NCBI GenBank assembly: GCA_013177825.1
Contig: JABLXX010000006.1
Location: 62,001-126,000 of the forward strand
Reading direction: 5' to 3'
Origin: Syntrophaceae bacterium
GTDB lineage: Bacteria > Desulfobacterota > Syntrophia > Syntrophales > PHBD01
Length of the DNA stretch: 64,000 nt
Part shown: positions 1 to 64,000 of the stretch, piece after piece
Layout: every line of letters begins with the position of its first letter
Position numbering within the stretch: the first letter of the stretch is position 1
Position numbers and translations under genes: made by a program
The notes under the pieces: model-generated
The model's database searches: none
Told to the model about the DNA's origin: nothing
The model's input: only the letters and a program-made list of their open reading frames with translations

Positions 1-1
1 G

Positions 2-706
2 CCGTCGACCAACTACGACATGTTCGCCACGAGTATTTACATGGCGCCGGGCTACGATTTCGGCCGCGCCGCCCTCAACCTGTCAATGAATTATACCAAC
101 ACGCTGAAGAGAAACCCCGGCTATGAGCGCTACATCGACACGTACAACATCGGACCCCTCTTCCGGGTCGCCCTGACCCCGACCAACAGCCAGATCCTGG
201 AATTCTACGCCGGCTATTCCAAGAAGGATTACGCCAACAAGGTCAATACGGAAATATGGCCGTATCAGGACGTCCTCGACAGGGACGAGGAAGATCAGAC
301 CTCCGAAGGGTTCAACGCCCATGCCAGCTGGTTCTGGCTCTTCCGGAACACCGGCCTCTTCAACCTGAAATACACCTACAACAAGGATCATGCCCGGGGC
401 GTCAACTGGGACAATGAAGGGCACCGCTTCACTGCGAACCTGATCTATCCCGTCTGGAAGGCCCTCAAGCTCCAGATCTCCGGAGATGCCTACCTCCAGG
501 ATTTCACCCATCCGAGCACCTTCGCCATCTTCAACGGCGTAACCAGGAAAGACAGGATCTACACGGGCACGGCAGGCCTCACCTGGGAATTCAACCGGCA
601 TCTGAGCGCTCTGATCCAATACACACGCATTCGGGCCCACTCGAACATCTTCCTGTACGACTACAATCGGGAGATCTATGCGGCGGGATTCGAACTGCGG
701 TTTTAG
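2..706 (+). CDS. Outer-membrane beta-barrel protein, C-terminal part (5' end outside window)
   Basis: The reading frame is open from base 2, so only the C-terminal ~234 residues are present; the first ATG at 20 is internal. The visible part alternates polar and aromatic residues in ~10-residue strands (for example GRAALNLSMNYTNT and LKLQISGDAYLQDF) and ends in ELRF, with the C-terminal phenylalanine typical of outer-membrane barrels inserted by BamA. The pattern resembles the barrel end of TPR-plus-barrel proteins (Slam/DUF560-like), but that family assignment is uncertain because the N-terminus is missing. The FecR-domain gene follows after 27 bp on the same strand, so the two probably form an operon, possibly an outer-membrane partner and its surface substrate (inference). 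Confidence 0.7.
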   Translation, partial: PSTNYDMFATSIYMAPGYDFGRAALNLSMNYTNTLKRNPGYERYIDTYNIGPLFRVALTPTNSQILEFYAGYSKKDYANKVNTEIWPYQDVLDRDEEDQTSEGFNAHASWFWLFRNTGLFNLKYTYNKDHARGVNWDNEGHRFTANLIYPVWKALKLQISGDAYLQDFTHPSTFAIFNGVTRKDRIYTGTAGLTWEFNRHLSALIQYTRIRAHSNIFLYDYNREIYAAGFELRF

Positions 707-733
707 CGGACCGCGAAGAAAGGAGTCTGACCC

Positions 734-3700
734 ATGAAGGCAGGGAAATGGTGGATCCTTGTGGTTTTCCTGATGGCGCTGTTCATTGCCGGACCGGCAC
801 TGGCTGCTCCGGTCGGCAAGGTCACCCATCTGGAGGGTAAGGCGGATCTCACCGGTCCGGCCGGAAAGTCCCGGGCTCTCAAGCTTAGCGATCCGATCGA
901 AAACGGCGACATCCTCAGGACGAAGAGTAAATCCAAGGTAGGGATCACCTTCAGCGACGGCAACACCCTGTGGCTGGCGGAAAAAACCCGCATGAAGATC
1001 AGCCGGTACAGCGCAGAAGCCGGTTCGCACAGCTATTTCGACCTTTTCCGCGGAAAGTCCCGGGCGGTTGTAACGAAGCTGGCCCGCGGCTCCCGCATGG
1101 AGCTCCACACGCCAACGGCCGTCTGCGGTGTCCGCGGCACCATCATCATCGGCCTGTTCCTGAACGGGGAGAGCGCCTTCTTCCTGCAGGGCGGCGCCGG
1201 GTACGGCTATAACAAGAACGAACCCGGCAAAGAGGTGGCAATCCCGGCGGGAAGCGGGATGGTGGTAACAAACGAAAAGGCCGAACCCGTGGTCAAACCC
1301 TCCACGGCGGCGGATATCGAAATGCACATGCAGGACACATCCGCAGGGACGGGTGAAAATTCGGCGGAAACGTCCGGCACTACCGAGACGCAACTGGAGG
1401 TGGCAGCCCCCTGGACCCCGGAGACCGGCGCCGAAACGCCGCCTGCCACGATCACGGACGAGACGACCGATGTCACGTTCACAAACACGATCGCGCAGGA
1501 CGGTTTTGCCGGTACCTTGCAGGGAAGCTACGGTCTGCTAACAAGCAGGGGTACGATCAGCTACAGCGGCACCGGGCCGTCGGGGCCGGCCGTCACCTCG
1601 CTGGCCACGCCATTGACCGGAACCCTCAGCAACGGCTCCACGTACACAGGGCTCATCGGAGGCGTGACCGGAACCTATCATGGTTTCTTCAACAGCATCA
1701 CCAACAACGGCGGGGCTCTCGGCATCCTGGCGGGCAACCTGGATGGAACGTATTCCGGCGGAAGTATCACCGCAAATGGAACACTGGATTACACCAGCAC
1801 CGGCTACACCGCAGCCGGGGCGTTCCAGGCCTTCGGCAGCGTTGCCGTTCCGACCTTCGCAACAACCAAGCTGAGCGGCCTCTTTTCCTATTATGCTCCG
1901 GTCGAGACGGGACTCGCCTACGGGTACCTCACCTCTTCGGGAGGTCTCTTCGGCCTGTGGGGGTTTTCGGGAAACGGCGGAGAATATGTGAACGACGGCG
2001 GCTATACGACCTGGATCAGCTATTATGGTTATGACTTCACAAAATCCTCGGTAGGGGGGCCGTCGGACGTCTTCATGCTGGGCCTGGTCACCGGAACGGA
2101 TGACATGGCGGGACACACCACCCTGACCGGGAACGACTCGATACAGTACATGGACCGGGACTACTTCGGCCTCATGAGCGTCAGCTATATGGGCGAGTAT
2201 ATCGGAGCGAACTATGAGATCGCCGGAACGGGGATCTACAAGCTCGCCCCCCTGGCCTTCACTGGCGACTGGGGGGGCGACGGAACCCATCCCGGCGCAA
2301 GCGCCGTGGGCGCCTTCTTATACGACGGCACCGGCACCCAGACCATCGCCGGATCGGGTAAAGACATGTACGGCCTCGTCGGCGGCTACTCCCTTCCCTG
2401 GTCCGGGGGTACGACCATGTACGCCATGGGCAGCTTCACGCTGACTCCGACCTCGAACACCCATTACCTCTGGCTCAGCGACCTCACCGGGAAAGCCCGG
2501 AGCGGCGGAGTGACGGACACATACCGCAAATTCGACGGCTACATGACGGGACTCTGGCTGCCAACCTCCGGCACGAACAACGGGACCATCGAAGGCACGG
2601 CCCGGACACTCTTCCAGAATGTCACATACGGCACTTCCTACAGCGGGACCATCGGCATCCTGAGTTCCGACAGCCTGAGCGGTAACTACTATGGATTATA
2701 CAGTCCCGGTGCGGGTACCCTGAAAGGCATGTGGCAGGCCTCAGGCACGCTCGGTCCTTCCTACAGCGAGACGATCACCGAGGTCACCACATTGGCCACC
2801 GGCACCGGCACGATTCAATCCAATTCGAGGCTCGCCGGGCAGTTCGACAACGGCGGCTCCATCAAAGCCGAGGTCCTTGGATCGTTGAAATTCTACCTGG
2901 TGGACACGGTCTATCGCCCCTGGGGCATCTACAAAATGGCCCTGCAGAGCAAGGAAGAAAGCTATGATCGCCCTGCCGGCGCGACGACCTGGTCGGCCCG
3001 CCTCGGCGGCGAGGGAATCTTCGGCTCCGGCGCCAACGCCGAAGGCTACTGGGTGTCGACAATCAACGGGACCTGGAACGACACCGGCGAGATCCGGGGC
3101 CGGCTGGGTTTCGTCTCCGGGATCGCCGACTCCTTCAGCCTGTGGATGACACGGGATTACGTCGGCGTCCTGTCGGGCCAGGTCTACGGAGTCAGCGATT
3201 CGTCTACATCCTGGGTCGGGGAGAGCGTCGGCAGCTACACCGGGACGAAGCTGGCCTTCGTGACCCAGGAGAATGGGAGCGGCAAGTTCTGGGATTACGA
3301 CTCCGGCACCAGCAGCTTCCTATCAAGCGGGGGGATCCCGGGGCTGATCGGCGGAACCGAAACCCTTTTCAACAGCGCAAGCGGGGTCACTCCCTACCCG
3401 TCTGTTCAACTTTATGGCATTGGGGGACTCACGAAAACAGGCGATCTCAATTATACGACCATTCTCGGCCAGTTCAGCGGCGGCATTCCGGATCAGACAG
3501 GGTACCGGCTATCCTACGCGGGCCTTCGGACCGCGACGGATACGGTTTCATCCGTCCTGGGCGGTGTCTACTGGAACAAGATCAGCGAGGGATCGTACAG
3601 CATCGGCTTCCTGTATTCTTCCAGTGGCGGCGCCCGGAGTTCCTTCACCACGCACCTCTATGAAGACCTCCCGACGGGGGCTTACCAGATGTGGTTTCTC

Positions 3701-4675
3701 GGCGCCAATGCCCGGCTCCAGGCTTACCAGATCGATACCGTGGCTTCGGCACCCGGGATCGACGACTGGGTATCCGAGGGAAGGAACAACTATCTCGTCT
3801 CGGCCCAGGGACTGACCGACGGAACGATCACCCAGAAGGCCTACCGAAACGAGTACGTCAAGATCACCAATGCTTCCTGGAGCGTGGGCGTGCGTCTCGC
3901 GGGAGGAACCTATTCCGTGGGCGGCATGGAGGACGGCATCAAAGGCTTCGAAGGCCAGTCCTTCACCATGACCAGTTCGAATGCACTCGGTACGGTGAAT
4001 ACCTACGACCGGGTCGACTTCACCTCGGTTGATGAAAGCACGGGCGTCTTCGCCGCCACGATCGCCGGGGCCCAGGTCGGCCTGGAAGCCGGCTGGACAT
4101 CCGTCAACGGGGCCGTCGCCAAGGGACTGTTCGATCCCGCCACGACGACCTGGCGGATGGCCGGCACCGGCTTTTCGATGGAGACGGGGGCCTTCCTGGA
4201 CAAGATCAACGGGCTTGACGAGGCGGGCCGGGCGGCCTTCCAGAAAGCCACAGGCATCCCGAGCATCGTCGTCGGAACGGCCGACCTGGCCTTGGCGAAC
4301 AATGCGAGCAACCCGAACATCATCGCCCTGAACATGAATAGCGTCACCTTCCTCGCCACCCAGAGCGGGTCGGCGCCGCAGATCTGGGCGACCAAGAACA
4401 TCTCGGGATCCTATTCGGATACACCGCTGCTTGGCGTGGGAAAGAGCGTGTCATTGAGCGGCAGCGGGCTGATAGCGGACTTCACACCGGTCGCCTGGAC
4501 GGGTGCCTCTTGGGGCGCAACCGTATCCGGGAGCGGGCTTTTGAGCGGCGGGTCTTACACCGGCACCATCACGTTTAAGGGCGGGGCCGCCGGAGCCATC
4601 ACACCCGGAGTCGGAACGGCCGGAACCATATCGGGAACCGGCGCCGGTGTCACAAGTGCTTCGGGTCCATTCTAG
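734..4675 (+). CDS. Large secreted FecR-domain repeat protein
   Basis: 1313 residues. An AGGAG ribosome site precedes the ATG. Residues 1-24 form a signal peptide (hydrophobic core, ending ALAA). Residues ~25-190 are a FecR-type domain: GKVTHLEGKADL, then a segment GDILRTKSKSKVGITFSDG, and LHTPTAVCGVRGT. A Thr/Glu/Pro linker (~195-255) leads to more than 1000 residues of Gly/Ser/Thr/Tyr-rich, low-charge sequence with degenerate units such as GSYTGTITF, GTLSNGSTYTG and GNYYGLYSPG. The protein ends in SGPF. FecR domains of this stand-alone kind occur on exported proteins with no sigma-factor role. The repeats look like a beta-rich surface or fibre structure (inference). The upstream barrel may be its secretion or anchoring partner, and a strong terminator follows. 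The biological role is unknown. Confidence 0.8.
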   Translation: MKAGKWWILVVFLMALFIAGPALAAPVGKVTHLEGKADLTGPAGKSRALKLSDPIENGDILRTKSKSKVGITFSDGNTLWLAEKTRMKISRYSAEAGSHSYFDLFRGKSRAVVTKLARGSRMELHTPTAVCGVRGTIIIGLFLNGESAFFLQGGAGYGYNKNEPGKEVAIPAGSGMVVTNEKAEPVVKPSTAADIEMHMQDTSAGTGENSAETSGTTETQLEVAAPWTPETGAETPPATITDETTDVTFTNTIAQDGFAGTLQGSYGLLTSRGTISYSGTGPSGPAVTSLATPLTGTLSNGSTYTGLIGGVTGTYHGFFNSITNNGGALGILAGNLDGTYSGGSITANGTLDYTSTGYTAAGAFQAFGSVAVPTFATTKLSGLFSYYAPVETGLAYGYLTSSGGLFGLWGFSGNGGEYVNDGGYTTWISYYGYDFTKSSVGGPSDVFMLGLVTGTDDMAGHTTLTGNDSIQYMDRDYFGLMSVSYMGEYIGANYEIAGTGIYKLAPLAFTGDWGGDGTHPGASAVGAFLYDGTGTQTIAGSGKDMYGLVGGYSLPWSGGTTMYAMGSFTLTPTSNTHYLWLSDLTGKARSGGVTDTYRKFDGYMTGLWLPTSGTNNGTIEGTARTLFQNVTYGTSYSGTIGILSSDSLSGNYYGLYSPGAGTLKGMWQASGTLGPSYSETITEVTTLATGTGTIQSNSRLAGQFDNGGSIKAEVLGSLKFYLVDTVYRPWGIYKMALQSKEESYDRPAGATTWSARLGGEGIFGSGANAEGYWVSTINGTWNDTGEIRGRLGFVSGIADSFSLWMTRDYVGVLSGQVYGVSDSSTSWVGESVGSYTGTKLAFVTQENGSGKFWDYDSGTSSFLSSGGIPGLIGGTETLFNSASGVTPYPSVQLYGIGGLTKTGDLNYTTILGQFSGGIPDQTGYRLSYAGLRTATDTVSSVLGGVYWNKISEGSYSIGFLYSSSGGARSSFTTHLYEDLPTGAYQMWFLGANARLQAYQIDTVASAPGIDDWVSEGRNNYLVSAQGLTDGTITQKAYRNEYVKITNASWSVGVRLAGGTYSVGGMEDGIKGFEGQSFTMTSSNALGTVNTYDRVDFTSVDESTGVFAATIAGAQVGLEAGWTSVNGAVAKGLFDPATTTWRMAGTGFSMETGAFLDKINGLDEAGRAAFQKATGIPSIVVGTADLALANNASNPNIIALNMNSVTFLATQSGSAPQIWATKNISGSYSDTPLLGVGKSVSLSGSGLIADFTPVAWTGASWGATVSGSGLLSGGSYTGTITFKGGAAGAITPGVGTAGTISGTGAGVTSASGPF

Positions 4676-4701
4676 GACCGGCACCAAAAAGCATTTTCGT
4701 A

Positions 4702-4737
4702 AAAAAAAGGCACGGGCTGCAGGCCTGTGCCTTTTTT
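4702..4737 (+). terminator. Intrinsic terminator after the FecR-domain gene
   Basis: An A6 tract leads into AAGGCACGGGC, a short TGCAG loop and GCCTGTGCC, closing with T6. The 15-bp stem, including the A/T ends, has one G-T wobble. It lies 27 bp after the stop codon and is symmetrical enough to act on both strands. The remainder of the 305-bp gap 4676-4980 is leader sequence for the next gene; nothing else was recognised in it. Confidence 0.85.
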
Positions 4738-4980
4738 GTTATCCCGCCGCATTCCGGCCGGAACACCGGAGTCAATCAAGCTGGAAGATTAACAGCATGA
4801 CCGGAAAGAAGAATCTGCCGTGGGCGGCGGAAGGAAAGACGGATTCCGCACATTGGAGATCCGCACGGATTTCTCCCGGAGCGGGGTTGCCTCACGGTCC
4901 GGGCGGTGCTACAGTTCCTCCCGAAGCAGCGGAACGAATTCGGGAAGAAGAAACTACCCCCCGGCGAGGAGGACACAATC

Positions 4981-5430
4981 ATGAGAAATAATACGGTTTT
5001 TGTGATGCTGATCGCCGTGGTCCTGCTGCTGGCTCCCACGGCGGCAACGGCAGAGCAGAAAGAAGGGCGATGGACCCTGGCGGGTTTCACGAAGTATCAG
5101 GACGGCGTCTTTGTGGACGGAGAACGCCGTTCCGCTCCCTCTCCAGGTAACGCCGCCGCCTGGATCCGGGTGGCCCCCCGGGAAAAGAGCCCCTACATCG
5201 GCGAGATCCGCAGCTACCTGGCGTCGGCCGGTGTGAATCCCCGGGCCTTCCGGGCCATCGAGATCCTTTGCGAATATGACTGCACCGGCAGCCGGATCCG
5301 CTTTCTCCGCTACGTGTACCTGAACCGGAACTGGAAACCCATCCACGAGGCCGGCGAGCCGGTCCCGCCATGGCATACCGTCCAGCCGGGCAGCCTCTGG
5401 GACAAGGTCCAACAACCTACCTGCCGATAA
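4981..5430 (+). CDS. Surface-adhesin protein E-like secreted protein
   Basis: 149 residues from the ATG at 4981, chosen because GAGGAGG sits 8 nt upstream and translation then opens with a signal peptide (MRNNTVFVMLIAVVLLL, cleavage after ATA-EQ). The mature part follows the layout of the surface-adhesin E domain: GRWTLAGFTKYQDGVFVD, then AAWIRVAPREKSPYIGEI, a Cys-containing strand pair CEYDCTGSRIRFLRYVYL, and the C-terminal VQPGSLWDKV...C. Known family members are small periplasmic or surface proteins of poorly defined function, named after a Haemophilus adhesin. The gene stands alone between a terminator and an inverted repeat. Family call moderately sure; adhesion itself is not shown. Confidence 0.65.
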   Translation: MRNNTVFVMLIAVVLLLAPTAATAEQKEGRWTLAGFTKYQDGVFVDGERRSAPSPGNAAAWIRVAPREKSPYIGEIRSYLASAGVNPRAFRAIEILCEYDCTGSRIRFLRYVYLNRNWKPIHEAGEPVPPWHTVQPGSLWDKVQQPTCR

Positions 5431-5434
5431 AAAG

Positions 5435-5476
5435 CAGGAACGGGGACAGATAGATTTAAATCTGTCCCCGTTCCTG
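5435..5476. repeat. Long GGGGACAGA palindrome (REP-like)
   Basis: CAGGAACGGGGACAGA (5435-5450) and TCTGTCCCCGTTCCTG (5461-5476) are perfect 16-bp inverted arms around an AT-rich 10-bp centre, itself partly palindromic (TTTAAA). It lies between the converging adhesin-E-like gene and tRNA-Ser(GCU). There is no T tract, so it is not a standard terminator. Related degenerate copies lie at 5612-5675 and 11230-11292. Confidence 0.8.
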
Positions 5477-5484
5477 TAATTCAA

Positions 5485-5578
5485 TGGCGGAGAGAGCGGG
5501 ATTCGAACCCGCGGTACACCTTTTATGGCGTACAAGCGCTTAGCAGGCGCTCGCTTTCGGCCACTCAGCCATCTCTCC
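5485..5578 (-). tRNA. tRNA-Ser (anticodon GCU)
   Basis: Read on the minus strand, the acceptor arm GGAGAGA pairs with TCTCTCC, followed by discriminator G and an encoded CCA (5485-5487). The anticodon stem AGCGC/GCGCT holds the loop CTGCTAA, giving GCU, which reads AGC/AGU serine codons. A long variable arm and a T arm with GGTTCGAATCC are present, as expected for a class II tRNA; total 94 nt. It is the second of two serine tRNAs downstream of serS. Confidence 0.95.
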
Positions 5579-5611
5579 GCTGGGCCGTTATGCATTCCGG
5601 GGGGCACATCA

Positions 5612-5675
5612 CGGGGGGCGGAGTTCCAATCCGTCCCCGTTCCATCGAAATCTGCCCCCATCAGGGGACGGTCCG
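5612..5675. repeat. Degenerate GGGGAC-type palindromes between the two tRNAs
   Basis: CGGGGGGCGGA (5612-5622) is inverted against TCCGTCCCCG (5630-5639), and the latter continues as TCCGTCCCCGTTCC, almost identical to the right arm of the repeat at 5435-5476. A second fragment follows: AAATCTGCCCCC, a short loop, then GGGGACGGTCC (to 5675). These look like decayed copies of the same element, filling most of the 102-bp spacer between the tRNA genes. Confidence 0.55.
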
Positions 5676-5680
5676 TTTTC

Positions 5681-5766
5681 TGGCGGAGGGAGCAGGATTC
5701 GAACCCGCGGACCTTTCGGTCAACGGTTTTCAAGACCGCCGCCTTCGACCACTCGGCCATCCCTCC
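5681..5766 (-). tRNA. tRNA-Ser (anticodon UGA)
   Basis: Minus-strand acceptor GGAGGGA pairs with TCCCTCC, followed by G and encoded CCA (5681-5683). The anticodon stem GCGGT/ACCGT closes the loop CTTGAAA, giving UGA, which reads UCA and other UCN serine codons. The long variable arm and GGTTCGAATCC T arm are intact; 86 nt. The tRNA 5' end is only 6 nt past the serS stop codon, so serS and this tRNA must share a transcript unless a promoter lies inside serS. Confidence 0.95.
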
Positions 5767-5772
5767 GTTTGT

Positions 5773-7044
5773 CTATTGAATGACCTCGAGTCCTCCCATG
5801 TAAGGCCTGAGAACATCCGGGACGACGACGGTCCCGTCGGCCTGCTGGTAGTTCTCCAAGACGGCTACCACCGTTCGCCCAACCGCTAACCCCGAACCGT
5901 TCAGCGTATGGAGGAATTCCACCCGGCCCCCGTCAGTCCGGCGGAATCGCATTGCACCCCGCCGAGCCTGAAAGTCCTCGAAATTGCTGCAGGAGGAAAT
6001 CTCCCGGTATGCTTCCTGCCCCGGCAGCCAGGCCTCGATATCGTAGGTCTTGGCGGAGGAGAAGCCCAGGTCCGCCGTACAGAGGCTGACCGTCCGGAAG
6101 GGGATCTTCAGCCGTTTCAGCACTTCCTCGGCATTCGCCGTCAGTTTCTCCAACTCATCATAGGACGTCTCCGGCTGGCTGAACTTCACCATTTCCACCT
6201 TGTTGAACTGGTGCTGCCGGATGAGCCCCCGGGTATCCTTCCCGTAAGATCCTGCCTCGGCCCGGAAACAGGGCGAATAAGCCACATAGTATATCGGCAG
6301 GTCCTTCTCTTCGAGGATCTCGTCCCGGTGAATGTTCGTGACGGGCACCTCCGCCGTGGGGATGAGGTAGTAGTCCGTCTTCTCCACGTGGAACAGGTCC
6401 TCCTCGAACTTCGGGAGCTGCCCCGTTCCGGTCATGCTGTCCCGGTTCGCCATGAAGGGCGGCAGGATCTCCAGGTAGCCGTGCTGCCGGGTATGGAGAT
6501 CCAGCATGAAATTGGTGATGGCCCGTTCCAGGAGCGCCCCCGCTCCCCGGTAAAGGGTGAACCGGGCACCCGTGATCTTGGCCCCCCGGGCAAAGTCGAG
6601 GATTTTCAGGTCTTCGCCGATGTCCCAGTGGGGCTTCGGGGCAAAATCGAAAACCCGCTTCTCTCCCCAGGTACGGATCACCGGGTTGTCCTCGGAGCAT
6701 GTCCCGTATTCCACCGACTCGTGGGGCACGTTCGGAATGACCATCAGGAAGGCATTCAGGTCTTCCTCGGTCTGCTTCAGCGTCTCGTCGAGGGTCTTGA
6801 TCCGGGCGGATACCTCACCCATCCGGGCGATGATCTCCGCGGCGTCTTCCTTGCGCTTCTTCTTTTCCCCGATTTCCTTGGAGACGGCGTTCCGCTCACT
6901 CCGGAGAACCTCCACTTCCTGGAGGATGTCCCGCCGCCGCGCATCCAGTTCCGTGAAGCGGCCCATGTCTATTTCCTGGCCCCGCTCCAGCATTTTGATC
7001 CGGATGTGCTCCAGATTCTGTCTCAGATATTTGATGTCCAGCAT
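5773..7044 (-). CDS. serS: Seryl-tRNA synthetase
   Basis: 423 residues, normal length. It charges tRNA-Ser with serine (and tRNA-Sec where present) in the cytoplasm. Residues ~1-110 form the tRNA-binding antiparallel coiled coil ([19 protein letters not shown], then Lys/Glu-rich helices). The class II catalytic core follows, with motif 2 around [20 protein letters not shown] and motif 3 around [18 protein letters not shown], ending [11 protein letters not shown]. Two of its own tRNA substrates lie directly downstream on the same strand. murJ is 95 bp upstream and co-oriented, so a yggT-yggU-murJ-serS-tRNA transcript is plausible. Confidence 0.97.
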
Positions 7045-7139
7045 GGCTCTTCCATCCCGGTCATAAAGGTCTAAAGGGACAAATTTCCTACCACTCGGTC
7101 CGGGTCAAGTCAACCTCTTTGTCCCGTTCCAGCCCGAGT

Positions 7140-8747
7140 TCAGGGGGTTTTCCCGGTTCTGGAGCGGCTCATTTTTCGCCGCAGTGCATCCGCCAGGGCC
7201 GTTATCTCAGGGCTCCTGACGAGCCAGGAGGAGAGCAGGAACGCCCCGCCTCCGAACAATACCGCCAGGACCAGGAAAACGGCCCGCTCGAAGAAGGGAC
7301 CGGATGCATTCCAGGGATACAGGACATCAACCCCGAGGATGACGCCCCACATTACCGCCGAGGAAAAGAGGACCTTGCCCAGGGAGGGATAAAAGTCACG
7401 CATCAGGAAGGGGCCGATCCTGCGCCAGAGGATGACGGAAAGCATTCCCACGTTTACCGCCGAGGCGATGGAGGTCGCCAGGGCGATCCCGCCGTGCTTC
7501 ATGGGATACATCAAAACCACGCTGAAGGCGACGTTTACCACCAGGGCGACGATGGCCGCCCTCATGGGGGATTTCGTGTCCTGAAGAGAGTAAAAGGCCG
7601 AGACGATGACCCGGATGACCGAGAAGGCCCACAGGCCAACGGAGTAGCACAGGAGGGCCCAGGCTGTCTGCGTCGTGGACTCGGCTGTGAACGCCCCCCG
7701 CTCGAAGAGGACCGAGATGATGGGAACCCGCAGGGCGATCAGGGCCACCATGGAGGGAACGGTAATGAAGAGCATCAGCCGGAGCGAAAAAGAGATCGTT
7801 TTTTTCAGCTCGTCGAACCGGCCCTGGGCGACCTGCTCGGAGAAGCTCGGCAGCGTGGCCGTCCCGATGGCAATGGCGAAGACTCCCAGGGGAAGCTCCA
7901 CCATCCGGTCGGCATAGTAAAGGTAAGAGACGCTTCCTCTGGGCAGGAGCGATGCCAGGACCGTCCCAATGAAGACATTGATCTGATAGATGGCGGCGCC
8001 GAAAATCGCCGGCAGCATCAGGGCGCCGATGCGCCGGACGCCGGGGTGGCGGAAAGCGAAGTTCAGCTTGAGCCGTATCCCCATTCTCACGAGGAAAGGC
8101 CACTGCATGACCAGCTGTAGAATCCCCCCCGCCATGACGCCCACGGCGAGCCCCACGATCGGCTCGGAGAAGCAGTCCTTCAGAAAAAGGGCCCCCAGGA
8201 TCATGGTGATGTTGAGCATCACCGGCGAGAGGGCCGGGGCGGCGAAGTGTCGGAGGGAATTGAGGATCCCCATGCACAGGGCCACCAGGGAGATGAAAAA
8301 GATGTAGGGAAACATCAGGCGGGTCAGGAAGACCGCCAGGTCGTACTGCTCGGGAACCCGCGAGAACCCCGGGGCCATCACCGTGACAATGAGGGGGGCG
8401 AAGAGGACGCCGAGCAGGGAAACGACCACGAGGATGATCGAGAGCGCCGTGAAGGCCACATCGGCCAGCTCGAAGGCCTCTTCCCGGGATTTCTTCTTGA
8501 GATACTCCGTGAAGACGGGAACGAAAGAGACGGTCAGGGATCCCTCCGCAAGGAGGCGCCGGAGCATGTTGGGAATCCGGAAGGCCACGAAGAAGGCGTC
8601 CGTGGCGAGACCCGCCCCGAAGAAGGCGGCAATGACCACGTCCCGGATGAAGCCGAAGACCCGGGATAGCATCGTCGCCAGTCCCACGACCCCCGCCGCC
8701 CGCGCAACGTTTGCATTCTCGGACCGGACCGGCTTCTCGGCGTTCAC
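7140..8747 (-). CDS. murJ: Lipid II flippase MurJ
   Basis: 535 residues. MurJ flips undecaprenyl-linked peptidoglycan precursor (lipid II) across the inner membrane. The protein is a multi-pass MVF/MviN family member (about 14 helices). The N-terminus RAAGVVGLATMLSRVFGFIRDVVIAAFFG has the family's conserved first helix and RDV motif, followed by LFAEGSL-like LLAEGSLTVSFVPVFTEY. The start is GTG (8745-8747), overlapping the stop of the upstream yggU-type gene as GTGA, which implies translational coupling. The C-terminus is basic (RRKMSRSRTGKTP). Confidence 0.95.
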   Translation of the reverse strand: MNAEKPVRSENANVARAAGVVGLATMLSRVFGFIRDVVIAAFFGAGLATDAFFVAFRIPNMLRRLLAEGSLTVSFVPVFTEYLKKKSREEAFELADVAFTALSIILVVVSLLGVLFAPLIVTVMAPGFSRVPEQYDLAVFLTRLMFPYIFFISLVALCMGILNSLRHFAAPALSPVMLNITMILGALFLKDCFSEPIVGLAVGVMAGGILQLVMQWPFLVRMGIRLKLNFAFRHPGVRRIGALMLPAIFGAAIYQINVFIGTVLASLLPRGSVSYLYYADRMVELPLGVFAIAIGTATLPSFSEQVAQGRFDELKKTISFSLRLMLFITVPSMVALIALRVPIISVLFERGAFTAESTTQTAWALLCYSVGLWAFSVIRVIVSAFYSLQDTKSPMRAAIVALVVNVAFSVVLMYPMKHGGIALATSIASAVNVGMLSVILWRRIGPFLMRDFYPSLGKVLFSSAVMWGVILGVDVLYPWNASGPFFERAVFLVLAVLFGGGAFLLSSWLVRSPEITALADALRRKMSRSRTGKTP

Positions 8748-9055
8748 GGCTTCCGTTCTCCCAGAAGTTCCGCCAGCCGATGTTCCAGTTCCCGCCGGTC
8801 CACGCCGGAAAGCGCGAATGTCTTTGTTTTTGAAGTCTGCCCTGTCACAAGGGTTATCTGAGATTTCCGGATCCCCAGCGTCTCAGCGAGGAAGCGGAGG
8901 CAGGCCTCGTTGGCCTGCCCCTCCACAGGGGGGGCCATGATCTTGAGCTTGAGCGCCCCGTCCTGAACGCCCGAGGCCTCCGTCCGGGAGGACCGGGGCA
9001 GAACCCGGACCTTCAGCATCAGGCCGCTTTTTGTCTCGGTTAGCGGAATCGACAT
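8744..9055 (-). CDS. DUF167 / YggU family protein
   Basis: 103 residues, typical for the family. The core reads LKVRVLPRSSRTEASG, followed by LKIMAPPVEGQANEACLRFLAETLGIRKSQITLVTGQTSKTK, the signature of the YggU fold. No biochemical function is established for the family. It often sits next to yggT, as here (27 bp away), and its stop codon overlaps the murJ start. The ribosome-binding site is weak, which fits translation coupled to yggT. Confidence 0.9.
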   Translation of the reverse strand: MSIPLTETKSGLMLKVRVLPRSSRTEASGVQDGALKLKIMAPPVEGQANEACLRFLAETLGIRKSQITLVTGQTSKTKTFALSGVDRRELEHRLAELLGERKP

Positions 9056-9082
9056 GGCGTCATCCGGCGCGGTCGGCCGGGA

Positions 9083-9379
9083 TCAGAAGCGCAGGGCAGC
9101 CTGGATCAGGGTTTGAACAAGAAACTCCTGGAGGAAAAAAATGATCAGGAGGACCAGGATCGGCGAGAGATCGATCCCGCCCGTGCTGAACGGAATCAAT
9201 CTCCGGAGCGGCGCCAGGACCGGCTCGGTGGCCCGGTAGAGGAAGCGGACGATCGGATTGTAGGGATCCGGGTTCACCCAGGAGACGAGGGCCCGGGCGA
9301 TGATGATCCACATGTAGATGGTCAGGATCAGGTTGATGACCTTGGCAACGGCCACAATCAGGTTTTGTGCGACAAACAT
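9083..9379 (-). CDS. YggT family integral membrane protein
   Basis: 98 residues from the ATG at 9379, preferred over an upstream start because AGGAGG lies 4 nt before it. Two hydrophobic segments flank the family motif: NLIVAVAKVINLILTIYMWIIIARALVSWVNPDPYNPIVRFLYRATEPVLAPLRR, then LSPILVLLIIFFLQEFLV. YggT proteins are small inner-membrane proteins linked loosely to cell division or osmotic tolerance; the role is not settled. It is the first gene of the run leading to murJ and serS. Confidence 0.9.
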   Translation of the reverse strand: MFVAQNLIVAVAKVINLILTIYMWIIIARALVSWVNPDPYNPIVRFLYRATEPVLAPLRRLIPFSTGGIDLSPILVLLIIFFLQEFLVQTLIQAALRF

Positions 9380-9495
9380 GATGCCTCCTGGGATCGGTCC
9401 CGCCACCGGCAGCTTCCGTTCCCGGATCTCCGGCCGGAAACCGCACCGGGAAACGATCCCCCGGGGATAAAATTCGAGCGCTTATCGAACCGTCG

Positions 9496-10269
9496 CTACA
9501 GAGATTCGGCGAATTCCGAGAGCACCTGGTTGAAAGCCTCCGGATTCTCCATCATGGCGAAATGGCCCGCCTCGGGAATGCGGGCAAGTTTCGCACCCGG
9601 AATGGTATCCCGGAGGAATTCCGAAAGGGACGGGGGGGTCATCTTGTCGTCGTCCCCGCAGACAACGAGGGTTGGAACCCGGATGGAACCGGCGGTCTCG
9701 GTGAGGTCCAGGCGGTCGCAGGCGGTCAGGTCGCCATGAAAGATCATGGGATCCACTCGCGACATGCTCTCAACCATGATTTTACCAAAGCGCTCTCGAT
9801 TGGCCTTGGTAAAGGAAAACTTGACGGCCATTTCATAAATCGGCCCCGGGTTCGTTTTCAGCCCCTCCAGGAGGGCCGGGTTCACCGGCATGCGGGCGCC
9901 GCTTCCGACGGTTACAATTCCCGTGAGGAGGGATCCATGCCTGACGGCGAAGGTCAGGCTGATGGCGGATCCCAGGGAATGGCCGATGAGAATGGGCCGG
10001 GCGATGCCCAGGGTGGCGATCGTCTTTCGGACCCACTCCACGTAAACGTCCACAGACTGCTCACCGGGCCCCTCGGATTGGCCGTGGCCCGGCAGTTCGA
10101 GGACGGCGACCTGGAAACGGTCTTTCAGGGTCGAATACTGGTAGATCCAGTTCGTGTGATCACCCGCCGAGCCATGGATGAACACGAGGGTTTTCCGCGA
10201 CGGGTCAAGGGACTCCCCGCTCACCCAAGTGGACAGTTTCCGGCCGTCCACATCCACCGTACGCATCAT
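9496..10269 (-). CDS. Alpha/beta-hydrolase
   Basis: 257 residues, preceded by an unusually complete Shine-Dalgarno, AGGAGGTGATC, just before the ATG. The fold is a standard alpha/beta hydrolase: oxyanion segment FIHGSAGDHTNW, nucleophile elbow GHSLGS (Ser98), a late Asp in PTLVVCGDDDKMTPP, and the catalytic His in EAGHFAMMENPEAFN. This layout fits small esterases, C-C hydrolases or haloperoxidase-like enzymes; the substrate cannot be read from the sequence. It is divergent from proC. The 89 bp to yggT show no obvious terminator. Confidence 0.85.
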   Translation of the reverse strand: MMRTVDVDGRKLSTWVSGESLDPSRKTLVFIHGSAGDHTNWIYQYSTLKDRFQVAVLELPGHGQSEGPGEQSVDVYVEWVRKTIATLGIARPILIGHSLGSAISLTFAVRHGSLLTGIVTVGSGARMPVNPALLEGLKTNPGPIYEMAVKFSFTKANRERFGKIMVESMSRVDPMIFHGDLTACDRLDLTETAGSIRVPTLVVCGDDDKMTPPSLSEFLRDTIPGAKLARIPEAGHFAMMENPEAFNQVLSEFAESL

Positions 10270-10339
10270 GATCGATCACCTCCTGTCGGGCAGTGGGGCA
10301 TGGTGTAGCACATCCGGCGGGACTTGCGCAAATGAAAGC

Positions 10340-10369
10340 TTGACGCCGGCTTTAAATATCCCCTATGAT
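10340..10369 (+). promoter_or_regulatory. Sigma-70 type promoter for proC
   Basis: TTGACG (10340-10345) and TATGAT (10364-10369) are separated by 18 bp, about 42 bp before the proC ATG, in an AT-rich patch of the divergent hydrolase-proC gap. Confidence 0.65.
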
Positions 10370-10410
10370 TCCCACCATTTCAGCACACCTGAAAAGGAGG
10401 GAGCGGGGCG

Positions 10411-11229
10411 ATGGATAAAAAGACGAGAATCGGCTTCATCGGCGGCGGGAAGATGGGTGGTGCCATCGTCGGGGGACTTCTCTCGCGTGGCGTGGCGGAT
10501 GCAGGACGGATCTGGGTATCCGACACGGCAAAGGACAGGCTCCAGAAACTGAAAGACCTCCATGGAATTCATACTACAACGGACAACAGGACGGCCGTGA
10601 AGAATGCCGACATCCTGATCCTCGCCGTCAAGCCCCAGGTCATGGGATCGGTCCTCAAGGGACTTTCCGGGGCCGTCGGCCCTTCAAAACTGGTCATTTC
10701 CATTGCGGCCGGCATCCCTATCGCGTTCCTCGAGGAGCACCTTGGCAAGGGGGTCCGGGTCATCCGCACCATGCCCAACACACCGGCCCTGATCGGCGAA
10801 GGCGCCACGGCCCTGGCCCGGGGAAGTCACGCCTCGGAACAGGACCTGGAGGCGGCTCGGCAGATCTTCAACGCCGTGGGCCAAACTGTCCTCGTCCCGG
10901 AGGAGCAGCTCGACGCCGTCACGGGTCTCAGCGGCAGCGGCCCCGCCTACGGGTTCATCATTCTGGAGGCCCTCTCCGACGGGGGCGTCCGGATGGGACT
11001 TCCCCGGGACACGGCCCTCGTACTCGCAGCCCAGACACTTCTTGGGGCGGCGCGCCTGGTTCTCGCCGGAGACAAACATCCGGGCCAGCTCAAAGACATG
11101 GTTACATCCCCGGGAGGGACGACCATCGCGGGGATCCAGGCACTGGAGGAAGGGGGCCTGCGGGCAGCCCTGATCCGGGCCGTGGAGGCGGCGACGCTGC
11201 GTTCGCAGGAACTGGGAAAAGCAAAATAA
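10411..11229 (+). CDS. proC: Pyrroline-5-carboxylate reductase
   Basis: 272 residues. It catalyses the last step of proline synthesis, NAD(P)H-dependent reduction of pyrroline-5-carboxylate. The N-terminal Rossmann motif is RIGFIGGGKMGGAIVGG. The central AVKPQVMG and IRTMPNTPALIGEG segments and the C-terminal family signature LSGSGPAYGFIILEALSDGG, followed by DMVTSPGGTTIAGI, are all intact. AAGGAGG lies about 10 nt before the ATG. It is monocistronic by layout: own promoter upstream, three hairpins downstream. Confidence 0.97.
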   Translation: MDKKTRIGFIGGGKMGGAIVGGLLSRGVADAGRIWVSDTAKDRLQKLKDLHGIHTTTDNRTAVKNADILILAVKPQVMGSVLKGLSGAVGPSKLVISIAAGIPIAFLEEHLGKGVRVIRTMPNTPALIGEGATALARGSHASEQDLEAARQIFNAVGQTVLVPEEQLDAVTGLSGSGPAYGFIILEALSDGGVRMGLPRDTALVLAAQTLLGAARLVLAGDKHPGQLKDMVTSPGGTTIAGIQALEEGGLRAALIRAVEAATLRSQELGKAK

Positions 11230-11260
11230 ACAGGGGGCGGATTTCAGATCCGCCCCCTGT
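11230..11260. repeat. Perfect 13-bp inverted repeat after proC
   Basis: ACAGGGGGCGGAT (11230-11242), a 5-nt loop, then ATCCGCCCCCTGT (11248-11260). The left arm starts at the last base of the proC stop codon. The arms have the same GGGG-C-GAT/ATC-G-CCCC core as the repeats near the serine tRNAs. No T tract follows, so it is not a standard terminator. Confidence 0.75.
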
Positions 11261-11268
11261 CCAATTCC

Positions 11269-11292
11269 AGGGACGGACTTTGATCCGTCCCT
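11269..11292. repeat. Second inverted repeat between proC and rng
   Basis: AGGGACGGA (11269-11277), a 6-nt loop and TCCGTCCCT (11284-11292), followed by CTTTAT. It belongs to the same sequence family as the neighbouring repeat and could contribute weakly to termination of proC. Confidence 0.6.
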
Positions 11293-11300
11293 CTTTATAA

Positions 11301-11329
11301 AAGGCCTTTGCGGGACTCGCAAAGGCCTT
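11301..11329. terminator. Bidirectional terminator between proC and rng
   Basis: AAGGCCTTTGCG (11301-11312), a 5-nt loop and CGCAAAGGCCTT (11318-11329) form a perfect 12-bp stem. On the minus strand it ends in TTTTAT, so it should terminate the rng transcript's convergent neighbour region; on the plus strand the T run is short. Confidence 0.65.
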
Positions 11330-11335
11330 CTCTGA

Positions 11336-13297
11336 TCAGCGTCGTTGCCGCGAGAAAAAACCACCGAAGGAATCGTCCTCGTCATCCAGGTCAAAAAACG
11401 ATTCGCTTTCCAGCGGGTTGCTTTCGCCGGACACCTTCACCTCGCCGTCCTGCGGAAGATCTACCTCCCCCTGTCCCTCACCCCGACTCTCCACCCGGGC
11501 GCCTGATCTCCGGCGGCGGCGAGGCCGGCGACGGGATTTCTTCTTCGGGGGCTCCTGCCCCGGCAGCGTCTCGGCGTCACCGGCGACAATGTGCATCTCC
11601 GTTGATGGTGCGGTTGGAACCGGTTCAAGGGCCTTTTCCCGACCCGTCTTTCCTTCGATGGTCCCGGCGTTTTTTCGGGGCTCTTTGACCGGGGCGCCTT
11701 TTTCCTGCTTCTTCGGCTGCCTTCGCTGTCTTTTCGGTTTCGACGCCGTTTCCGGTGTCTCGGTATTCATCTCCACTTCAACCGGCTCATCCGGTTCATC
11801 CCTGTCCAACTCCGGCTCCTGTTCCGGCACCAGTGCCGGCGCCGCCTGCCTGCCGACGGATTCGACACGGAGCATGTCCCAGGCCATGTCGGGGCTTCCG
11901 GAGATATGGATGTCCATGTCATATTGGTTTTCCAGCTTCAGGAGCTCGGACCGCTTCTGGTTCTGGAGGTAATCCGCAATCTCGTAAGGAAGCGAAACCT
12001 TCAGCACCGCCGAGAAACCCTTTACAGCCTGGGACTGGATTCTCCGGAAGGCCGCCAGAGCCGTGGATTCCAGCGATGGCCGGACTCCCCGGCCTTTGCA
12101 GAAGGGGCACATGGAGAAGCTGATTTCCTGGATGGTGGGCTGCTTCTTCTGCCTGGAAAGCTCCAGCATTCCGAACTTGGAGATCCGGGAGAGTTGGATC
12201 CGGGACCGGTCCAGGCTCAGGGCCTTCTTGAATGCCTTCTCCACCTCCGCCCGATGCTTGCTGTCGGCCATGTCGATGAAATCGATGACGATGAGCCCGC
12301 CGAGATCCCGGAGGCGCAGTTGCCGCGCGATCTCCTCCGCCGCGTCGAGATTGGTCCGGAAGGCCGTTTCCTCAACGTTGCGCTTGTTGGATCCCCGGCC
12401 GGAGTTTACGTCGATCGTAATCATCGCCTCCGTCGGGTTGATGACGATATGGCCGCCCGATTTCAGATCGACCCGCTCCTGGTAAATCACGCGGATCTGG
12501 TCCTCCAGGTTGTGCTGGTCGAAGATGGGGGCGTTTTCCTTGTGGAGTTTGACGAACTTGGCCATCCGGGGCGAGACGACCTTGCAGTAGTTGCGCATCT
12601 TCTTGAAGGTTTCCTGGTCGTCGACGAGAATTTCCTCGATATCGGAGGTGTAGTAGTCCCGGAGGGCCAGAACGCCGAAATCGCTTTCCTGGTAGATGAG
12701 AGCCGGCGAGGGGGATTCCTTCGCCGCCTTCTGGATCTCCTTCCAGAGGCGCAGCTGGTTCTGGTAATCGCGGGAGAGCTCCTGCTTGGTCCGGGTCATG
12801 CCTGCGGTCCGGACGATGAGCCCCATCCCCTCTCCGACGCGGATCTGTTCCACCAGATCCTTGAGGCGCTTCCGGTCTTCCTCGTCCTCGATCTTCCGGG
12901 AAACGCCGCTGCCGGCCTTGTTGGGCAAGAGCACCAGGTAGCGGCCGGGAAGGGAAAGGTACGTCGTGAGGAGCGCCCCCTTGCGTTCGCTCATCTCGCG
13001 GAGAACCTGGACGAGCACTTCCTGACCCGTCTTGAGGACGGACCGTCCCCCTTCCGCAGGTGTAAAGTAGTCGTCGCTCACGTCCCGAAGCGGCAGGAAA
13101 CCGTCCCGCCTGCCCCCGTAATTCACGAAGGCCGCCTGGAGCCCCCGCTCGACCTTCAGGACCGTTCCCTTGTAGATGTTGCCCGTAATGGGTTCCCGCA
13201 CGGACATCTGGATATAGAATTCCAGCAGTTTGCCCGCGTCGACGATGGCCATGCGCTTCTGCTCGACGTGCACGGCATTGATAAGCATTCGTTTCAT
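11336..13297 (-). CDS. rng: Ribonuclease G/E family endoribonuclease
   Basis: 653 residues: RNase G core (~490) plus a long tail. It is a 5'-end-sensitive endonuclease acting on rRNA precursors and mRNA. An S1 RNA-binding domain covers ~35-120 (GNIYKGTVLKVERGLQAAFVNYG). The catalytic metal-binding region carries ITIDVNSGRGS and LIVIDFIDM with the two Asp residues. The zinc-link motif CPFCKGRG is present. Residues ~480-653 are low-complexity, alternately acidic and Arg/Lys-rich (KKKSRRRPRRRRRSG), resembling an RNA- or partner-binding extension of RNase E type. The Sua5-like gene sits 13 bp upstream on the same strand. Whether it should be called RNase E or G is open. Confidence 0.92.
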   Translation of the reverse strand: MKRMLINAVHVEQKRMAIVDAGKLLEFYIQMSVREPITGNIYKGTVLKVERGLQAAFVNYGGRRDGFLPLRDVSDDYFTPAEGGRSVLKTGQEVLVQVLREMSERKGALLTTYLSLPGRYLVLLPNKAGSGVSRKIEDEEDRKRLKDLVEQIRVGEGMGLIVRTAGMTRTKQELSRDYQNQLRLWKEIQKAAKESPSPALIYQESDFGVLALRDYYTSDIEEILVDDQETFKKMRNYCKVVSPRMAKFVKLHKENAPIFDQHNLEDQIRVIYQERVDLKSGGHIVINPTEAMITIDVNSGRGSNKRNVEETAFRTNLDAAEEIARQLRLRDLGGLIVIDFIDMADSKHRAEVEKAFKKALSLDRSRIQLSRISKFGMLELSRQKKQPTIQEISFSMCPFCKGRGVRPSLESTALAAFRRIQSQAVKGFSAVLKVSLPYEIADYLQNQKRSELLKLENQYDMDIHISGSPDMAWDMLRVESVGRQAAPALVPEQEPELDRDEPDEPVEVEMNTETPETASKPKRQRRQPKKQEKGAPVKEPRKNAGTIEGKTGREKALEPVPTAPSTEMHIVAGDAETLPGQEPPKKKSRRRPRRRRRSGARVESRGEGQGEVDLPQDGEVKVSGESNPLESESFFDLDDEDDSFGGFFSRQRR

Positions 13298-13310
13298 GAC
13301 GGTTCCTTTC

Positions 13311-13919
13311 TCAGAGAAAGGCCGAGACGTCCCCCTTGCCGACCCGGATAACCTCCGCTTCGTCCTGCAGCAGGCTGATTACGCTGGATTCCTCGGGTAT
13401 CAGGCTCCCCCCGTCGATGACCAGATCGACGCAGTGTCCGAACTTCTTCTCGATCTCCCGGGGGTCGTTCATGTAGCTTCCGTCTTCCAACTTGACGGAT
13501 GTGCTGATGATGGGCGAACCCAGTTCGGCCAGGAGAGCGTTGCAGATGGCATTGTCCGGTACGCGGATGCCCGTGGTCTGACGCTTGGGGAGGATGATCT
13601 TGGGAACCAGCCTGGAAGCCTCCAGGATGAAGGTGTACGGCCCGGGGAGAAGTCGCCGCATGATCTTGTAGGCATAATCGGTGACCCGGGCGTACTGGCT
13701 GATGTCCTTCAGGTCGGCGCAGATGAAACTCAGGGGTTTGTTTCTGTCCCGCCTTTTGATCTGATAAATACGTTCAATTCCTTTTTTATTGTACAGGTCG
13801 CAACCCAGCCCGTAGACTGTGTCCGTGGGATAGACCACGAGGCCTCCGGCCTTGAGCACATCGACGGCCCTCCGGATCTGGCGCGGCTGGGGGTGCGAAT
13901 TGTGGATTGCCAACAGCAT
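13311..13919 (-). CDS. YrdC/Sua5/YciO family threonylcarbamoyl-AMP synthase-like protein
   Basis: 202 residues, one YrdC domain without the extra Sua5 C-terminal domain. The family forms threonylcarbamoyl-adenylate from Thr, bicarbonate and ATP for the tRNA t6A37 modification. Conserved segments: GGLVVYPTDTVYGLGCDLYN, IKRRDRNKPLSFIC, LLPGPYTFILEA, GIRVPDNAICNALL and PIISTSVKLEDG. The long form and sequence are closer to YciO-like paralogues, so the enzymatic role is probable but not proven. It is 13 bp upstream of rng and likely co-transcribed with it. Confidence 0.85.
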   Translation of the reverse strand: MLLAIHNSHPQPRQIRRAVDVLKAGGLVVYPTDTVYGLGCDLYNKKGIERIYQIKRRDRNKPLSFICADLKDISQYARVTDYAYKIMRRLLPGPYTFILEASRLVPKIILPKRQTTGIRVPDNAICNALLAELGSPIISTSVKLEDGSYMNDPREIEKKFGHCVDLVIDGGSLIPEESSVISLLQDEAEVIRVGKGDVSAFL

Positions 13920-14009
13920 ACATACCGCTTCTCGAGGGGGCCGTGCCGGTCCCCTTCCCTGTAAAACTTGATGAGAGTATCAAATGGCGGTTGGATTGGC
14001 AATGAATTC

Positions 14010-15620
14010 TTAGGCCGGCGCGGTTTCCCGCCGCTTGTGATTCTTGTTGAGCCGATCCTTGCTCAGTTTGTACTGCATACTGTCCACGAGGGCATACCAG
14101 CTGGCCTCGATAACGTTCTCCGAAACGCCGATGGTGCTCCAGGCCTCTTTTTCATCGGCCGACTCGATCATGACCTTGACCACCGCCGCCGTTCCCTCGC
14201 TCGCCTCGACGATGCGAACCTTGAAATCCGTCAGGTGCATCCCCTCGATCTCGGGATAGAATTTCGCCAGGGCCTTCCGGAGGGCATGATCCAGGGCATT
14301 GATGGGACCGTTTCCCTCGGCAGCCGTCAGTTCCTCCTCGTCGCCCACGGAGATTTTGATCGTCGCCAGTGCGGTGGAGGGATGGTGCGCCGTCTTCACG
14401 ACCGCCACATTGAAACACTCCAGGACGAAGGGCTCGGTGAACTCGCCGGTGGCCTTCCGGATCAGGAGCGAGAGGGACCCGTCGGCGGCGTCGAACTGGT
14501 ACCCCTTGTCTTCCATTTGTTTGATCTGCTTGACGATGCTCTTGCTCACCGTGCCGTCTTTTCCAAGATCGATGCCCAGTTCCCGGGCCTTGTATTCGAT
14601 GTTGCTCCGGCCGGCCATGTCGGAAACGAGGACCCGCTGGTGGTTCCCCACCGCCTCGGGCCGGATGTGCTCGTAGGCCTCCGCATTCTTCAGGATCGCA
14701 TTGACATGGATCCCTCCCTTGTGGGCGAAGGCGCTCCGGCCCGTGAACGGCATGGAGTTCTGGGGCGGTACGTTGGCCACGTCGCTCACGTACAGGGAAA
14801 GGTTCGTCATCTGCCGGAGGGCCGATTCGGAAAAGCAGCGCCGGCGCATCTTGAGCTGAAGATTGCAGACGGAAGCGACCAGGTCGGCATTGCCGCATCG
14901 TTCGCCGAAACCGTTGACCGTCCCCTGGATCATCTTCGCCCCGGCCTGGACAGCGGCGAGCGTGTTGGCCACCCCGACGCCCCCGTCGTTATGGGCGTGG
15001 ATGCCCAGCTTCGCCTTGGGCAGGGCCTCTCCGACCTTCCGGACGATCTCTGTCACCTCGTGGGGCAGGGTGCCTCCATTGGTGTCGCAGAGGACAATCA
15101 TGTCGGCTCCCGCCTCAAAAGCCGCCTGCAAGGTCTGCAGGGCATAGTCGCCGTTCCGCTTGAACCCGTCGAAAAAATGCTCCGCATCGTAGACGACCTC
15201 GCGGCCCCTGTCCTTGAGAAAGGCCACGGAATCCCGGATCATCACCAGGTTTTCCTCCAGTGTCGTACCCAGGATTTCCGTGACATGGAGGTCCCAGGAC
15301 TTGCCGAAAATGGTCGCCACCGGCGTCTGGGCATCCAGGATGGCTTTCAGGTTCTCGCAGGACTCCGGGCGAATGCCCGGCCGACGGGTGCTGCCGAAGG
15401 CAGCCAGCCGGGCATGCTTCAGGGCGGCGTTTTTTGCCAGCTCGAAGAACCGTACGTCTTTCGGGTTCGATCCCGGCCATCCCCCTTCGATGTAGTGGAA
15501 CCCCAAGTCATCGAGTCGATGAGCGATCCGGAGCTTGTCCTCCGCCGTGAAGTTGATCATCTCCCCCTGAGCTCCGTCCCGGAGGGTCGTGTCGTAGACC
15601 AGGATATCGGTTTTTGTCAT
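14010..15620 (-). CDS. cimA: (R)-citramalate synthase
   Basis: 536 residues, normal for the long CimA family. It condenses acetyl-CoA with pyruvate to citramalate, the entry step of threonine-independent isoleucine synthesis. The N-terminal HMGL-like TIM barrel opens with ILVYDTTLRDGAQGE. YIEGGWPGSNPKD is the CimA-type replacement for the LeuA/homocitrate motif. HNDGGVGVANTLAAVQAGA holds metal-binding His residues. The C-terminal ~140 residues form the LeuA-type allosteric domain, expected to bind isoleucine. A GAGAGGTG ribosome site precedes the ATG. Only 17 nt separate the gene from an intrinsic terminator preceded by an Ile-rich leader peptide, so expression is probably attenuated by charged tRNA-Ile. 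Confidence 0.95.
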   Translation of the reverse strand: MTKTDILVYDTTLRDGAQGEMINFTAEDKLRIAHRLDDLGFHYIEGGWPGSNPKDVRFFELAKNAALKHARLAAFGSTRRPGIRPESCENLKAILDAQTPVATIFGKSWDLHVTEILGTTLEENLVMIRDSVAFLKDRGREVVYDAEHFFDGFKRNGDYALQTLQAAFEAGADMIVLCDTNGGTLPHEVTEIVRKVGEALPKAKLGIHAHNDGGVGVANTLAAVQAGAKMIQGTVNGFGERCGNADLVASVCNLQLKMRRRCFSESALRQMTNLSLYVSDVANVPPQNSMPFTGRSAFAHKGGIHVNAILKNAEAYEHIRPEAVGNHQRVLVSDMAGRSNIEYKARELGIDLGKDGTVSKSIVKQIKQMEDKGYQFDAADGSLSLLIRKATGEFTEPFVLECFNVAVVKTAHHPSTALATIKISVGDEEELTAAEGNGPINALDHALRKALAKFYPEIEGMHLTDFKVRIVEASEGTAAVVKVMIESADEKEAWSTIGVSENVIEASWYALVDSMQYKLSKDRLNKNHKRRETAPA

Positions 15621-15637
15621 ATGCGGGCACCTCTCAG

Positions 15638-15676
15638 AAAAAAAAATCCGTTACCAGGGGTGGCCTGATAACGGAT
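15638..15676 (-). terminator. Attenuator terminator (3:4 hairpin) in the cimA leader
   Basis: In the minus-strand RNA, ATCCGTTATCAGG (15676-15664), a 5-nt loop and CCTGGTAACGGAT (15658-15646) form a 13-bp stem with one G-U pair. It is followed at once by nine U residues (to 15638). It lies 17 nt before the cimA start codon and downstream of the leader peptide, so it can only be a premature terminator of cimA. Confidence 0.88.
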
Positions 15677-15738
15677 GGTTGTTTCGCTCTTCGATGTCCG
15701 GCGGGACTATCCCCCTATCAGGCCTCCTATGTCAGGAG
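15662..15738 (-). promoter_or_regulatory. Alternative antiterminator (2:3) and protector (1:2) pairing of the cimA leader
   Basis: In the RNA, GGCCTGATA (15724-15716) inside the end of the leader ORF is perfectly complementary to TATCAGGCC (15670-15662) in the terminator's 5' arm, so the two structures exclude each other. Upstream, CTCCT (15738-15734) pairs with AGGAG (15728-15724), forming a 1:2 hairpin that competes with 2:3. The arrangement of segments 1 to 4 relative to the leader stop codon matches classical amino-acid attenuators. Confidence 0.75.
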
Positions 15739-15787
15739 TCCTAATTATGCCGCTGATAATAATGATGGTAGAAATCCGGCCGGTCAT
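15707..15787 (-). CDS. Isoleucine-rich attenuator leader peptide of cimA
   Basis: A 26-residue ORF (start 15787, stop TAG 15709-15707) with nine isoleucine codons. They include four in a row (residues 8-11: ATC ATT ATT ATC), a pair at 14-15 (ATA ATT), and singles at 5, 20 and 24. It has one Leu and no Val. It begins MTGRISTIIIISGIIR and ends GGLIGG. A purine-rich AAGAGAG precedes the ATG. A ribosome stalled at codons 8-15 would cover segment 1 and free segment 2 to block the terminator; one that reaches the stop would cover segment 2 and allow termination. Codon choice points to Ile-specific sensing, matching the downstream enzyme's pathway. Confidence 0.85.
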   Translation of the reverse strand: MTGRISTIIIISGIIRTPDIGGLIGG

Positions 15788-15833
15788 TGCTCTCTTGCGC
15801 TCTCTCCGTCTTGATGAAACCAATGGAAGCCGC

Positions 15834-15862
15834 TGTATATTTGCTTTAGCCGTCCTTGTCAA
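15834..15862 (-). promoter_or_regulatory. Sigma-70 promoter of the cimA leader
   Basis: On the minus strand, a perfect TTGACA (15862-15857), a 17-bp spacer and TATACA (15839-15834). The -35 box overlaps the last codons of the upstream 102-residue protein gene. Predicted transcription start is near 15827, about 40 nt before the leader peptide ATG, giving a leader of roughly 190 nt to the terminator. Confidence 0.75.
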
Positions 15863-16154
15863 CGGGAATTTCGCCTTCCAGGAGCGCCCGCAAAAGACTC
15901 TCCGCCTGCCGGAGCCCCTCCCGGTAGGCCTCGTCAAAGGCGGCGTCCCCGGATCGGCAGGACAGGAACAGGGGGGTGTACAGGATGGCCCGGAAATCCT
16001 CGACGGGCCGGCCGTTCTCTCCCCAGACGGCAGCGAGCAGATCCTCCGTGGCGGCATGCCACTCCCGGAACGCCTCTGCATAGGGAGACAGGGAGCACAG
16101 GGCCTCAATCGCCCTGATCTGATCCGCAAGATTTTGGAGAAGCGCTTCCTTCAT
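15846..16154 (-). CDS. Conserved hypothetical 102-residue protein
   Basis: Soluble, helix-rich and acidic: an N-terminal helix NLADQIRAIEALC, then REWHAATEDLLAAVWGENG, and a C-terminal segment FDEAYREGLRQAESLLRALLEGE. The family is not recognised. The start ATG overlaps the stop of the upstream YkvA-like gene (ATGA at 16151-16154), so the two are translationally coupled and may act together. Its last codons contain the -35 box of the cimA leader promoter. Confidence 0.7.
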   Translation of the reverse strand: MKEALLQNLADQIRAIEALCSLSPYAEAFREWHAATEDLLAAVWGENGRPVEDFRAILYTPLFLSCRSGDAAFDEAYREGLRQAESLLRALLEGEIPVDKDG

Positions 16155-16546
16155 GACGCCTGTGCTCCGGACGTGTCCGGGGTGTCGGGGGCCTCCGGCA
16201 CGATCCCGGAAGGATCCGTCTCTTGACAGGCCTTACGGCGGCAGTCCTCCCACACGTCCGGCGGAATCATCTTCACGGCCAGCCAGAACCCGGCGGGCAC
16301 CAGGACCAGATCGTCGAGCCACCCCAGGACAGGAATGAAGTCGGGGATCAGGTCCACGGGGCTAAGCGCATACCCAACCACCGCCGCCGCCAGGGCCTTG
16401 ACGTACCAGGGTACCCGGGGCTCCGCCGCGGCCAGGCGAAGGGTCTGAAATTCTCTTCTCAATAAGGCTACTCTGTTGCGCCAGTCTTCAAACACGGGCA
16501 AAACGCATTTCCTCCAGATCACAAGCCATCCGATTCTGAAGGACAC
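16151..16546 (-). CDS. YkvA family (DUF1232) membrane protein
   Basis: 131 residues. The diagnostic DUF1232 segment is YALSPVDLIPDFIPVLGWLDDLVLVPAGFWLAVKMIPPDVWEDCR, here read as the short pieces YALSPVDLIPDFIPVLG and LDDLVLVPAGFWLAVKMIPP. The start is uncertain: ATG at 16546, or a downstream GTG whose translation would begin VFEDWRNRV and match usual YkvA starts better. The last ~15 residues are a low-complexity tail. YkvA proteins have no settled function. Coupled by ATGA overlap to the next gene. Confidence 0.82.
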   Translation of the reverse strand: MSFRIGWLVIWRKCVLPVFEDWRNRVALLRREFQTLRLAAAEPRVPWYVKALAAAVVGYALSPVDLIPDFIPVLGWLDDLVLVPAGFWLAVKMIPPDVWEDCRRKACQETDPSGIVPEAPDTPDTSGAQAS

Positions 16547-16636
16547 AGGATCGGGAAATCATCCTGAAGGAAATGCCAACAACGTGTCAACCACAAGGTT
16601 CCCCAATGCACGGTTCGCGTTCTCGACTGTTTCGAC

Positions 16637-16798
16637 TCACCGGAAAGGTGCTTCACTTCCGGAGGGTAGATCCATTTGCCACTCGTCGAGCGCGTCGATC
16701 AGGCCGCTGATCGTCTCTGTCTGCCCTTCTGTCCGGGAAAGAAGGCCCTCCAGGGTGTCGATCTCCTCGCGGATATGACGGGAGGCCTGCTTCCTCAT
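16637..16798 (-). CDS. Small hypothetical protein (53 residues)
   Basis: A short ORF with a good ribosome site (GGAGGAG, 4-5 nt before the ATG at 16798). It starts MRKQASRHIREEIDTLEGLL and continues as a charged amphipathic helix with heptad-like spacing (ISGLIDALDEWQMDL), ending SGSEAPFR. It may be a small coiled-coil protein. It is 90 bp upstream of the YkvA-like gene on the same strand. No family is recognised, and codon usage is unremarkable. Confidence 0.5.
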   Translation of the reverse strand: MRKQASRHIREEIDTLEGLLSRTEGQTETISGLIDALDEWQMDLPSGSEAPFR

Positions 16799-17106
16799 GC
16801 AGCTCCTCCAGGGGTCAAGTCCTGCAGGAGCATCTTCTCCTGCCTGGACGGATCGTTCAAGCAGGAGTCATCAGCCCCGGGGGCTGTTTTTGGTGAACTC
16901 CATCACCGTGTTCACCTTTGAGCGAAGGCATGCCGCCTTGTCAAGGGGGACCTGGGGGCAGACAGGTCCATCGACAAAGGGAACAAATTTGTAATTATTC
17001 CCTTTTCCGCATGATTCGGACGCCGCGCGACGGTGAATCCGTTGCGTTGAAAGCGGCCTTTCTGATATGGAAGAATCCGGCTTCAGGAAGACCAACGGGA
17101 GAGACC
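16799..17106. other. Divergent intergenic region before purSL (no gene seen)
   Basis: 308 bp between the small minus-strand gene and purSL. It contains several short inverted repeats: CAGGAG/CTCCTG near 16830, CAGCCC/GGGCTG with a T5 tract (16872-16891), GGTGAAC/GTTCACC (16892-16916), GGACCTG/CAGGTCC (16948-16969) and AAAGGGAA/TTCCCTTT (16976-17005). The last lies in the AT-rich patch where a purSL promoter would be expected. No riboswitch fold was recognised. Confidence 0.5.
16872..16891 (+). terminator. Terminator-like hairpin on the plus strand, no gene upstream
   Basis: CAGCCC, a 3-nt loop, GGGCTG and then TTTTT. No plus-strand gene precedes it, so it is either fortuitous, or the 3' end of a small RNA antisense to the 53-residue ORF. 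Confidence 0.35.
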
Positions 17107-20085
17107 ATGCCCCACAGAATCGAGATCGGCTTCAAGGAAGGATTGCGGGACGCCCTGGGCGAAAAGATCCGGCGGCGAATCATCGAACACCTGAACCTGA
17201 ACGTGGACACCGTCCGGACGGTGGAGGTCTACACCATCGACGGGGACCTGGCACCGGAAGCGCTGGAGGCGTCCGCCTCCGGTCCCCTCTCCGACCCGGT
17301 GATCCAGCATTATGCGGTCGACCGGGGCCTGGCGGACCGTTTCGACTGGCTCATCGAGGTGGGTTTCCGGCCCGGCGTCACGGACAACGTCGGCAAGACG
17401 GCCCGGGAGGCCCTGGCCCTCCTCTTCGGCAGGAAGACGGAGGCCTTCCCCCGGGTCTACACCTCCAGGCAGTATCTCCTCAGCGGCCCGCTCGACCGCC
17501 GTGACACCGAACGGATTGCATCGAGCCTCCTGGCGAACGACCTCATCGAGCGTTACGAGATCGTGGACGGGGCATCCTGGAATGCCAGCGCCGGCATGGC
17601 GGCCCATGTTCCCCGGGTCGCCGGGATCGACGATCCCCAGGTGGAGGAGATCGACCTCGACACGGACGACGCAACCCTCCTCCGGATCAGCGCCGAGCGG
17701 GTCCTCGCCCTGACCCTGGAGGAGATGAAGATCCTCCGGGACTACCTGAAGGACCCCGCCGTCCTGGAGGCCCGGCGGCGAGTGGGCCTCGGGCCGGCCA
17801 TGACCGACGCGGAGCTGGAATGCCTCGCCCAGACCTGGTCGGAGCACTGCAAACACAAGATCTTCAACGCCGAAATCCGCTACATCGACGAGCAGGGGGA
17901 TGAGAAGACGGTCGTTTCCCTCTTCGACACCTTCATCAAGGGCTCCACGAAGGAAATCCGGAGACGCATGGGGGAGAAAGACTGGTGCCTCTCGGTCTTC
18001 TCCGACAACGCCGGCGTGATCCGCTTCAACGACGACCACAGCCTCGTCTTCAAGGTGGAGACCCACAACTCCCCCTCCGCGCTGGATCCCTATGGCGGCG
18101 CCCTGACAGGCATCGTCGGCGTCAACCGGGACCCCTTCGGCACCGGCCGGGGCGCCCGGCTGATCTTCAACACCGACGTCTTCTGCTTCGCCCCTCCCGG
18201 CTACGACAAGCCCCTGCCGGCACGGATCCTCCATCCGCGGCGGATCTACGAGGGCGTCCGGGAAGGCGTGGAGCACGGCGGCAACAAGAGCGGCATCCCG
18301 ACGGTGAACGGATCCCTCGTCTTCGACGACCGGTTCCTCGGGAAGCCCCTGGTCTACTGCGGAACGGCGGGGATCATGCCGGCCGAGCTCGGCGGCGAGC
18401 CCACCCACACGAAAGAGATCCTCCCCGGCGACTGGATCGTCATGACCGGCGGCCGCATCGGCAAGGACGGCATCCACGGCGCCACCTTCTCCTCCGAGGA
18501 GCTGCACGAGGACTCGCCTGTCACGGCGGTGCAGATCGGCGATCCCATCACCCAGAAAAAAATGACCGATTTCCTGCTCATTGCCCGGGACCGGGGGTTG
18601 TACCGCTGCATCACCGACAATGGCGCCGGCGGCCTTTCCTCCTCCGTCGGCGAGACGGCGCGCCTGGCCGGCGGATGCGAGCTGGACCTGAAGAAGGCTC
18701 CCCTGAAATACGCCGGTCTCAATCCTTGGGAAATCCTCATTTCCGAGTCCCAGGAACGGATGACTCTGGCAGTGGATCCCGCAAAGATCGACTCATTCCT
18801 GGAACTGGCGAAAAAAATGGACACGGAGGCCACCGTCCTGGGCCGCTACACCGACTCGGGGAAATTCCACGTTCTCTACGGCGGGAAGACCGTGACCTTC
18901 CTGGACATGGATTTCCTCCACGAAGGGCTTCCCAGGATGAACCTCACGGCCCGCTGGATCCCGCCGCAGCACCCGGATCCGGAGATCCCGGAACCGGCCG
19001 ACTACGGAGACGCCCTGAAGCGGATGCTCTCGCGCCTCAACATCTGCAGCAAGGAATCGGTGGTCCGCCAATACGATCACGAGGTCCAGGGGGGGAGCGT
19101 CCTGAAGCCCCTCGTGGGCGCTGCCAATGACGGCCCCGGCGACGCCGCCGTAATCCGGCCTCTCCTCGACTCCTTCGAGGGCATCGTCGTGGCCCACGGC
19201 ATCTGCCCCCGCTACAGCGACATCGACACGTACGACATGGCGGCCTGCGCCATCGACGAAGGCGTCCGCAACGCCGTCGCCGTCGGCGCTTCCCTGGATC
19301 ACCTGGCGGGGCTCGACAACTTCTGCTGGTGCGACCCGGTCCAGTCGGAGAAGACGCCCGACGGGGAATACAAGCTGGCCCAGCTCGTCCGGGCCAACCA
19401 GGCGCTCTACGACTGCACGCTCGTCTACGGCGTTCCCTGCATCTCCGGCAAGGACAGCATGAAGAACGACTACCTCATCGGAGACACGAAAATATCCATT
19501 CCGCCGACACTCCTGTTCTCCACCATCGGGAAGATCGAGGACGTGCGGAAGGCCGTCACGATGGACGCGAAGCGGCCCGGCGACCTCGTGTACGTCCTCG
19601 GGGAGACGTATCCCGAACTGGGTGGCTCCGAGTGGTACGCCCTTCACCATGCCGTCGGGAACAGCGTCCCAAAAGTGAACGCCCCCCGGGCCCAGGTCCT
19701 CTATGAAGCCCTGCACCGGGCAATCCTGGAAGGCCGCGTGGCCTCCTGCCACGACTGCGCCGACGGCGGCCTCGGGGTGGCCCTGGCGGAGACGGCCTTC
19801 GCCGGCGGGCTCGGGATGGACGTGGACTTGGGACTCGTCCCCGCCCGGGACGTCGACCGGGACGATCACCTCCTGTTTTCGGAGACACCGAGCCGTTTCA
19901 TCGCCACCGTCTCCCCGGAGAACCGACAGGCCTTTGAAGCGACCCTGGAAGGATGCGCCTTCGGCTGCATCGGCGCCGTCCGGAGCGACGGCATCCTGAA
20001 GGTGAAGGGACGGTCGGGAGGAACGCTCCTGGAGGAGGACATCGGCGCATTGAAGGCTGCCTGGCAGGCGCCGCTCCATTTCTGA
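17107..20085 (+). CDS. purL: Phosphoribosylformylglycinamidine synthase, fused PurS-PurL
   Basis: 992 residues from the ATG at 17107 (GGGAG 7 nt upstream; translation opens MPHRIEIGFKEGLRDALGEK). It makes FGAM from FGAR, glutamine-derived ammonia and ATP in purine synthesis. Residues ~1-160 look like two PurS-type alpha/beta modules, and ~190-990 are PurL with LAQTWSEHCKHKIFNAEI, FKVETHNSPSALDPYGGA, a GIPTVNGSLVFDD segment and a C-terminal half carrying PCISGKDSMKNDY. Small-type PurL is ~730 residues with separate PurS, so this is the PurSL fusion form. The glutaminase PurQ follows 56 bp downstream. Confidence 0.95.
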   Translation: MPHRIEIGFKEGLRDALGEKIRRRIIEHLNLNVDTVRTVEVYTIDGDLAPEALEASASGPLSDPVIQHYAVDRGLADRFDWLIEVGFRPGVTDNVGKTAREALALLFGRKTEAFPRVYTSRQYLLSGPLDRRDTERIASSLLANDLIERYEIVDGASWNASAGMAAHVPRVAGIDDPQVEEIDLDTDDATLLRISAERVLALTLEEMKILRDYLKDPAVLEARRRVGLGPAMTDAELECLAQTWSEHCKHKIFNAEIRYIDEQGDEKTVVSLFDTFIKGSTKEIRRRMGEKDWCLSVFSDNAGVIRFNDDHSLVFKVETHNSPSALDPYGGALTGIVGVNRDPFGTGRGARLIFNTDVFCFAPPGYDKPLPARILHPRRIYEGVREGVEHGGNKSGIPTVNGSLVFDDRFLGKPLVYCGTAGIMPAELGGEPTHTKEILPGDWIVMTGGRIGKDGIHGATFSSEELHEDSPVTAVQIGDPITQKKMTDFLLIARDRGLYRCITDNGAGGLSSSVGETARLAGGCELDLKKAPLKYAGLNPWEILISESQERMTLAVDPAKIDSFLELAKKMDTEATVLGRYTDSGKFHVLYGGKTVTFLDMDFLHEGLPRMNLTARWIPPQHPDPEIPEPADYGDALKRMLSRLNICSKESVVRQYDHEVQGGSVLKPLVGAANDGPGDAAVIRPLLDSFEGIVVAHGICPRYSDIDTYDMAACAIDEGVRNAVAVGASLDHLAGLDNFCWCDPVQSEKTPDGEYKLAQLVRANQALYDCTLVYGVPCISGKDSMKNDYLIGDTKISIPPTLLFSTIGKIEDVRKAVTMDAKRPGDLVYVLGETYPELGGSEWYALHHAVGNSVPKVNAPRAQVLYEALHRAILEGRVASCHDCADGGLGVALAETAFAGGLGMDVDLGLVPARDVDRDDHLLFSETPSRFIATVSPENRQAFEATLEGCAFGCIGAVRSDGILKVKGRSGGTLLEEDIGALKAAWQAPLHF

Positions 20086-20141
20086 TCCGGGACAGAATCC
20101 GGACGCGACACGAGAAACATCTCGGCAAGGGGATTCAAGGC

Positions 20142-20969
20142 ATGGCGAAACCGGTGAGATCCATCGTCATCACGGGAAACGGCACGAACTGCGAGCGGGA
20201 AATGGCCCACGCCTGCCGGCTGGCGGGCTCGGACGTCACGGACATCGTCCATATCAGCGAGCTGCTCTGCGGAGAGAGGAAACTCGACGACTATGACTTC
20301 CTGAACCTGCCGGGAGGGTTCCTCGACGGCGACGACCTGGGTTCCGCCAAGGCCGGAGCGAACCGGATCCTCCACGCCCCGGTCCGGGGGACGAAGGAAA
20401 GACTCTTCGACCAGTTCGACCGGTTCATCCGTGCCGGCAAGCTCATCCTCGGGGTCTGCAACGGCTTCCAGCTCCAGGTGAAACTGGGCATGCTCCCGGG
20501 ATTCGACGGCGATCACCGCACTCAGACGGCCACGCTCTCCTTCAACGATTCCGGGCGCTTCGAGGACCGATGGGTATCCCTGAAGGTCAACCCGGAATCT
20601 CCTTGCGTCTTCACCCGGGGCCTGGACGGCCTCTATCTTCCCGTCCGCCACGGCGAGGGGAAGTTCATCCCCGCCGGGGACGGCGTCTGTGAGAGGCTCG
20701 AGAAACAGGGGCAGATCGTCGTCCGCTACTGCACGCCGGATTTCCGGGAAGCGACGATGGACTATCCGCTCAATCCCAACGGCTCCGTCGGGGCCGTCGC
20801 CGGCATCTGCAACGAGACGGGCCGCATCTTCGGCCTGATGCCCCACCCGGAGGCCTACCTCCACCGGACGAACCATCCCCGCTGGACCCGGGAGGAACTC
20901 CCGGAGGAGGGGATGGGCCTCGCCCTGTTCCGAAACGCCGTGGAGTTTCTCCGGCGCGAGTCGCTCTGA
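20142..20969 (+). CDS. purQ: Phosphoribosylformylglycinamidine synthase glutaminase subunit
   Basis: 275 residues from the ATG at 20142. This class I glutamine amidotransferase supplies ammonia to PurL. It shows SIVITGNGTNCEREMAHACRLAG at the N-terminus, LPGGFLDGDDLGSAKAG, the nucleophile Cys in LILGVCNGFQ, and the His-Glu pair in LMPHPEAYLHRTNHP. It is slightly longer than small PurQ (~227), with extra sequence ~75-95 and ~150-210. The start codon has only a modest AAGG-type site, which suggests coupling to purL. 246 bp follow before the next gene, holding a GGGCC/GGCCC hairpin near 21000 and an isolated T8 tract, neither clearly a terminator. Confidence 0.95.
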   Translation: MAKPVRSIVITGNGTNCEREMAHACRLAGSDVTDIVHISELLCGERKLDDYDFLNLPGGFLDGDDLGSAKAGANRILHAPVRGTKERLFDQFDRFIRAGKLILGVCNGFQLQVKLGMLPGFDGDHRTQTATLSFNDSGRFEDRWVSLKVNPESPCVFTRGLDGLYLPVRHGEGKFIPAGDGVCERLEKQGQIVVRYCTPDFREATMDYPLNPNGSVGAVAGICNETGRIFGLMPHPEAYLHRTNHPRWTREELPEEGMGLALFRNAVEFLRRESL

Positions 20970-21215
20970 CAATCGCAACGGAAATTGAAAACAGCGCCCC
21001 GGGCCGTGAGGGCCCTGGATCGGACAGGCAATCCGGCCTCCCGGCTCGACGGCAAACCCGGGCCCGCAGCGGGAACAAAACTCTTTTTTTTCTGAACCCT
21101 TTCGGCTAATTTGAATCAGCTCGCGCCCGAAAACCGTGCCGTCGCACACGGGCTGCCCGGCAACTGGAATCATCATCCTCTTTCGTAATGACGGCGTCCT
21201 GAAAGGAGCCCTGCC

Positions 21216-21920
21216 ATGAGCCTCATCACCGCCGAGAATCTGGCGAAGGACTACCGGACCGGGGAAGTTACCGTCCATGCCCTTCGGGGGGTGTCCTTCC
21301 GGATCGAGCCCGCTTCTTTCGTCTCCTTCGTCGGTCCCTCCGGGAGCGGGAAGACCACCATCCTGAACATCGTCGGCTGCCTGGACAAGCCCAGCGGGGG
21401 AAGCCTGACCGTCGCCGGAACGGACGTAACGGCCCTCGACATGAAGGAAAGCGCCCGCTTTCGGGGAAATCACATCGGCTTCATCTTCCAGGACTTCAAC
21501 CTCATCCCCGTGCTGACTGTTCACGAGAACGTCGAGTACCCCCTGATGATGGTCCAGAACGTGCCGGAACGGGAGCGGCGGGAACAGATCGGGACGCTCC
21601 TGGAGGCCGTGGGGATGGCGGATCAGCGGGACAAGTACCCGGACCAGCTCTCGGGGGGCCAGAAACAGCGGGCGGCCATTGCCCGGGCGCTGGTAACGAA
21701 CCCCCGGCTTGTCCTGGCGGACGAACCGACGGCGAATCTGGACTCGGCAACGGCCTACGCCGTCATCGATCTCATGAAACGCATGCGGGACGAACGCCAG
21801 ACGACGTTCATCTTCTCCACCCACGACCAGAAGATCGTCGGCGAGGCGGAGATTCTCTTCTGGCTGGAGGACGGCGCCCTCCGGGAGGTCCAGGAAAAGG
21901 GAGGTCGGAACCATGGTTAA
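21216..21920 (+). CDS. ABC transporter ATP-binding protein (LolD/MacB type)
   Basis: 234 residues, preceded by AAAGGAG. All nucleotide-binding motifs are present: Walker [10 protein letters not shown], signature LSGGQKQR, Walker [13 protein letters not shown] and the H-loop STHD. The sequence belongs to the class that pairs with FtsX-like permeases (lipoprotein release, macrolide or peptide export). The start of the permease gene lies inside its end (8-bp overlap). With the permease, LolA-like and barrel genes downstream, it probably energises extraction of a lipidic or lipoprotein substrate from the inner membrane (inference). Confidence 0.93.
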
Positions 21921-23151
21921 TCTCTTCAAGATGGCCGTCCGGAACCTCCTGCGGTACCGCCGCCGAACCCTGCTGACGGCGTCTCTCATCACCATCGGAG
22001 TGGTCTTTGTCCTTGTTTTCCTGTCTGTCTCCGGCTCCTTCAAGGCCATGATGATAGGCCAGATCACCGATTCGATGCTCGGCCATCTCCAGATCCACCG
22101 GCATGGCTACGTTGCCTCCATCGACAATCTTCCCCTGAATCTCAACCTGAAGCCGCCGGAGGTCCGCAAAGTGTCGGAGGCCCTCGATGGGATGCCCGGT
22201 GTGGAGACCTATTCTCCGCGGATCAAGTTCGGGGGCATGTTCAGCAACTTCACCGAAACGACCAACATCCGTCTCAATGGGGTCATCCCGGAACGGGAAT
22301 TCAAAACGGTGCCCCTGCTTCCCTCCCGGATCATTGAGGGGAAAAAGGCCCTCGGGAAGGGGGAGATGCTCCTGCCGGCCCTCCTCGCCCGCGGGATGGG
22401 CATCAAGGTCGGGGACCCGGTGGTCGTCGTGGCGACAAACCAGGACGGCTCCGTCAACGGCAGGCAGTTCATTGTCGCGGGAATCCTCGAGGGCGTAACC
22501 GGCCCGGGGGGACGGGACGGTTACATCCACCTGGACGACGCCGTGGAAACCCTGCGGATGCGGGAGCCCGAAATCAGCGAGATCGCCGTACGGCTGAAGG
22601 ATTTCGGGCGCCTGTCGGACGTTCACAACAGGCTTTCCGGTCTTCTTGCAGGGGAAAAGAATCAACAGGGGAAGCCCCTGTTCGAGGTCCACACCTGGGA
22701 GGCCCTCTCGCCCTTTTTCAACGTCGCCCGGATGATCGACGTCATGACTTTCTTCATCAAGCTCATGCTCATTGCCATTGTCCTGATCAGCATCATGAAC
22801 GTCATGATCATGGCCGTTTACGAGCGGGTCCGGGAGATCGGCACCATGGCGGCCATCGGCACCCTTCCCGGCCGGATCCTCTCCCTGTTTCTCTTCGAGG
22901 GCTTCTGCCTTGGCATCCTGGGGGCCGTCGTCGGCTGCATCACAGGGAGCCTGCTCCTGTGGATCCTCAATCTTTCCCGGCTCACCTTCGACTTCGGCCA
23001 GCAGAAGGGACTTGTCCTGGCGGTATCCCTCCGGCCGGGAGACCTTCTGACCATATCCGTCACCGTCATCCTCGTCTCCGTGGCAGCGAGCCTGCAGCCC
23101 GCCTGGAAGGCCTCACGGATGGAGCCGATCGAGGCGCTGCGCCACGTCTGA
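21913..23151 (+). CDS. ABC transporter permease, FtsX/LolCE-like
   Basis: 412 residues. TM1 is near 20-42 (TLLTASLITIGVVFVLVFLSV). A ~230-residue periplasmic domain follows, then three helices at ~285-400, beginning FFIKLMLIAIVLISIMNVMIMAV and YERVREIGTMAAIGT. This is the 4-TM MacB/LolC topology, and the C-terminus PAWKASRMEPIEALRHV is the standard family ending. It is coupled to the ATPase by overlap and has AAGGGAGG upstream. It is distinct from the lolC/E homologue at 47025, so the genome has at least two such systems. Confidence 0.92.
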   Translation: MVNLFKMAVRNLLRYRRRTLLTASLITIGVVFVLVFLSVSGSFKAMMIGQITDSMLGHLQIHRHGYVASIDNLPLNLNLKPPEVRKVSEALDGMPGVETYSPRIKFGGMFSNFTETTNIRLNGVIPEREFKTVPLLPSRIIEGKKALGKGEMLLPALLARGMGIKVGDPVVVVATNQDGSVNGRQFIVAGILEGVTGPGGRDGYIHLDDAVETLRMREPEISEIAVRLKDFGRLSDVHNRLSGLLAGEKNQQGKPLFEVHTWEALSPFFNVARMIDVMTFFIKLMLIAIVLISIMNVMIMAVYERVREIGTMAAIGTLPGRILSLFLFEGFCLGILGAVVGCITGSLLLWILNLSRLTFDFGQQKGLVLAVSLRPGDLLTISVTVILVSVAASLQPAWKASRMEPIEALRHV

Positions 23152-23175
23152 CCGGAAAAGAAAAGGAGGAACCTC

Positions 23176-23907
23176 ATGCTGCACAAGTTGCTGCTCACGT
23201 CTCTGGTCCTTCTGTTCGCCCTGCCGGCCTTCGCCCTGGACGGCCCGGCTCTGCTGAAGCAGGTGGACCGGAACCTGAACCCCGAGTCCTACGAAATGTA
23301 CCGGAAGCTGATCAACGTGGAACCCGATGGAAAAAAGAAGGAGTTCACCCTCTTTTCCGTCAAGAAGGGAGCCGACAAGGTGGCCGCCCTCTTCCTCGCC
23401 CCGGCCAGCGAAAAGGGCCGCAGCACTCTCCGGCTGGGCGACAACATGTGGCTCTATATCCCCAGTGTGGGCAAGCCGATCCGTATCACCAGCCTCCAGT
23501 CCGTGGTTGGGGGCGTGTTCAACAATGCCGACATCCTGAACCTCGACTACAGTGCCGAGTACGACGTGAAATCCGTCACGGACAAGGACGGGGGGTACCT
23601 GCTGCACCTCAAGGCGAAGACCCGGGAGGTCGCCTATGACCAGCTACGCATGCAGGTCGACCGGAATCGCAAGGTTCCAATCCGGATCGAGTGCCTCACC
23701 GAGGCGGGGATGCTCATCAAAACCCTCTACTTCAAAGACCCGAAGGAGTTCGGCGGCGGGCTCGTGAGGCCCTCGGTGGTCGAGACGGACAGCCCCCTCT
23801 ACAAGGGCTACCGGTCCATCATGATCTATGCGAAGATTCGCAAGCGGACGTTCAAAGACGAGGTCTTCACCCTCACTCACATGCCGAACATCGATTCGCT
23901 CCGATAG
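23176..23907 (+). CDS. Periplasmic LolA-like outer-membrane lipoprotein-sorting protein
   Basis: 243 residues with a signal peptide (HKLLLTSLVLLFALPAFA) and a strong AAAGGAGG site. The mature part fits the LolA-like fold of the TP-0789 type: MYRKLINVEPDGKKKEFTLF, LRLGDNMWLYIPSVGKPIRI, SLQSVVGGVFNNADILNLDY, and a C-terminal KTLYFKDPKEFGG strand pair. Such proteins have a half-barrel that holds lipid or acyl chains. Position between the permease and an outer-membrane barrel suggests a periplasmic shuttle. The substrate is unknown. Confidence 0.82.
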   Translation: MLHKLLLTSLVLLFALPAFALDGPALLKQVDRNLNPESYEMYRKLINVEPDGKKKEFTLFSVKKGADKVAALFLAPASEKGRSTLRLGDNMWLYIPSVGKPIRITSLQSVVGGVFNNADILNLDYSAEYDVKSVTDKDGGYLLHLKAKTREVAYDQLRMQVDRNRKVPIRIECLTEAGMLIKTLYFKDPKEFGGGLVRPSVVETDSPLYKGYRSIMIYAKIRKRTFKDEVFTLTHMPNIDSLR

Positions 23908-23986
23908 GGACCGATGGACGAATGACCCGGTTTCGTGCATTTGGCCGCGGACCCGACCGCGGCCGAGCCTGCCCCGGGAGGCAAAC

Positions 23987-25357
23987 ATGAAGCCCGCACA
24001 ACCGGGGACTCCGGACTGGCACAGCCGGGGATCCCTTCGCAGGAACGGCGGACGCCCGTGTCTTGCAGGCGCACTGCTCCTGTGGGTCCTCCTTACCCTG
24101 GCACCCGCTGCCCGAGCTGCGGACGAGTCTTATTCCTTCGACCTTTCGGAAATCGAAAAAAAATCCTGGCACATCGGAGGCTACGCCGAGGTCCGGCCGG
24201 TCCGATACCGCCTCAATCCCGACGGGGCATTCTACAAGCTTCGCTTCTACAACCGGCACGAGGGAGACGCCGTCGACGAGTACAATGGCCGGTTGCAGTT
24301 GGAAGGGAGTTATGAGAAAGGCATTGCCCGCCTGTACATGAGAACCAACACGGACTATCGACGCTCGTACACAGGGGAGACCGAAAAAACGAGCATCTAC
24401 GAGGGGTACGGTTCCCTCCGCCCCTCCGCTTCCTTCAAAATTGACGCCGGCAAGAAGAATCTCAAGTGGGGAAAGGGTTATGCCTGGAATCCGGCCGCTT
24501 TCCTGGACCGACCGAAGGATCCCGACGATCCGGAACTCCCCATGGAGGGTTACATCGTCCTCACGGCCGACTGGATCCGGAGTTTCGACGGGCCGCTGAA
24601 GACCGTTTCTTTCTCCCCCGTCGTGCTTCCCGTCCATGACCATGTGAACGACGAGTTCGGAGCCGCCGCCCGGATCAATGTTGCAGGCAAGCTCTATCTC
24701 CTGCTGTACGACACGGACATCGACCTGATGGTCCTGGCCGACGGCAGCCGCACCACCCGCTTCGGGTTCGACTTCTCCCGGAACTGGACGAGCAACTTCG
24801 AGATCCACGGAGAATTCGCCTGGATCCGGGATCATGCGAAAACCAGGATCGACGCGGCCGGGTCTACCGAGACGGAAACATATAACGCCTTCAGCGGCCT
24901 CATCGGCCTCCGCTACCTCACGACCCGGGACACGACGATCATCGCCGAGTATTACCACAGCGGGACGGGATACACGGCTGAGGAAATGAAAGGATTCTAT
25001 GCATTCGTCAACCGGGGGTGGCGGACGTACCTGGCCGGTGGAAGCGATGGCATTCTCCAGCGGGCTCTTCTGACAGCGGATGGAACGTATGGCCGGCCCA
25101 ACCCGATGAGGGACTACCTGTACCTGCGGATCGTCCAGAAGGAACCCTTCGACATCCTCTACTTCACGCCCGCTCTGACCGTCATGGCCAACCTGAACGA
25201 CGGGGGATATACGGTCTCGCCGGAGGCCGTGTACACAAGGATAACGAACCTGGAATTGAGGCTCAAGGCCAGTTTTCTGTACGGGGGTCCCGACAGCGAG
25301 TTCGGCGAGAAACAGAACCGCTGGCGCATCGAGTTCCGGGCGGGATACTCGTTTTAG
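23987..25357 (+). CDS. Putative outer-membrane beta-barrel protein of the ABC/LolA-like cassette
   Basis: 456 residues from the ATG at 23987 (GGGAGG 5 nt upstream). The N-terminus is basic, then a hydrophobic stretch GALLLWVLLTLAPAARA serves as signal peptide. The mature protein is a run of amphipathic strands (IGGYAEVRPVRYRL, LQLEGSYEKGIARLYMRTNT, FGFDFSRNWTSNFEIHGEFAW) and ends FRAGYSF, with terminal Phe. A conserved-looking block is GKKNLKWGKGYAWNPAAFL. No named family is certain. As last gene of the cassette it is the likely outer-membrane acceptor or pore. The gap 25358-25584 shows no clear terminator; its AT-rich part (25457-25490) may hold the next promoter. Confidence 0.7.
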   Translation: MKPAQPGTPDWHSRGSLRRNGGRPCLAGALLLWVLLTLAPAARAADESYSFDLSEIEKKSWHIGGYAEVRPVRYRLNPDGAFYKLRFYNRHEGDAVDEYNGRLQLEGSYEKGIARLYMRTNTDYRRSYTGETEKTSIYEGYGSLRPSASFKIDAGKKNLKWGKGYAWNPAAFLDRPKDPDDPELPMEGYIVLTADWIRSFDGPLKTVSFSPVVLPVHDHVNDEFGAAARINVAGKLYLLLYDTDIDLMVLADGSRTTRFGFDFSRNWTSNFEIHGEFAWIRDHAKTRIDAAGSTETETYNAFSGLIGLRYLTTRDTTIIAEYYHSGTGYTAEEMKGFYAFVNRGWRTYLAGGSDGILQRALLTADGTYGRPNPMRDYLYLRIVQKEPFDILYFTPALTVMANLNDGGYTVSPEAVYTRITNLELRLKASFLYGGPDSEFGEKQNRWRIEFRAGYSF

Positions 25358-25584
25358 GGAATACCGCCGTGCTTTGATCACATGCGCCCGATCCGGGCTT
25401 GAAGCGCTCCGTGATGGCGTGCGGGACCCCTTGCCCGGAGCCCCCCGGCCGTTCATTAAGACACTCTAACTATTAAATATTACAACGCTTTATTGCGACT
25501 CACGGAACCCATAAATTCATTGAAAAAAAACCCTTCCGATGTTAAGGGTATCGGCATTCCAAGCGAGAGAGAGAGCGGCAAACC

Positions 25585-27045
25585 ATGGACCTCGGCCACA
25601 TGCTGGAGGAAAGTACCAGACGTTTCACCGAACGGATTGCCCTCATCCATGACGGCAATAACCTTACCTATCGGGATCTGAACCGGGCTGTCAACGCCCT
25701 CGCCGGCGGTCTTCGGGATCTGGGAATCGGCAAAGACGACAAGGTCGCCATCCTGCTCCCCAACATCCCCGAATTCGTCATCGCCTACCTTGCCGCCCAA
25801 AAGCTCGGCGCCGTCGCGGTCACGCTCAACGTCATGTCCACCGCCTTCGAGCTTCGACACCTCCTGGGCAACAGCGATTCCAAAGCCTTTATCACCACGG
25901 CCTCGGCGGCAAGACGATTCGAAGAGATCCGGGATGAAATGCCGCTCTGCCGGCACCTTCTGGTCACCGACAGTGCCGATTCTCCCTATGCCTGGAGTAC
26001 ACTCGTGTCGAAGGGAGGGGACGATTTCCCGATTCCCGCCATTGGAGACGACGATTCCGCGGTTATGATCTACACCTCGGGACTGACCGGCAGGCCCGTG
26101 GGGGCGGTGCTCACCCACGGCAACCTGCAGAGCCAGACGGGCCTTCTGGCATCGGAGGTTGCCGGCACGGAGGAAGACCGTTGCCTGGCAATCATCCCTT
26201 TCTTCCACTCCTTCGGAGCCGTCGCCAACATGCTTGCACCGCTCAGGACCGGAGCCAGCATCGTCCTCATGGACCGCTTCACCCTGGACGGCATCTTCAC
26301 CGCCATCGAACGGGAAAAAGTCACCTACATCACAGGCGTGCCCCGGCTTTTTCTGGGAATGATCTTTCATGACAAGGCGGACAGCTACGATGTAAGCTCG
26401 CTCCGCTTCTGCATCACCGGCGGTGCTGCCATTCCGCCTGACGTTTTCACCGCTTTCGAGTCCAAATTCAAGGTCAAGCTGGTCGAAGGATACGGTCTCA
26501 CGGAGGCCTCCCCGATCTGCACGCTCAGCCGCATCGACCGGCCCCACCGGCCCGGTTCCATTGGCACGGTGATCCCCGGCCTGCAGGCAAAGATCGTCGA
26601 CAAGGACGGGCGGGAGGTGCCCCGGGGGCAAGTGGGGGAACTCATTGTCCGGGGCCCAAACGTCATGAAGGGATACTACAAGGACTCGACCCGGACCGCC
26701 GAGGTCATCCGGGACGGCTGGCTCCATACAAGCGACCTGGGAACCATGGACGGGGACGGATATATTTTCCTGACGGGCCACGCAAAGCGGATGGTCATCA
26801 CCAGCGGTTTCAATGTCTACCCCCGGGAGATCGAGCTGGTCCTGGAGATGCACCCGGCCGTCAGGCAGGCAAAGATCACGGGCAAGCAGGATCTGATGCG
26901 CGGCGAGATCGTGAAGGCCAGCATCGTGCTGAAGCCGGGTGCGACGGCCGGCGAGAAGGACATCCTCCGCCATTGCCGGACCTATCTTTCCAACTACAAA
27001 CACCCCCGGGAGATCGAATTCGTCGAGGCCATCGACGAGGCATGA
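25585..27045 (+). CDS. Acyl-CoA ligase (AMP-binding family), catalytic lysines apparently lost
   Basis: 486 residues; relatives are ~500-520. ANL-family enzymes activate fatty or aromatic acids to acyl-CoA with ATP. Present: YTSG...LTH P-loop region, YGLTEASPI, and HTSDLGTMDGDGYIFLTGHAKRMV. Odd: the P-loop reads YTSGLTGRPVG where PKG is usual, so its lysine is Val. The protein stops at VEAIDEA, just before the A10 motif (LPKxxTGK) that carries the catalytic lysine. In the +1 frame the next bases (27042-27071) encode MNDTGIRPRR, like a damaged NDTGKI-RR motif. It may be frameshifted or non-catalytic. It leads a beta-oxidation-type operon. Confidence 0.8.
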   Translation: MDLGHMLEESTRRFTERIALIHDGNNLTYRDLNRAVNALAGGLRDLGIGKDDKVAILLPNIPEFVIAYLAAQKLGAVAVTLNVMSTAFELRHLLGNSDSKAFITTASAARRFEEIRDEMPLCRHLLVTDSADSPYAWSTLVSKGGDDFPIPAIGDDDSAVMIYTSGLTGRPVGAVLTHGNLQSQTGLLASEVAGTEEDRCLAIIPFFHSFGAVANMLAPLRTGASIVLMDRFTLDGIFTAIEREKVTYITGVPRLFLGMIFHDKADSYDVSSLRFCITGGAAIPPDVFTAFESKFKVKLVEGYGLTEASPICTLSRIDRPHRPGSIGTVIPGLQAKIVDKDGREVPRGQVGELIVRGPNVMKGYYKDSTRTAEVIRDGWLHTSDLGTMDGDGYIFLTGHAKRMVITSGFNVYPREIELVLEMHPAVRQAKITGKQDLMRGEIVKASIVLKPGATAGEKDILRHCRTYLSNYKHPREIEFVEAIDEA

Positions 27046-27108
27046 ACGATACGGGGATTCGTCCCCGCCGGAATATTTCACATCCTTGAGAGAGGAGGAA
27101 GGAGTAAC

Positions 27109-28398
27109 ATGAGAGATGCGGTAATCGTAAGTGGCGCCAGAACCGCCGTGGGCGAGTTTGGTGGATCCCTCAAGGGGGTCTCCGTGGTGGAACTGGGCAA
27201 GGTGGTCATGAAAGAGACCATCAAGCGGGCGGGTCTCCGGCCGGCCGTCAGCGACTTCATCAAGTCCTGCCGCCCCGATGTCTTCGGCGACTTCGACATG
27301 ACGGACGTCCAGAAAAAGGGCTATGACTACGACAGTTCCCTCACCCCCGTCTACATTGACGAGGTCATCATGGGGAACGTCCTGAACGCCGGCGTGGGCC
27401 AGAACCCGGCCCGCCAGTCGGCCATCTTCGCCGGCCTGCCGGAGGAATCGAACGTATTCACCGTCCAGAAGGTCTGCGCATCGGGGATGAAGGCCATCGC
27501 CCTGGCGGCTCAGTCCGTCATGACGGGCGACGCAGACATCGTCCTTGCCGGCGGCATGGAGAACATGAGCAACGTCCCCTATGCCGTTGCCGACGCCCGC
27601 TGGGGCTTCCGGATGAACATGCCCTATGGCAAGATCACGGACCTGATGGTCCATGACGGCCTCTGGGAGATCTTCAACGGATACCACATGGGCTTCACGG
27701 CGGAGAACATCGCCGCCAAGTACGGGATCACCCGCCAGGAGCAGGATGAACTGGCCTACGAGAGCCACCGGCGCGCCCGGGCGGCGATCGCCAGCGGGGC
27801 CGTGGCCGACGAGATCGTCCCCATCATCATTCCCCAGAGAAAGGGCGATCCGAAGATCTTCAACGTTGACGAGCGGCCCATGGACACGACCCTGGAGAAG
27901 ATGGCCAAGCTGGCGCCGGTCTTCAAGAAAGACGGATCCGTCACGGCGGGGAACGCCTCGGGTATCAACGACGGAGCTGCGGCCGTGCTGGTCATGAGTG
28001 CCGAAAAGGCCAAGGAACTGGGCCTGAAGCCCCTGGTCAAGATCAAGGGCTGGGCCTCCGGCGGCGTCGATCCGGCGTACATGGGTCTCGGTCCTATCCC
28101 GGCGGTGAGAAAGCTCTTCAAGAAACTGAACCTTACTATGAAGGACATCGGCCTCATTGAGTTGAACGAGGCCTTCGCCTGCCAGGCCCTGGGCTGTGTC
28201 AAGGAACTGGGCGTGGACCTCAGCATCACCAATTTGAACGGCAGCGGGATCTCCATCGGCCATCCCATCGGATGCACCGGCGCCCGCATCACCTACACAC
28301 TGGCCATGCAGATGAAGAAGCGGAACGTTCCGCTCGGACTGGCGTCGCTGTGCATCGGCGGCGGTCAGGGCATGGCCATTGTCCTCGAAAGCGTCTAG
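27109..28398 (+). CDS. Acetyl-CoA acetyltransferase (thiolase)
   Basis: 429 residues, with GGAGGAAGGAG before the ATG. Thiolases cleave 3-ketoacyl-CoA or condense two acetyl-CoA. The acyl-carrying Cys123 lies in VCASGMKAIALAAQSV. The second-half motif is NGSGISIGHPIGCTGARI with the catalytic His, and the C-terminal Cys is in SLCIGGGQGMA. The protein is ~35 residues longer than a standard thiolase, with an insertion around residues 55-75 (CRPDVFGDFDMTDVQKKGYD). Context with enoyl-CoA hydratase and acyl-CoA dehydrogenase favours a role in fatty or short-chain acyl-CoA oxidation, or reversible butyryl-CoA metabolism. Confidence 0.93.
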   Translation: MRDAVIVSGARTAVGEFGGSLKGVSVVELGKVVMKETIKRAGLRPAVSDFIKSCRPDVFGDFDMTDVQKKGYDYDSSLTPVYIDEVIMGNVLNAGVGQNPARQSAIFAGLPEESNVFTVQKVCASGMKAIALAAQSVMTGDADIVLAGGMENMSNVPYAVADARWGFRMNMPYGKITDLMVHDGLWEIFNGYHMGFTAENIAAKYGITRQEQDELAYESHRRARAAIASGAVADEIVPIIIPQRKGDPKIFNVDERPMDTTLEKMAKLAPVFKKDGSVTAGNASGINDGAAAVLVMSAEKAKELGLKPLVKIKGWASGGVDPAYMGLGPIPAVRKLFKKLNLTMKDIGLIELNEAFACQALGCVKELGVDLSITNLNGSGISIGHPIGCTGARITYTLAMQMKKRNVPLGLASLCIGGGQGMAIVLESV

Positions 28399-28413
28399 CC
28401 ATCCGTCATTCCA

Positions 28414-28446
28414 CCGGCACTCCCCGGTTCAATCGGGGGGTGCCGG
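28414..28446 (+). other. Intercistronic hairpin between thiolase and enoyl-CoA hydratase genes
   Basis: CCGGCACTCCCC and GGGGGGTGCCGG pair over 12 bp (one G-T) around a 9-nt loop, 15 bp after the thiolase stop. There is no T tract, so it is more likely an mRNA stability or processing element than a terminator. Confidence 0.5.
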
Positions 28447-28492
28447 CCTTCTACAGACACGGGGGAAGCGAATCCAGAAAGGAGGCAGTCCG

Positions 28493-29275
28493 ATGGAGTT
28501 CAAGAACCTCATTTTCCAGGTGGAGGAAGGGGTCGCGACGATCACCTTCAACCGGCCCAAGGCACTCAACGCCATGAACTCCGAGACCATGTCGGAGCTC
28601 TACCAGGCGGCGACCATCTGCAAGAACGACGACGCCGTCAAGGCCCTGATCCTGACGGGCTCCGGGGACCGGGCCTTTGTAGCCGGTGCGGACATCTCGG
28701 AAATGCAAAACCTCAGGCCCCAGCAGGCCCTGGCTTTCATGGAGCTTGGACACGAGACGCTCCGCCTGATCGAGACGCTGCCCAAGCCTTCCATCGCGGC
28801 GGTCAACGGTTTCGCCCTCGGCGGCGGCACGGAGATCTCCATGGCCTGTGACATGCGCTTCGCCTCCGACAAGGCGCGCTTCGGCCAGCCGGAGATTCTG
28901 ATCGGACTCATCCCCGGGTGGGGGGGAACCCAGAGGCTGTCCCGGCTGATCGGACTTGGGCGCGCGAAGGAATTGGTGATGGGCGGGGACCAGATCGACG
29001 CCCAGCGGGCCTACGAAATCGGCCTCGTGAACCGTATCTATCCCGCCGAGGAGCTTCTGCCGGCGGCCAAGAAGTTCGCGGCAAAAATGGCCCGGCTCCC
29101 GGGCTTCGCCCTTAAAATGGCCAAGCACTCCATGAACTTTGGCTATGACCTCTCCCTGGACAATGCCAACCGCCTGGAAATGGAATGCTGCGCCCAGTGT
29201 TTCAGCACCGACGATCAAAAGGAAGGAATGGGGGCCTTCCTGGAGAAGCGGAAACCCAACTTCAAGGGCTGCTGA
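28493..29275 (+). CDS. Enoyl-CoA hydratase/isomerase family protein
   Basis: 260 residues from the ATG at 28493 (AAAGGAGG upstream). It hydrates trans-2-enoyl-CoA to 3-hydroxyacyl-CoA. The crotonase signature is intact: FVAGADISEM (oxyanion hole), NGFALGGGTEISMACDMRFAS with the first catalytic Glu, and FGQPEILIGLIPGWGGTQRL with the second. Size and both glutamates match a true hydratase. A GCGGTCC/GGACCGC hairpin (29302-29320) lies in the 104-bp gap to the dehydrogenase gene. Confidence 0.93.
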   Translation: MEFKNLIFQVEEGVATITFNRPKALNAMNSETMSELYQAATICKNDDAVKALILTGSGDRAFVAGADISEMQNLRPQQALAFMELGHETLRLIETLPKPSIAAVNGFALGGGTEISMACDMRFASDKARFGQPEILIGLIPGWGGTQRLSRLIGLGRAKELVMGGDQIDAQRAYEIGLVNRIYPAEELLPAAKKFAAKMARLPGFALKMAKHSMNFGYDLSLDNANRLEMECCAQCFSTDDQKEGMGAFLEKRKPNFKGC

Positions 29276-29379
29276 CAGGCAAACGCAGGCGTCGGTCCTA
29301 TGCGGTCCAGGGGGGACCGCGCGGAACCGCCGGTGCGATCCGCTATTTTTTCAACCACATTTCTGAAAGGGGGGGCATC

Positions 29380-30528
29380 ATGAATTTCGGTCTGACAGAA
29401 GAACAACAGATGGTGAAGGACCAGGTAACCCGGTTCGCCGAAACGGAAATCAAGCCGATCGCCGCGGAGCTGGACCACACCCACCGGCATCCCGAGGAGA
29501 TCTGCCGCAAGCTCGGCGCGATGGGCATCATGGGCGTTGCCATTCCCGTCGAGTACGGCGGGGCCGGCATGGACACAGTGACGTATGTCCACGCCATGAT
29601 CGCTATTTCCAAAGCATGCGCGAGCTGCGGCGTGATCGTCTCCGTGAACAACTCGCTCTATGGCTTCCCCGTGAATACCTTCGGGACGGAAGAACAAAAG
29701 TTAAAGTACCTGACCCCCGTGGCAAGCGGAAAGGTCGAGGGCTGCTACGCGCTGACGGAAGCGGGTGCCGGCTCCGATGCCGGTGCGCTTGCCTGCAAGG
29801 CCGAGCTGAAAGGCGACAAGTACGTTCTCAATGGTACCAAGCGATTCATCACCAACGGCAACGTCGCCCAGTACTGCGTCCTGGCCTGCACAACGGATTC
29901 GACGAAGGGCTACAAAGCAGTCATCAATCTGATCGTCGATCTGAAAAACACGAAGGGGTTCTCCCTCGGCAAGATCGAAGAGAAGATGGGCATTCTGGCC
30001 TCCGGCACGGCCGAACTGGTCTTTGAGGATGCAGAGGTTCCGGCTGAAAACCTGCTTGGCAAGGTCGGCCAGGGATTCAAACAGATGCTGATGGGTCTTG
30101 ACTGCGGTCGCATCGGCATCGGATCCCAGGCCTGCGGCATCGGCAAGGCCGCCCTGGAAGACGCCCTGAACTACGCCAAGGAGAGGGTGCAGTTCGGCAA
30201 GCCTATCTCCACCTTCCAGGCCATTCAGTTCAAGCTGGCCGACATGGCGACGGAACTCGACGCGGCGGAGCTCCTGCTCCTCCGGGCCGCCTGGATGGAA
30301 GACAACCACCTGGACTATGAGAAGGAATCCGCCATGGCCAAGATGTATGCCTCCGACGTGGCCATGAAGGCCGCCATCGAAGGTGTCCAGATCTTCGGCG
30401 GTTACGGATACTGCAAGGAATATCCGGCGGAACGGCACATGCGCGATGCGAAGATCTGCCAGATTTATGAGGGAACGAATGAAATCCAGCGGGTGGTCAT
30501 CTCCCGCAAGCTCCTGAGCATGCGGTAA
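29380..30528 (+). CDS. Acyl-CoA dehydrogenase (short-chain/butyryl-CoA type)
   Basis: 382 residues from the ATG at 29380 (AAGGGGGGG-type site). It is an FAD enzyme oxidising acyl-CoA to enoyl-CoA and passing electrons to ETF. N-terminal helical domain MNFGLTEEQQMVKDQV; FAD-binding beta domain with CYALTEAGAGSDAGAL and KRFITNG; C-terminal ITRFQAIQFKLADM-like segment FGKPISTFQAIQFKLADMA. The catalytic Glu364 is in IYEGTNEIQR, the position used by short- and medium-chain dehydrogenases. No 3-hydroxyacyl-CoA dehydrogenase or ETF gene is in the window, so the pathway is completed elsewhere. A strong terminator follows. Confidence 0.95.
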   Translation: MNFGLTEEQQMVKDQVTRFAETEIKPIAAELDHTHRHPEEICRKLGAMGIMGVAIPVEYGGAGMDTVTYVHAMIAISKACASCGVIVSVNNSLYGFPVNTFGTEEQKLKYLTPVASGKVEGCYALTEAGAGSDAGALACKAELKGDKYVLNGTKRFITNGNVAQYCVLACTTDSTKGYKAVINLIVDLKNTKGFSLGKIEEKMGILASGTAELVFEDAEVPAENLLGKVGQGFKQMLMGLDCGRIGIGSQACGIGKAALEDALNYAKERVQFGKPISTFQAIQFKLADMATELDAAELLLLRAAWMEDNHLDYEKESAMAKMYASDVAMKAAIEGVQIFGGYGYCKEYPAERHMRDAKICQIYEGTNEIQRVVISRKLLSMR

Positions 30529-30552
30529 CGATCCCTGAATAGAGCTTGACCG

Positions 30553-30585
30553 AGGGGGTGAGCGGAAACGCTCACCCCCTTTTTC
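30553..30585 (+). terminator. Intrinsic terminator of the beta-oxidation-type operon
   Basis: AGGGGGTGAGCG, a GAAA tetraloop, CGCTCACCCCCT and then TTTT: a perfect 12-bp stem 24 bp after the acyl-CoA dehydrogenase stop codon. Confidence 0.92.
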
Positions 30586-30692
30586 GTCAATTAATGAGCG
30601 GATCCTTTCCTCCCTGGGGGAGAAAGGGACAATGAGTGCCCCGACGTAACCATCCATCCGCGGGGGCGCACATGGGAAAAGGATTTCAACAT

Positions 30693-30729
30693 AAGGAAAG
30701 GGGCCCCTGCCTTGCAGCCGGGACCCCTC
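30693..30729 (-). terminator. Likely terminator of ppsA
   Basis: On the minus strand AGGGGTCCC pairs with GGGGCCCCT (one G-U), followed by TTCCTT, about 45 bp beyond the ppsA stop. The loop is long (about 12 nt) and the T run interrupted, so it is weaker than the opposing terminator at 30553-30585. Confidence 0.5.
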
Positions 30730-30771
30730 CGGATCGAGATCAGACGGAAATTCCCGCCTGGTCCACAGTGA

Positions 30772-33186
30772 TTACTTCGTGATACCCAACGCCTTCTCCG
30801 TCTCCAGGATTTCCAGGGTCGTCTTGATGACGGTGTCGGAGTTGAGGGAAATGCTGGAAATCCCGCACTCGACGAGGAACTTTGCGAATTCCGGGTAGTC
30901 GCTCGGGGCCTGCCCGCAGATGCCGATCTTCTTTCCCATCTTCCGGGACTTGGTGATGGCGATCCGCACCAGGTCCATCACGGCCTGGTTCCGCTCGTCA
31001 AAGATGTGGCTGACCAGGGCCGAATCGCGGTCCAGCCCGAGGGTCAACTGGGTCAAGTCATTGGAGCCGATGGAGAAACCGTCGAAGATCTTGCCGAATT
31101 CTTCGATGAGGATGACGTTGCTGGGAATCTCCACCATCATATAAAGTTCCAGTCCGTTTTCTCCCTGGACCAGTCCCTTGTCGGCCATAACCTGGATGAC
31201 CCGTTTTCCCTCCTCCACGGTACGGCAGAAGGGAATCATGAGCTTCACGTTCGTGATTCCCATTTCGTTGCGGACCTTCTTCATGGCCTCGCACTCCAGG
31301 GCAAAGGCCTCGCGATAGCGCTCGTCGTAATAGCGGGAAGCCCCCCGGAAGCCGATCATGGGGTTCTCCTCCTCATATTCAAAGAAGGATCCGCCGATCA
31401 GGTTCGCGTATTCATTGCTCTTGAAATCGCTCATCCGGACGATGACGTCGTTGGGCCAAAAAGCCGCACCGATCTTAGCCACTCCCTGGGCCAGCTTGTC
31501 GACGAAGAAGTCCGGCATGTTCGGATAGCCATGGGTCAGACCCGTAATCTCCTTGCGGATGTCCGGATCCGTAACGCTGTCGAACTTGATGAGCGCCATG
31601 GGGTGGATGCGGATGAACTGGTTGATGATGAACTCAAGCCGGGCCAGCCCGATGCCGTCGTTGGGGATGGCGGCAAGGCTGAAGGCGTCGTCGGGGTTAC
31701 CGACGTTCATCATGATCTGGGTCTTGGGACGCTGCATGTTCTGGATGTTCATCCTCTGGACGTCGAATTTGAGCAGCCCCTCGTAAACCTTTCCAACCTC
31801 TCCCTCGGCGCAGGAGACCGTAGCCTCCTTCACCCCATGGAGGGCCGCCGTACCTGTGCCGCTGCCGACGATACAGGGAACGCCGAGTTCCCGGCTGACG
31901 ATGGCGGCATGGCATGTCCGGCCTCCCTTGTTCGTTACAATGGCCGCTGCGATCTTCATGATGGGCTCCCAGTCCGGGTCCGTCATGTCCGTGACCAGCA
32001 CTTCTCCCTTTTTAAACGTCTTGATATCACTCACATTTTCAATAATATGCACGGGACCGGCGCCGATCTTGGACCCCACGGCCGTTCCCGTCACAATGGG
32101 TGTTTTCGTTTCCTTGAGAATGAATGTCTCCAGAACCGCATCGTCTTTCTGGGACTGGACCGTCTCCGGTCGGGCCTGAAGGATGAACAGCCCTCCCGAA
32201 ACGCCGTCCTTTCCCCATTCAATGTCCATGGGCTTGAAGAAGCCCGCCTTCTGGGAATAGTGGTCCTCGATGATAGCCGTCCAGCGGGCCAGTGTCAGGA
32301 TCTCGTCGTCGTTCAGGCAGAAACGCTGCCGCTCCTCCGACGGAACGGGGACAGTCTTGGTACCCTCCTCGCTCTTGCCGGTGGCGTAGATCATCTTGAT
32401 TTCCTTTGCACCCAGCTTCTTCTGGAGGATGGGACGGGCTCCCAGTTTCAGGGTGGGCTTGAAGACGAAGAACTCGTCGGGATTGACGGTTCCCTGGACG
32501 ACGGTCTCGCCGAGACCGTAGGCACCGGTGATAAGGATGGCGTTCCGAAAGCCCGATTCGGTATCGATGGAAAAGATGACACCCGAGGCAGCGAGGTCCG
32601 ACCGGACCATTTTCTGCACTCCGATGGAGAGGGCGATGGACATGTGGTCGAATCCCTTGTCGACGCGGTAGCTGATGGCGCGGTCGGTGAAGAGGGACGC
32701 GAAGCAGCGCTTGCAGGCGTCAAGCAACTGAGTCTCGCCGCGGACGTTTAGGTATGTCTCCTGCTGCCCGGCAAAACTGGCGTCCGGCAGATCCTCCGCC
32801 GTGGCGGAACTCCGGACGGCCACATCGGTGTCCTCTCCATATTCCTCACAGAGTTTCTTGTATGCATGGAGAATGGCTTCCTTCAGGTCCGCCGGCAGCT
32901 CCGCCGAATAGATCAGGCTGCGGAGCTTCTTTCCCCTGTCAGAGAGGTTCTGCATGTCATGGGTATCCAGGTCTCCCAGGATTTCTCCCATCTTCTGAGT
33001 AATTCCTGCCGACTGCAGGAGATACCGGTAAGCATCGGCCGTAATCGCATATCCATCCGGGATGCTGACTCCTTTGGAGATGAGTTCCCGGCGCATCTCG
33101 CCGAGGGAGGCGTTTTTCCCGCCGACCTGAGGAATATCGTCCAGTTCCAGTTCGTCGAACCACATAACCAGTTTGTTGTCTTTCAT
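30772..33186 (-). CDS. ppsA: Phosphoenolpyruvate synthase (pyruvate, water dikinase)
   Basis: 804 residues, normal for PpsA. It converts pyruvate and ATP to PEP, AMP and phosphate, feeding gluconeogenesis in organisms living on organic acids. The N-terminal ATP-grasp domain begins FDELELDDIPQVGGKNASLGEM and includes VAVRSSATAEDLPDASFAGQQE. The phosphohistidine domain has GGRTCHAAIVSRELGVPC with the swivelling catalytic His. The C-terminal PEP-binding TIM barrel includes GSNDLTQLTLGLDRDS and GICGQAPSDYPEF, with the acid/base Cys. AGAGGAGG precedes the ATG. It is monocistronic, with its own promoter candidate about 145 nt upstream. Confidence 0.96.
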   Translation of the reverse strand: MKDNKLVMWFDELELDDIPQVGGKNASLGEMRRELISKGVSIPDGYAITADAYRYLLQSAGITQKMGEILGDLDTHDMQNLSDRGKKLRSLIYSAELPADLKEAILHAYKKLCEEYGEDTDVAVRSSATAEDLPDASFAGQQETYLNVRGETQLLDACKRCFASLFTDRAISYRVDKGFDHMSIALSIGVQKMVRSDLAASGVIFSIDTESGFRNAILITGAYGLGETVVQGTVNPDEFFVFKPTLKLGARPILQKKLGAKEIKMIYATGKSEEGTKTVPVPSEERQRFCLNDDEILTLARWTAIIEDHYSQKAGFFKPMDIEWGKDGVSGGLFILQARPETVQSQKDDAVLETFILKETKTPIVTGTAVGSKIGAGPVHIIENVSDIKTFKKGEVLVTDMTDPDWEPIMKIAAAIVTNKGGRTCHAAIVSRELGVPCIVGSGTGTAALHGVKEATVSCAEGEVGKVYEGLLKFDVQRMNIQNMQRPKTQIMMNVGNPDDAFSLAAIPNDGIGLARLEFIINQFIRIHPMALIKFDSVTDPDIRKEITGLTHGYPNMPDFFVDKLAQGVAKIGAAFWPNDVIVRMSDFKSNEYANLIGGSFFEYEEENPMIGFRGASRYYDERYREAFALECEAMKKVRNEMGITNVKLMIPFCRTVEEGKRVIQVMADKGLVQGENGLELYMMVEIPSNVILIEEFGKIFDGFSIGSNDLTQLTLGLDRDSALVSHIFDERNQAVMDLVRIAITKSRKMGKKIGICGQAPSDYPEFAKFLVECGISSISLNSDTVIKTTLEILETEKALGITK

Positions 33187-33336
33187 GCAAAACCTCCTCT
33201 TGGTATTGTGAGACCTCGGCGGTGAAGGGCGATATGAGGGGAGCCCTCTGCACCGACAGGTGTTGTGCAGGGAATTCTTCTAAAGAATGGTCGGGCCGGA
33301 TAGGTCACTGTTTGCTTTCCTGCGGATTGCGCATTT

Positions 33337-33365
33337 TCACTATCAATTTTGTTGGATTGAGTCAA
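33337..33365 (-). promoter_or_regulatory. Candidate promoter of ppsA
   Basis: Minus-strand TTGACT (33365-33360), a 17-bp spacer and TAGTGA (33342-33337), in an AT-rich block. The -10 match is weak; the -35 box and spacing are good. Confidence 0.4.
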
Positions 33366-33595
33366 ATGGAAAGATAAGAAAAGCCTTTGGGAAAGGGCCT
33401 ACACACCACTGCAAGATCAATACGGATTCCTACTAAGACAGAATCATCCTGGAGGGAAAGATTCAGGAAAAGCCGAATCGCGATGGCTGGAATCCCGGCA
33501 CCGGCACGTGCCTTCAGATGCCTGGCCCATGCCGCCGCGTTTCTTTTTCCCATCCCGGTTTCATTCAGCCCTGCAGAACGGACAGACTGGATGCA

Positions 33596-33632
33596 ATAAA
33601 AAAGGCCGGCTTGCAGCCGGCCTTCTCTTTTT
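33596..33632. terminator. Bidirectional terminator after the Cache-domain gene
   Basis: AAGGCCGGC (33602-33610), TTGCA loop, GCCGGCCTT (33616-33624). On the minus strand it is followed by TTTTTTATT, terminating the atpE/Cache transcript; on the plus strand by CTCTTTTTT. Confidence 0.9.
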
Positions 33633-33648
33633 TATTCTGCCCTCCGGA

Positions 33649-34950
33649 TCAATCGTCGTCGTCATCGAATACGATTGACTCCGAACCGGCCGGAACCTCC
33701 GAGGCGATGGACCTGGAAATTCCCCTGGTCAGCAGTGCCATGATAAGGAAAAGGAGAATGACGGAGGCGATAATGATGATGACGATCGTCGTCGTCCAGG
33801 CTTTCGTCTCCGACTGGATTTTCTTGGCTGCCGCTGATGCGTACTCATTGTACTTCCCGACATCGACGCCCATGCCGATCCATCCGAACCCGGCGGGTTT
33901 GGGATAGGACGAGGCATAGTATTTGATCGGCGCGTAAGCCACGAACTTATCGAGGCCGGCAAATTTATACTGTTTCATACCCGCATTCCCTGCCGCGGCA
34001 TCCTTGGCAATGGCCGGGAGATTGGGATCCATGAAGGCCAACTGGTTCAGATCCAGGACTTCTTCGCCCTTCTTCGTCAAGGCGGCCTGATTGTCCGCTG
34101 TCAGCGGCGCCACCGGCGTGCCGTCCTCGTTCAAACCGGCGATATGGAAATCATTGGGATGCGAAATGATCAGCCCGCGGTTATCCACCATAAAGGCGTA
34201 GTTCCCTGTCGCGGCATCCGCTTCAAGAACATAGCCCGACTGGGTGGGAATGACGTTGTCGGTGAACTTCATCACGTGACGCATATCCAGCGCCAGTTCC
34301 ACCACACCGCTCGCACCCGACTTGTCGAAAACGGGCGTCGCAAAGCGGATGACACCATCGAACCGCTTGCCCTTGGCGAAATCCTGCTTGTTCACGTACC
34401 ATCCGGCAGGATGGGATACGTAAACCTCGCCGCGGGCCAAAGCCTTCGCCTTGGCAAAATAATCCTCTGATTTATAGGTCGTGCCCGCCGGGTTGGCCAC
34501 ATTCTTCAGATTCGCCCTCGGCACTACCTTGCCCCCGGAAATCCGGATCGTCTCGTTGCCCGAATTATCGATAAACGCCATCTCCGTGTACAGAGGCTCG
34601 GAGACCCGGATGATCTGGCCGTCCTTCTTTACCCAGAGAGCCCCGGTGTTTTTCGCCATGAAGTCCCTGTAGGCACCTTCCGTCGGCGGGATGATCGTGG
34701 CGACCAGAACGTCCTTTTCCCGTTCCTTCAGAAAACTGGCAACCTCCTCTGCAACGCTGATGGCGCGCGTCTTGATCTCCTCCTGCGCCTTCTGGTCAAG
34801 GACCGTCATGGCTCCTTGCCTCGCCATGTCCCCCACCTTGAAGATCCCGTTGGCGATAAGAATTGCCATGAGGGACAGAGGGATCACGACCAGCAGGAAG
34901 AAGATCTTACCGACAGAGAAGAACTGCTTGTCATTGTTCTTTTCTGACAT
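33649..34950 (-). CDS. Cache-domain membrane sensor without an output domain
   Basis: 433 residues from the second ATG (34950), which is 6 nt from AGGAG; an ATG at 34953 is possible. TM1 is ~15-34 (FFLLVVIPLSLMAILIANGIF). A ~350-residue periplasmic region reads as a double Cache/PAS-like ligand domain: SVAEEVASFLKEREKDVL, YKSEDYFAKAKALARGEVYVS, GVVELALDMRHVMKFTD and YAPIKYYASSYPKPAGFGWIGMGVD. TM2 is ~390-410 (TTTIVIIIIASVILLFLIMALL). Only ~23 cytoplasmic residues follow, ending in DDDDD. There is no HAMP, kinase, methyl-accepting or cyclase domain. It lies 39 bp downstream of atpE with no terminator between. Confidence 0.8.
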   Translation of the reverse strand: MSEKNNDKQFFSVGKIFFLLVVIPLSLMAILIANGIFKVGDMARQGAMTVLDQKAQEEIKTRAISVAEEVASFLKEREKDVLVATIIPPTEGAYRDFMAKNTGALWVKKDGQIIRVSEPLYTEMAFIDNSGNETIRISGGKVVPRANLKNVANPAGTTYKSEDYFAKAKALARGEVYVSHPAGWYVNKQDFAKGKRFDGVIRFATPVFDKSGASGVVELALDMRHVMKFTDNVIPTQSGYVLEADAATGNYAFMVDNRGLIISHPNDFHIAGLNEDGTPVAPLTADNQAALTKKGEEVLDLNQLAFMDPNLPAIAKDAAAGNAGMKQYKFAGLDKFVAYAPIKYYASSYPKPAGFGWIGMGVDVGKYNEYASAAAKKIQSETKAWTTTIVIIIIASVILLFLIMALLTRGISRSIASEVPAGSESIVFDDDDD

Positions 34951-34989
34951 CATCCTCTCCTGAGAAATGGATTTTTTGCAGAAGCAGCA

Positions 34990-35364
34990 TTACTTCATGA
35001 TGAGCGCTGCAAAGGGGTTCGCGTACAGGATCACCAGTCCGATAACCAGAGCATAAATGACGCAGGACTCGGCCATGGCCATACCAACCAGCATGGTCGT
35101 CATGATCTTGCCCTGAACGCCGGGGTTCCGGCCGACGGCCATACAGGCGCCGTTCGCTGCATTACCGATACCCGCACCGGCGCCGATGGCACCGAGGCCG
35201 ACGCCGATACCCGCCGCCAGCATGGCCGCGGCGGCGAAGAGGACCTTCGTGTAGTTATCGCCCGATGGAATCGCTTCTGCGGCCCAGACCGCCGGAGATG
35301 ACACAACAAGAGCTGCCACCGTTGCGATGAGTGTTAACAGTTTCTTCCCGAATTTCCCGAACAT
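34990..35364 (-). CDS. atpE: F-type ATP synthase subunit c with N-terminal signal sequence
   Basis: 124 residues; bare c subunits are ~80. Residues 1-29 are a signal peptide (KKLLTLIATVAALVVSSPAVWAAE), cleavage likely near AWA-AE. Two hairpin helices follow: LFAAAAMLAAGIGVGLGAIGAGAGIG with the glycine-rich packing face, the polar loop VGRNPGVQGK, and helix 2 with the ion-binding Glu99 in MAMAESCVIYALVIGLVILYANPF. The AES..Y helix-2 pattern resembles sodium-type rings. But the helix-1 glutamine of the sodium site is Ile66 here, so proton coupling is the safer guess. AAGGAG precedes the ATG. It stands apart from any other atp gene in the window. Confidence 0.93.
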   Translation of the reverse strand: MFGKFGKKLLTLIATVAALVVSSPAVWAAEAIPSGDNYTKVLFAAAAMLAAGIGVGLGAIGAGAGIGNAANGACMAVGRNPGVQGKIMTTMLVGMAMAESCVIYALVIGLVILYANPFAALIMK

Positions 35365-35578
35365 CTTGGATTCTCCTTTCTTCCTTTGGTGAGTAATTTT
35401 GTACCTCTGCCCTTAACATGATTCTTTCGCCAGGGGAAAGAGGTTTTTCGATCCGCCGTGTTGCAAGCAACGGCTGTACCACATCCTTACAAACCCATCA
35501 CGTGACTTGCAAACACCTGGAATAACATTCAGAAAAAAGATTCTGGTCGGGATGTCGCCTCCCCATCGAGCGCACGTT

Positions 35579-35599
35579 GGTTGAACGAACCGTTCAACC
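35579..35599. promoter_or_regulatory. Perfect inverted repeat, possible operator
   Basis: GGTTGAAC, GAACC spacer, GTTCAACC: an 8-bp perfect palindrome with 5-bp spacer, about 95 bp upstream of the mnmG promoter. The half-site GTTGAAC recurs at ~35622-35628. Its symmetry and spacing suit a dimeric regulator, but no regulator is identified. Confidence 0.4.
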
Positions 35600-35675
35600 G
35601 GCATCCCCGATGAAACGAAACGTTGAACGTTGTGATGTGCATGTTCCAGGAATCGGTGAAATCAAGGGGAACCCG

Positions 35676-35705
35676 TTGACAGCATCTCCTGCAATTCGCT
35701 ACGAT
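35676..35705 (+). promoter_or_regulatory. Sigma-70 type promoter for mnmG
   Basis: TTGACA (35676-35681), 18-bp spacer, TACGAT (35700-35705), 63 bp before the mnmG ATG. Confidence 0.55.
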
Positions 35706-35768
35706 GGCTGCCTTCCGGGACAACCGCCGCCGGATGCGAAACGGAGGCCCCGGCAGACGGAGAAAACC

Positions 35769-37667
35769 ATGCAGGAATATGACATCATCGTGATCGGCAG
35801 TGGTCATGCAGGCTGTGAAGCCGCCCTGGCAGCAGCCCGGATGGGCTGTGAGACTCTGCTGTTCAACATCAACCTGGATTCCGTGGCCCTGATGTCCTGT
35901 AACCCCGCCATCGGCGGGCTGGCGAAGGGCCAGCTTGTCAAGGAAATCGACGCCCTCGGGGGCGAGATGGGACGCATCGCGGACCGCACGGCGGTGCATT
36001 TCCGTCTCCTGAACGCTTCCAAGGGACCCGCCGTCCGTTCTTCCCGGTTTCAGTGCGACAAGCAGCTCTACCGGCTGGCCATGAAGGCGGTTGTGGAGCG
36101 GGAAAGACGCGTCCACCTCCGTCAATCGCTGGTCACGGCCCTGCGGGTGGAAGGGGACCGCGTAACCGGCGTCATCGACCAGGCCGGTGTCTCCTATGCG
36201 GGGCGTGCCGTCGTCATTACCACCGGCACCTTTCTGAACGGCCTCATCCACATCGGTACCGCCCGTTTTTCCGCTGGCCGGGCCGGGGAGATCGCCTCGC
36301 TGGAACTTGCGGAACACTTGAAATCCCAAGGCTTTGAAACGGGCCGGATGAAAACGGGAACGCCCCCCCGGCTTCGGGCGTCATCCATCGATTTCTCCCG
36401 TCTCGCCCGACAGGACAGCGACCCGGAACCGGAGGCTTTCTCCTACACGACGGAAACGCTGCGGAAGGAGCGCCTCCCCTCTTACTTTACGGCCACAACG
36501 GAAGAGACGCGCCGGATCATCGCAGACAACATCCGCCTGTCCCCTCTTTATTCCGGGTCCATCCAGGGTGTCGGCGCCCGCTACTGCCCCTCCCTCGAGG
36601 ACAAGATCGTCCGCTTTTCCAACCGGGAGAGCCACCCTGTGGTCCTCGAGTTCGAGGGGCTCGACACGGAAGAAGTGTATGCAAAGGGGCTCGGCAATTC
36701 GATGCCGCCGCATCTCCAGGAGCGGATCGTTCACAGCGTCCCCGGGCTCGAGGCGGCGGAGATCATGCGCTACGCCTACGCCATCGAATACGATTTCATC
36801 CAGCCCACCCAGCTTCAGCCAACCCTTGAGACAAAGCGGCTCCGGGGACTCTACCTAGCCGGGCAGATCAATGGGACGTCCGGATACGAGGAAGCCGCCG
36901 CCCAGGGCCTGTGGGCCGGGATCAACGCCGCCTGCGCCGTTCAGGGACGGGAGCCCTTCATCCTCAGGCGCTCAGAGGCCTATATGGGCGTGCTGATGGA
37001 CGACTTGGTCACACGGGGGGTGGACGAACCGTATCGGATGTTCACCTCTCGGGCGGAATACCGGCTGCTCCTGCGGGAGGACAACGCCGCCATCCGCCTG
37101 ATGGGAAAGGGGCACGAGCTCGGCCTGGTGCCGTCCGACGTTTACCGCGACCTCCGGGAAAGGGTCCGGCAGATCGAGTCCGGGATGAAACGTCTGACGT
37201 CGATCAAGATATACCCCGTGGAAGAGAGCGCACGCAAGCTCCAGGCTCTCGGGTCGTCCCCCCTTCGGAACCCGGCCACTCTCTTCGATCTCCTCAAGCG
37301 GGAGGAAATCGGCTATGACGGCCTGTCCGTCTTCGACGGCTGGGAAGCGATCCCGGACCGGATGGTCAAGGGGCAGATCGAGATCGAAGCGAAGTACGAG
37401 GGGTACATCCGGCGTCAGCGCGAGGCCGTCGAGAAGATGAAGGCCCAGGAGGAGAAGGCCATCCCGCCTTCGATGGACTATGAAAACGTTCCGGGCCTGT
37501 CCAACGAACTCCGGGGAAAACTGAAGGCCATAGCCCCAGCGACCATTGCCCAGGCGGGACGGATTCCCGGGATGACCCAGTCGGCCCTCGCTTCCATCCT
37601 GATCATCATAAAGAAAATGAAGGGGCCACCCACAGACCGCCGTGACGACCCAGCCGCCCGCCCCTGA
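35769..37667 (+). CDS. mnmG: tRNA uridine-5-carboxymethylaminomethyl modification enzyme MnmG (GidA)
   Basis: 632 residues from the ATG at 35769 (GGAG 7 nt upstream; opens MQEYDIIVIGSGHAGCEAAL). With MnmE it installs the cmnm5 group on U34 of tRNAs reading two-codon boxes. The FAD dinucleotide motif is GSGHAGCEAALAAARMG; LMSCNPAIGGLAKGQLVKEIDALGGEMG and TGTFLNGLIHIG are hallmark segments. The C-terminal helical domain (from ~550) ends near ALASILIIIKKMK and is needed for MnmE binding. mnmE is not in the window. The next gene begins 26 bp before its end. Confidence 0.96.
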   Translation: MQEYDIIVIGSGHAGCEAALAAARMGCETLLFNINLDSVALMSCNPAIGGLAKGQLVKEIDALGGEMGRIADRTAVHFRLLNASKGPAVRSSRFQCDKQLYRLAMKAVVERERRVHLRQSLVTALRVEGDRVTGVIDQAGVSYAGRAVVITTGTFLNGLIHIGTARFSAGRAGEIASLELAEHLKSQGFETGRMKTGTPPRLRASSIDFSRLARQDSDPEPEAFSYTTETLRKERLPSYFTATTEETRRIIADNIRLSPLYSGSIQGVGARYCPSLEDKIVRFSNRESHPVVLEFEGLDTEEVYAKGLGNSMPPHLQERIVHSVPGLEAAEIMRYAYAIEYDFIQPTQLQPTLETKRLRGLYLAGQINGTSGYEEAAAQGLWAGINAACAVQGREPFILRRSEAYMGVLMDDLVTRGVDEPYRMFTSRAEYRLLLREDNAAIRLMGKGHELGLVPSDVYRDLRERVRQIESGMKRLTSIKIYPVEESARKLQALGSSPLRNPATLFDLLKREEIGYDGLSVFDGWEAIPDRMVKGQIEIEAKYEGYIRRQREAVEKMKAQEEKAIPPSMDYENVPGLSNELRGKLKAIAPATIAQAGRIPGMTQSALASILIIIKKMKGPPTDRRDDPAARP

Positions 37668-38604
37668 TCCCGACACTACCCCATGGGGACTCCGTCCGAG
37701 GCGGAGCCGGCCCGATCTTATCGTCGCGGGCAGCCCCGAACGCGTCCTGTCGCGCCTGGTCCTTGAAGACGAGAACGGCAGCCTCTGGATTCTCGAGGAG
37801 GTCGCAGCCGGAGCGGTCACGCAGAAGGAGCGCCAGGCGGAGATCCTGGACCGTCTGAGCTTCTCCGGCCTGAAATCAGTCCATCCCTATCTCCGGGATC
37901 GCTGCGGCTCGTGGATTGCCTGCGGAAAGGGAAGCTGCCGGATGCTCCGGCCTTTTCTGGATGGAGACTTCCCGGAGCGGCCCGGCTACGCCCGCGAAGC
38001 CTGGCGGGGAGAGGCCCTGGGAACCTTTCTCGCCGGCCTCCGCCGGGCAGCTCATTCCCTGCCTCCGGAAATCCAGGGCCTGCCGTTTTCCCTGGAAACC
38101 TTCGTCGGAGATCTCCTGGAGCGAATCCGCCGCCGTGACCCCGCCATCCTGCCGGAGCTGAGTTCCGCCGTTTTAAGGCTGCGGGAACGCCTCTTCCCCG
38201 TTCTCGCGCGCCTGCCCTCGGCCTTCTGCCATGGCGACTTCCACCCCCTCAACGCCATCTGGTCGCAACGGACCCTGAAATCCGTGATCGACTGGGAGTT
38301 CTGCGGTCCCAAAACGGAGGCCTTCGATGCGGCCCTCCTCATGGGATGCATCGGCATGGAGGATCCCCAGGCCCTGACGGGCTCCTTCATCCCGGCGTTT
38401 CTCGCCGGAATCCGCCGGGAGAATCTCCTGTCGCCGGCCAGCCTGTCCGTCCTCTTCGAACTGGTCCTGGCGGTTCGCTTCCTATGGCTGTCCGAGTGGC
38501 TTCGCGGACGGGATATGGAGATGGCACGGCTGGAGCTGGACTACATGGACCTGCTCCTGTCGGAAGAATCGCTCCTCCGGGAGGCCTGGGAGCTTCCACG
38601 CTGA
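37642..38604 (+). CDS. Aminoglycoside phosphotransferase (APH) family kinase
   Basis: 320 residues, GTG start overlapping mnmG by 26 bp; a later start is possible. The kinase core is of APH/choline-kinase type: an N-lobe with LVLEDENGSLWILEEV, catalytic loop FCHGDFHPLNAIW (Asp and Asn in place) and metal-binding VIDWEFCGPKTEAFDAALL. Family members phosphorylate small molecules such as homoserine, choline, sugars or antibiotics. The substrate cannot be inferred; resistance is not implied. It converges on the TauE-like gene with only 38 bp between them. Confidence 0.85.
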   Translation: MTTQPPAPDPDTTPWGLRPRRSRPDLIVAGSPERVLSRLVLEDENGSLWILEEVAAGAVTQKERQAEILDRLSFSGLKSVHPYLRDRCGSWIACGKGSCRMLRPFLDGDFPERPGYAREAWRGEALGTFLAGLRRAAHSLPPEIQGLPFSLETFVGDLLERIRRRDPAILPELSSAVLRLRERLFPVLARLPSAFCHGDFHPLNAIWSQRTLKSVIDWEFCGPKTEAFDAALLMGCIGMEDPQALTGSFIPAFLAGIRRENLLSPASLSVLFELVLAVRFLWLSEWLRGRDMEMARLELDYMDLLLSEESLLREAWELPR

Positions 38605-38642
38605 ATCGGCGACTGCGCCGGGGCGGTTCCGACCGTTGCCGG

Positions 38643-39374
38643 CTACAGCGACCGGAACAGCGTGAAGATCCCCAGGAGGCCCAGCATGGCGAACACCACG
38701 CTGCGATACGAGCGCTCTCCGAGTCTGCCGTAAAGGACGTGTCCCAGCCAGGTGCCCGTCAGGATGGGTATGATGGAGTACAGGAAGAGCTTGAGCACCG
38801 GCTCCGTCATCAGTCCTTCCCTCGCCTGGAACAGGATGACCACGATCCCCGAAAACAGGAAAAAGCCCTGCAGGGTCGCCTTGAGGACGTCCTTGCTCCA
38901 GGGCTGGAGCGTGACGTAAACGATGACGGGCGGTCCGGAGGCGCTGATCGCCCCGCCGAACAATCCCCCCAGAAAACCGAATCCGTAGGGCCATGCCCCC
39001 CGCAGCTCCCGGGTGTTCGGCGAAGCCAGGAAAAAGCCCCAGAGGCTGTAAAGCAGAAGGACAAGCCCGACAAACCGCTGGATCCAGAGGGCATGCAGGT
39101 GGACAAGAAGCATGACGCCGAGGGGAATGCCGGGAAGGCTGCCCAGGAGGAGAGGAAGAACCTTCCGCCAGTCCAGGTAGCGCCGGAGGGGAATGGTGAG
39201 CCCGACCGTCAGGAGCGCGCCGAAGAGGCTGGTCACTGGGACCGCCATCCGCACGTCCAGCCAGAGCATGACCAGCGGCAGCGACAGGAGGACCGAGCCG
39301 AAGCCGGTGAATCCTTGAACCAGCCCGGCGAAAAAGGCGATCAGAAGGATCCAGAAGATGGTGTCAGGCGGCAT
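38643..39374 (-). CDS. TauE/SafE family sulfite/anion exporter-like permease
   Basis: 243 residues, about eight hydrophobic segments. The N-terminal repeat has the family's AFFAGLVQGFTGFGSVLLSLPL motif; the second repeat has GFGFLGGLFGGAISASGPPVIVYV. These two half-repeats with GxxxGxxGxG are diagnostic. Members move sulfite, sulfoacetate, taurine-derived or other organic anions; the substrate is unknown. It follows tolB on the same strand after 36 bp, in the position usually taken by pal. Confidence 0.9.
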   Translation of the reverse strand: MPPDTIFWILLIAFFAGLVQGFTGFGSVLLSLPLVMLWLDVRMAVPVTSLFGALLTVGLTIPLRRYLDWRKVLPLLLGSLPGIPLGVMLLVHLHALWIQRFVGLVLLLYSLWGFFLASPNTRELRGAWPYGFGFLGGLFGGAISASGPPVIVYVTLQPWSKDVLKATLQGFFLFSGIVVILFQAREGLMTEPVLKLFLYSIIPILTGTWLGHVLYGRLGERSYRSVVFAMLGLLGIFTLFRSL

Positions 39375-39410
39375 GATGATCCGGTTCCGCGGGGAGTTGC
39401 ATTCATCCGG

Positions 39411-40736
39411 TCACTTCAGTCGCGGCGACCAGGACGGCGAAGTCGCACCTCCATCCTGGAGCGTCCGGACGTTCGTCCCGTTGACGTTCATCACCTGGAT
39501 CCGCCCCCCTCCCCGGCGGGAGCTGTAAACGATGTAACGGCCATCGGGTGACCAGGTGGGGGACTCGTTGTCGTCCCGGTCGAATGTGAGCTGCAGCAGG
39601 TTGGATCCGTCTTCGTCGATGGTGAAGATCTGGAACCGGCCGCCGGCCATGCCTTCGAACGCAAGACGCTTGCCCCGGGGAGACCAGGACGGCGACGTGT
39701 TATAATTCCCCTCGAATGTGAGCCGACGGACGTTGCTTCCGTCGGTATTCATCAGGTAGATCTGGGGGGAGCCGCCCCGGTTGGAGACGAAGGCGATCCG
39801 GGTGCCGTCGGGTGACCAGGCGGGCGAGATATCGATGGAGGCGCTGAAGGTCAGCCTGCGAAGCTGATAGGATGACGTGTCCAGAACATAAATCTCCTCG
39901 TTGCCGTCCTTGCTCAGGGTAACAAGCAGCCGGCGCCCGTCGGGGGACCAGGAGCCGGCCAGGTTGATCCCACCGTAATCGATAAGCTTCCTGATTCTTC
40001 TGGTTGCCAGGTCCTGTACATACAGGTCCGGCGTACCGTCCTTGTAGGAGGTGAAGGCCAGCATCCGGCCGTCGGGAGACCAGCGCGGTGCATAGAGGAT
40101 GCTCTGGTGGCTCGTGAGCCGCTGACGTTCCGTCCCGTCGAAAAGGACTGAATAGATATCACCCTTCCCCTTCGACTTCATGACGAAGGCGATCTTCGTA
40201 TCGAACACTCCCCCCTCTCCCGTGAGGGCCATGAGAATGTCCGAAGCAAAACGCCGGAGCAGTTCCTCAGGCTTGTCCTTGCGTCCCTTGTAACCCTTGG
40301 CGACCAGGACCTCCCCTTTGACGACGTCGAAGAGACGGGCCTCGATGTCGAGCTCCGTTCCGGTGACGGCAAAGGAACCCTTGACCAGGAACTCGGAGCC
40401 GATGGCGGACCAGTCGTCAAACCGGAACGTTCCCGGCAGAATGCCCGCTTTCCGGGGATCCTCCAGGAAAGCCTTCCGGGAAATGACGTTAAAGAATCCC
40501 GTTACATCCAGATAGTGCCCCAGCCGGTCCGCCAAGCCTTGCGACAGGCCTTCCGATCCGGGACCGCTCGTCCTGGACTGGAAATCCGTCACGGCGATGG
40601 GAAACTTCTGGAAGGCGGGCGAATCGATGTCCAGATAGACCTTCGCCAAGGCCGGCCCCGGTGGAAGGAGCAGGAGGAACATCACGAAAAAAAAGACACG
40701 GAATCTGCAGACCTGGGTTCGTACCGCTTCAGGCAT
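39411..40736 (-). CDS. tolB: Tol-Pal system periplasmic protein TolB
   Basis: 441 residues. Signal peptide FRVFFFVMFLLLLPPGPALA. An N-terminal TolB-N domain (FPIAVTDFQSRTSG to ~170) is followed by a beta-propeller (~190-435). Its blades repeat the ADxSPDGxxIAFxS theme: YAPRWSPDGRMLAFTSYKDG, SPAWSPDGTRIAFVSNRGG, SPTWSPDGRYIVYSSRRGG. TolB links the TolQRA motor to Pal at the outer membrane during constriction. It is last of tolQ-R-A-B; no pal follows. Confidence 0.95.
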   Translation of the reverse strand: MPEAVRTQVCRFRVFFFVMFLLLLPPGPALAKVYLDIDSPAFQKFPIAVTDFQSRTSGPGSEGLSQGLADRLGHYLDVTGFFNVISRKAFLEDPRKAGILPGTFRFDDWSAIGSEFLVKGSFAVTGTELDIEARLFDVVKGEVLVAKGYKGRKDKPEELLRRFASDILMALTGEGGVFDTKIAFVMKSKGKGDIYSVLFDGTERQRLTSHQSILYAPRWSPDGRMLAFTSYKDGTPDLYVQDLATRRIRKLIDYGGINLAGSWSPDGRRLLVTLSKDGNEEIYVLDTSSYQLRRLTFSASIDISPAWSPDGTRIAFVSNRGGSPQIYLMNTDGSNVRRLTFEGNYNTSPSWSPRGKRLAFEGMAGGRFQIFTIDEDGSNLLQLTFDRDDNESPTWSPDGRYIVYSSRRGGGRIQVMNVNGTNVRTLQDGGATSPSWSPRLK

Positions 40737-40739
40737 GGC

Positions 40740-41486
40740 TCACCTTTTCAGTTGGGACGAATGAAACCGGATGCCGACCTCGACCACCCGGTCGGGAATC
40801 CATTCCGGAAGGGGGGGGAAGGGGGATGCTTTCTGCACTGCCTTCAGGGCCGAATCGTCAAAATATCGGTTGCCGGACCGTTTTTCAAAGTCCAGCCCGG
40901 TAATCTCTCCGCTGCGGAGAATGCGGGCCTGGACAATTGCCTCCAGGGTCTGCCCTTTCGTCAGGTCCGCCGGGAGGGCCCACTGATTGCGGATCCGGTT
41001 CCAGAGGACGGCATAATAAACGCCCATGCGATTGTTCAGATCGGCCTCGGACATCTGGCTGGAAGAAGACGAGAAGCGGGCCGTCATCGCCGGCTTGGAC
41101 GGGGATGTCGACCGTTCCGTCTGCTCCACTTTCCGGCGGAGCTCTTCGATTCTTCGGTCCAGGACTGCCTGCTGCTTAGCCGGTTTCGCCGTCTTCCTTG
41201 AAAGGGCGACCGGCTCCTTCCTGAGGACCGTCGAGTGATCCGGCTTGGCGACGCCCAGAACCTCCCGGGTCAGATCCGGACCTGGAGATTTGAGAACCGT
41301 GTCCGCCATGCTGACGAGGGAAACGGAATAGACGGGACCGAACGTGAGCCGCGTGGGGGAAGAGATGGGACCGAGGGAGACCAGAAGGACAAGGACGAGG
41401 ACATGCAGGAATCCGGAAAAGAGGATCATGCGGTTCAGGCTGCTCCCCCCGTGCTGATGCGGTCGGAAGAGCCCGGCGGATGTCAT
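40740..41486 (-). CDS. tolA: TolA/TonB-type energy-transducing protein
   Basis: 248 residues. One N-terminal membrane helix (MILFSGFLHVLVLVLLVSL) with the His-containing SHLVLL-like motif. The charged middle segment (DRRIEELRRKVEQTERS) is far shorter than in E. coli TolA. The C-terminal domain is TonB/TolA-III-like: YYAVLWNRIRNQWALPADL, VQARILRSGEITGLDFEKRSG, DDSALKAVQKASPFPPLP. Its ATG overlaps the tolR stop by 4 bp, and tolB starts 3 bp later. Position in the tol operon favours TolA over TonB. Confidence 0.9.
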   Translation of the reverse strand: MTSAGLFRPHQHGGSSLNRMILFSGFLHVLVLVLLVSLGPISSPTRLTFGPVYSVSLVSMADTVLKSPGPDLTREVLGVAKPDHSTVLRKEPVALSRKTAKPAKQQAVLDRRIEELRRKVEQTERSTSPSKPAMTARFSSSSSQMSEADLNNRMGVYYAVLWNRIRNQWALPADLTKGQTLEAIVQARILRSGEITGLDFEKRSGNRYFDDSALKAVQKASPFPPLPEWIPDRVVEVGIRFHSSQLKR

Positions 41487-41908
41487 CGCTCCTCCTCCGG
41501 GGGTTCGGTGATCATGCCGAGTTTGTCGACGCCGCCCTTTCTCACCGCCGCCATGACCTGCACGACGAATCCGTAAGGCACGGTCTTGTCCGCCCGCAGA
41601 TAGACGTCCCGGTCGATCCGGTTGGCGAAAATGGCCTCAAGCTTGTCGCTCAATTCCACCAGGGTCACGCGGGTCCGGTTGAGAACGATCTCCTGGTTGC
41701 TCCGGATCGTCAGGACGAGCTTTTCCTCCGTTACGTCGACGCTTTTCGACTTGACCTGGGGAAGGTTGACGTCAATGCCCATCTGGAGCATCGGGGCCGT
41801 CACCATGAAGATGATGAGGAGCACCAGGACCACGTCCACGAGCGGCGTCACATTGATTTCCGCCATGGGCTTGTGGTCGGAGGCGGTCCTTCGGAAACGG
41901 TTCATCAC
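41483..41908 (-). CDS. tolR: TolR/ExbD-type proton-channel subunit
   Basis: 141 residues, normal size. One helix follows the N-terminal MAEINVTPLVDVVLVLLIIFMV, carrying the essential Asp that forms the proton path with TolQ. The periplasmic domain (~45-140) contains INLPQ-like VNLPQVKSKS and VYLRADKTVPYGFVVQVMAAV. It is located between tolQ (4 bp away) and tolA (4-bp overlap). Confidence 0.94.
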   Translation of the reverse strand: MMNRFRRTASDHKPMAEINVTPLVDVVLVLLIIFMVTAPMLQMGIDVNLPQVKSKSVDVTEEKLVLTIRSNQEIVLNRTRVTLVELSDKLEAIFANRIDRDVYLRADKTVPYGFVVQVMAAVRKGGVDKLGMITEPPEEER

Positions 41909-41912
41909 GGAA

Positions 41913-42641
41913 TCAGGATCTCCCTGAATGACGGTCCACCAGGTTCAGGAACTCGGAGGCGAAATGCTCCATATCCTGGGTCATGCCGTGAACACGGTTC
42001 ACGTAATAATTGTAAAAAATAACCGCCGGGATGGCTGCCGCCAGCCCGGCCGCCGTGGCGATGAGGGCCTCCGAAATGCCCGGTGCGACCACGGCCAGCG
42101 TCGCCGATCCGCGGGCGCCGATCCCCTTGAAGGTGTCCATGATTCCCCAGACGGTGCCGAAAAGACCGATGAAAGGGCTGGCGCTCCCGGTCGTGGCCAG
42201 GAATCCGATGGCGCCTTCCAGCTTCGCACCCTCCATGCCAAGGGCCTGGCTCAGGGCGCGCTCCACGTGATCCACGCCGCGGCGCTCGATCGAAACGGAT
42301 GACGCCTCGGAACCCGGCGAATCGGAACTCATCCGGCCGACCCGGCTCAATTCCTCATATCCCGACATGAAAACACCGGCCAGGGTGGAATCGGCATGAT
42401 TTTTTGCCACCGGGTAAACCTCAGAAAGGCGGTTGCTTCGGCCGTAGGCCTCCAGGAAGGCCTCGTTATCCCTTTTTACTTTCCTGAACTGGCGGTACTT
42501 CATGAAAATGATGGCCCACGACACAACGGAGAACACGAGCAGGAGGACGAGGACAAACTGGACCATCAGTCCCGCGCCCAGGATCATTCCGAGAAGGCTG
42601 CCATGAAAAGAACTTCCCGCAGCGGCGGCGACAGGGGACAT
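41913..42641 (-). CDS. tolQ: TolQ/ExbB-type motor subunit
   Basis: 242 residues with three membrane helices: ~20-42 (AGLMVQFVLVLLLVFSVVSWAIIF), ~135-160 (IGFLATTGSASPFIGLFGTVWGIMDTF) and ~178-205 (ISEALIATAAGLAAAIPAVIFYNYYV). The Thr in helix 2 and the GLFGTVWGIM motif are standard TolQ. First gene of the tol set, 92 bp downstream of epmA on the same strand, with no terminator seen between. Confidence 0.95.
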   Translation of the reverse strand: MSPVAAAAGSSFHGSLLGMILGAGLMVQFVLVLLLVFSVVSWAIIFMKYRQFRKVKRDNEAFLEAYGRSNRLSEVYPVAKNHADSTLAGVFMSGYEELSRVGRMSSDSPGSEASSVSIERRGVDHVERALSQALGMEGAKLEGAIGFLATTGSASPFIGLFGTVWGIMDTFKGIGARGSATLAVVAPGISEALIATAAGLAAAIPAVIFYNYYVNRVHGMTQDMEHFASEFLNLVDRHSGRS

Positions 42642-42733
42642 GGGATGCTCCTGAAAGGGTATTTGAAACTGGATGGACCGTAATGGAATTTCGCCCCCTT
42701 GTCAAGGGCGGCGACCCTGGAAACCAAAGGGGT

Positions 42734-43663
42734 TCAAAGGATTTCCGGTGGAAATGCCACCACCTCGCCGATGGTCGCTGCATCGCAGAGGATCATGGCC
42801 AGCCGGTCGACCCCCAGCGCAATCCCCGATGCGTCGGGCATCCGTTCCAGCGCCCGGAGAAACCGCTCCGGCTGGGAAAGCACCGTTCCGCCCCGGCGCT
42901 CCACCTCCGCCCGGGCCTCGTCGAAGCGGCGCCGCTGCTCCACCGGGTCGGTCAGCTCGGCAAAGCCATTGGCCAGCTCCATTCCCGCCACATAGAGCTC
43001 GAAGCGCTCCGCCACGGAAGGATCGTTCCGATCCGCTCTCGCCAGGGATGCAAATGCCATCGGATAGGAGTGGAGAAACAGAGGGGTTCCCCGGCCCAGG
43101 AAAGGCTCAACCTCAAAGGCCAGGATCTCATCGAAGCGGTCCTCACGGAGGGCATCCTCGAGGGGGACCGAGGCGCAGGCGGCAAAGGCGTCCCGGACCG
43201 AGAGCCTCGGCCAGGGGGGTGCAATACGGAGGGGATTCCCCTGGTAGGAAAGCACATCCCCGATCCCGAGATCTTTCGCCACAGACAGGATCAGGGCCTC
43301 GCACTCGTCCATCAGTTCCCGGGAATCGATGTCCCGCCGATACCATTCCAGCATGGTGAACTCGGGAAGATGGCGGTCCCCCCGCTCCCCCTGGCGAAAG
43401 CACCGGCAGATCTGGAAAATTCGGGGATATTCCGCGGCCAGGAGCCGCTTCATGCAGAGCTCGGGAGAGGGATGAAGGAACCAGTCCCCGCTCGGAACGG
43501 GTTCGATGTGGGCCTCCGGTGCGGGTGCCGGGATCCGGGCCGGCGTCTCCACCTCCAGGTAATCCCGGTCCAGAAAGAAACGGCGGAGAGCCCCGATCAT
43601 CCTCGCCCGGATAAAAAGGGCCCTCCGCCGTCTGGCCAGGAACCAGGATTCTTCCTGCTCCAC
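42734..43663 (-). CDS. epmA: Elongation factor P--(R)-beta-lysine ligase
   Basis: 309 residues. It is a truncated class II lysyl-tRNA synthetase paralogue: catalytic core only, no N-terminal anticodon-binding OB domain. The core shows YLEVETPARIPAPAPEAHIEP, motif 2 CRCFRQGERGDRHLPEFTMLEWYR and motif 3 ASGIALGVDRLAMILCD. EpmA ligates (R)-beta-lysine to a conserved Lys of EF-P. The efp gene lies 6 bp upstream and an EpmB-like aminomutase next to that, so all three partners are together. Confidence 0.95.
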   Translation of the reverse strand: MEQEESWFLARRRRALFIRARMIGALRRFFLDRDYLEVETPARIPAPAPEAHIEPVPSGDWFLHPSPELCMKRLLAAEYPRIFQICRCFRQGERGDRHLPEFTMLEWYRRDIDSRELMDECEALILSVAKDLGIGDVLSYQGNPLRIAPPWPRLSVRDAFAACASVPLEDALREDRFDEILAFEVEPFLGRGTPLFLHSYPMAFASLARADRNDPSVAERFELYVAGMELANGFAELTDPVEQRRRFDEARAEVERRGGTVLSQPERFLRALERMPDASGIALGVDRLAMILCDAATIGEVVAFPPEIL

Positions 43664-43669
43664 GGGAAT

Positions 43670-44233
43670 TCAGTCTTTAACCCGGGTGAGGTATTCCCCC
43701 GAGCGCGTATCGATGCGGATCTTCTCTCCCGCCTCGATGAAGGAGGGAACGAGGACCACGTAGCCCGTTTCGACAGTGACGGGCTTGGTGTTTCCCGAAA
43801 CCGTATCGCCCTTGATCCAGGGATCCGCCTTGGTCACCACCAGGTCCACCGAGTTGGGGAGAGTCACCCCCAGGGGCCGGTCTTCGAAGAAAAGGACCTC
43901 CGCCTCCACGTTTTCCAAGAGGAAGTTCTTCGCCTCTCCCACCTGGTCTTCCGTAATGAAAACCTGGTCGAAGGTGGTCGTATCCATGAAGCAGTATTTT
44001 CCCTCTTCCATATAGAGGTACTGCATCGTCTTCACCTGGAGGTCCGCCTGTTCGAACATGTCCACAGACCGGAAGGTTCGCTCGAACTGGTTTCCATTGA
44101 TCATGTTCTTGAGCTTGCACCGGTAGAGGGCCTGTCCTTTTCCGGGCTTCACGAAATTGAACTCGGTGATGACATAGGGATCGCCGTCGATCTTGATCCG
44201 GAGCCCTTTCCGCAGGTCACTGGCCGTATACAT
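43670..44233 (-). CDS. efp: Translation elongation factor P
   Basis: 187 residues, three beta-barrel domains. EF-P rescues ribosomes stalled on polyproline. The modified loop is FVKPGKGQAL, so the residue equivalent to E. coli Lys34 is Lys32 here and is present, consistent with beta-lysylation by the neighbouring EpmA/EpmB pair. ERTFRSVDMFEQADL and the C-terminal domain with GDTVSGNTKPVTVETGYVVLVPSFIEAGEKIRIDTR-type sequence (here split as VETGYVVLVPSFIEAGEK and IRIDTRSGEYL) are typical. Confidence 0.97.
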   Translation of the reverse strand: MYTASDLRKGLRIKIDGDPYVITEFNFVKPGKGQALYRCKLKNMINGNQFERTFRSVDMFEQADLQVKTMQYLYMEEGKYCFMDTTTFDQVFITEDQVGEAKNFLLENVEAEVLFFEDRPLGVTLPNSVDLVVTKADPWIKGDTVSGNTKPVTVETGYVVLVPSFIEAGEKIRIDTRSGEYLTRVKD

Positions 44234-44337
44234 CGTTGTTTCTCCTTGTGGAAATCCAAGGGGTTATTCACCTCTCGGGATTGGGATTCATAATGCATTT
44301 GAAAGCCCTTGTCAAAAGAAAACAAACCCTTGGGACA

Positions 44338-45387
44338 TCATGGATCCAGGGGGATCCGAACCGGAGGTCGATGGAGGAGAACCTTTCCTCCCTCCCCGGG
44401 AAGGTCCTGCACGTATCGGGGCAGACAAAGGCCCGACAGGTCCCTCCAGAGCCGGTCCATGATCTCAATGCCAGCCGCAGGGGAGGTCCGGAAATGACCC
44501 GTCCCCGTCACCGCGTCGCACTGGAAGAGATAATAGGGGCGGACGGAGATGCGCTGTAGCCCCTCGAAAAGATCCCGGAGGACCTCATAGCGGTCGTTGA
44601 CCCCCTTGAGTAGAACGGACTGGCTGGAGACGGGAATGCCCCGGGTGAGGATCCTGTCACACGCGGCCATTGATTCCTCCGTTATTTCAAGCGGATGATT
44701 GAACTGGGTGTTGAGCCAGAGAGGACGATGGCGCTGGAGTATCCGGCAGAGGTCATCCGTGATGCGCATGGGCAGGACGACGGGAACGCGACTGCCCAGC
44801 CGCAGGACCTCCACGTGAGGGATCGCCCGCAACGATCCCAGTAGCCAGTCCAGCTCTCCGTCGTCCCTGGTCAGGGGATCTCCTCCCGAGAGGATGACCT
44901 CCCGGATGGCTGGGGTACGGGCGATCCAGTCCAGGGCGCGGCGCAGGCGCGGCAGCAGGCTTCCCGAGGCGGGGCGGCGCCAGAGCCGCTTCCGGTTGCA
45001 GTGGCGGCAGTGGACGGCGCACCGTTCCGCTGCCAGGAGGAGGCAGCGGTTCCCGTAGCGGCGGATGAGCCCCGGCGTGGGCATGTGCCTCTCCTCGTCC
45101 AGGGGATCAGGGTCTTCCCCGGACCCGTCCTCCAGCTCCCGAGGATCGGGAAAGGCCTGCCGGGCCAGGGGATCCCCGGCGCCACCCGGACACAGGAGCG
45201 ACATATAATAAGGAGTGATCCGGCAGGGATAGAGGCGGAGGAGGTTCTCCCAGACCGGTCCCGTCACGGCCTCCTTTCCCAGGAACCGGGCCAGCCTGTC
45301 CCGTCGAAGGGCCGACCGGCCCATCTGCCAGCGCCAGTCTGACCAGTCAGAGGAGGAGATATCCTGCCGGAAAGATGCGGATTCCAA
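44338..45387 (-). CDS. epmB: EF-P-(beta-lysine) pathway lysine 2,3-aminomutase (EpmB-like radical SAM enzyme)
   Basis: 349 residues, the size of EpmB (342 in E. coli) rather than clostridial KamA (~416). It converts L-alpha-lysine to (R)-beta-lysine using SAM, a 4Fe-4S cluster and PLP. The cluster motif is ERCAVHCRHCNRK (Cys123, Cys127, Cys130). EVILSGGDPLTRDDGELDWLL and FNHPLEITEES are typical of the family. A gap of 104 bp separates it from efp. Divergent from lysS, with which it shares the 122-bp region 45388-45509. No EpmC hydroxylase was seen. Confidence 0.9.
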   Translation of the reverse strand: MESASFRQDISSSDWSDWRWQMGRSALRRDRLARFLGKEAVTGPVWENLLRLYPCRITPYYMSLLCPGGAGDPLARQAFPDPRELEDGSGEDPDPLDEERHMPTPGLIRRYGNRCLLLAAERCAVHCRHCNRKRLWRRPASGSLLPRLRRALDWIARTPAIREVILSGGDPLTRDDGELDWLLGSLRAIPHVEVLRLGSRVPVVLPMRITDDLCRILQRHRPLWLNTQFNHPLEITEESMAACDRILTRGIPVSSQSVLLKGVNDRYEVLRDLFEGLQRISVRPYYLFQCDAVTGTGHFRTSPAAGIEIMDRLWRDLSGLCLPRYVQDLPGEGGKVLLHRPPVRIPLDP

Positions 45388-45444
45388 AGATTTACCCTCT
45401 GCCGCCGGAGGCCCGGAAGGGTATGCCCCGGCGGGCGAATTTGC

Positions 45445-45471
45445 TTGACGAATCGGAAAAATCCATATAGT
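45445..45471 (+). promoter_or_regulatory. Candidate promoter of lysS and the envelope operon
   Basis: TTGACG (45445-45450) and TATAGT (45466-45471) with a short 15-bp spacer, 38 bp before the lysS ATG. Confidence 0.45.
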
Positions 45472-45509
45472 CCAACACCCCTCTATACGTCAACTGATCA
45501 CGGGAACCT

Positions 45510-46991
45510 ATGGAAGAAAGCGAACTTCTGAAGATAAGACGGGAAAAGGTGGCCGAGCTGGCCGCCCGCGGAATCGATCCGTACCCCAACGGGATCCGCG
45601 TCGGGGATACCGCCGCGTCTCTCGCCGAGCGATTCGGAGCCCTGGACAAGGATGCCTTCCAGGGAATCGAGGAAACCTTCAGCCTGGGCGGCCGGATCAT
45701 GGCCATCCGGGACTTCGGCAAGGGGGCCTTTGTGTCCCTCCAGGACCGGACCGGCAGGATCCAGGGATTCATCCGCCGCGACGGCATCGGCCCCGAGGCC
45801 TTCGATCTCTTCAAATCGCTCGATGTCGGCGACATCGTTTTTCTGAACGGGAAGATCATGAAGAGCAGGACCGGCGAATTGACCCTTGAAGCAAGGGAGT
45901 TGCGCCTCCTCGCCAAGTCGGTGCGGCCCCTGCCGGAAAAGTGGCACGGCCTGACGGACGTCGAGACCCGTTACCGGCAGCGTCACCTGGACCTGATCGC
46001 CAACCCCTCATCACGGGAAGTCTTCCTCAAGCGGAGCAGGATCATCCGCCTGATCCGCCAGTTCATGGACGACCACGACTTCCTGGAGGTGGAAACACCC
46101 ATGATGCAGCCCCGGGCGGGGGGAGCCGTCGCCCGTCCCTTCAAGACCTTCCATAACGCCCTGGGGATGGATCTATTTCTCCGCATCGCGCCGGAGCTTT
46201 ATCTCAAGCGGCTGGTCACGGGAGGACTGGAGCGGGTCTACGAAATCAACCGGAACTTCCGCAACGAAGGCGTCTCCACCTTTCACAATCCCGAATTCAC
46301 CATGATGGAGTTCTACCAGGCCTACGCCACCTTCGAAGACCTGATGGACTTTACGGAGAAATTGTTTGTTTTCATTGCGTTCGACCTTTCCGGGGGAACG
46401 CGCATCACCTATCAGGGAACGGAGGTCGACATGACGCCTCCCTGGCGCCGGGTACGCGTCCGGGACGCCGTCATGGAAAGCCTCGGCGTCGACCGGGAAA
46501 CCCTGGAGGATGCATCCCGGTGCGCCGCCTTGGCCCGATCCCTCGGGATCGAGACAAAGGATGACGATCCTCCCGGCAAGATTCTCATGGCTCTCTTCGA
46601 GGAAAAGGTCGAAGCCAGCCTTGTCCAGCCGACCTTCGTGACCCATTACCCCGTGGAGGTTTCACCTCTTTCCCGTCGGAACAACAATGAGCCGTCGCTC
46701 GTGGACCGGTTCGAACTGTACATCTGCGGGAAGGAGATCGCCAACGCCTTCTCCGAGCTCAACGATCCCGCTGACCAGCGGGAACGGTTCCTCCAGCAGC
46801 TTCGGGAACGGGAGGCGGGCGACGAGGAGGCCCACGAGATGGACGAAGACTACATCCGGGTCCTGGAATACGGCATGCCCCCGACGGCGGGGGAGGGAAT
46901 CGGCATCGACCGGCTTGTCATGCTCTTCACAGACTCGGCCTCCATCCGGGACGTGATCCTGTACCCCCAGATGCGCCAGAAAGACGCCTGA
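45510..46991 (+). CDS. lysS: Lysyl-tRNA synthetase (class II)
   Basis: 493 residues. An N-terminal OB-fold anticodon domain covers ~55-150 (IMAIRDFGKGAFVSLQDRTGRIQGF). The catalytic core shows RYRQRHLDLIANP, motif 1 around VETPMMQPRAGGAVARPF, motif 2 YEINRNFRNEGVSTFHNPEFT and motif 3 GEGIGIDRLVMLFTD. It charges tRNA-Lys, and divergence from the epmB-efp-epmA cluster places two Lys-activating enzymes side by side. It heads the envelope-biogenesis run; lolC/E begins 33 bp downstream. Confidence 0.97.
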   Translation: MEESELLKIRREKVAELAARGIDPYPNGIRVGDTAASLAERFGALDKDAFQGIEETFSLGGRIMAIRDFGKGAFVSLQDRTGRIQGFIRRDGIGPEAFDLFKSLDVGDIVFLNGKIMKSRTGELTLEARELRLLAKSVRPLPEKWHGLTDVETRYRQRHLDLIANPSSREVFLKRSRIIRLIRQFMDDHDFLEVETPMMQPRAGGAVARPFKTFHNALGMDLFLRIAPELYLKRLVTGGLERVYEINRNFRNEGVSTFHNPEFTMMEFYQAYATFEDLMDFTEKLFVFIAFDLSGGTRITYQGTEVDMTPPWRRVRVRDAVMESLGVDRETLEDASRCAALARSLGIETKDDDPPGKILMALFEEKVEASLVQPTFVTHYPVEVSPLSRRNNNEPSLVDRFELYICGKEIANAFSELNDPADQRERFLQQLREREAGDEEAHEMDEDYIRVLEYGMPPTAGEGIGIDRLVMLFTDSASIRDVILYPQMRQKDA

Positions 46992-47024
46992 TCCGTCGGG
47001 CCCCTTCTCTCCGGACTATCCATC

Positions 47025-48302
47025 ATGTCTTATGAATCGTATATCAGCCTCCGGTATTTAAGGGCCAAACGCAAGCAGGTCTTCGTCTCGGTCATCACGA
47101 TGATTTCCATTACCGGGATCTTCCTGGGGGTGGCGGCCCTCATCGTGGTCCTGGCGGTCATGAACGGCTTCGAGTCGGATCTGCGCAACAAGATCCTGGG
47201 CATCAATTCCCACGCAGTCATCATGCAGTACACGGGACCGATGCGAAACTACAGGACCGTCCAGGAAGCCGTCAATTCCACCCCCGGCGTGGTGGCTTCG
47301 ACGCCTTTCATTTATAGCCAGGCCATGCTGAAGAACGGCGATGGCATCAGCGGCGTGGTTCTCCGGGGGCTCTCCCCGGAAGACGCCTTCCGCGTCATCA
47401 GCCTCGGGAAGATGAAAGAGGGAAGCATCGAGGGGCTCCTTCCGGACCGCCGGAACGCCGCAGCGATTCCGAAGGACCGGGCGGACCTGCCGGGGATCCT
47501 CGTCGGCAAGGAACTGGCCAAGCACCTGGGGCTTTATCTGTACGAGACCGTGAGCGTCATCTCCCCCATGGGCACATCGACCCCGATGGGCATGGTCCCA
47601 AGAATGAAACGGTTCCTCGTGGTGGGCATTTTCGAATCCGGCTTTTACGAATATGACTCCACGCTGGCCTATCTTTCCCTTCGGGACTGCCAGACCTTCC
47701 TGGGAATGGACGACCGCGTCACAGGTATCGAGATCAAGGTGAATGATCTCTACAGGGCTGCGGAAATAGCCAAGAATATTGAGAAAAAACTCGGGTTCCC
47801 CTACTGGGCCCGCAACTGGATGGAAATGAACAAGAACCTCTTCGCAGCGCTCAGGCTGGAGAAAAAAGTAATGTTCATCATCCTGAGCCTGATCGTCCTC
47901 GTGGCGACCTTCAACATCATCACGACGCTCATCATGGTCGTCATGGAAAAAAACAAGGATATCGCCATTCTGAAATCGATGGGAGCAACTTCCCGGAGCA
48001 TCATGAAAATCTTTATCCTCCAGGGGGTGACCATCGGCTTCATCGGTACGATCCTGGGATGCGCCGGCGGACTTCTTCTGGCCTGGAACATCGAACCCGT
48101 TTCCTCCTTTATCGAGCGCTTTTTCGGGTTCAAGATCCTGCCCGGCGACGTCTATTATCTCAGCGAGCTTCCGTCCCGGGTGAACTATACGGACGTGGGC
48201 ATCATCGTAATCGGGACCCTGCTGATTTCGTTCCTGTCCACGCTCTATCCCTCATGGCGGGCATCCCGCCTGGATCCGGCGGAGGCCCTCCGTTACGACT
48301 GA
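47025..48302 (+). CDS. lolC: Lipoprotein-releasing ABC transporter permease LolC/E
   Basis: 425 residues. It opens ESYISLRYLRAKRKQVFVSVI, the LolC/E N-terminal signature, with TM1 ~20-45. A ~220-residue periplasmic domain follows, then three helices at ~280-415 (LIVLVATFNIITTLIMVVMEKNKDIAILKSMGA). The end, WRASRLDPAEALRYD, is standard. With LolD it extracts outer-membrane lipoproteins from the inner membrane and hands them to LolA. Only one permease gene is present, so a homodimeric LolF-like arrangement is likely. Confidence 0.93.
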   Translation: MSYESYISLRYLRAKRKQVFVSVITMISITGIFLGVAALIVVLAVMNGFESDLRNKILGINSHAVIMQYTGPMRNYRTVQEAVNSTPGVVASTPFIYSQAMLKNGDGISGVVLRGLSPEDAFRVISLGKMKEGSIEGLLPDRRNAAAIPKDRADLPGILVGKELAKHLGLYLYETVSVISPMGTSTPMGMVPRMKRFLVVGIFESGFYEYDSTLAYLSLRDCQTFLGMDDRVTGIEIKVNDLYRAAEIAKNIEKKLGFPYWARNWMEMNKNLFAALRLEKKVMFIILSLIVLVATFNIITTLIMVVMEKNKDIAILKSMGATSRSIMKIFILQGVTIGFIGTILGCAGGLLLAWNIEPVSSFIERFFGFKILPGDVYYLSELPSRVNYTDVGIIVIGTLLISFLSTLYPSWRASRLDPAEALRYD

Positions 48303-48368
48303 AGCGGCCAGGAATCCGGCACATCGTCCGGACGTCTTCCCAACAATTGAGAACAGCCGACAATCTCC

Positions 48369-49052
48369 ATGATTGAAGTACGAAACCTGGAAAAGACGTT
48401 TATCAAGAACGGGCAGCGGATCGAGGTCCTGAAGAAAATGGACCTGGTCATCCCCACCGGGGAGTCGATGGCCATCCTGGGCGTCTCCGGGGCGGGGAAA
48501 AGCACGCTGATGCATATCCTGGGGACGCTCGATCACCCGACTACGGGCAAGGTCCTGTTCGACGGGGCGGACGTCTTCTCGTGGAACGAAAACGCACTGG
48601 CATCCTTCCGCAACCGGAAGATCGGCTTCGTGTTCCAGTTCCACAACCTGCTGCCGGAATTCACGAGCCTCGAAAACACGATGATGCCGGCCCTCATCTC
48701 CGGTCTCTCCCAACGGGAGGCCAGGAAGCGGGCCGAATCAATCTTGATGGATATAGGACTTGGTGATAGGATGACCCACAAGCCGGGAGAGCTTTCGGGC
48801 GGCGAGCAGCAGCGTGTGGCCGTGGCCCGAGCGGTCATCATGGAACCGGAGGTCATCCTGGCCGACGAACCCACCGGAAACCTCGACACGGAAACGGGAC
48901 GGAAGGTCGAGGACCTGCTGATGAACCTGAATCGTCAAAGAAACATAACCATGGTCGTGGTGACCCATAACCGGTCCCTGGCGAAACGGATGTCCCGAAG
49001 CGTTGGCCTGAAGGACGGAAAGGTGCTCCAGCATGACGAAAACGCGATCTGA
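48369..49052 (+). CDS. lolD: Lipoprotein-releasing ABC transporter ATPase LolD
   Basis: 227 residues. Walker A GVSGAGKST, Q-loop region FVFQFHNLLPEFTSLENTMMPALI (LolD-like), signature LSGGEQQRVAVARAV, Walker B VILADEPTGNLDTETG and H-loop VVTHN. It lies 66 bp after the LolC/E permease. The bamA start codon lies inside its last 20 bp, giving coupling to outer-membrane assembly genes. Confidence 0.95.
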   Translation: MIEVRNLEKTFIKNGQRIEVLKKMDLVIPTGESMAILGVSGAGKSTLMHILGTLDHPTTGKVLFDGADVFSWNENALASFRNRKIGFVFQFHNLLPEFTSLENTMMPALISGLSQREARKRAESILMDIGLGDRMTHKPGELSGGEQQRVAVARAVIMEPEVILADEPTGNLDTETGRKVEDLLMNLNRQRNITMVVVTHNRSLAKRMSRSVGLKDGKVLQHDENAI

Positions 49053-51687
49053 CGTTGTCCGAGGCCTTCTCGGATTATTTATCGCACTCTTCCTCATCAC
49101 CAACCCGCACCCCATTTCCGCGCAGGAACCCAAAAAAATCGCACTGCTTCCCTTCGAGGTCTTCAGCGGAACACAGCGGGACCTCCTCCAGGAATCCATC
49201 TTCAGCGCCCTGTATGCCGAGCTGGCCAAGACCAAAGGGATCATGCCGGTGGACCGGGAAATGATTCTCAAACAGGTGGCCGGCAGGCCGCTGAACGAGG
49301 AAAGGGCCCTAGCGGTCGGGAAAGAGACGGGCGCCCTGTACTCCATCATCGGCAGCGTGTCCGAGTTCGGAGAGCTCATCAGCGTTGATGCGAAAATCAT
49401 CGATATTCAGCAGGGAAAGGTGCTGCCGGGGGTCTTCGCCCAGGGAAGGGGACTGGAGGGCATTCCGGCAATGGTTTCCCGCCTCAAGGGAGATCTCCTG
49501 CTCCGGATCGGAGAGGTTCAGCGGATTGCCCGTGTGGACTTCAAAGGTAACCAGAAAATCGAGAACAGCGCCATCGTCCAGGTTATCAAAAGCGCCCGGG
49601 GCAATGTCTACTCCGAGCTCGACCTGTCCGGCGACATCAAGGCCATCTACAAGATGGGATATTTTGATGACGTGAAGGCCGACACGTCCACAACCCCGGA
49701 GGGGGTGGCCATCACGTTCATCCTGGTGGAAAAGGCCCTCATCTCGCAGATCCAGTTCACCGGGAACAAAGCCATCGACAAGGATGAGCTTCTGTCGAAC
49801 ATGAGCGTAAAAACGCGGCAGGTCCTCAATCCCGAAAAGCTGGCGGCCGATATCACCAAGCTCAAGAACCTTTACGAAGGCAAGGGGTACTACAACGCCG
49901 AGATCACATATAAAGTGGAAAAAGCGGGAGAGAAGGACACCCGCATCGTGGTGGACATCCAGGAGAACAAGAAGATCTATGTGGAGAGGATTTCCTTCGA
50001 AGGAAACCGGACCTTCACGGCAAAAGAGCTCAGGAAGCAGATGAAGACGACGGAATGGGACTTCCTTCACGTCTTCACCGATTCGGGTCTTCTCAAGAAA
50101 GACGAACTGCGGCAGGACGTCGCCAGGCTCAGCGCCTATTACCTGAACAACGGGTTCATCCAGGCCCAGGTGGCGGATCCGGTTATCACCCACGATGCCA
50201 AAGGCATCTACATCAAGATCCCCATCAACGAGGGAAAGCGATTTCGGGTGGGAACCGTGTCGATCACCGGCGACACGCTGGAAGTCTCCAGGAAGCAGCT
50301 GATGGACAGGCTGGAGATCAAAAAGAAGGAGTTCTACGACCGCTCGGCCATCATCAAGGACATCGAGGCCCTGACCAAGGCCGCCAACGACGAGGGATTC
50401 GCCTATGCGGACGTCCATCCCCAGACCGATATCCGGGAGAAGGACCTGTCGGTGGATGTAACCTACAAGATCTACAAGGGAATCCTGGTTTACTTCAACC
50501 GCATCACCTTCACGGGAAACACGAAAACCCGGGACAAGGTCATGCGACGGCTTCTGTCCATCGTCGAGGGAGATCTCTATAACAGCACAAACCTGAAGAA
50601 CAGCTATACGGCCCTGGAACGGACCCGGTACTTTGAAGAGATCAACTTCCAGACGGAAAAAGGCCCTGCGGAAAACCTGACGGACGTCCGGATCCACATC
50701 AAGGAGAAAGCCACGGGGATGTTCAGCATCGGCGCCGGTTACAGCGGCCAGGACAACCTGGCCTTCATGGCGGAGATTTCACAGCAGAACTTCCTGGGCC
50801 GGGGACAGACTCTGAAGGTGAAGACCAGCCTATCCAGCACCAGAACCTGGTTCGAGGTGCAGTTCATCGAGCCGTGGCTGTTCGACCTGCCGCTTTACAG
50901 CAACTGGAACGCCTGGCATTCGGAGAAGGAATGGGATTATTACAACGTCAATTCAACGGGCGGGGGCTTCAACCTGGGATACCCCCTGTGGGAATTCTTC
51001 AGCGGCAATATCGGCTACACGTATACGATCGACGAAGTGAAAGACATTAACGTGTACGCACCCCAGTATATCCAGGATTACGCAGGCACATACCGGACGG
51101 GAATCATCACCGTCGGCATCAACCGGGACACGACGGATGACAACTTCTTCCCCACCCGGGGATCCCGGAACGGCGTTTCCGTAGGCTACGCCAGCAAGCT
51201 CCTGGGAGGAACAACGAGTTACGTCAAGACCACGCTGTTGTCGCAATGGTTTTTCGGTCTCCCCCTGGATACGGTCTTCAGCGTGCGGGGGCGGGCCGGA
51301 TACCTGGCCCCGAGCGAAGGAGAGAGCATCCCTCTCTTCGAGCGATTCACACTGGGAGGGATGAACTCCCTGAGGGGACTCAAGGACATAGGACCTACCG
51401 ACTCGACGGGGTTATACGTCATCGGAGGGACGACGTTCCTGTGTTTTAACTTCGAGTATCTTTTCCCCCTCATCAAGGAAGCCGGCATCAAGGGGGTCGT
51501 CTTCTATGACACCGGCAATGCATGGGACACGTATTCCTTCGGCTCCGATTTCCGTCATACCACGGGAGCGGGAATCCGCTGGTACTCGCCGCTCGGTCCC
51601 CTGCGTCTCGAATGGGGTTACGTACTTGACCCAAAGGATGGTGAGTCCAAATCGCGATGGGAGTTCGCCATCGGCATGTTCATGTAG
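49033..51687 (+). CDS. bamA: Outer-membrane protein assembly factor BamA with extra N-terminal domain
   Basis: 884 residues; E. coli BamA has 810. Signal peptide to ~residue 30 (LLGLFIALFLITNPHPISA). Residues ~33-165 form an added TolB-N/CsgG-like domain: KKIALLPFEVFSGTQRDLLQ, ALAVGKETGALYSIIGSVSE and SVDAKIIDIQQGKVLPGV. Five POTRA domains then run ~172-530, starting IARVDFKGNQKIENSAI, VERISFEGNRTFTAKEL and FNRITFTGNTKTRDKVM. The C-terminal barrel (~555-884) has the lid-loop FTLGGMNSLRG-type motif (VRGF/VRGY equivalent MNSLRGLKDIGP) and ends RWEFAIGMFM. It inserts beta-barrel proteins into the outer membrane. Overlaps lolD. Confidence 0.95.
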   Translation: MTKTRSDVVRGLLGLFIALFLITNPHPISAQEPKKIALLPFEVFSGTQRDLLQESIFSALYAELAKTKGIMPVDREMILKQVAGRPLNEERALAVGKETGALYSIIGSVSEFGELISVDAKIIDIQQGKVLPGVFAQGRGLEGIPAMVSRLKGDLLLRIGEVQRIARVDFKGNQKIENSAIVQVIKSARGNVYSELDLSGDIKAIYKMGYFDDVKADTSTTPEGVAITFILVEKALISQIQFTGNKAIDKDELLSNMSVKTRQVLNPEKLAADITKLKNLYEGKGYYNAEITYKVEKAGEKDTRIVVDIQENKKIYVERISFEGNRTFTAKELRKQMKTTEWDFLHVFTDSGLLKKDELRQDVARLSAYYLNNGFIQAQVADPVITHDAKGIYIKIPINEGKRFRVGTVSITGDTLEVSRKQLMDRLEIKKKEFYDRSAIIKDIEALTKAANDEGFAYADVHPQTDIREKDLSVDVTYKIYKGILVYFNRITFTGNTKTRDKVMRRLLSIVEGDLYNSTNLKNSYTALERTRYFEEINFQTEKGPAENLTDVRIHIKEKATGMFSIGAGYSGQDNLAFMAEISQQNFLGRGQTLKVKTSLSSTRTWFEVQFIEPWLFDLPLYSNWNAWHSEKEWDYYNVNSTGGGFNLGYPLWEFFSGNIGYTYTIDEVKDINVYAPQYIQDYAGTYRTGIITVGINRDTTDDNFFPTRGSRNGVSVGYASKLLGGTTSYVKTTLLSQWFFGLPLDTVFSVRGRAGYLAPSEGESIPLFERFTLGGMNSLRGLKDIGPTDSTGLYVIGGTTFLCFNFEYLFPLIKEAGIKGVVFYDTGNAWDTYSFGSDFRHTTGAGIRWYSPLGPLRLEWGYVLDPKDGESKSRWEFAIGMFM

Positions 51688-51720
51688 GAAAATCAACAAA
51701 GTGAAAGAGAGGAATCACGG

Positions 51721-52251
51721 ATGAAGAAAGCGGTGGTTGGCGCGATTGCGGGAGTGCTTCTGCTGGCTCTGTCGGCCGGAGCGGCCTGGTCTGTGGAGAA
51801 GATCGGTTTTATCAACGTCCAGGAGGCCATGCTGACCTCCAACGCAGGCAAACAGATGGGCGAGGAGATGCGCAAGCTCATTGCCAAAGATAGAGCCGTC
51901 ATCGAAGAAAAAGAAAAAGAACTCCGGAAGCTAAGAGAGGAGCTTGATAAACAGCGGACAGTCCTGACGGAATCGGCCTTGCGGGAGAAGGAAACCACCC
52001 TGCAGAAGAAATACCGGGATTATCAGGTCGCGGCAAAGGACTTCGAGGACGAACTGCGGGCCAAAGAGCAGGAGATCTTCAAAAAGCTGTTCCCGGAAGT
52101 CCTCAAGATCGTCCGTTCCATCGCCGACAAGGAGAAATTCACGCTGATCCTGGATCCTTATGTTCTCCAGATCCCTTACTTCAGCGCGAAAGAAGACATC
52201 ACCAAGCGCGTCGTGGACGAGTTCAACCGGACTTACAAGGAAAAGAAGTAG
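51721..52251 (+). CDS. skp: Periplasmic chaperone Skp/OmpH
   Basis: 176 residues with signal peptide (VVGAIAGVLLLALSAGAAWS). The mature protein begins with the family strand VEKIGFINVQEAMLTSNAGKQM and continues as a long charged coiled coil (~55-130), e.g. IEEKEKELRKLREELDKQ, closing with ILDPYVLQIPYFSAKEDIT. Skp trimers shield unfolded outer-membrane proteins on the way to BamA, encoded immediately upstream. Ribosome site AGAGGA. Confidence 0.93.
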   Translation: MKKAVVGAIAGVLLLALSAGAAWSVEKIGFINVQEAMLTSNAGKQMGEEMRKLIAKDRAVIEEKEKELRKLREELDKQRTVLTESALREKETTLQKKYRDYQVAAKDFEDELRAKEQEIFKKLFPEVLKIVRSIADKEKFTLILDPYVLQIPYFSAKEDITKRVVDEFNRTYKEKK

Positions 52252-52272
52252 AGAACCGGTGCCCGTACCGGG

Positions 52273-53325
52273 TTGGATCGTAAATTGAAACGGACCGTTC
52301 ACGAGATTGCCGCCCATGTGGGCGGTGTCGTTCACGGGGATGCGAACGCCCTGATCGAACGCGTGCGGGGAATCGACGAGGCCGGGGAAGGAGACCTGAC
52401 CTTCGTTGCCAACCGCAAGTACCGATCCCGGCTCAAGACCACCGGGGCGACGGCGGTTCTCATTGCACCCGGGACCGAGGAGCCCGGCCGGACCCTGATC
52501 GTTGTCGCGGACCCTTATGTCGCTTTCGGCGAGGCACTGGCTCTTTTCCATCCCCGGGAACCGGAGCGGCCGGGCATTCACGAGCGGGCATTCGTCGATG
52601 GGAACGCCCGGGTTTCTCCCGAGGCCTCCATCCATCCCGGAGCGGCCGTCAGCCGGGGAGCCGAAATTGGGGGCGGGGCCGTCCTGTACCCGGGTGTTTA
52701 TGTTGGTCCCGAGGCGGTCATCGGCGAGGGATCGGTACTGTACCCCAATGTGACCGTCTATGACCGTTGTCTCATCGGAAGGCGGGTCATCCTGCACGCG
52801 GGTGTCGTCGTGGGGAGCGACGGTTTCGGATTCGCCCGGCCTGGCTGGGAGAATATAAAAATCCCCCAGGTCGGAATCGTCCAGATCGATGACGACGTCG
52901 AGATCGGCGCCAATACGACCATCGATCGGGGAACCCTGGGGCGAACCTGGATCCAAAAAGGCGCCAAGATCGACAACCTGGTTCAGATCGCTCACAATGT
53001 GGTCATCGGAGAAAATGCCATTGTCGTATCCCAGGCGGGCATTTCCGGCAGTACGACCGTGGGCAGGGGGGTCATGATCGGGGGGCAGGCCGGCCTGGTG
53101 GGCCATATCCGGGTGGGAGACCATGCCATGGTGGCGGCCCGCGCCGGGATTCACAAGGACGTCCCAGCAGCAACCATCGTGGCCGGGGCTCCCCATATGC
53201 CTCACCGCGAATGGCTGCGGCTGGAGGCCACCATCCCGAAACTTCCGGCCATGAGGAAGCAGCTCATCGAACTGGCCAGAAAGCTGGAAGTGCTGGAAAA
53301 GAAACTGGAAGGACGGAATTCATGA
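52273..53325 (+). CDS. lpxD: UDP-3-O-(3-hydroxyacyl)glucosamine N-acyltransferase
   Basis: 350 residues, apparently from a TTG start (52273). It adds the second hydroxyacyl chain in lipid A synthesis. An N-terminal uridine-binding domain (~1-105, [19 protein letters not shown]) precedes a left-handed beta-helix of hexapeptide repeats (~110-290), with [23 protein letters not shown] containing the catalytic His. A short C-terminal helix ([15 protein letters not shown]) follows. Stop and lpxA start overlap as ATGA. fabZ, which usually separates lpxD from lpxA, is missing. Confidence 0.95.
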
Positions 53326-54095
53326 ACATCCACCCCACCGCCGTGATCGCCCCTGATGCGCAAATCGCCGAGGGCGTCGAGATCGGTCCCTACAGCATCA
53401 TCGGCCCCAGCGTCACCATCGGCCGGAACACGGTTATCGGGCCCCATGTCGTCATCGAGAGCCATACGGACATCGGAGAAGGCAACCGGATCTTCCAGTT
53501 CGCTTCCATCGGCGGCCTGCCCCAGGACCTGAAATACAGGGGGGAAGAAACCCGGGTTGTTATCGGAAATCAAAACGTTATCAAGGAGTTCGTCACGATC
53601 AACCGCTCCACTGTTTCCGATATCGGCGTCACCATCATGGGGGATCGCAACCTGATCATGGCGTACTGCCACATCGCCCACAACTGCAAGTTGGGCAATC
53701 ACGTCATCATGGCCAACGCGGCAAACCTGGCGGGACACATCCATGTGGAGGACTGGGCCATCATCGGCGGACTGACGGGAGTGCATCAGTTCATCCGCAT
53801 TGGCGCCCACGCCTTTGTCGGGGGGGCATCCGCCGTGGCCCAAGATGTGCCGCCGTTCATCACCGTCTCGGGCAACCGGGCACGACCCTACGGGCTGAAC
53901 CTGATCGGCCTCAAGCGACGAGGCTTCTCCGAACCGGCTCTAAGGGCCCTCCGGGCATCCTACCAACTGGTTTTCCGATCCTCTCTCCGGCTCGTCGAGG
54001 CCATCGCACGGATCCGGACGGAGGTCGAGGACCTCCCGGAGGTGCGTCAGTTTGTCTCCTTCCTGGAAAACTCCCAGCGGGGAATCTGCAGGTAA
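53322..54095 (+). CDS. lpxA: UDP-N-acetylglucosamine O-acyltransferase
   Basis: 257 residues from the ATG at 53322. It performs the first lipid A step, transfer of a 3-hydroxyacyl chain to UDP-GlcNAc. The beta-helix repeats include [21 protein letters not shown]. The catalytic His120 is in [29 protein letters not shown] and [15 protein letters not shown] are typical, and the Gly of SGNRARPYG matches the E. coli chain-length ruler glycine, suggesting a C14-type acyl preference (inference). A 150-bp gap before lpxB contains no supported gene. Confidence 0.96.
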
Positions 54096-54245
54096 ACGGC
54101 CGGAGCGGCCGATTCTTCCGCGCCGACAGGGCGGACCTTCGATGGAATCGAAGAAACACGGATTCCCGGACCGCTTCCTCCCGGAGAAGCGTCCTATCCA
54201 GCCTGTTCGCCTGCGGCATCTGATATCAACAGGACGACAGCCCCG

Positions 54246-55412
54246 ATGGCTAACACTCCGAACATCCTGATCCTGACCGGCGAGGCGTCAGGCGATCTCT
54301 ACGGAGCCCGGGTCGTGGAGGCCATGAAAGAGATCGCCCCGGATCTTTCCTTCTCCGGGGTCGGAGGGATGCACATGCGGGCTGCTTCGGTGAATCTGCT
54401 GGCCGACGTTTCCGACCTCGGGGTGGTCGGCCTCACGGAAGTCCTGGGAAAACTGGGCCGGATCAGGGCGCTTTTCACTGGCCTTCGCCGTTTTCTGGCA
54501 ACGAACCACCCCGCCCTGGTGATCCTCATCGATTACCCGGGATTCAACCTCCGCTTCGCCAGAGAGGCGAACAGGGCAGGCATCCCCGTCTTGTATTACA
54601 TCAGCCCGAAAATCTGGGCCTGGGGAGCCGGAAGAATCGAAAAAATAAGAGAGTCCGTGGACAGAATGGCCGTCATCTTTCCCTTCGAGGTTCCCCTATA
54701 TGAACAAGCGGGCGTGGACGTCACCTACGTGGGGCATCCGCTCCTGGACCTCGTCCGGGCTGAAGGACCCGTCCCGGAAATCCGGCGGCGCCTGGGCCTG
54801 GCGCCGGACCGGACTACCGTCGCCCTGCTGCCGGGAAGCCGGCGGGGGGAACTGGACCGTCTGCTCCGTCCCATGCTCGGGGCGGCGGACATCCTGAGGC
54901 GGCAGATCCCGGATCTCCAGTTGCTGCTCCCCCTGGCGGACACCCTTCCGGAAGACCTCGTGCAGGAACGCCTGAAACAGAGCGCCGTTCCCGTTCAGCT
55001 TGTCCGCCGGAACACCTACAACGCCGTCGCCGCCTCCGACGCGGCCATTGTCGCATCGGGCACAGCGACGCTGGAGACGGCCCTGCTGGGTATTCCCATG
55101 GCGATCGTGTACAAGGTTTCCCCGCTGACCTACCCGTTCGCCCGTCTCGTCATTCGCATCGACCACATCGGACTTCCCAACATCATCGCCGGCCGGACGA
55201 TCGTCCCCGAGTTGATCCAGGGTGATGCAAGCCCGGAACGAATCGCGGACGAGATCCTGCCCCTCCTGACGGACAGCTTCCGGAGAACGGCCATGACGGA
55301 CGCCTTTCGCGAGGTCCGGCTGAAATTGGGAACGGGCGGCGCCGCCCGCGAAGTCGCACGGATCGCCTGCGCCATGGCGCGGGGAAAAGGAGATTCATCT
55401 TGGATATCTTAA
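54246..55412 (+). CDS. lpxB: Lipid A disaccharide synthase
   Basis: 388 residues, GT-B glycosyltransferase family 19. It joins 2,3-diacyl-GlcN-1-P (lipid X) and UDP-2,3-diacyl-GlcN. N-terminal ILILTGEASGDLYGARVVEAM; IDYPGFNLRFAREANRAGIPVLYYISPKIWAWG is the family hallmark (read as IDYPGFNLRFA and YYISPKIWAWG). Later segments are VGHPLLDLV, LLPGSRRGELDRLL and SGTATLETALLGIPMAIVYK. The UDP-diacylglucosamine pyrophosphatase (lpxH/lpxI) that makes lipid X is not in the window. Its 3' end overlaps msbA by 13 bp. Confidence 0.96.
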   Translation: MANTPNILILTGEASGDLYGARVVEAMKEIAPDLSFSGVGGMHMRAASVNLLADVSDLGVVGLTEVLGKLGRIRALFTGLRRFLATNHPALVILIDYPGFNLRFAREANRAGIPVLYYISPKIWAWGAGRIEKIRESVDRMAVIFPFEVPLYEQAGVDVTYVGHPLLDLVRAEGPVPEIRRRLGLAPDRTTVALLPGSRRGELDRLLRPMLGAADILRRQIPDLQLLLPLADTLPEDLVQERLKQSAVPVQLVRRNTYNAVAASDAAIVASGTATLETALLGIPMAIVYKVSPLTYPFARLVIRIDHIGLPNIIAGRTIVPELIQGDASPERIADEILPLLTDSFRRTAMTDAFREVRLKLGTGGAAREVARIACAMARGKGDSSWIS

Positions 55413-57121
55413 AACGCCTCTTTCGCCTGGCCAAACCCCACACGGCCAAGCTGATTCTGGCCATGTTCTTCATGCTCATCGTGGGAGGGCTGACGTCCGT
55501 CCTGGCCTTCCTCGTCAAGCCCGCCCTGGACGACATCTTCGTCGAGCGGAACGCCCGGATGCTTCAATGGATCCCCCTGGCCGTCATCGGGATCTACCTG
55601 GTGAAGGGCGCATGCACCTACGCCCAGTCGATCATCATGAACTGGATCGGCCAGCGGATCGTCACGGACCTCCGGAACCAGCTCTACAAGCAGATCCAGC
55701 AGCAATCCCTGTCTTTCTTCACGAAGAATCCCACAGGCGTCCTGATGTCCCGGATCACCTTCGACGTCAACTATATCCAGGGGGCCGTGTCGGAGGCCAT
55801 CACGAGCCTCCTGAAGGACAGCTTCACGATCCTGTGCCTTGTGTTCGTCGTCTTCTGGAGGGATTGGAAGCTGGCCATCATCGCCATGGTCGTCTTTCCC
55901 CTGACGGTCTATCCCATCTCCCGGTTCGGCCGGAGGATCCGCAGTGCCGTGACAGGAGCCCAGATCACCATGGGGAGCCTCACGAGCCTGCTCCAGGAAA
56001 CCATCACCGGAGCAAGGATCGTGAAGGCCTTCAGCATGGAGGATTATGAAAACAAACGGTTCGCGAAGGAAAGTGAGAACCTGCTGAAACTGTTCATGAA
56101 AGCCGTTTCTGTCAACGCTCTCTCCAGCCCCCTGATGGAGTTCCTGGGCGGCATCGGCATCGCCGTCATCATTTTCTACGGGGGATGGCAGGTCATCCAC
56201 GGTACATCGACACCGGGAACCTTCTTTTCTTTCCTCGCCGCCCTGATCATGCTTTACGAACCCATCAAGCGCCTCACCGCCACGAACAACCAGATCCAGC
56301 AGGGCATCTCCGCCGCCGAGCGGGTCTTTGCCATCATCGACGCCGTACCGGAGATCCGCAACCGCCCCGATGCCGTCGAACTTCCCAAGATCACAAAAGG
56401 AATCGACATCCAGGATGTGACGTTCCGGTATGAGGAGGACACGGTGCTCCGGAACATCAACCTCTCCATCCGGGCCGGCGAGGCTCTCGCCCTCGTGGGC
56501 ATGAGCGGGGGTGGAAAGACGACCCTGGTCAACCTGATCCCGCGCTTTTACGACATCGCGGAGGGAAGGATCGCAATTGACGGTCACGACATCCGGGAAG
56601 TGACCCTCGAGTCCCTGCGGGGACAGATCGGCATCGTGACCCAGCAGACGATCCTGTTCAACGATACCGTCCGCAACAACATCGCCTACGGCAACCAGCA
56701 GGCGTCCCAGGAAGACATCGTCCGGGCCGCCCGGGCGGCCAACGCCCACGACTTCATCATGCGACTCCCCGACGGTTACGACACCCTGATCGGCGAACAG
56801 GGCATGAAGCTCTCCGGCGGCGAGAGGCAGCGGATCTCCATCGCGCGGGCGATCCTGAAGGACGCCCCCATCCTGATCCTCGACGAGGCGACCTCCTCCC
56901 TCGACACGGAAGCGGAAATCGAGGTACAGGAAGCCCTGGAGAACCTGATGAAAGGCCGGACGACGCTGGTCATCGCCCACCGGCTGTCGACGATCCGCAA
57001 CTCCGATCGCATCATTGTCCTGGTCAACGGCGAGATCGTTGAAGAGGGAAATCACGAAGCCCTCCTGGCGAAACAGGGCGAGTACCGGAGGCTCTACAAT
57101 ATGCAGTTCCGGGAGGGCTGA
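55400..57121 (+). CDS. msbA: Lipid A export ABC transporter MsbA
   Basis: 573 residues from a TTG at 55400, with AAGGAG 7 nt upstream. An ABC half-transporter: six-helix domain (~1-320) and ATPase domain (~335-573) with Walker A GMSGGGKTT, Q-loop GIVTQQTILFNDTV, signature LSGGERQRISIARAI, Walker B ILILDEATSSLDTEAE and H-loop VIAHRLSTI. A homodimer flips core-lipid A across the inner membrane. It sits between lpxB and lpxK, the classic msbA position. Confidence 0.95.
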   Translation: MDILKRLFRLAKPHTAKLILAMFFMLIVGGLTSVLAFLVKPALDDIFVERNARMLQWIPLAVIGIYLVKGACTYAQSIIMNWIGQRIVTDLRNQLYKQIQQQSLSFFTKNPTGVLMSRITFDVNYIQGAVSEAITSLLKDSFTILCLVFVVFWRDWKLAIIAMVVFPLTVYPISRFGRRIRSAVTGAQITMGSLTSLLQETITGARIVKAFSMEDYENKRFAKESENLLKLFMKAVSVNALSSPLMEFLGGIGIAVIIFYGGWQVIHGTSTPGTFFSFLAALIMLYEPIKRLTATNNQIQQGISAAERVFAIIDAVPEIRNRPDAVELPKITKGIDIQDVTFRYEEDTVLRNINLSIRAGEALALVGMSGGGKTTLVNLIPRFYDIAEGRIAIDGHDIREVTLESLRGQIGIVTQQTILFNDTVRNNIAYGNQQASQEDIVRAARAANAHDFIMRLPDGYDTLIGEQGMKLSGGERQRISIARAILKDAPILILDEATSSLDTEAEIEVQEALENLMKGRTTLVIAHRLSTIRNSDRIIVLVNGEIVEEGNHEALLAKQGEYRRLYNMQFREG

Positions 57122-57133
57122 AGATTTCGCGCG

Positions 57134-58273
57134 ATGCAGACCGAACCGACCAGGAATCTTCACGATCGTGTCCAGACCCTCTGGTACGGCGAAGACGCCT
57201 CTCCGGGCCTCCTTTTGGGTCCGGCCCTGGGCATCGCCTCGGGGGGATACGGCCTCGGGATCCGGTTTCGGAACGCCCTGTATGACCGGGGGGTCCTCCG
57301 GGTGCGGCGACTCCCCGTCCCGGTGATCAGCGTGGGCAATCTGACGGTCGGTGGAACGGGGAAGACCCCCATGGTGATTCACCTGGCGGAGTTCCTGAGG
57401 AATCGGGGTATGCATCCGGCCGTTCTGAGCCGCGGCTACGGAGGCCGGCCCAGGGGACCCGTCGAGGTCGTTTCCGACGGAAAGCACGTGCTCTCTGAAC
57501 CGGCCGTCTGCGGAGATGAGCCGTTCATGATGGCCCGCCGGCTCCATGAAGTGCCCGTATTGACGGGGCCGGAGCGGTTCCTGACAGGCCGCTCCGCCGT
57601 GGACCGCTTTGGAGCGGACGTACTGCTTCTCGACGACGGCTTTCAGCACCGCCGTCTTCACCGGGACGCGGACATCCTCCTGATCCATGCCCGAAAGCCT
57701 TTCGGAAACGGCCACCTGCTGCCCCGGGGCCCCCTGCGCGAACCGCTGGAATCCCTTCGGCGGGCCCGTTGGATCATCCGGACGGGTCCCGCACCGGCCG
57801 ACGGCGAAAAAGAGAGCACACCTGTCCTTCCCGGATACGGACGGCCGGTCCTGCGGGCCCTGCACCGGCCGTCCCGCCTTGTCCGCGCCTCCGGGGGGGA
57901 GGTCCTGCCGACGGGTTTTCTGGACGGAAAAAAGGTCTGCGCCTTCGCCGGGATCGGTTCGCCGGATGCCTTCCGCCGGACGCTGGAGTCGCTCGGATGC
58001 AGGGCGGCAACATTCCTGGCCTATCCGGACCACCACCGGTTCAGCCGGGAAGATCTCGACGAAATCAAGCGCTGCGCTGCCACCGGGGATGCCACCGCGT
58101 ATGTGACGACCGAAAAGGATGCCGCCCGGCTTGCCGGAATGGAAAAGCTCCTGCCGGAGCTTCTGGTCCTCGAAGTGGACCTGTCCATGGAACCGGACGA
58201 CGGAGGGCTCGGCCGGGACATCCTGGGACTTCTGGAAAACAGGTGCGGATGGAAAATGGGAGAAAAGCCATGA
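57134..58273 (+). CDS. lpxK: Tetraacyldisaccharide 4'-kinase
   Basis: 379 residues. It phosphorylates the 4' position of the lipid A disaccharide. N-terminal ASGGYGLGIRFRNALYDRG; the P-loop in PVISVGNLTVGGTGKTPMVIHLAE; SRGYGGRPRGPVEVV; GDEPFMMARRL; and DDGFQHRRLHRDADILLI, the paired catalytic and metal-binding residues typical of LpxK. Its stop overlaps the next start (ATGA at 58270-58273). Confidence 0.95.
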   Translation: MQTEPTRNLHDRVQTLWYGEDASPGLLLGPALGIASGGYGLGIRFRNALYDRGVLRVRRLPVPVISVGNLTVGGTGKTPMVIHLAEFLRNRGMHPAVLSRGYGGRPRGPVEVVSDGKHVLSEPAVCGDEPFMMARRLHEVPVLTGPERFLTGRSAVDRFGADVLLLDDGFQHRRLHRDADILLIHARKPFGNGHLLPRGPLREPLESLRRARWIIRTGPAPADGEKESTPVLPGYGRPVLRALHRPSRLVRASGGEVLPTGFLDGKKVCAFAGIGSPDAFRRTLESLGCRAATFLAYPDHHRFSREDLDEIKRCAATGDATAYVTTEKDAARLAGMEKLLPELLVLEVDLSMEPDDGGLGRDILGLLENRCGWKMGEKP

Positions 58274-59157
58274 GCGTGGAATCGCAAGCGGAAAAACTGC
58301 TCCACCTTTTCCAGCGAATTCCTCTGGGAATCCGAAAGGCCTTCTTCGTCCGGATCGCCCTGCTCGCCTATGCCGCCGACCCCCGTCACCGCCTGATCTC
58401 ACTGCACAATCTCCGCATGGCCTTCCCGGAGACGTCACCGGAGGAGCTGGTTCCGATCGCCCGCGGAGTCTACCGCAACATGGGAATCGTGGCGGCCGAG
58501 TTCTTCGATCTCCCGAAGATCAATCGGGAAAATCTGGCGGATTGGGTGGAGCTGGAGGGCACGGAACATGCCCTTCGGGCCCTTGAAAAGAACAAGGGAC
58601 TCCTCATGTTCGGCGCCCACTTCGGGAACTGGGAACTGGAGGCCATCGTCGCCTCCCTGGTCATCAAGCCCATGATGGTGATCTACCGCCTCATGGACAG
58701 CCCCTTTCTGGAAGCCCTGATATCGAAGGTCCGCTCCTGCACGGGAAACATTCTCCAGGACAAGGACCGGGCCATGCGACCCATGCTCCGAATCCTGAAG
58801 CAGAACGGGGTGGTCGGTCTCCTCCTGGATCAGAACATGGCCTGGCAGGAAGGGGTCTTCGTCGACTTTTTCGGACGTCCCGCCTGCACTTCAGACGGGC
58901 TTGCCCTGCTGGCCCTCCATACCGAGGCTCCCGTCATCCCGGGATACATGGCCCGCCTTGAGAACGGGAAATACCGGCTCGTTCTCGGAGAAGAAGTTCC
59001 CCTGGTCCGGACCGGAAACCGCCGGGAGGACGTACTGGAAAACACGCAGCGCTTCACGAGCATCATCGAAGATGCGGTGCGGAAATACCCGGATCAGTGG
59101 TTCTGGGTACACCAGCGCTGGAAGACGAAACCCTGGCAGGCACCGAGGCGGACATGA
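58270..59157 (+). CDS. lpxL: Lipid A late acyltransferase (LpxL/HtrB family)
   Basis: 295 residues from the ATG at 58270. It adds a secondary acyl chain to lipid A at the inner membrane. The catalytic HX4E motif is in MFGAHFGNWELEAI. LRMAFPETSPEEL and VGLLLDQNMAWQEGVFVDFFGRPACTSDGLALLAL (read as GLLLDQNMAWQEGVFV and DFFGRPACTSDG) follow the family plan, and the end WFWVHQRWKTKPW is diagnostic. waaA (Kdo transferase), whose product this enzyme normally acts on, is not in the window. Overlaps waaF at ATGA. Confidence 0.93.
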   Translation: MSVESQAEKLLHLFQRIPLGIRKAFFVRIALLAYAADPRHRLISLHNLRMAFPETSPEELVPIARGVYRNMGIVAAEFFDLPKINRENLADWVELEGTEHALRALEKNKGLLMFGAHFGNWELEAIVASLVIKPMMVIYRLMDSPFLEALISKVRSCTGNILQDKDRAMRPMLRILKQNGVVGLLLDQNMAWQEGVFVDFFGRPACTSDGLALLALHTEAPVIPGYMARLENGKYRLVLGEEVPLVRTGNRREDVLENTQRFTSIIEDAVRKYPDQWFWVHQRWKTKPWQAPRRT

Positions 59158-60251
59158 CGGATGGCATCACTCTGCAAACCGTGCTCCTGGTCCGCCACCG
59201 ACGGTCTTTTCCGGCCCGTGAAATCAAGCGTCTGCTGGTGAGGGGAACCAACTGGATCGGCGATGCCATCCTTACCCTGCCAGCCATGGCGGCCATTCGC
59301 AAAGGAATGCCGGAAGCGCACATCACCGTATTGGCAAAACCGTGGGTGGGGGAGGTCTACCGGATCTGTCCCCATGCGGACGAGGTTCTCACCTTCCAGG
59401 AACCGGGAATCCATGCCGGCGTTGCCGGCCGTCTGCGCCTGGCGCGGGACCTGAGAGACATGGGATTCGACGGGGCCATCCTCCTGCAGAACGCCATTGA
59501 GGCGGCCCTTGTAACCCTGCTGGCGGGAATTCCCGTCCGGGCCGGGTACAACACGGATGCCCGGGGACTGCTTCTGACGTCTTCGGTGCGGCGGTCCCGG
59601 GAGATCCTTCGGGTTCACCAGAGCCATTACTATGTGGAGATGGTCCGGGCCTTGGGATTTCCTCCGCCGGAACCGGCGACGCCCCTTCTGGTCACGCCGC
59701 CGGCTTACCGGGATCTGGCGGAAAAGGTGCTGCAGGACAGAGGGTGCGATCCCGAAGTCCCCCTGGCGGGACTCGCGCCGGGGGCGGCTTACGGGCCGGC
59801 CAAGCGCTGGTATCCGGATCGTTTTGCCGCCGTGGCGGACCGTCTCGCGGATGAATTCGGGACCCGGATTCTCGTCTTCGGAAGCGCCGGAGACCGGGAG
59901 AGCGCCGAGGCGGTCCAGGCAGGCGCCCGGACGGAACTGGTCAACCTGGCGGGAAACACATCGCTGCGGGAGGCCCTGGCCCTCATCTCCCGGTGCCGCG
60001 TATTTATCTCCAACGATTCCGGGCTGATGCACGTGGCGGCGGCCATGGGAATACCGACCGTGGCCATTTTCGGCTCCACGAACCCCGTGACGACCGGCCC
60101 CATGGGCCCCCGGTTTTCCGTCATCCGCCGTCCCATGGACTGCAGCCCCTGTCTGCGGGAGACCTGTCCGGAGGATTTCCGCTGCATGGATGCCATCTCC
60201 GCGGAAGACGTCTGGAACGAGGCAAGATCGCTTTTCGAGGGAGGCCCGTGA
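59154..60251 (+). CDS. waaF: LPS heptosyltransferase II (GT9)
   Basis: 365 residues from the ATG at 59154, chosen because it overlaps the upstream stop (ATGA) and gives the usual length. An unusual ~20-residue lead precedes the GT9 start LLVRGTNWIGDAILTLPAM. Donor-site segments are LAPGAAYGPAKRWYPDRF, CRVFISNDSGLMHVAAAMGIPTVAIFGSTNP (read as FISNDSGLMHVAAAMGIP) and SPCLRETCPEDFRCM. WaaF adds the second L,D-heptose to the inner core. gmhB follows with a 1-bp overlap. Confidence 0.93.
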   Translation: MTDGITLQTVLLVRHRRSFPAREIKRLLVRGTNWIGDAILTLPAMAAIRKGMPEAHITVLAKPWVGEVYRICPHADEVLTFQEPGIHAGVAGRLRLARDLRDMGFDGAILLQNAIEAALVTLLAGIPVRAGYNTDARGLLLTSSVRRSREILRVHQSHYYVEMVRALGFPPPEPATPLLVTPPAYRDLAEKVLQDRGCDPEVPLAGLAPGAAYGPAKRWYPDRFAAVADRLADEFGTRILVFGSAGDRESAEAVQAGARTELVNLAGNTSLREALALISRCRVFISNDSGLMHVAAAMGIPTVAIFGSTNPVTTGPMGPRFSVIRRPMDCSPCLRETCPEDFRCMDAISAEDVWNEARSLFEGGP

Positions 60252-60814
60252 TGGCGGGACGGCGTGCGGTCTTCCTGGACCGGGACGGTACGATCAACGA
60301 AGAAGTGGGATACCTGGACCGCATCGAGAAACTCCGGATCCTTCCCGGCGCGGCCGAGGCAATCGCCATGCTCAACCGGGGGGGCCTGAAGGTCGTTGTC
60401 GTGACAAACCAGTCGGGCATCGCCCGGGGATTCTTCACCGAGGCCTTCGTGGAGGAAACCCACCGGCATCTCCGGGATCTTCTTCGCGGACAGGGAGCCC
60501 GCATTGACGCCTTTTACTTCTGTCCGCACCACCCGACGGAGGGCCTGGGACCCTACCGGCTGGACTGTCCCTGCCGGAAGCCCAAACCGGGACTGATCCT
60601 CCGGGCCGCCACCGAGATGGGAATCGCCCTGGAGGATTCCTTCATGGTCGGAGACATGCCCAAAGACGTGGAAGCGGGAACCCGGGCAGGTGCAAGGGGA
60701 ATCCTGGTCCGGACGGGTTACGGGCGTGACATCGAGGCACCGCCGGAGGCGGCTTACATCGCAGAGGATCTGATCGATGCCGCCCACTGGATCCTCGGGA
60801 TCGACCGCCCATGA
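60251..60814 (+). CDS. gmhB: D-glycero-beta-D-manno-heptose 1,7-bisphosphate 7-phosphatase
   Basis: 187 residues. HAD phosphatase in ADP-heptose synthesis. The nucleophile motif is AVFLDRDGTINEE; VVVTNQSGIARG is motif II; the family's zinc site is in FCPHHPTEG and DCPCRKPKPG; MVGDMPKDVEAGTRAGA is motif IV. It is placed between the two heptosyltransferases whose donor it helps make. Overlaps waaC by 4 bp. Other ADP-heptose genes (gmhA, hldE) are not in the window. Confidence 0.95.
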   Translation: MAGRRAVFLDRDGTINEEVGYLDRIEKLRILPGAAEAIAMLNRGGLKVVVVTNQSGIARGFFTEAFVEETHRHLRDLLRGQGARIDAFYFCPHHPTEGLGPYRLDCPCRKPKPGLILRAATEMGIALEDSFMVGDMPKDVEAGTRAGARGILVRTGYGRDIEAPPEAAYIAEDLIDAAHWILGIDRP

Positions 60815-61860
60815 ACATTCTTCTCGTCAAGCTCAGCTCCATCGGAGACGTGGTCCACACACTCCCCTCGCTTGCGGTCCTGAGGAACCGGTATCCCGAG
60901 GCCCACATCACCTGGGTGGTCGAGGAGGAATCGCTTGACATCCTCCAGGGGAATCCCAAGATAGACAGGATCCTCGTCTCGGGAAGAAAGCGCTGGGCCC
61001 ACCGGCTCAGGGAGGGCCGCGATATCGGGGAAACCTTCGGGGAGATCCGCCGGTTTCTTCGGGACCTGCGGGACCGCCCTTACGACGTGATCATCGATTT
61101 CATGGGTCTCCTCAAGAGCGCCATCCTCGTATTCGCCAGCCGGGGGAGCCGGAAAATCGGATATGACAGCATGCAGGAGATGAGCGGCCTGTTCTACAAT
61201 GAAAAGATTCCGGAGGACATGGGAAAACACGCCGTGGACCGCTACCTCGACTTTGCCCGTTATCTGGGAGCGGAACCGGCGGAACCGGAATTCTTCCTGC
61301 ATGTCCCGGAGGAAAGCCGGACTCGTGCTGAGGCCCTGCTGCGGGAAGGCGGCGTGGACCCGGAAGCTCCTTTCGCCGTCCTGAGCCCGATGTCCTACGC
61401 CGGCGAGACCCGGCTGTGGGAGGACGACCGGTTTGCAGCGCTGGGGGATCGCATCCGACTGGAGCTGGGCCGGGCGGTGGTGCTCACGGGCCACGAGACA
61501 GGAGGAAGCATCGGCCGCATCACGACGGCCATGGAAACGAAGGCTCTGAACCTGGAAAACCGGACAACCCTCAAGGAACTGGCTCACTTGTATCGGCGAG
61601 CTGCTGTCGTAGTGACCCCCGACTCGGGTCCCATGCACATCGCCGCTGCAGTGGGAACGCCCGTAGTGGCCCTCTTCGGCGCCTCGGAGCCCGCTCGGAC
61701 GGGTCCCTACGGCAGAATCCACACGGTGATCAGGGCGGACCTGCCCTGCAGCCCCTGCTTCAAGAAGACCTGCGACACCCGCCAGTGCATGAAGGACATA
61801 ACGGTTGATATGGTCCTGGAAGCGGTCCGGGAATACATGGGTCCGAAGGATGCCAGATGA
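60811..61860 (+). CDS. waaC: LPS heptosyltransferase I (GT9)
   Basis: 349 residues. GT9 fold: starts MNILLVKLSSIGDVVHTLPS, typical of WaaC, with ITWVVEEESLDIL, and VVTPDSGPMHIAAAVGTPVVALFGASEP for donor binding (read as DSGPMHIAAAVGTPVVALFG). A Cys-rich tail CSPCFKKTCDTRQCM resembles that of WaaF in this window. It adds the first heptose to Kdo-lipid A. Coupled at both ends by ATGA overlaps. Confidence 0.93.
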   Translation: MNILLVKLSSIGDVVHTLPSLAVLRNRYPEAHITWVVEEESLDILQGNPKIDRILVSGRKRWAHRLREGRDIGETFGEIRRFLRDLRDRPYDVIIDFMGLLKSAILVFASRGSRKIGYDSMQEMSGLFYNEKIPEDMGKHAVDRYLDFARYLGAEPAEPEFFLHVPEESRTRAEALLREGGVDPEAPFAVLSPMSYAGETRLWEDDRFAALGDRIRLELGRAVVLTGHETGGSIGRITTAMETKALNLENRTTLKELAHLYRRAAVVVTPDSGPMHIAAAVGTPVVALFGASEPARTGPYGRIHTVIRADLPCSPCFKKTCDTRQCMKDITVDMVLEAVREYMGPKDAR

Positions 61861-62747
61861 GGATGCGAACGCGGGGCCGAACCCGTTTCCTATTCCTGCT
61901 GTCCGCCCTGGTGCTGGTATGGAGTGGCGGCGGAGCAGGCGATGTGTACGCCGACGACTCCCATCGTCAACCCGACGGGATCGCATCTGTCGCACCGGCA
62001 GCCAAGGGAAGAATCCGGATGGGAGGCGTGTGCATCCGCTCCAGCCAGTGGATCAGCGTGGGCGAAACGGGGTTCCGCCCCGACCAGACGCTCGTTCCGG
62101 GAAGCCCAGCCAGGGAAAAACCGCCGGCGTCCCCTCCGAAGGACGAATATCGGGAACCGGCATCATCGCCCGGCACCGGGACACCGTCGTTTTCGGAAAC
62201 GAACCTGAACCGCATTGAATTCCCCGTCCGGCTTTCCGAGGCGGGTATGCTGGGAGGCTTCGGGGTTGGCAGGATCCCGGAGGGACGCTATGAGCCGATC
62301 CTGATGGCGGCACACTTCGGTCTCGACGCCAACCGATTCCTGAACCTTCCCGAAATGCACCGGGGACGGTTCACGTTATTCGTCGAACCCCGATTCACCC
62401 CTCTCCACGAGCCGTCAGGGGATTATGAGCTGGGAATCGGGCTCGGGATTCAATATGTCTATCCGGTCTTCCGGAACCTGTTCTTCTACACGGCGGTGTC
62501 CTGTGGCCCCCATTTCATTTCCGTTCACACGGAGCAGCAGGCCAGGGGTTTCGTCATCGACAGTGAGGCTGGGGGCGGATTCTATCTCTCCCTCGGCAGT
62601 GGCTCCGCGCTGAACATCGGCTATCGGATCCGCCACCTTTCCAACGGCGGCATCAGGACTCCGAATACGGGCATCAACAACCATTTCCTGGTCGTCGGGT
62701 ACTCGATGTTCCTGGATGTACCGGAAGAGAAAGAGAGGAACGAATGA
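61857..62747 (+). CDS. PagL-like lipid A deacylase (acyloxyacyl hydrolase family)
   Basis: 296 residues. Signal peptide region RTRFLFLLSALVLVWSGGGAG, then an unusual ~85-residue Pro/Ser/Gly-rich, probably disordered stretch (~40-125). The C-terminal ~170 residues form a small beta-barrel: FGVGRIPEGRYEPILMAAHF, GIGLGIQYVYPVF, and the active-site strand GYRIRHLSNGGIRTPNTGINN. His260 and Ser262 match PagL's catalytic H-x-S. The third residue (Glu140 in Pseudomonas PagL, by recollection) aligns with Asn274. PagL removes the 3-position acyl chain of lipid A in the outer membrane; activity here is uncertain. Encoded inside the LPS operon. Confidence 0.75.
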   Translation: MRMRTRGRTRFLFLLSALVLVWSGGGAGDVYADDSHRQPDGIASVAPAAKGRIRMGGVCIRSSQWISVGETGFRPDQTLVPGSPAREKPPASPPKDEYREPASSPGTGTPSFSETNLNRIEFPVRLSEAGMLGGFGVGRIPEGRYEPILMAAHFGLDANRFLNLPEMHRGRFTLFVEPRFTPLHEPSGDYELGIGLGIQYVYPVFRNLFFYTAVSCGPHFISVHTEQQARGFVIDSEAGGGFYLSLGSGSALNIGYRIRHLSNGGIRTPNTGINNHFLVVGYSMFLDVPEEKERNE

Positions 62748-62914
62748 CCATCAGCAAGGAACTTCTGGAGATACTGGCCTGTCCGCAATGCAAGGGCGAC
62801 ATCCGGCTCAACGAGGCTGGTGACGGTCTGATCTGTGACGCCTGCAGACTGCTTTACGAGATCCGGAACGGCATCCCCATCATGCTGATCGACGAAGCAA
62901 AGCGCCTTCTGTGA
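62744..62914 (+). CDS. Trm112/YcaR family zinc-ribbon protein
   Basis: 56 residues. MTISKELLEILACPQCKGDI, then LICDACRLLYEIRNGIPIML: paired Cys (13, 16, 31, 34) form a zinc ribbon, and the family hallmark YEIRNGIPIML closes it. In many proteobacteria this small protein is encoded beside lpxK and kdsB; in eukaryotes Trm112 activates methyltransferases. Here it ends the LPS run with an ATGA overlap. The molecular role is unknown. Confidence 0.9.
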   Translation: MTISKELLEILACPQCKGDIRLNEAGDGLICDACRLLYEIRNGIPIMLIDEAKRLL

Positions 62915-62937
62915 GGATTGCCCTGCCCGCGGGGAAT

Positions 62938-63120
62938 TCAGCGGGTGATGCGGGAAATGACGAACAGGGCGACGATGACCATGATGCCGATGGCCCCGCC
63001 GACCAGAACACCCACCTGCCCCATCTCGCTCAACCCCCCGTACCAGGCCGCAAACCGGTCGGTGTACTGGGCAACGAACGCGTTCAGAATATCCGTATAT
63101 TCACTGATTTTCTCAAGCAT
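62938..63120 (-). CDS. Small single-helix membrane protein
   Basis: 60 residues from the ATG at 63120 (GGGAG 6 nt upstream). A soluble N-terminal helix (MLEKISEYTDILNAFVAQY) precedes one membrane helix ~35-57 (VGVLVGGAIGIMVIVALFVI), ending SRITR. It converges on the Trm112-like gene with 23 bp between. No family recognised. The 224-bp gap 63121-63344 upstream shows no other gene. Confidence 0.5.
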   Translation of the reverse strand: MLEKISEYTDILNAFVAQYTDRFAAWYGGLSEMGQVGVLVGGAIGIMVIVALFVISRITR

Positions 63121-63344
63121 ACACACTCCCGGCACGATTCTTTCGTCGTTCCGTCAAACCGGATATGGATACCAAGGCACCGCCGTTCCCCGGGAAGAGA
63201 AGACTCGACATTCCTTTTAGCACATCCACACGAGCGAGACAAACAGGAGTCCTCTTGGTTCGGCGTCTCCTGACGCACGGCCCGTTGCAGACTGCCACCC
63301 ATACGCTCCGGCCAAGCCGTCCATCGTCTCCCGTCTGCCTCCGA

Positions 63345-64000
63345 TCACGGATGGAGCAGGTCGACATCCATGAAGCGGCCGTCCCGAAGGGATTGCCGCC
63401 CCAGCCGGAAGGCCACCTCTTCCCGAAATATCGGGCCGTCAAAAACAAAGGTATGGAACTCTCCGTTCTCTCCGCAGGGGTCTACGCCTGGCGGCAAGTC
63501 GGAAAGAAAATCCCGATCCAGGAGACGCCCGGCGAACGCCCCGCCCAGGGCAGCCGTGTCGACACAGGTGACAATAGCCCGCCAGCCCTCGCCGACGAAC
63601 CGTTCCGCCAGGGCCCTCGTATCCATTCCCCAGAGGGGGAACCGGGGGGCCATCCCGGTAGCGGCGAGTCTGTCTTCCCGATAGCGCCGCACATCCTCGA
63701 GATGCAAATCTCCAAAGGCGATCGTGGAACAGCCGCGCTTGCGGTATCTTTCCAGAACTTCCGCAATCGCACGGTCATAGGCTTCATTTCCGGCCTTTTC
63801 TGCCAGGGAAACCGCCTCCAGGGGAAGTCCCAGCGATCGGGCCTGGGCCTCCACCAGGAACCGGGGAATGCCGTGCATCACCACCCGGTCCGTCTCGCCG
63901 ACAAAGGTCGTCAGCAGGGCCACCGCCTCGAACCGGCCTCCCTGCTGCAGTTCCCGCAGCGCCAATGCACAATCCTTTCCCCCGCTCCAGGAAAGAAGCA
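63345..64000 (-). CDS. PP-loop ATPase, diphthine-ammonia ligase (Dph6/COG2102)-like, N-terminus outside window
   Basis: At least 218 residues; the frame is open to the window edge, and the first visible residues LLSWSGGKDCALALREL give the PP-loop motif SGGKD, so only a few N-terminal residues are missing. Later motifs fit the family: STIAFGDLHLEDVRRYREDRL and the C-terminal DPCGENGEFHTFVFDGPIF. Archaeal and eukaryotic Dph6 amidates diphthine on EF-2, a substrate bacteria lack; bacterial homologues have unknown targets. Confidence 0.85.
   Translation of the reverse strand, partial: LLSWSGGKDCALALRELQQGGRFEAVALLTTFVGETDRVVMHGIPRFLVEAQARSLGLPLEAVSLAEKAGNEAYDRAIAEVLERYRKRGCSTIAFGDLHLEDVRRYREDRLAATGMAPRFPLWGMDTRALAERFVGEGWRAIVTCVDTAALGGAFAGRLLDRDFLSDLPPGVDPCGENGEFHTFVFDGPIFREEVAFRLGRQSLRDGRFMDVDLLHP

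Follow-up and report, generated by a model that had tools for sequence, protein, structure and literature searches.

The classical enteric attenuators are those of the trp, his, leu, ilvGMEDA (ilvL) and ilvBN (ivbL) operons. The candidate attenuator described here, located upstream of the citramalate synthase gene cimA, resembles them in several respects: control codons lie within a leader peptide, the 2:3 helix and the 3:4 helix exclude one another, as would a putative 1:2 hairpin and 2:3, the terminator has a U run, and the stop codon is positioned beside segment 2. However, whereas the known ilv leaders carry mixed Ile, Val and Leu codons before ilv genes, here the control codons are for Ile only and stand before cimA, ilvB or ilvA. 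The ilvB leaders of Actinobacteria (PMC1262725) similarly place a short branched-chain leader, with terminator and antiterminator, before an acetolactate synthase gene, but their codons overlap the terminator and they are not found on cimA. In the Corynebacterium ilvBNC operon (PMC11857589), the leader codons are a mixture of Ile, Val and Leu (C. glutamicum, MTIIRLVVVTARRLP), in contrast to the Ile-only cimA leader. Finally, the ilv-leu operon of S. aureus is reported to have a leucine-rich attenuator peptide (PMC5794164), which likewise attenuates branched-chain synthesis, but does so with leucine codons, in a Gram-positive organism, and beneath a CodY layer that responds to Ile. Most of the known cases of classical attenuation come from Gammaproteobacteria, Alphaproteobacteria and Actinobacteria and concern a handful of operons (PMC1262725, PMC2965389). 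The open-access literature that we searched contained no report of an attenuator on cimA. The proteobacterial attenuator survey of Vitreschak et al. from 2004 is not known to include one for this gene. While the mechanism is a textbook one, its target, its clade and its retunable specificity appear to be new.

An isoleucine codon-rich leader upstream of cimA

The locus is located on the minus strand of the window, meaning the whole 64-kb stretch of DNA that was analysed. An initial annotation had noticed in it the parts of an isoleucine-specific attenuator; this observation was confirmed, and the extent of its conservation turned out to have been underestimated. A promoter-like sequence is indeed present at 15862-15834, consisting of TTGACA (15862-15857), a 17-nt spacer and TATACA (15839-15834), and transcription would be expected to start near 15827 from the predicted promoter position. 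The leader ORF (15787-15707; MTGRISTIIIISGIIRTPDIGGLIGG) is preceded by a weak Shine-Dalgarno sequence (AGAGAG) and comprises 26 codons, of which nine encode Ile (I5, I8-I11, I14, I15, I20 and I24), including four consecutive codons, as the initial annotation had stated. Two groups act as putative control codons, I8-I11 (15766-15755) and I14-I15 (15748-15743). There are no Val codons, and the single Leu codon sits inside segment 2.

The four pairing segments follow in close succession. Segment 1 (15745-15733), the 5′ arm of the 1:2 hairpin, begins within Ile codon 15 and overlaps the next codons. Segment 2 (15729-15712) pairs with segment 1 through 15729-15717 and with segment 3 (15676-15662) through 15724-15712. 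The 1:2 hairpin exists as proposed, but the 5 bp originally seen are only the inner part of a 12-bp structure (15745-15740 with 15722-15717 plus 15738-15733 with 15729-15724), which in the window outscored all 200 shuffles in a per-sequence fold test. Likewise, the 2:3 antiterminator is present but extends beyond the 9 bp first reported, reaching 12 of 13 pairs (15724-15712 with 15674-15662; duplex energy -23.0 kcal/mol). The predicted intrinsic terminator required no such revision: its 3:4 stem contains 13 bp (15676-15664 with segment 4, 15658-15646) and is followed by T residues reaching 15638, so that segment 4 and the U run together occupy 15658-15638, and it is the strongest terminator within the 64-kb stretch. 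The stop codon of the leader (15709-15707) lies 3 nt beyond the end of segment 2 (15712), a placement that suits a finishing ribosome covering segment 2, as had been suggested. The whole-leader fold has a z score of -3.1.

The putative controlled gene, cimA (14010-15620), begins with an ATG at 15620, 17 nt past the U run as noted earlier, and its product is identified as (R)-citramalate synthase by a score of 733.6 bits with TIGR00977, for which the cut-off is 450. Assignment as LeuA was rejected, with leuA models scoring under their cut-offs. The closest CimA proteins among named records belong to Deltaproteobacteria/Desulfobacteria MAGs. Beyond cimA on the minus strand are genes for L-threonylcarbamoyladenylate synthase (13919-13311) and then RNase E/G (13297-11336), and a small ORF (16154-15846) is located upstream of the attenuator on the same strand. 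Further upstream, also on the minus strand, the window contains a fluoride riboswitch aptamer (RF01734, 53.4 bits, 16855-16916), for which the nearest same-strand downstream ORF of at least 80 aa encodes a DUF1232 protein (16546-16151) and no evident fluoride exporter.

Conservation, covariation and codon content across the order

We collected cimA orthologs from 149 genomes of the order and read their upstream regions with an automated test that called for a minimum of 4 Ile codons, an Ile content of 15% or more and a terminator no more than 75 nt from the leader stop. In total 89 of 107 regions passed, drawn from 17 families and representing 37 of 40 genera, as compared to 1 of 83 regions taken 400 nt further upstream, 1 of 107 reverse complements and no shuffled sequences; in most of the failures a leader can be seen but its terminator is imperfect. 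A covariance model of the element, R1, was run on 155 genomes of the class, which contains a single order among the genomes searched, and 134 of them gave a hit. A same-genus genome retains TTGACA and TATAGA upstream of its leader, and promoter-like pairs scoring at least 9/12 were located upstream of 57 of 93 leaders in the order versus 5% of shuffles. The leader is eroded or lost in a small number of relatives (L104, L109 and L127 in f13/g39; L112 in f10/g24), so the predicted attenuator control of cimA is not universal in the order. In L104 (G100) and L109 (G051) just 2-3 Ile codons are left, L127 (G097) is also eroded or lost, and L112 (G026) has no Ile leader but retains the terminator and, a short way upstream of it, a promoter-like TTGACA box. 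Six other loci (L132, L135, L137, L153, L192 and L193) have a gap of roughly 100-260 nt between terminator and cimA, where about 20 nt is usual, filled with inserted or repeat-like sequence. Upstream regions of cimA in Firmicutes, Omnitrophota and other phyla revealed no such leader; the single automated match outside, L066, was set aside because it looks like the 3′ end of a gene for aspartate kinase (named by eye).

The initial annotation had expected relatives to share an Ile-rich leader together with covarying 2:3 and 3:4 stems, and on this point the result was strongly positive. Within an alignment of 57 sequences compared with 500 shuffles, 91.8% of cells were paired in the 2:3 helix, which showed 35 compensatory double changes (6.3 in shuffles), and 92.3% in the 3:4 helix, which showed 58 (9.9 in shuffles); no shuffle of the 500 reached either count, and both signals were abolished when the columns were shifted by one to three. 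For example, in family f14 the pairing CCUGAU:AUCAGG has become CCUGGU:GCCAGG, with a matching change in segment 4. Individually, the duplexes were better than shuffles at p <= 0.05 in 98% of sequences for 2:3 and in 100% for 3:4. The helix 1:2, whose loop could not be aligned, was paired in 66.5% of cells, equal to the shuffled value, and when species were taken one by one it outdid shuffles in only 30% of them. At the level of sequence, the candidate attenuator has all the features that define such attenuators, save that 1:2 gained no independent support.

The coding content of the leaders is similarly constrained. Upstream of segment 2, 36.6% of the codons read in frame are Ile, as compared to 2.6% and 1.6% in the other frames, and across 93 leaders the Ile codons peak 20-26 nt before segment 2. 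Among leaders in that register, the positions at -26 and -23 nt encode Ile in 95% and 98% of cases. These conserved positions use ATT, ATC and ATA freely; retention of Ile through all three synonyms indicates that the meaning of the codon is conserved and not merely the sequence. Upstream of segment 2, leaders that are not linked to leuA contain on average 7.5 Ile, 0.44 Leu and 0.25 Val codons. Codon choice in the leaders is itself distinctive, as AUA and AUU account for 545 of 763 Ile codons across the order, while AUC accounts for 137 of 161 in genes of the window. AUA alone comprises 236 of 763 Ile codons in leaders versus 3 of 161 in nearby genes; such rare codons may sharpen stalling, or may reflect pairing and base composition.

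Predicted switching and competing explanations

Equilibrium folds of the window's leader RNA are consistent with a switch. RNA from segment 1 onward adopts 1:2 and 3:4 together (-40.9 kcal/mol), masking of segment 1 makes 2:3 the best fold (-30.1 kcal/mol, versus -28.2 kcal/mol with 3:4 forced), and when only RNA past the stop codon is free, 3:4 alone forms. The parts, their conservation, the 2:3 and 3:4 covariation, the frame-specific Ile enrichment and this energetic switch were all established by computation, and from them we infer promoter activity, leader translation, stalling, termination, a response to isoleucine and the co-transcriptional timing. In the proposed mechanism, transcription would begin near 15827 and a ribosome would translate the leader behind the polymerase. 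When charged tRNA-Ile is plentiful, the ribosome would reach the stop codon and cover segment 2, permitting the 3:4 terminator to form at 15676-15638; if the ribosome had left or had never loaded, 1:2 would form and 3:4 would again be left free. When tRNA-Ile is uncharged, the ribosome would stall at the Ile codons, above all I14-I15, and hide segment 1, such that segment 2 would already have paired with segment 3 by the time segment 4 emerged, and transcription would read through into cimA. The initial annotation had envisaged effective stalling anywhere from codon 8 to codon 15. If a ribosome is taken to extend about 15 nt ahead of its A site, shielding of segment 1 is expected at I14-I15, but stalling at codons 8-9 would probably leave the ribosome short of it. 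On this assumption I14-I15, which are also the most conserved Ile codons, would be the decisive pair.

Several other explanations could be considered for such a leader. The peptide itself, rather than tRNA charging, might cause stalling when free isoleucine or some other signal is present, and the alike peptide ends of many species (GLIMV, GLVVE, GLIGG) would agree with such nascent-peptide arrest. However, that end is encoded by segment 2, and its conservation is thus explained by RNA pairing; outside the Ile codons the peptide varies, Ile runs occur at several distances from segment 2, and in operons for Leu or Val synthesis the codons for these amino acids are added to those for Ile or take their place, as codon sensing predicts. 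We therefore regard arrest as very unlikely. It is also highly unlikely that the terminator is a constitutive, partial one accompanied by an incidental ORF whose Ile codons simply provide an AU-rich spacer. The leaders are indeed AU-richer than genes, with AUA and AUU far commoner than in nearby genes, but base composition would not confine Ile enrichment to one frame (36.6% versus about 2%) and retain Ile via all three synonyms, nor would such a terminator call for a covarying 2:3 helix that competes with it.

Two further alternatives retain a response to branched-chain amino acids or their tRNAs. Related leaders in other classes hold Ile, Leu and Val codons, as would be expected of an attenuator answering to Ile together with Val or Leu. 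Yet the window's leader contains nine Ile codons, no Val and a lone Leu within segment 2, and the order-wide means per leader are dominated by Ile (8.2 Ile, 1.3 Leu, 1.1 Val), making a mixed response here very improbable. Direct sensing of tRNA-Ile by a T-box or another RNA has precedent in Gram-positive bacteria, where branched-chain genes are under T-box control. Nevertheless the leader is short and coding, a T-box covariance model gave no match to it, and an Rfam search at gathering and permissive thresholds (E up to 10) returned only one chance-level sRNA hit at the leader, so that a sensor of this kind is extremely improbable. Taken together, the aggregate data argue with high confidence for an Ile-specific, ribosome-mediated transcription attenuator of cimA.

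Control codons and operon content in the wider family

A search of the window's genome with R1, which recovers related sequences only, revealed a second Ile leader (L229, G000:C1:318000-322400; E = 3.6e-10) before a gene identified as ilvB by TIGR00118 (744 bits). Its peptide is MRRNVIGIIGIIIIPIHMGAG, and its 14-bp 2:3 antiterminator differs in sequence from that of cimA. A further association was found in G021, the only one of 149 genomes of the order with ilvA at E <= 1e-60: no cimA ortholog was found in it, and the gene behind its Ile leader is ilvA, although it is one genome, 89% complete, with a weak 2:3 duplex. In members of the order with leuA no more than about 50 nt behind cimA, the leader contains Leu codons, mostly as LL. 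Indeed, Leu codons upstream of segment 2 average 2.8 in the leuA-followed group versus 0.44 otherwise (Mann-Whitney p = 2e-6, a value that overstates independence since the group is a single family). When leuA is more than 260 nt from cimA (G018, f2/g22) the leader stays Ile-only. Elsewhere in the phylum, cimA-leuA-leuC operons show Ile codons followed by long Leu runs, cimA-ilvD-ilvB and ilvD-ilvB operons show Ile, Val and Leu codons, and a leuA leader is rich in Val and Leu. The initial proposal that tRNA-Ile alone is sensed thus fits the window and the members of the order without a directly following leuA, but does not extend to cimA leaders generally; the Ile-only character is, judging from codon content, a trait of the order's single-gene cimA and ilvB units.

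Because they share the terminator core CCGUUAUCAG, the leaders of the phylum seem to be related by descent, which the comparison suggests over convergence. The pairings of codon and operon, in which Ile goes with cimA, ilvB and ilvA, Ile and Leu with cimA-leuA-leuC, and Ile, Val and Leu with ilvD-ilvB, raise the tentative and rather doubtful idea of one phylum-wide attenuator family whose control codons have repeatedly been rewritten to match the operon, such that a leader would predict gene function. Two Ile-rich leaders of the same family, from two distant families of organisms, are positioned before acyl-CoA dehydrogenase genes (L278, G091:C29:94500-99900, near 99538-99686; L277, G456:C70:4700-10000), each followed by etfB- and etfA-like genes (named by eye), and no branched-chain biosynthetic gene was recognised at either locus. 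If the idea of rewritten codons were true, these acyl-CoA dehydrogenase-etfB-etfA leaders would mark an unrecognised isoleucine-related step.

Apparently the citramalate route is the order's only such route to isoleucine, since 148 of the 149 genomes gave no ilvA at E <= 1e-60, and the predicted attenuation would govern its committed step. The wider family offers a natural series in which control codons track operon content. This series is of use for following the evolution of attenuator specificity, and the leaders may similarly help in annotating the genes located behind them.
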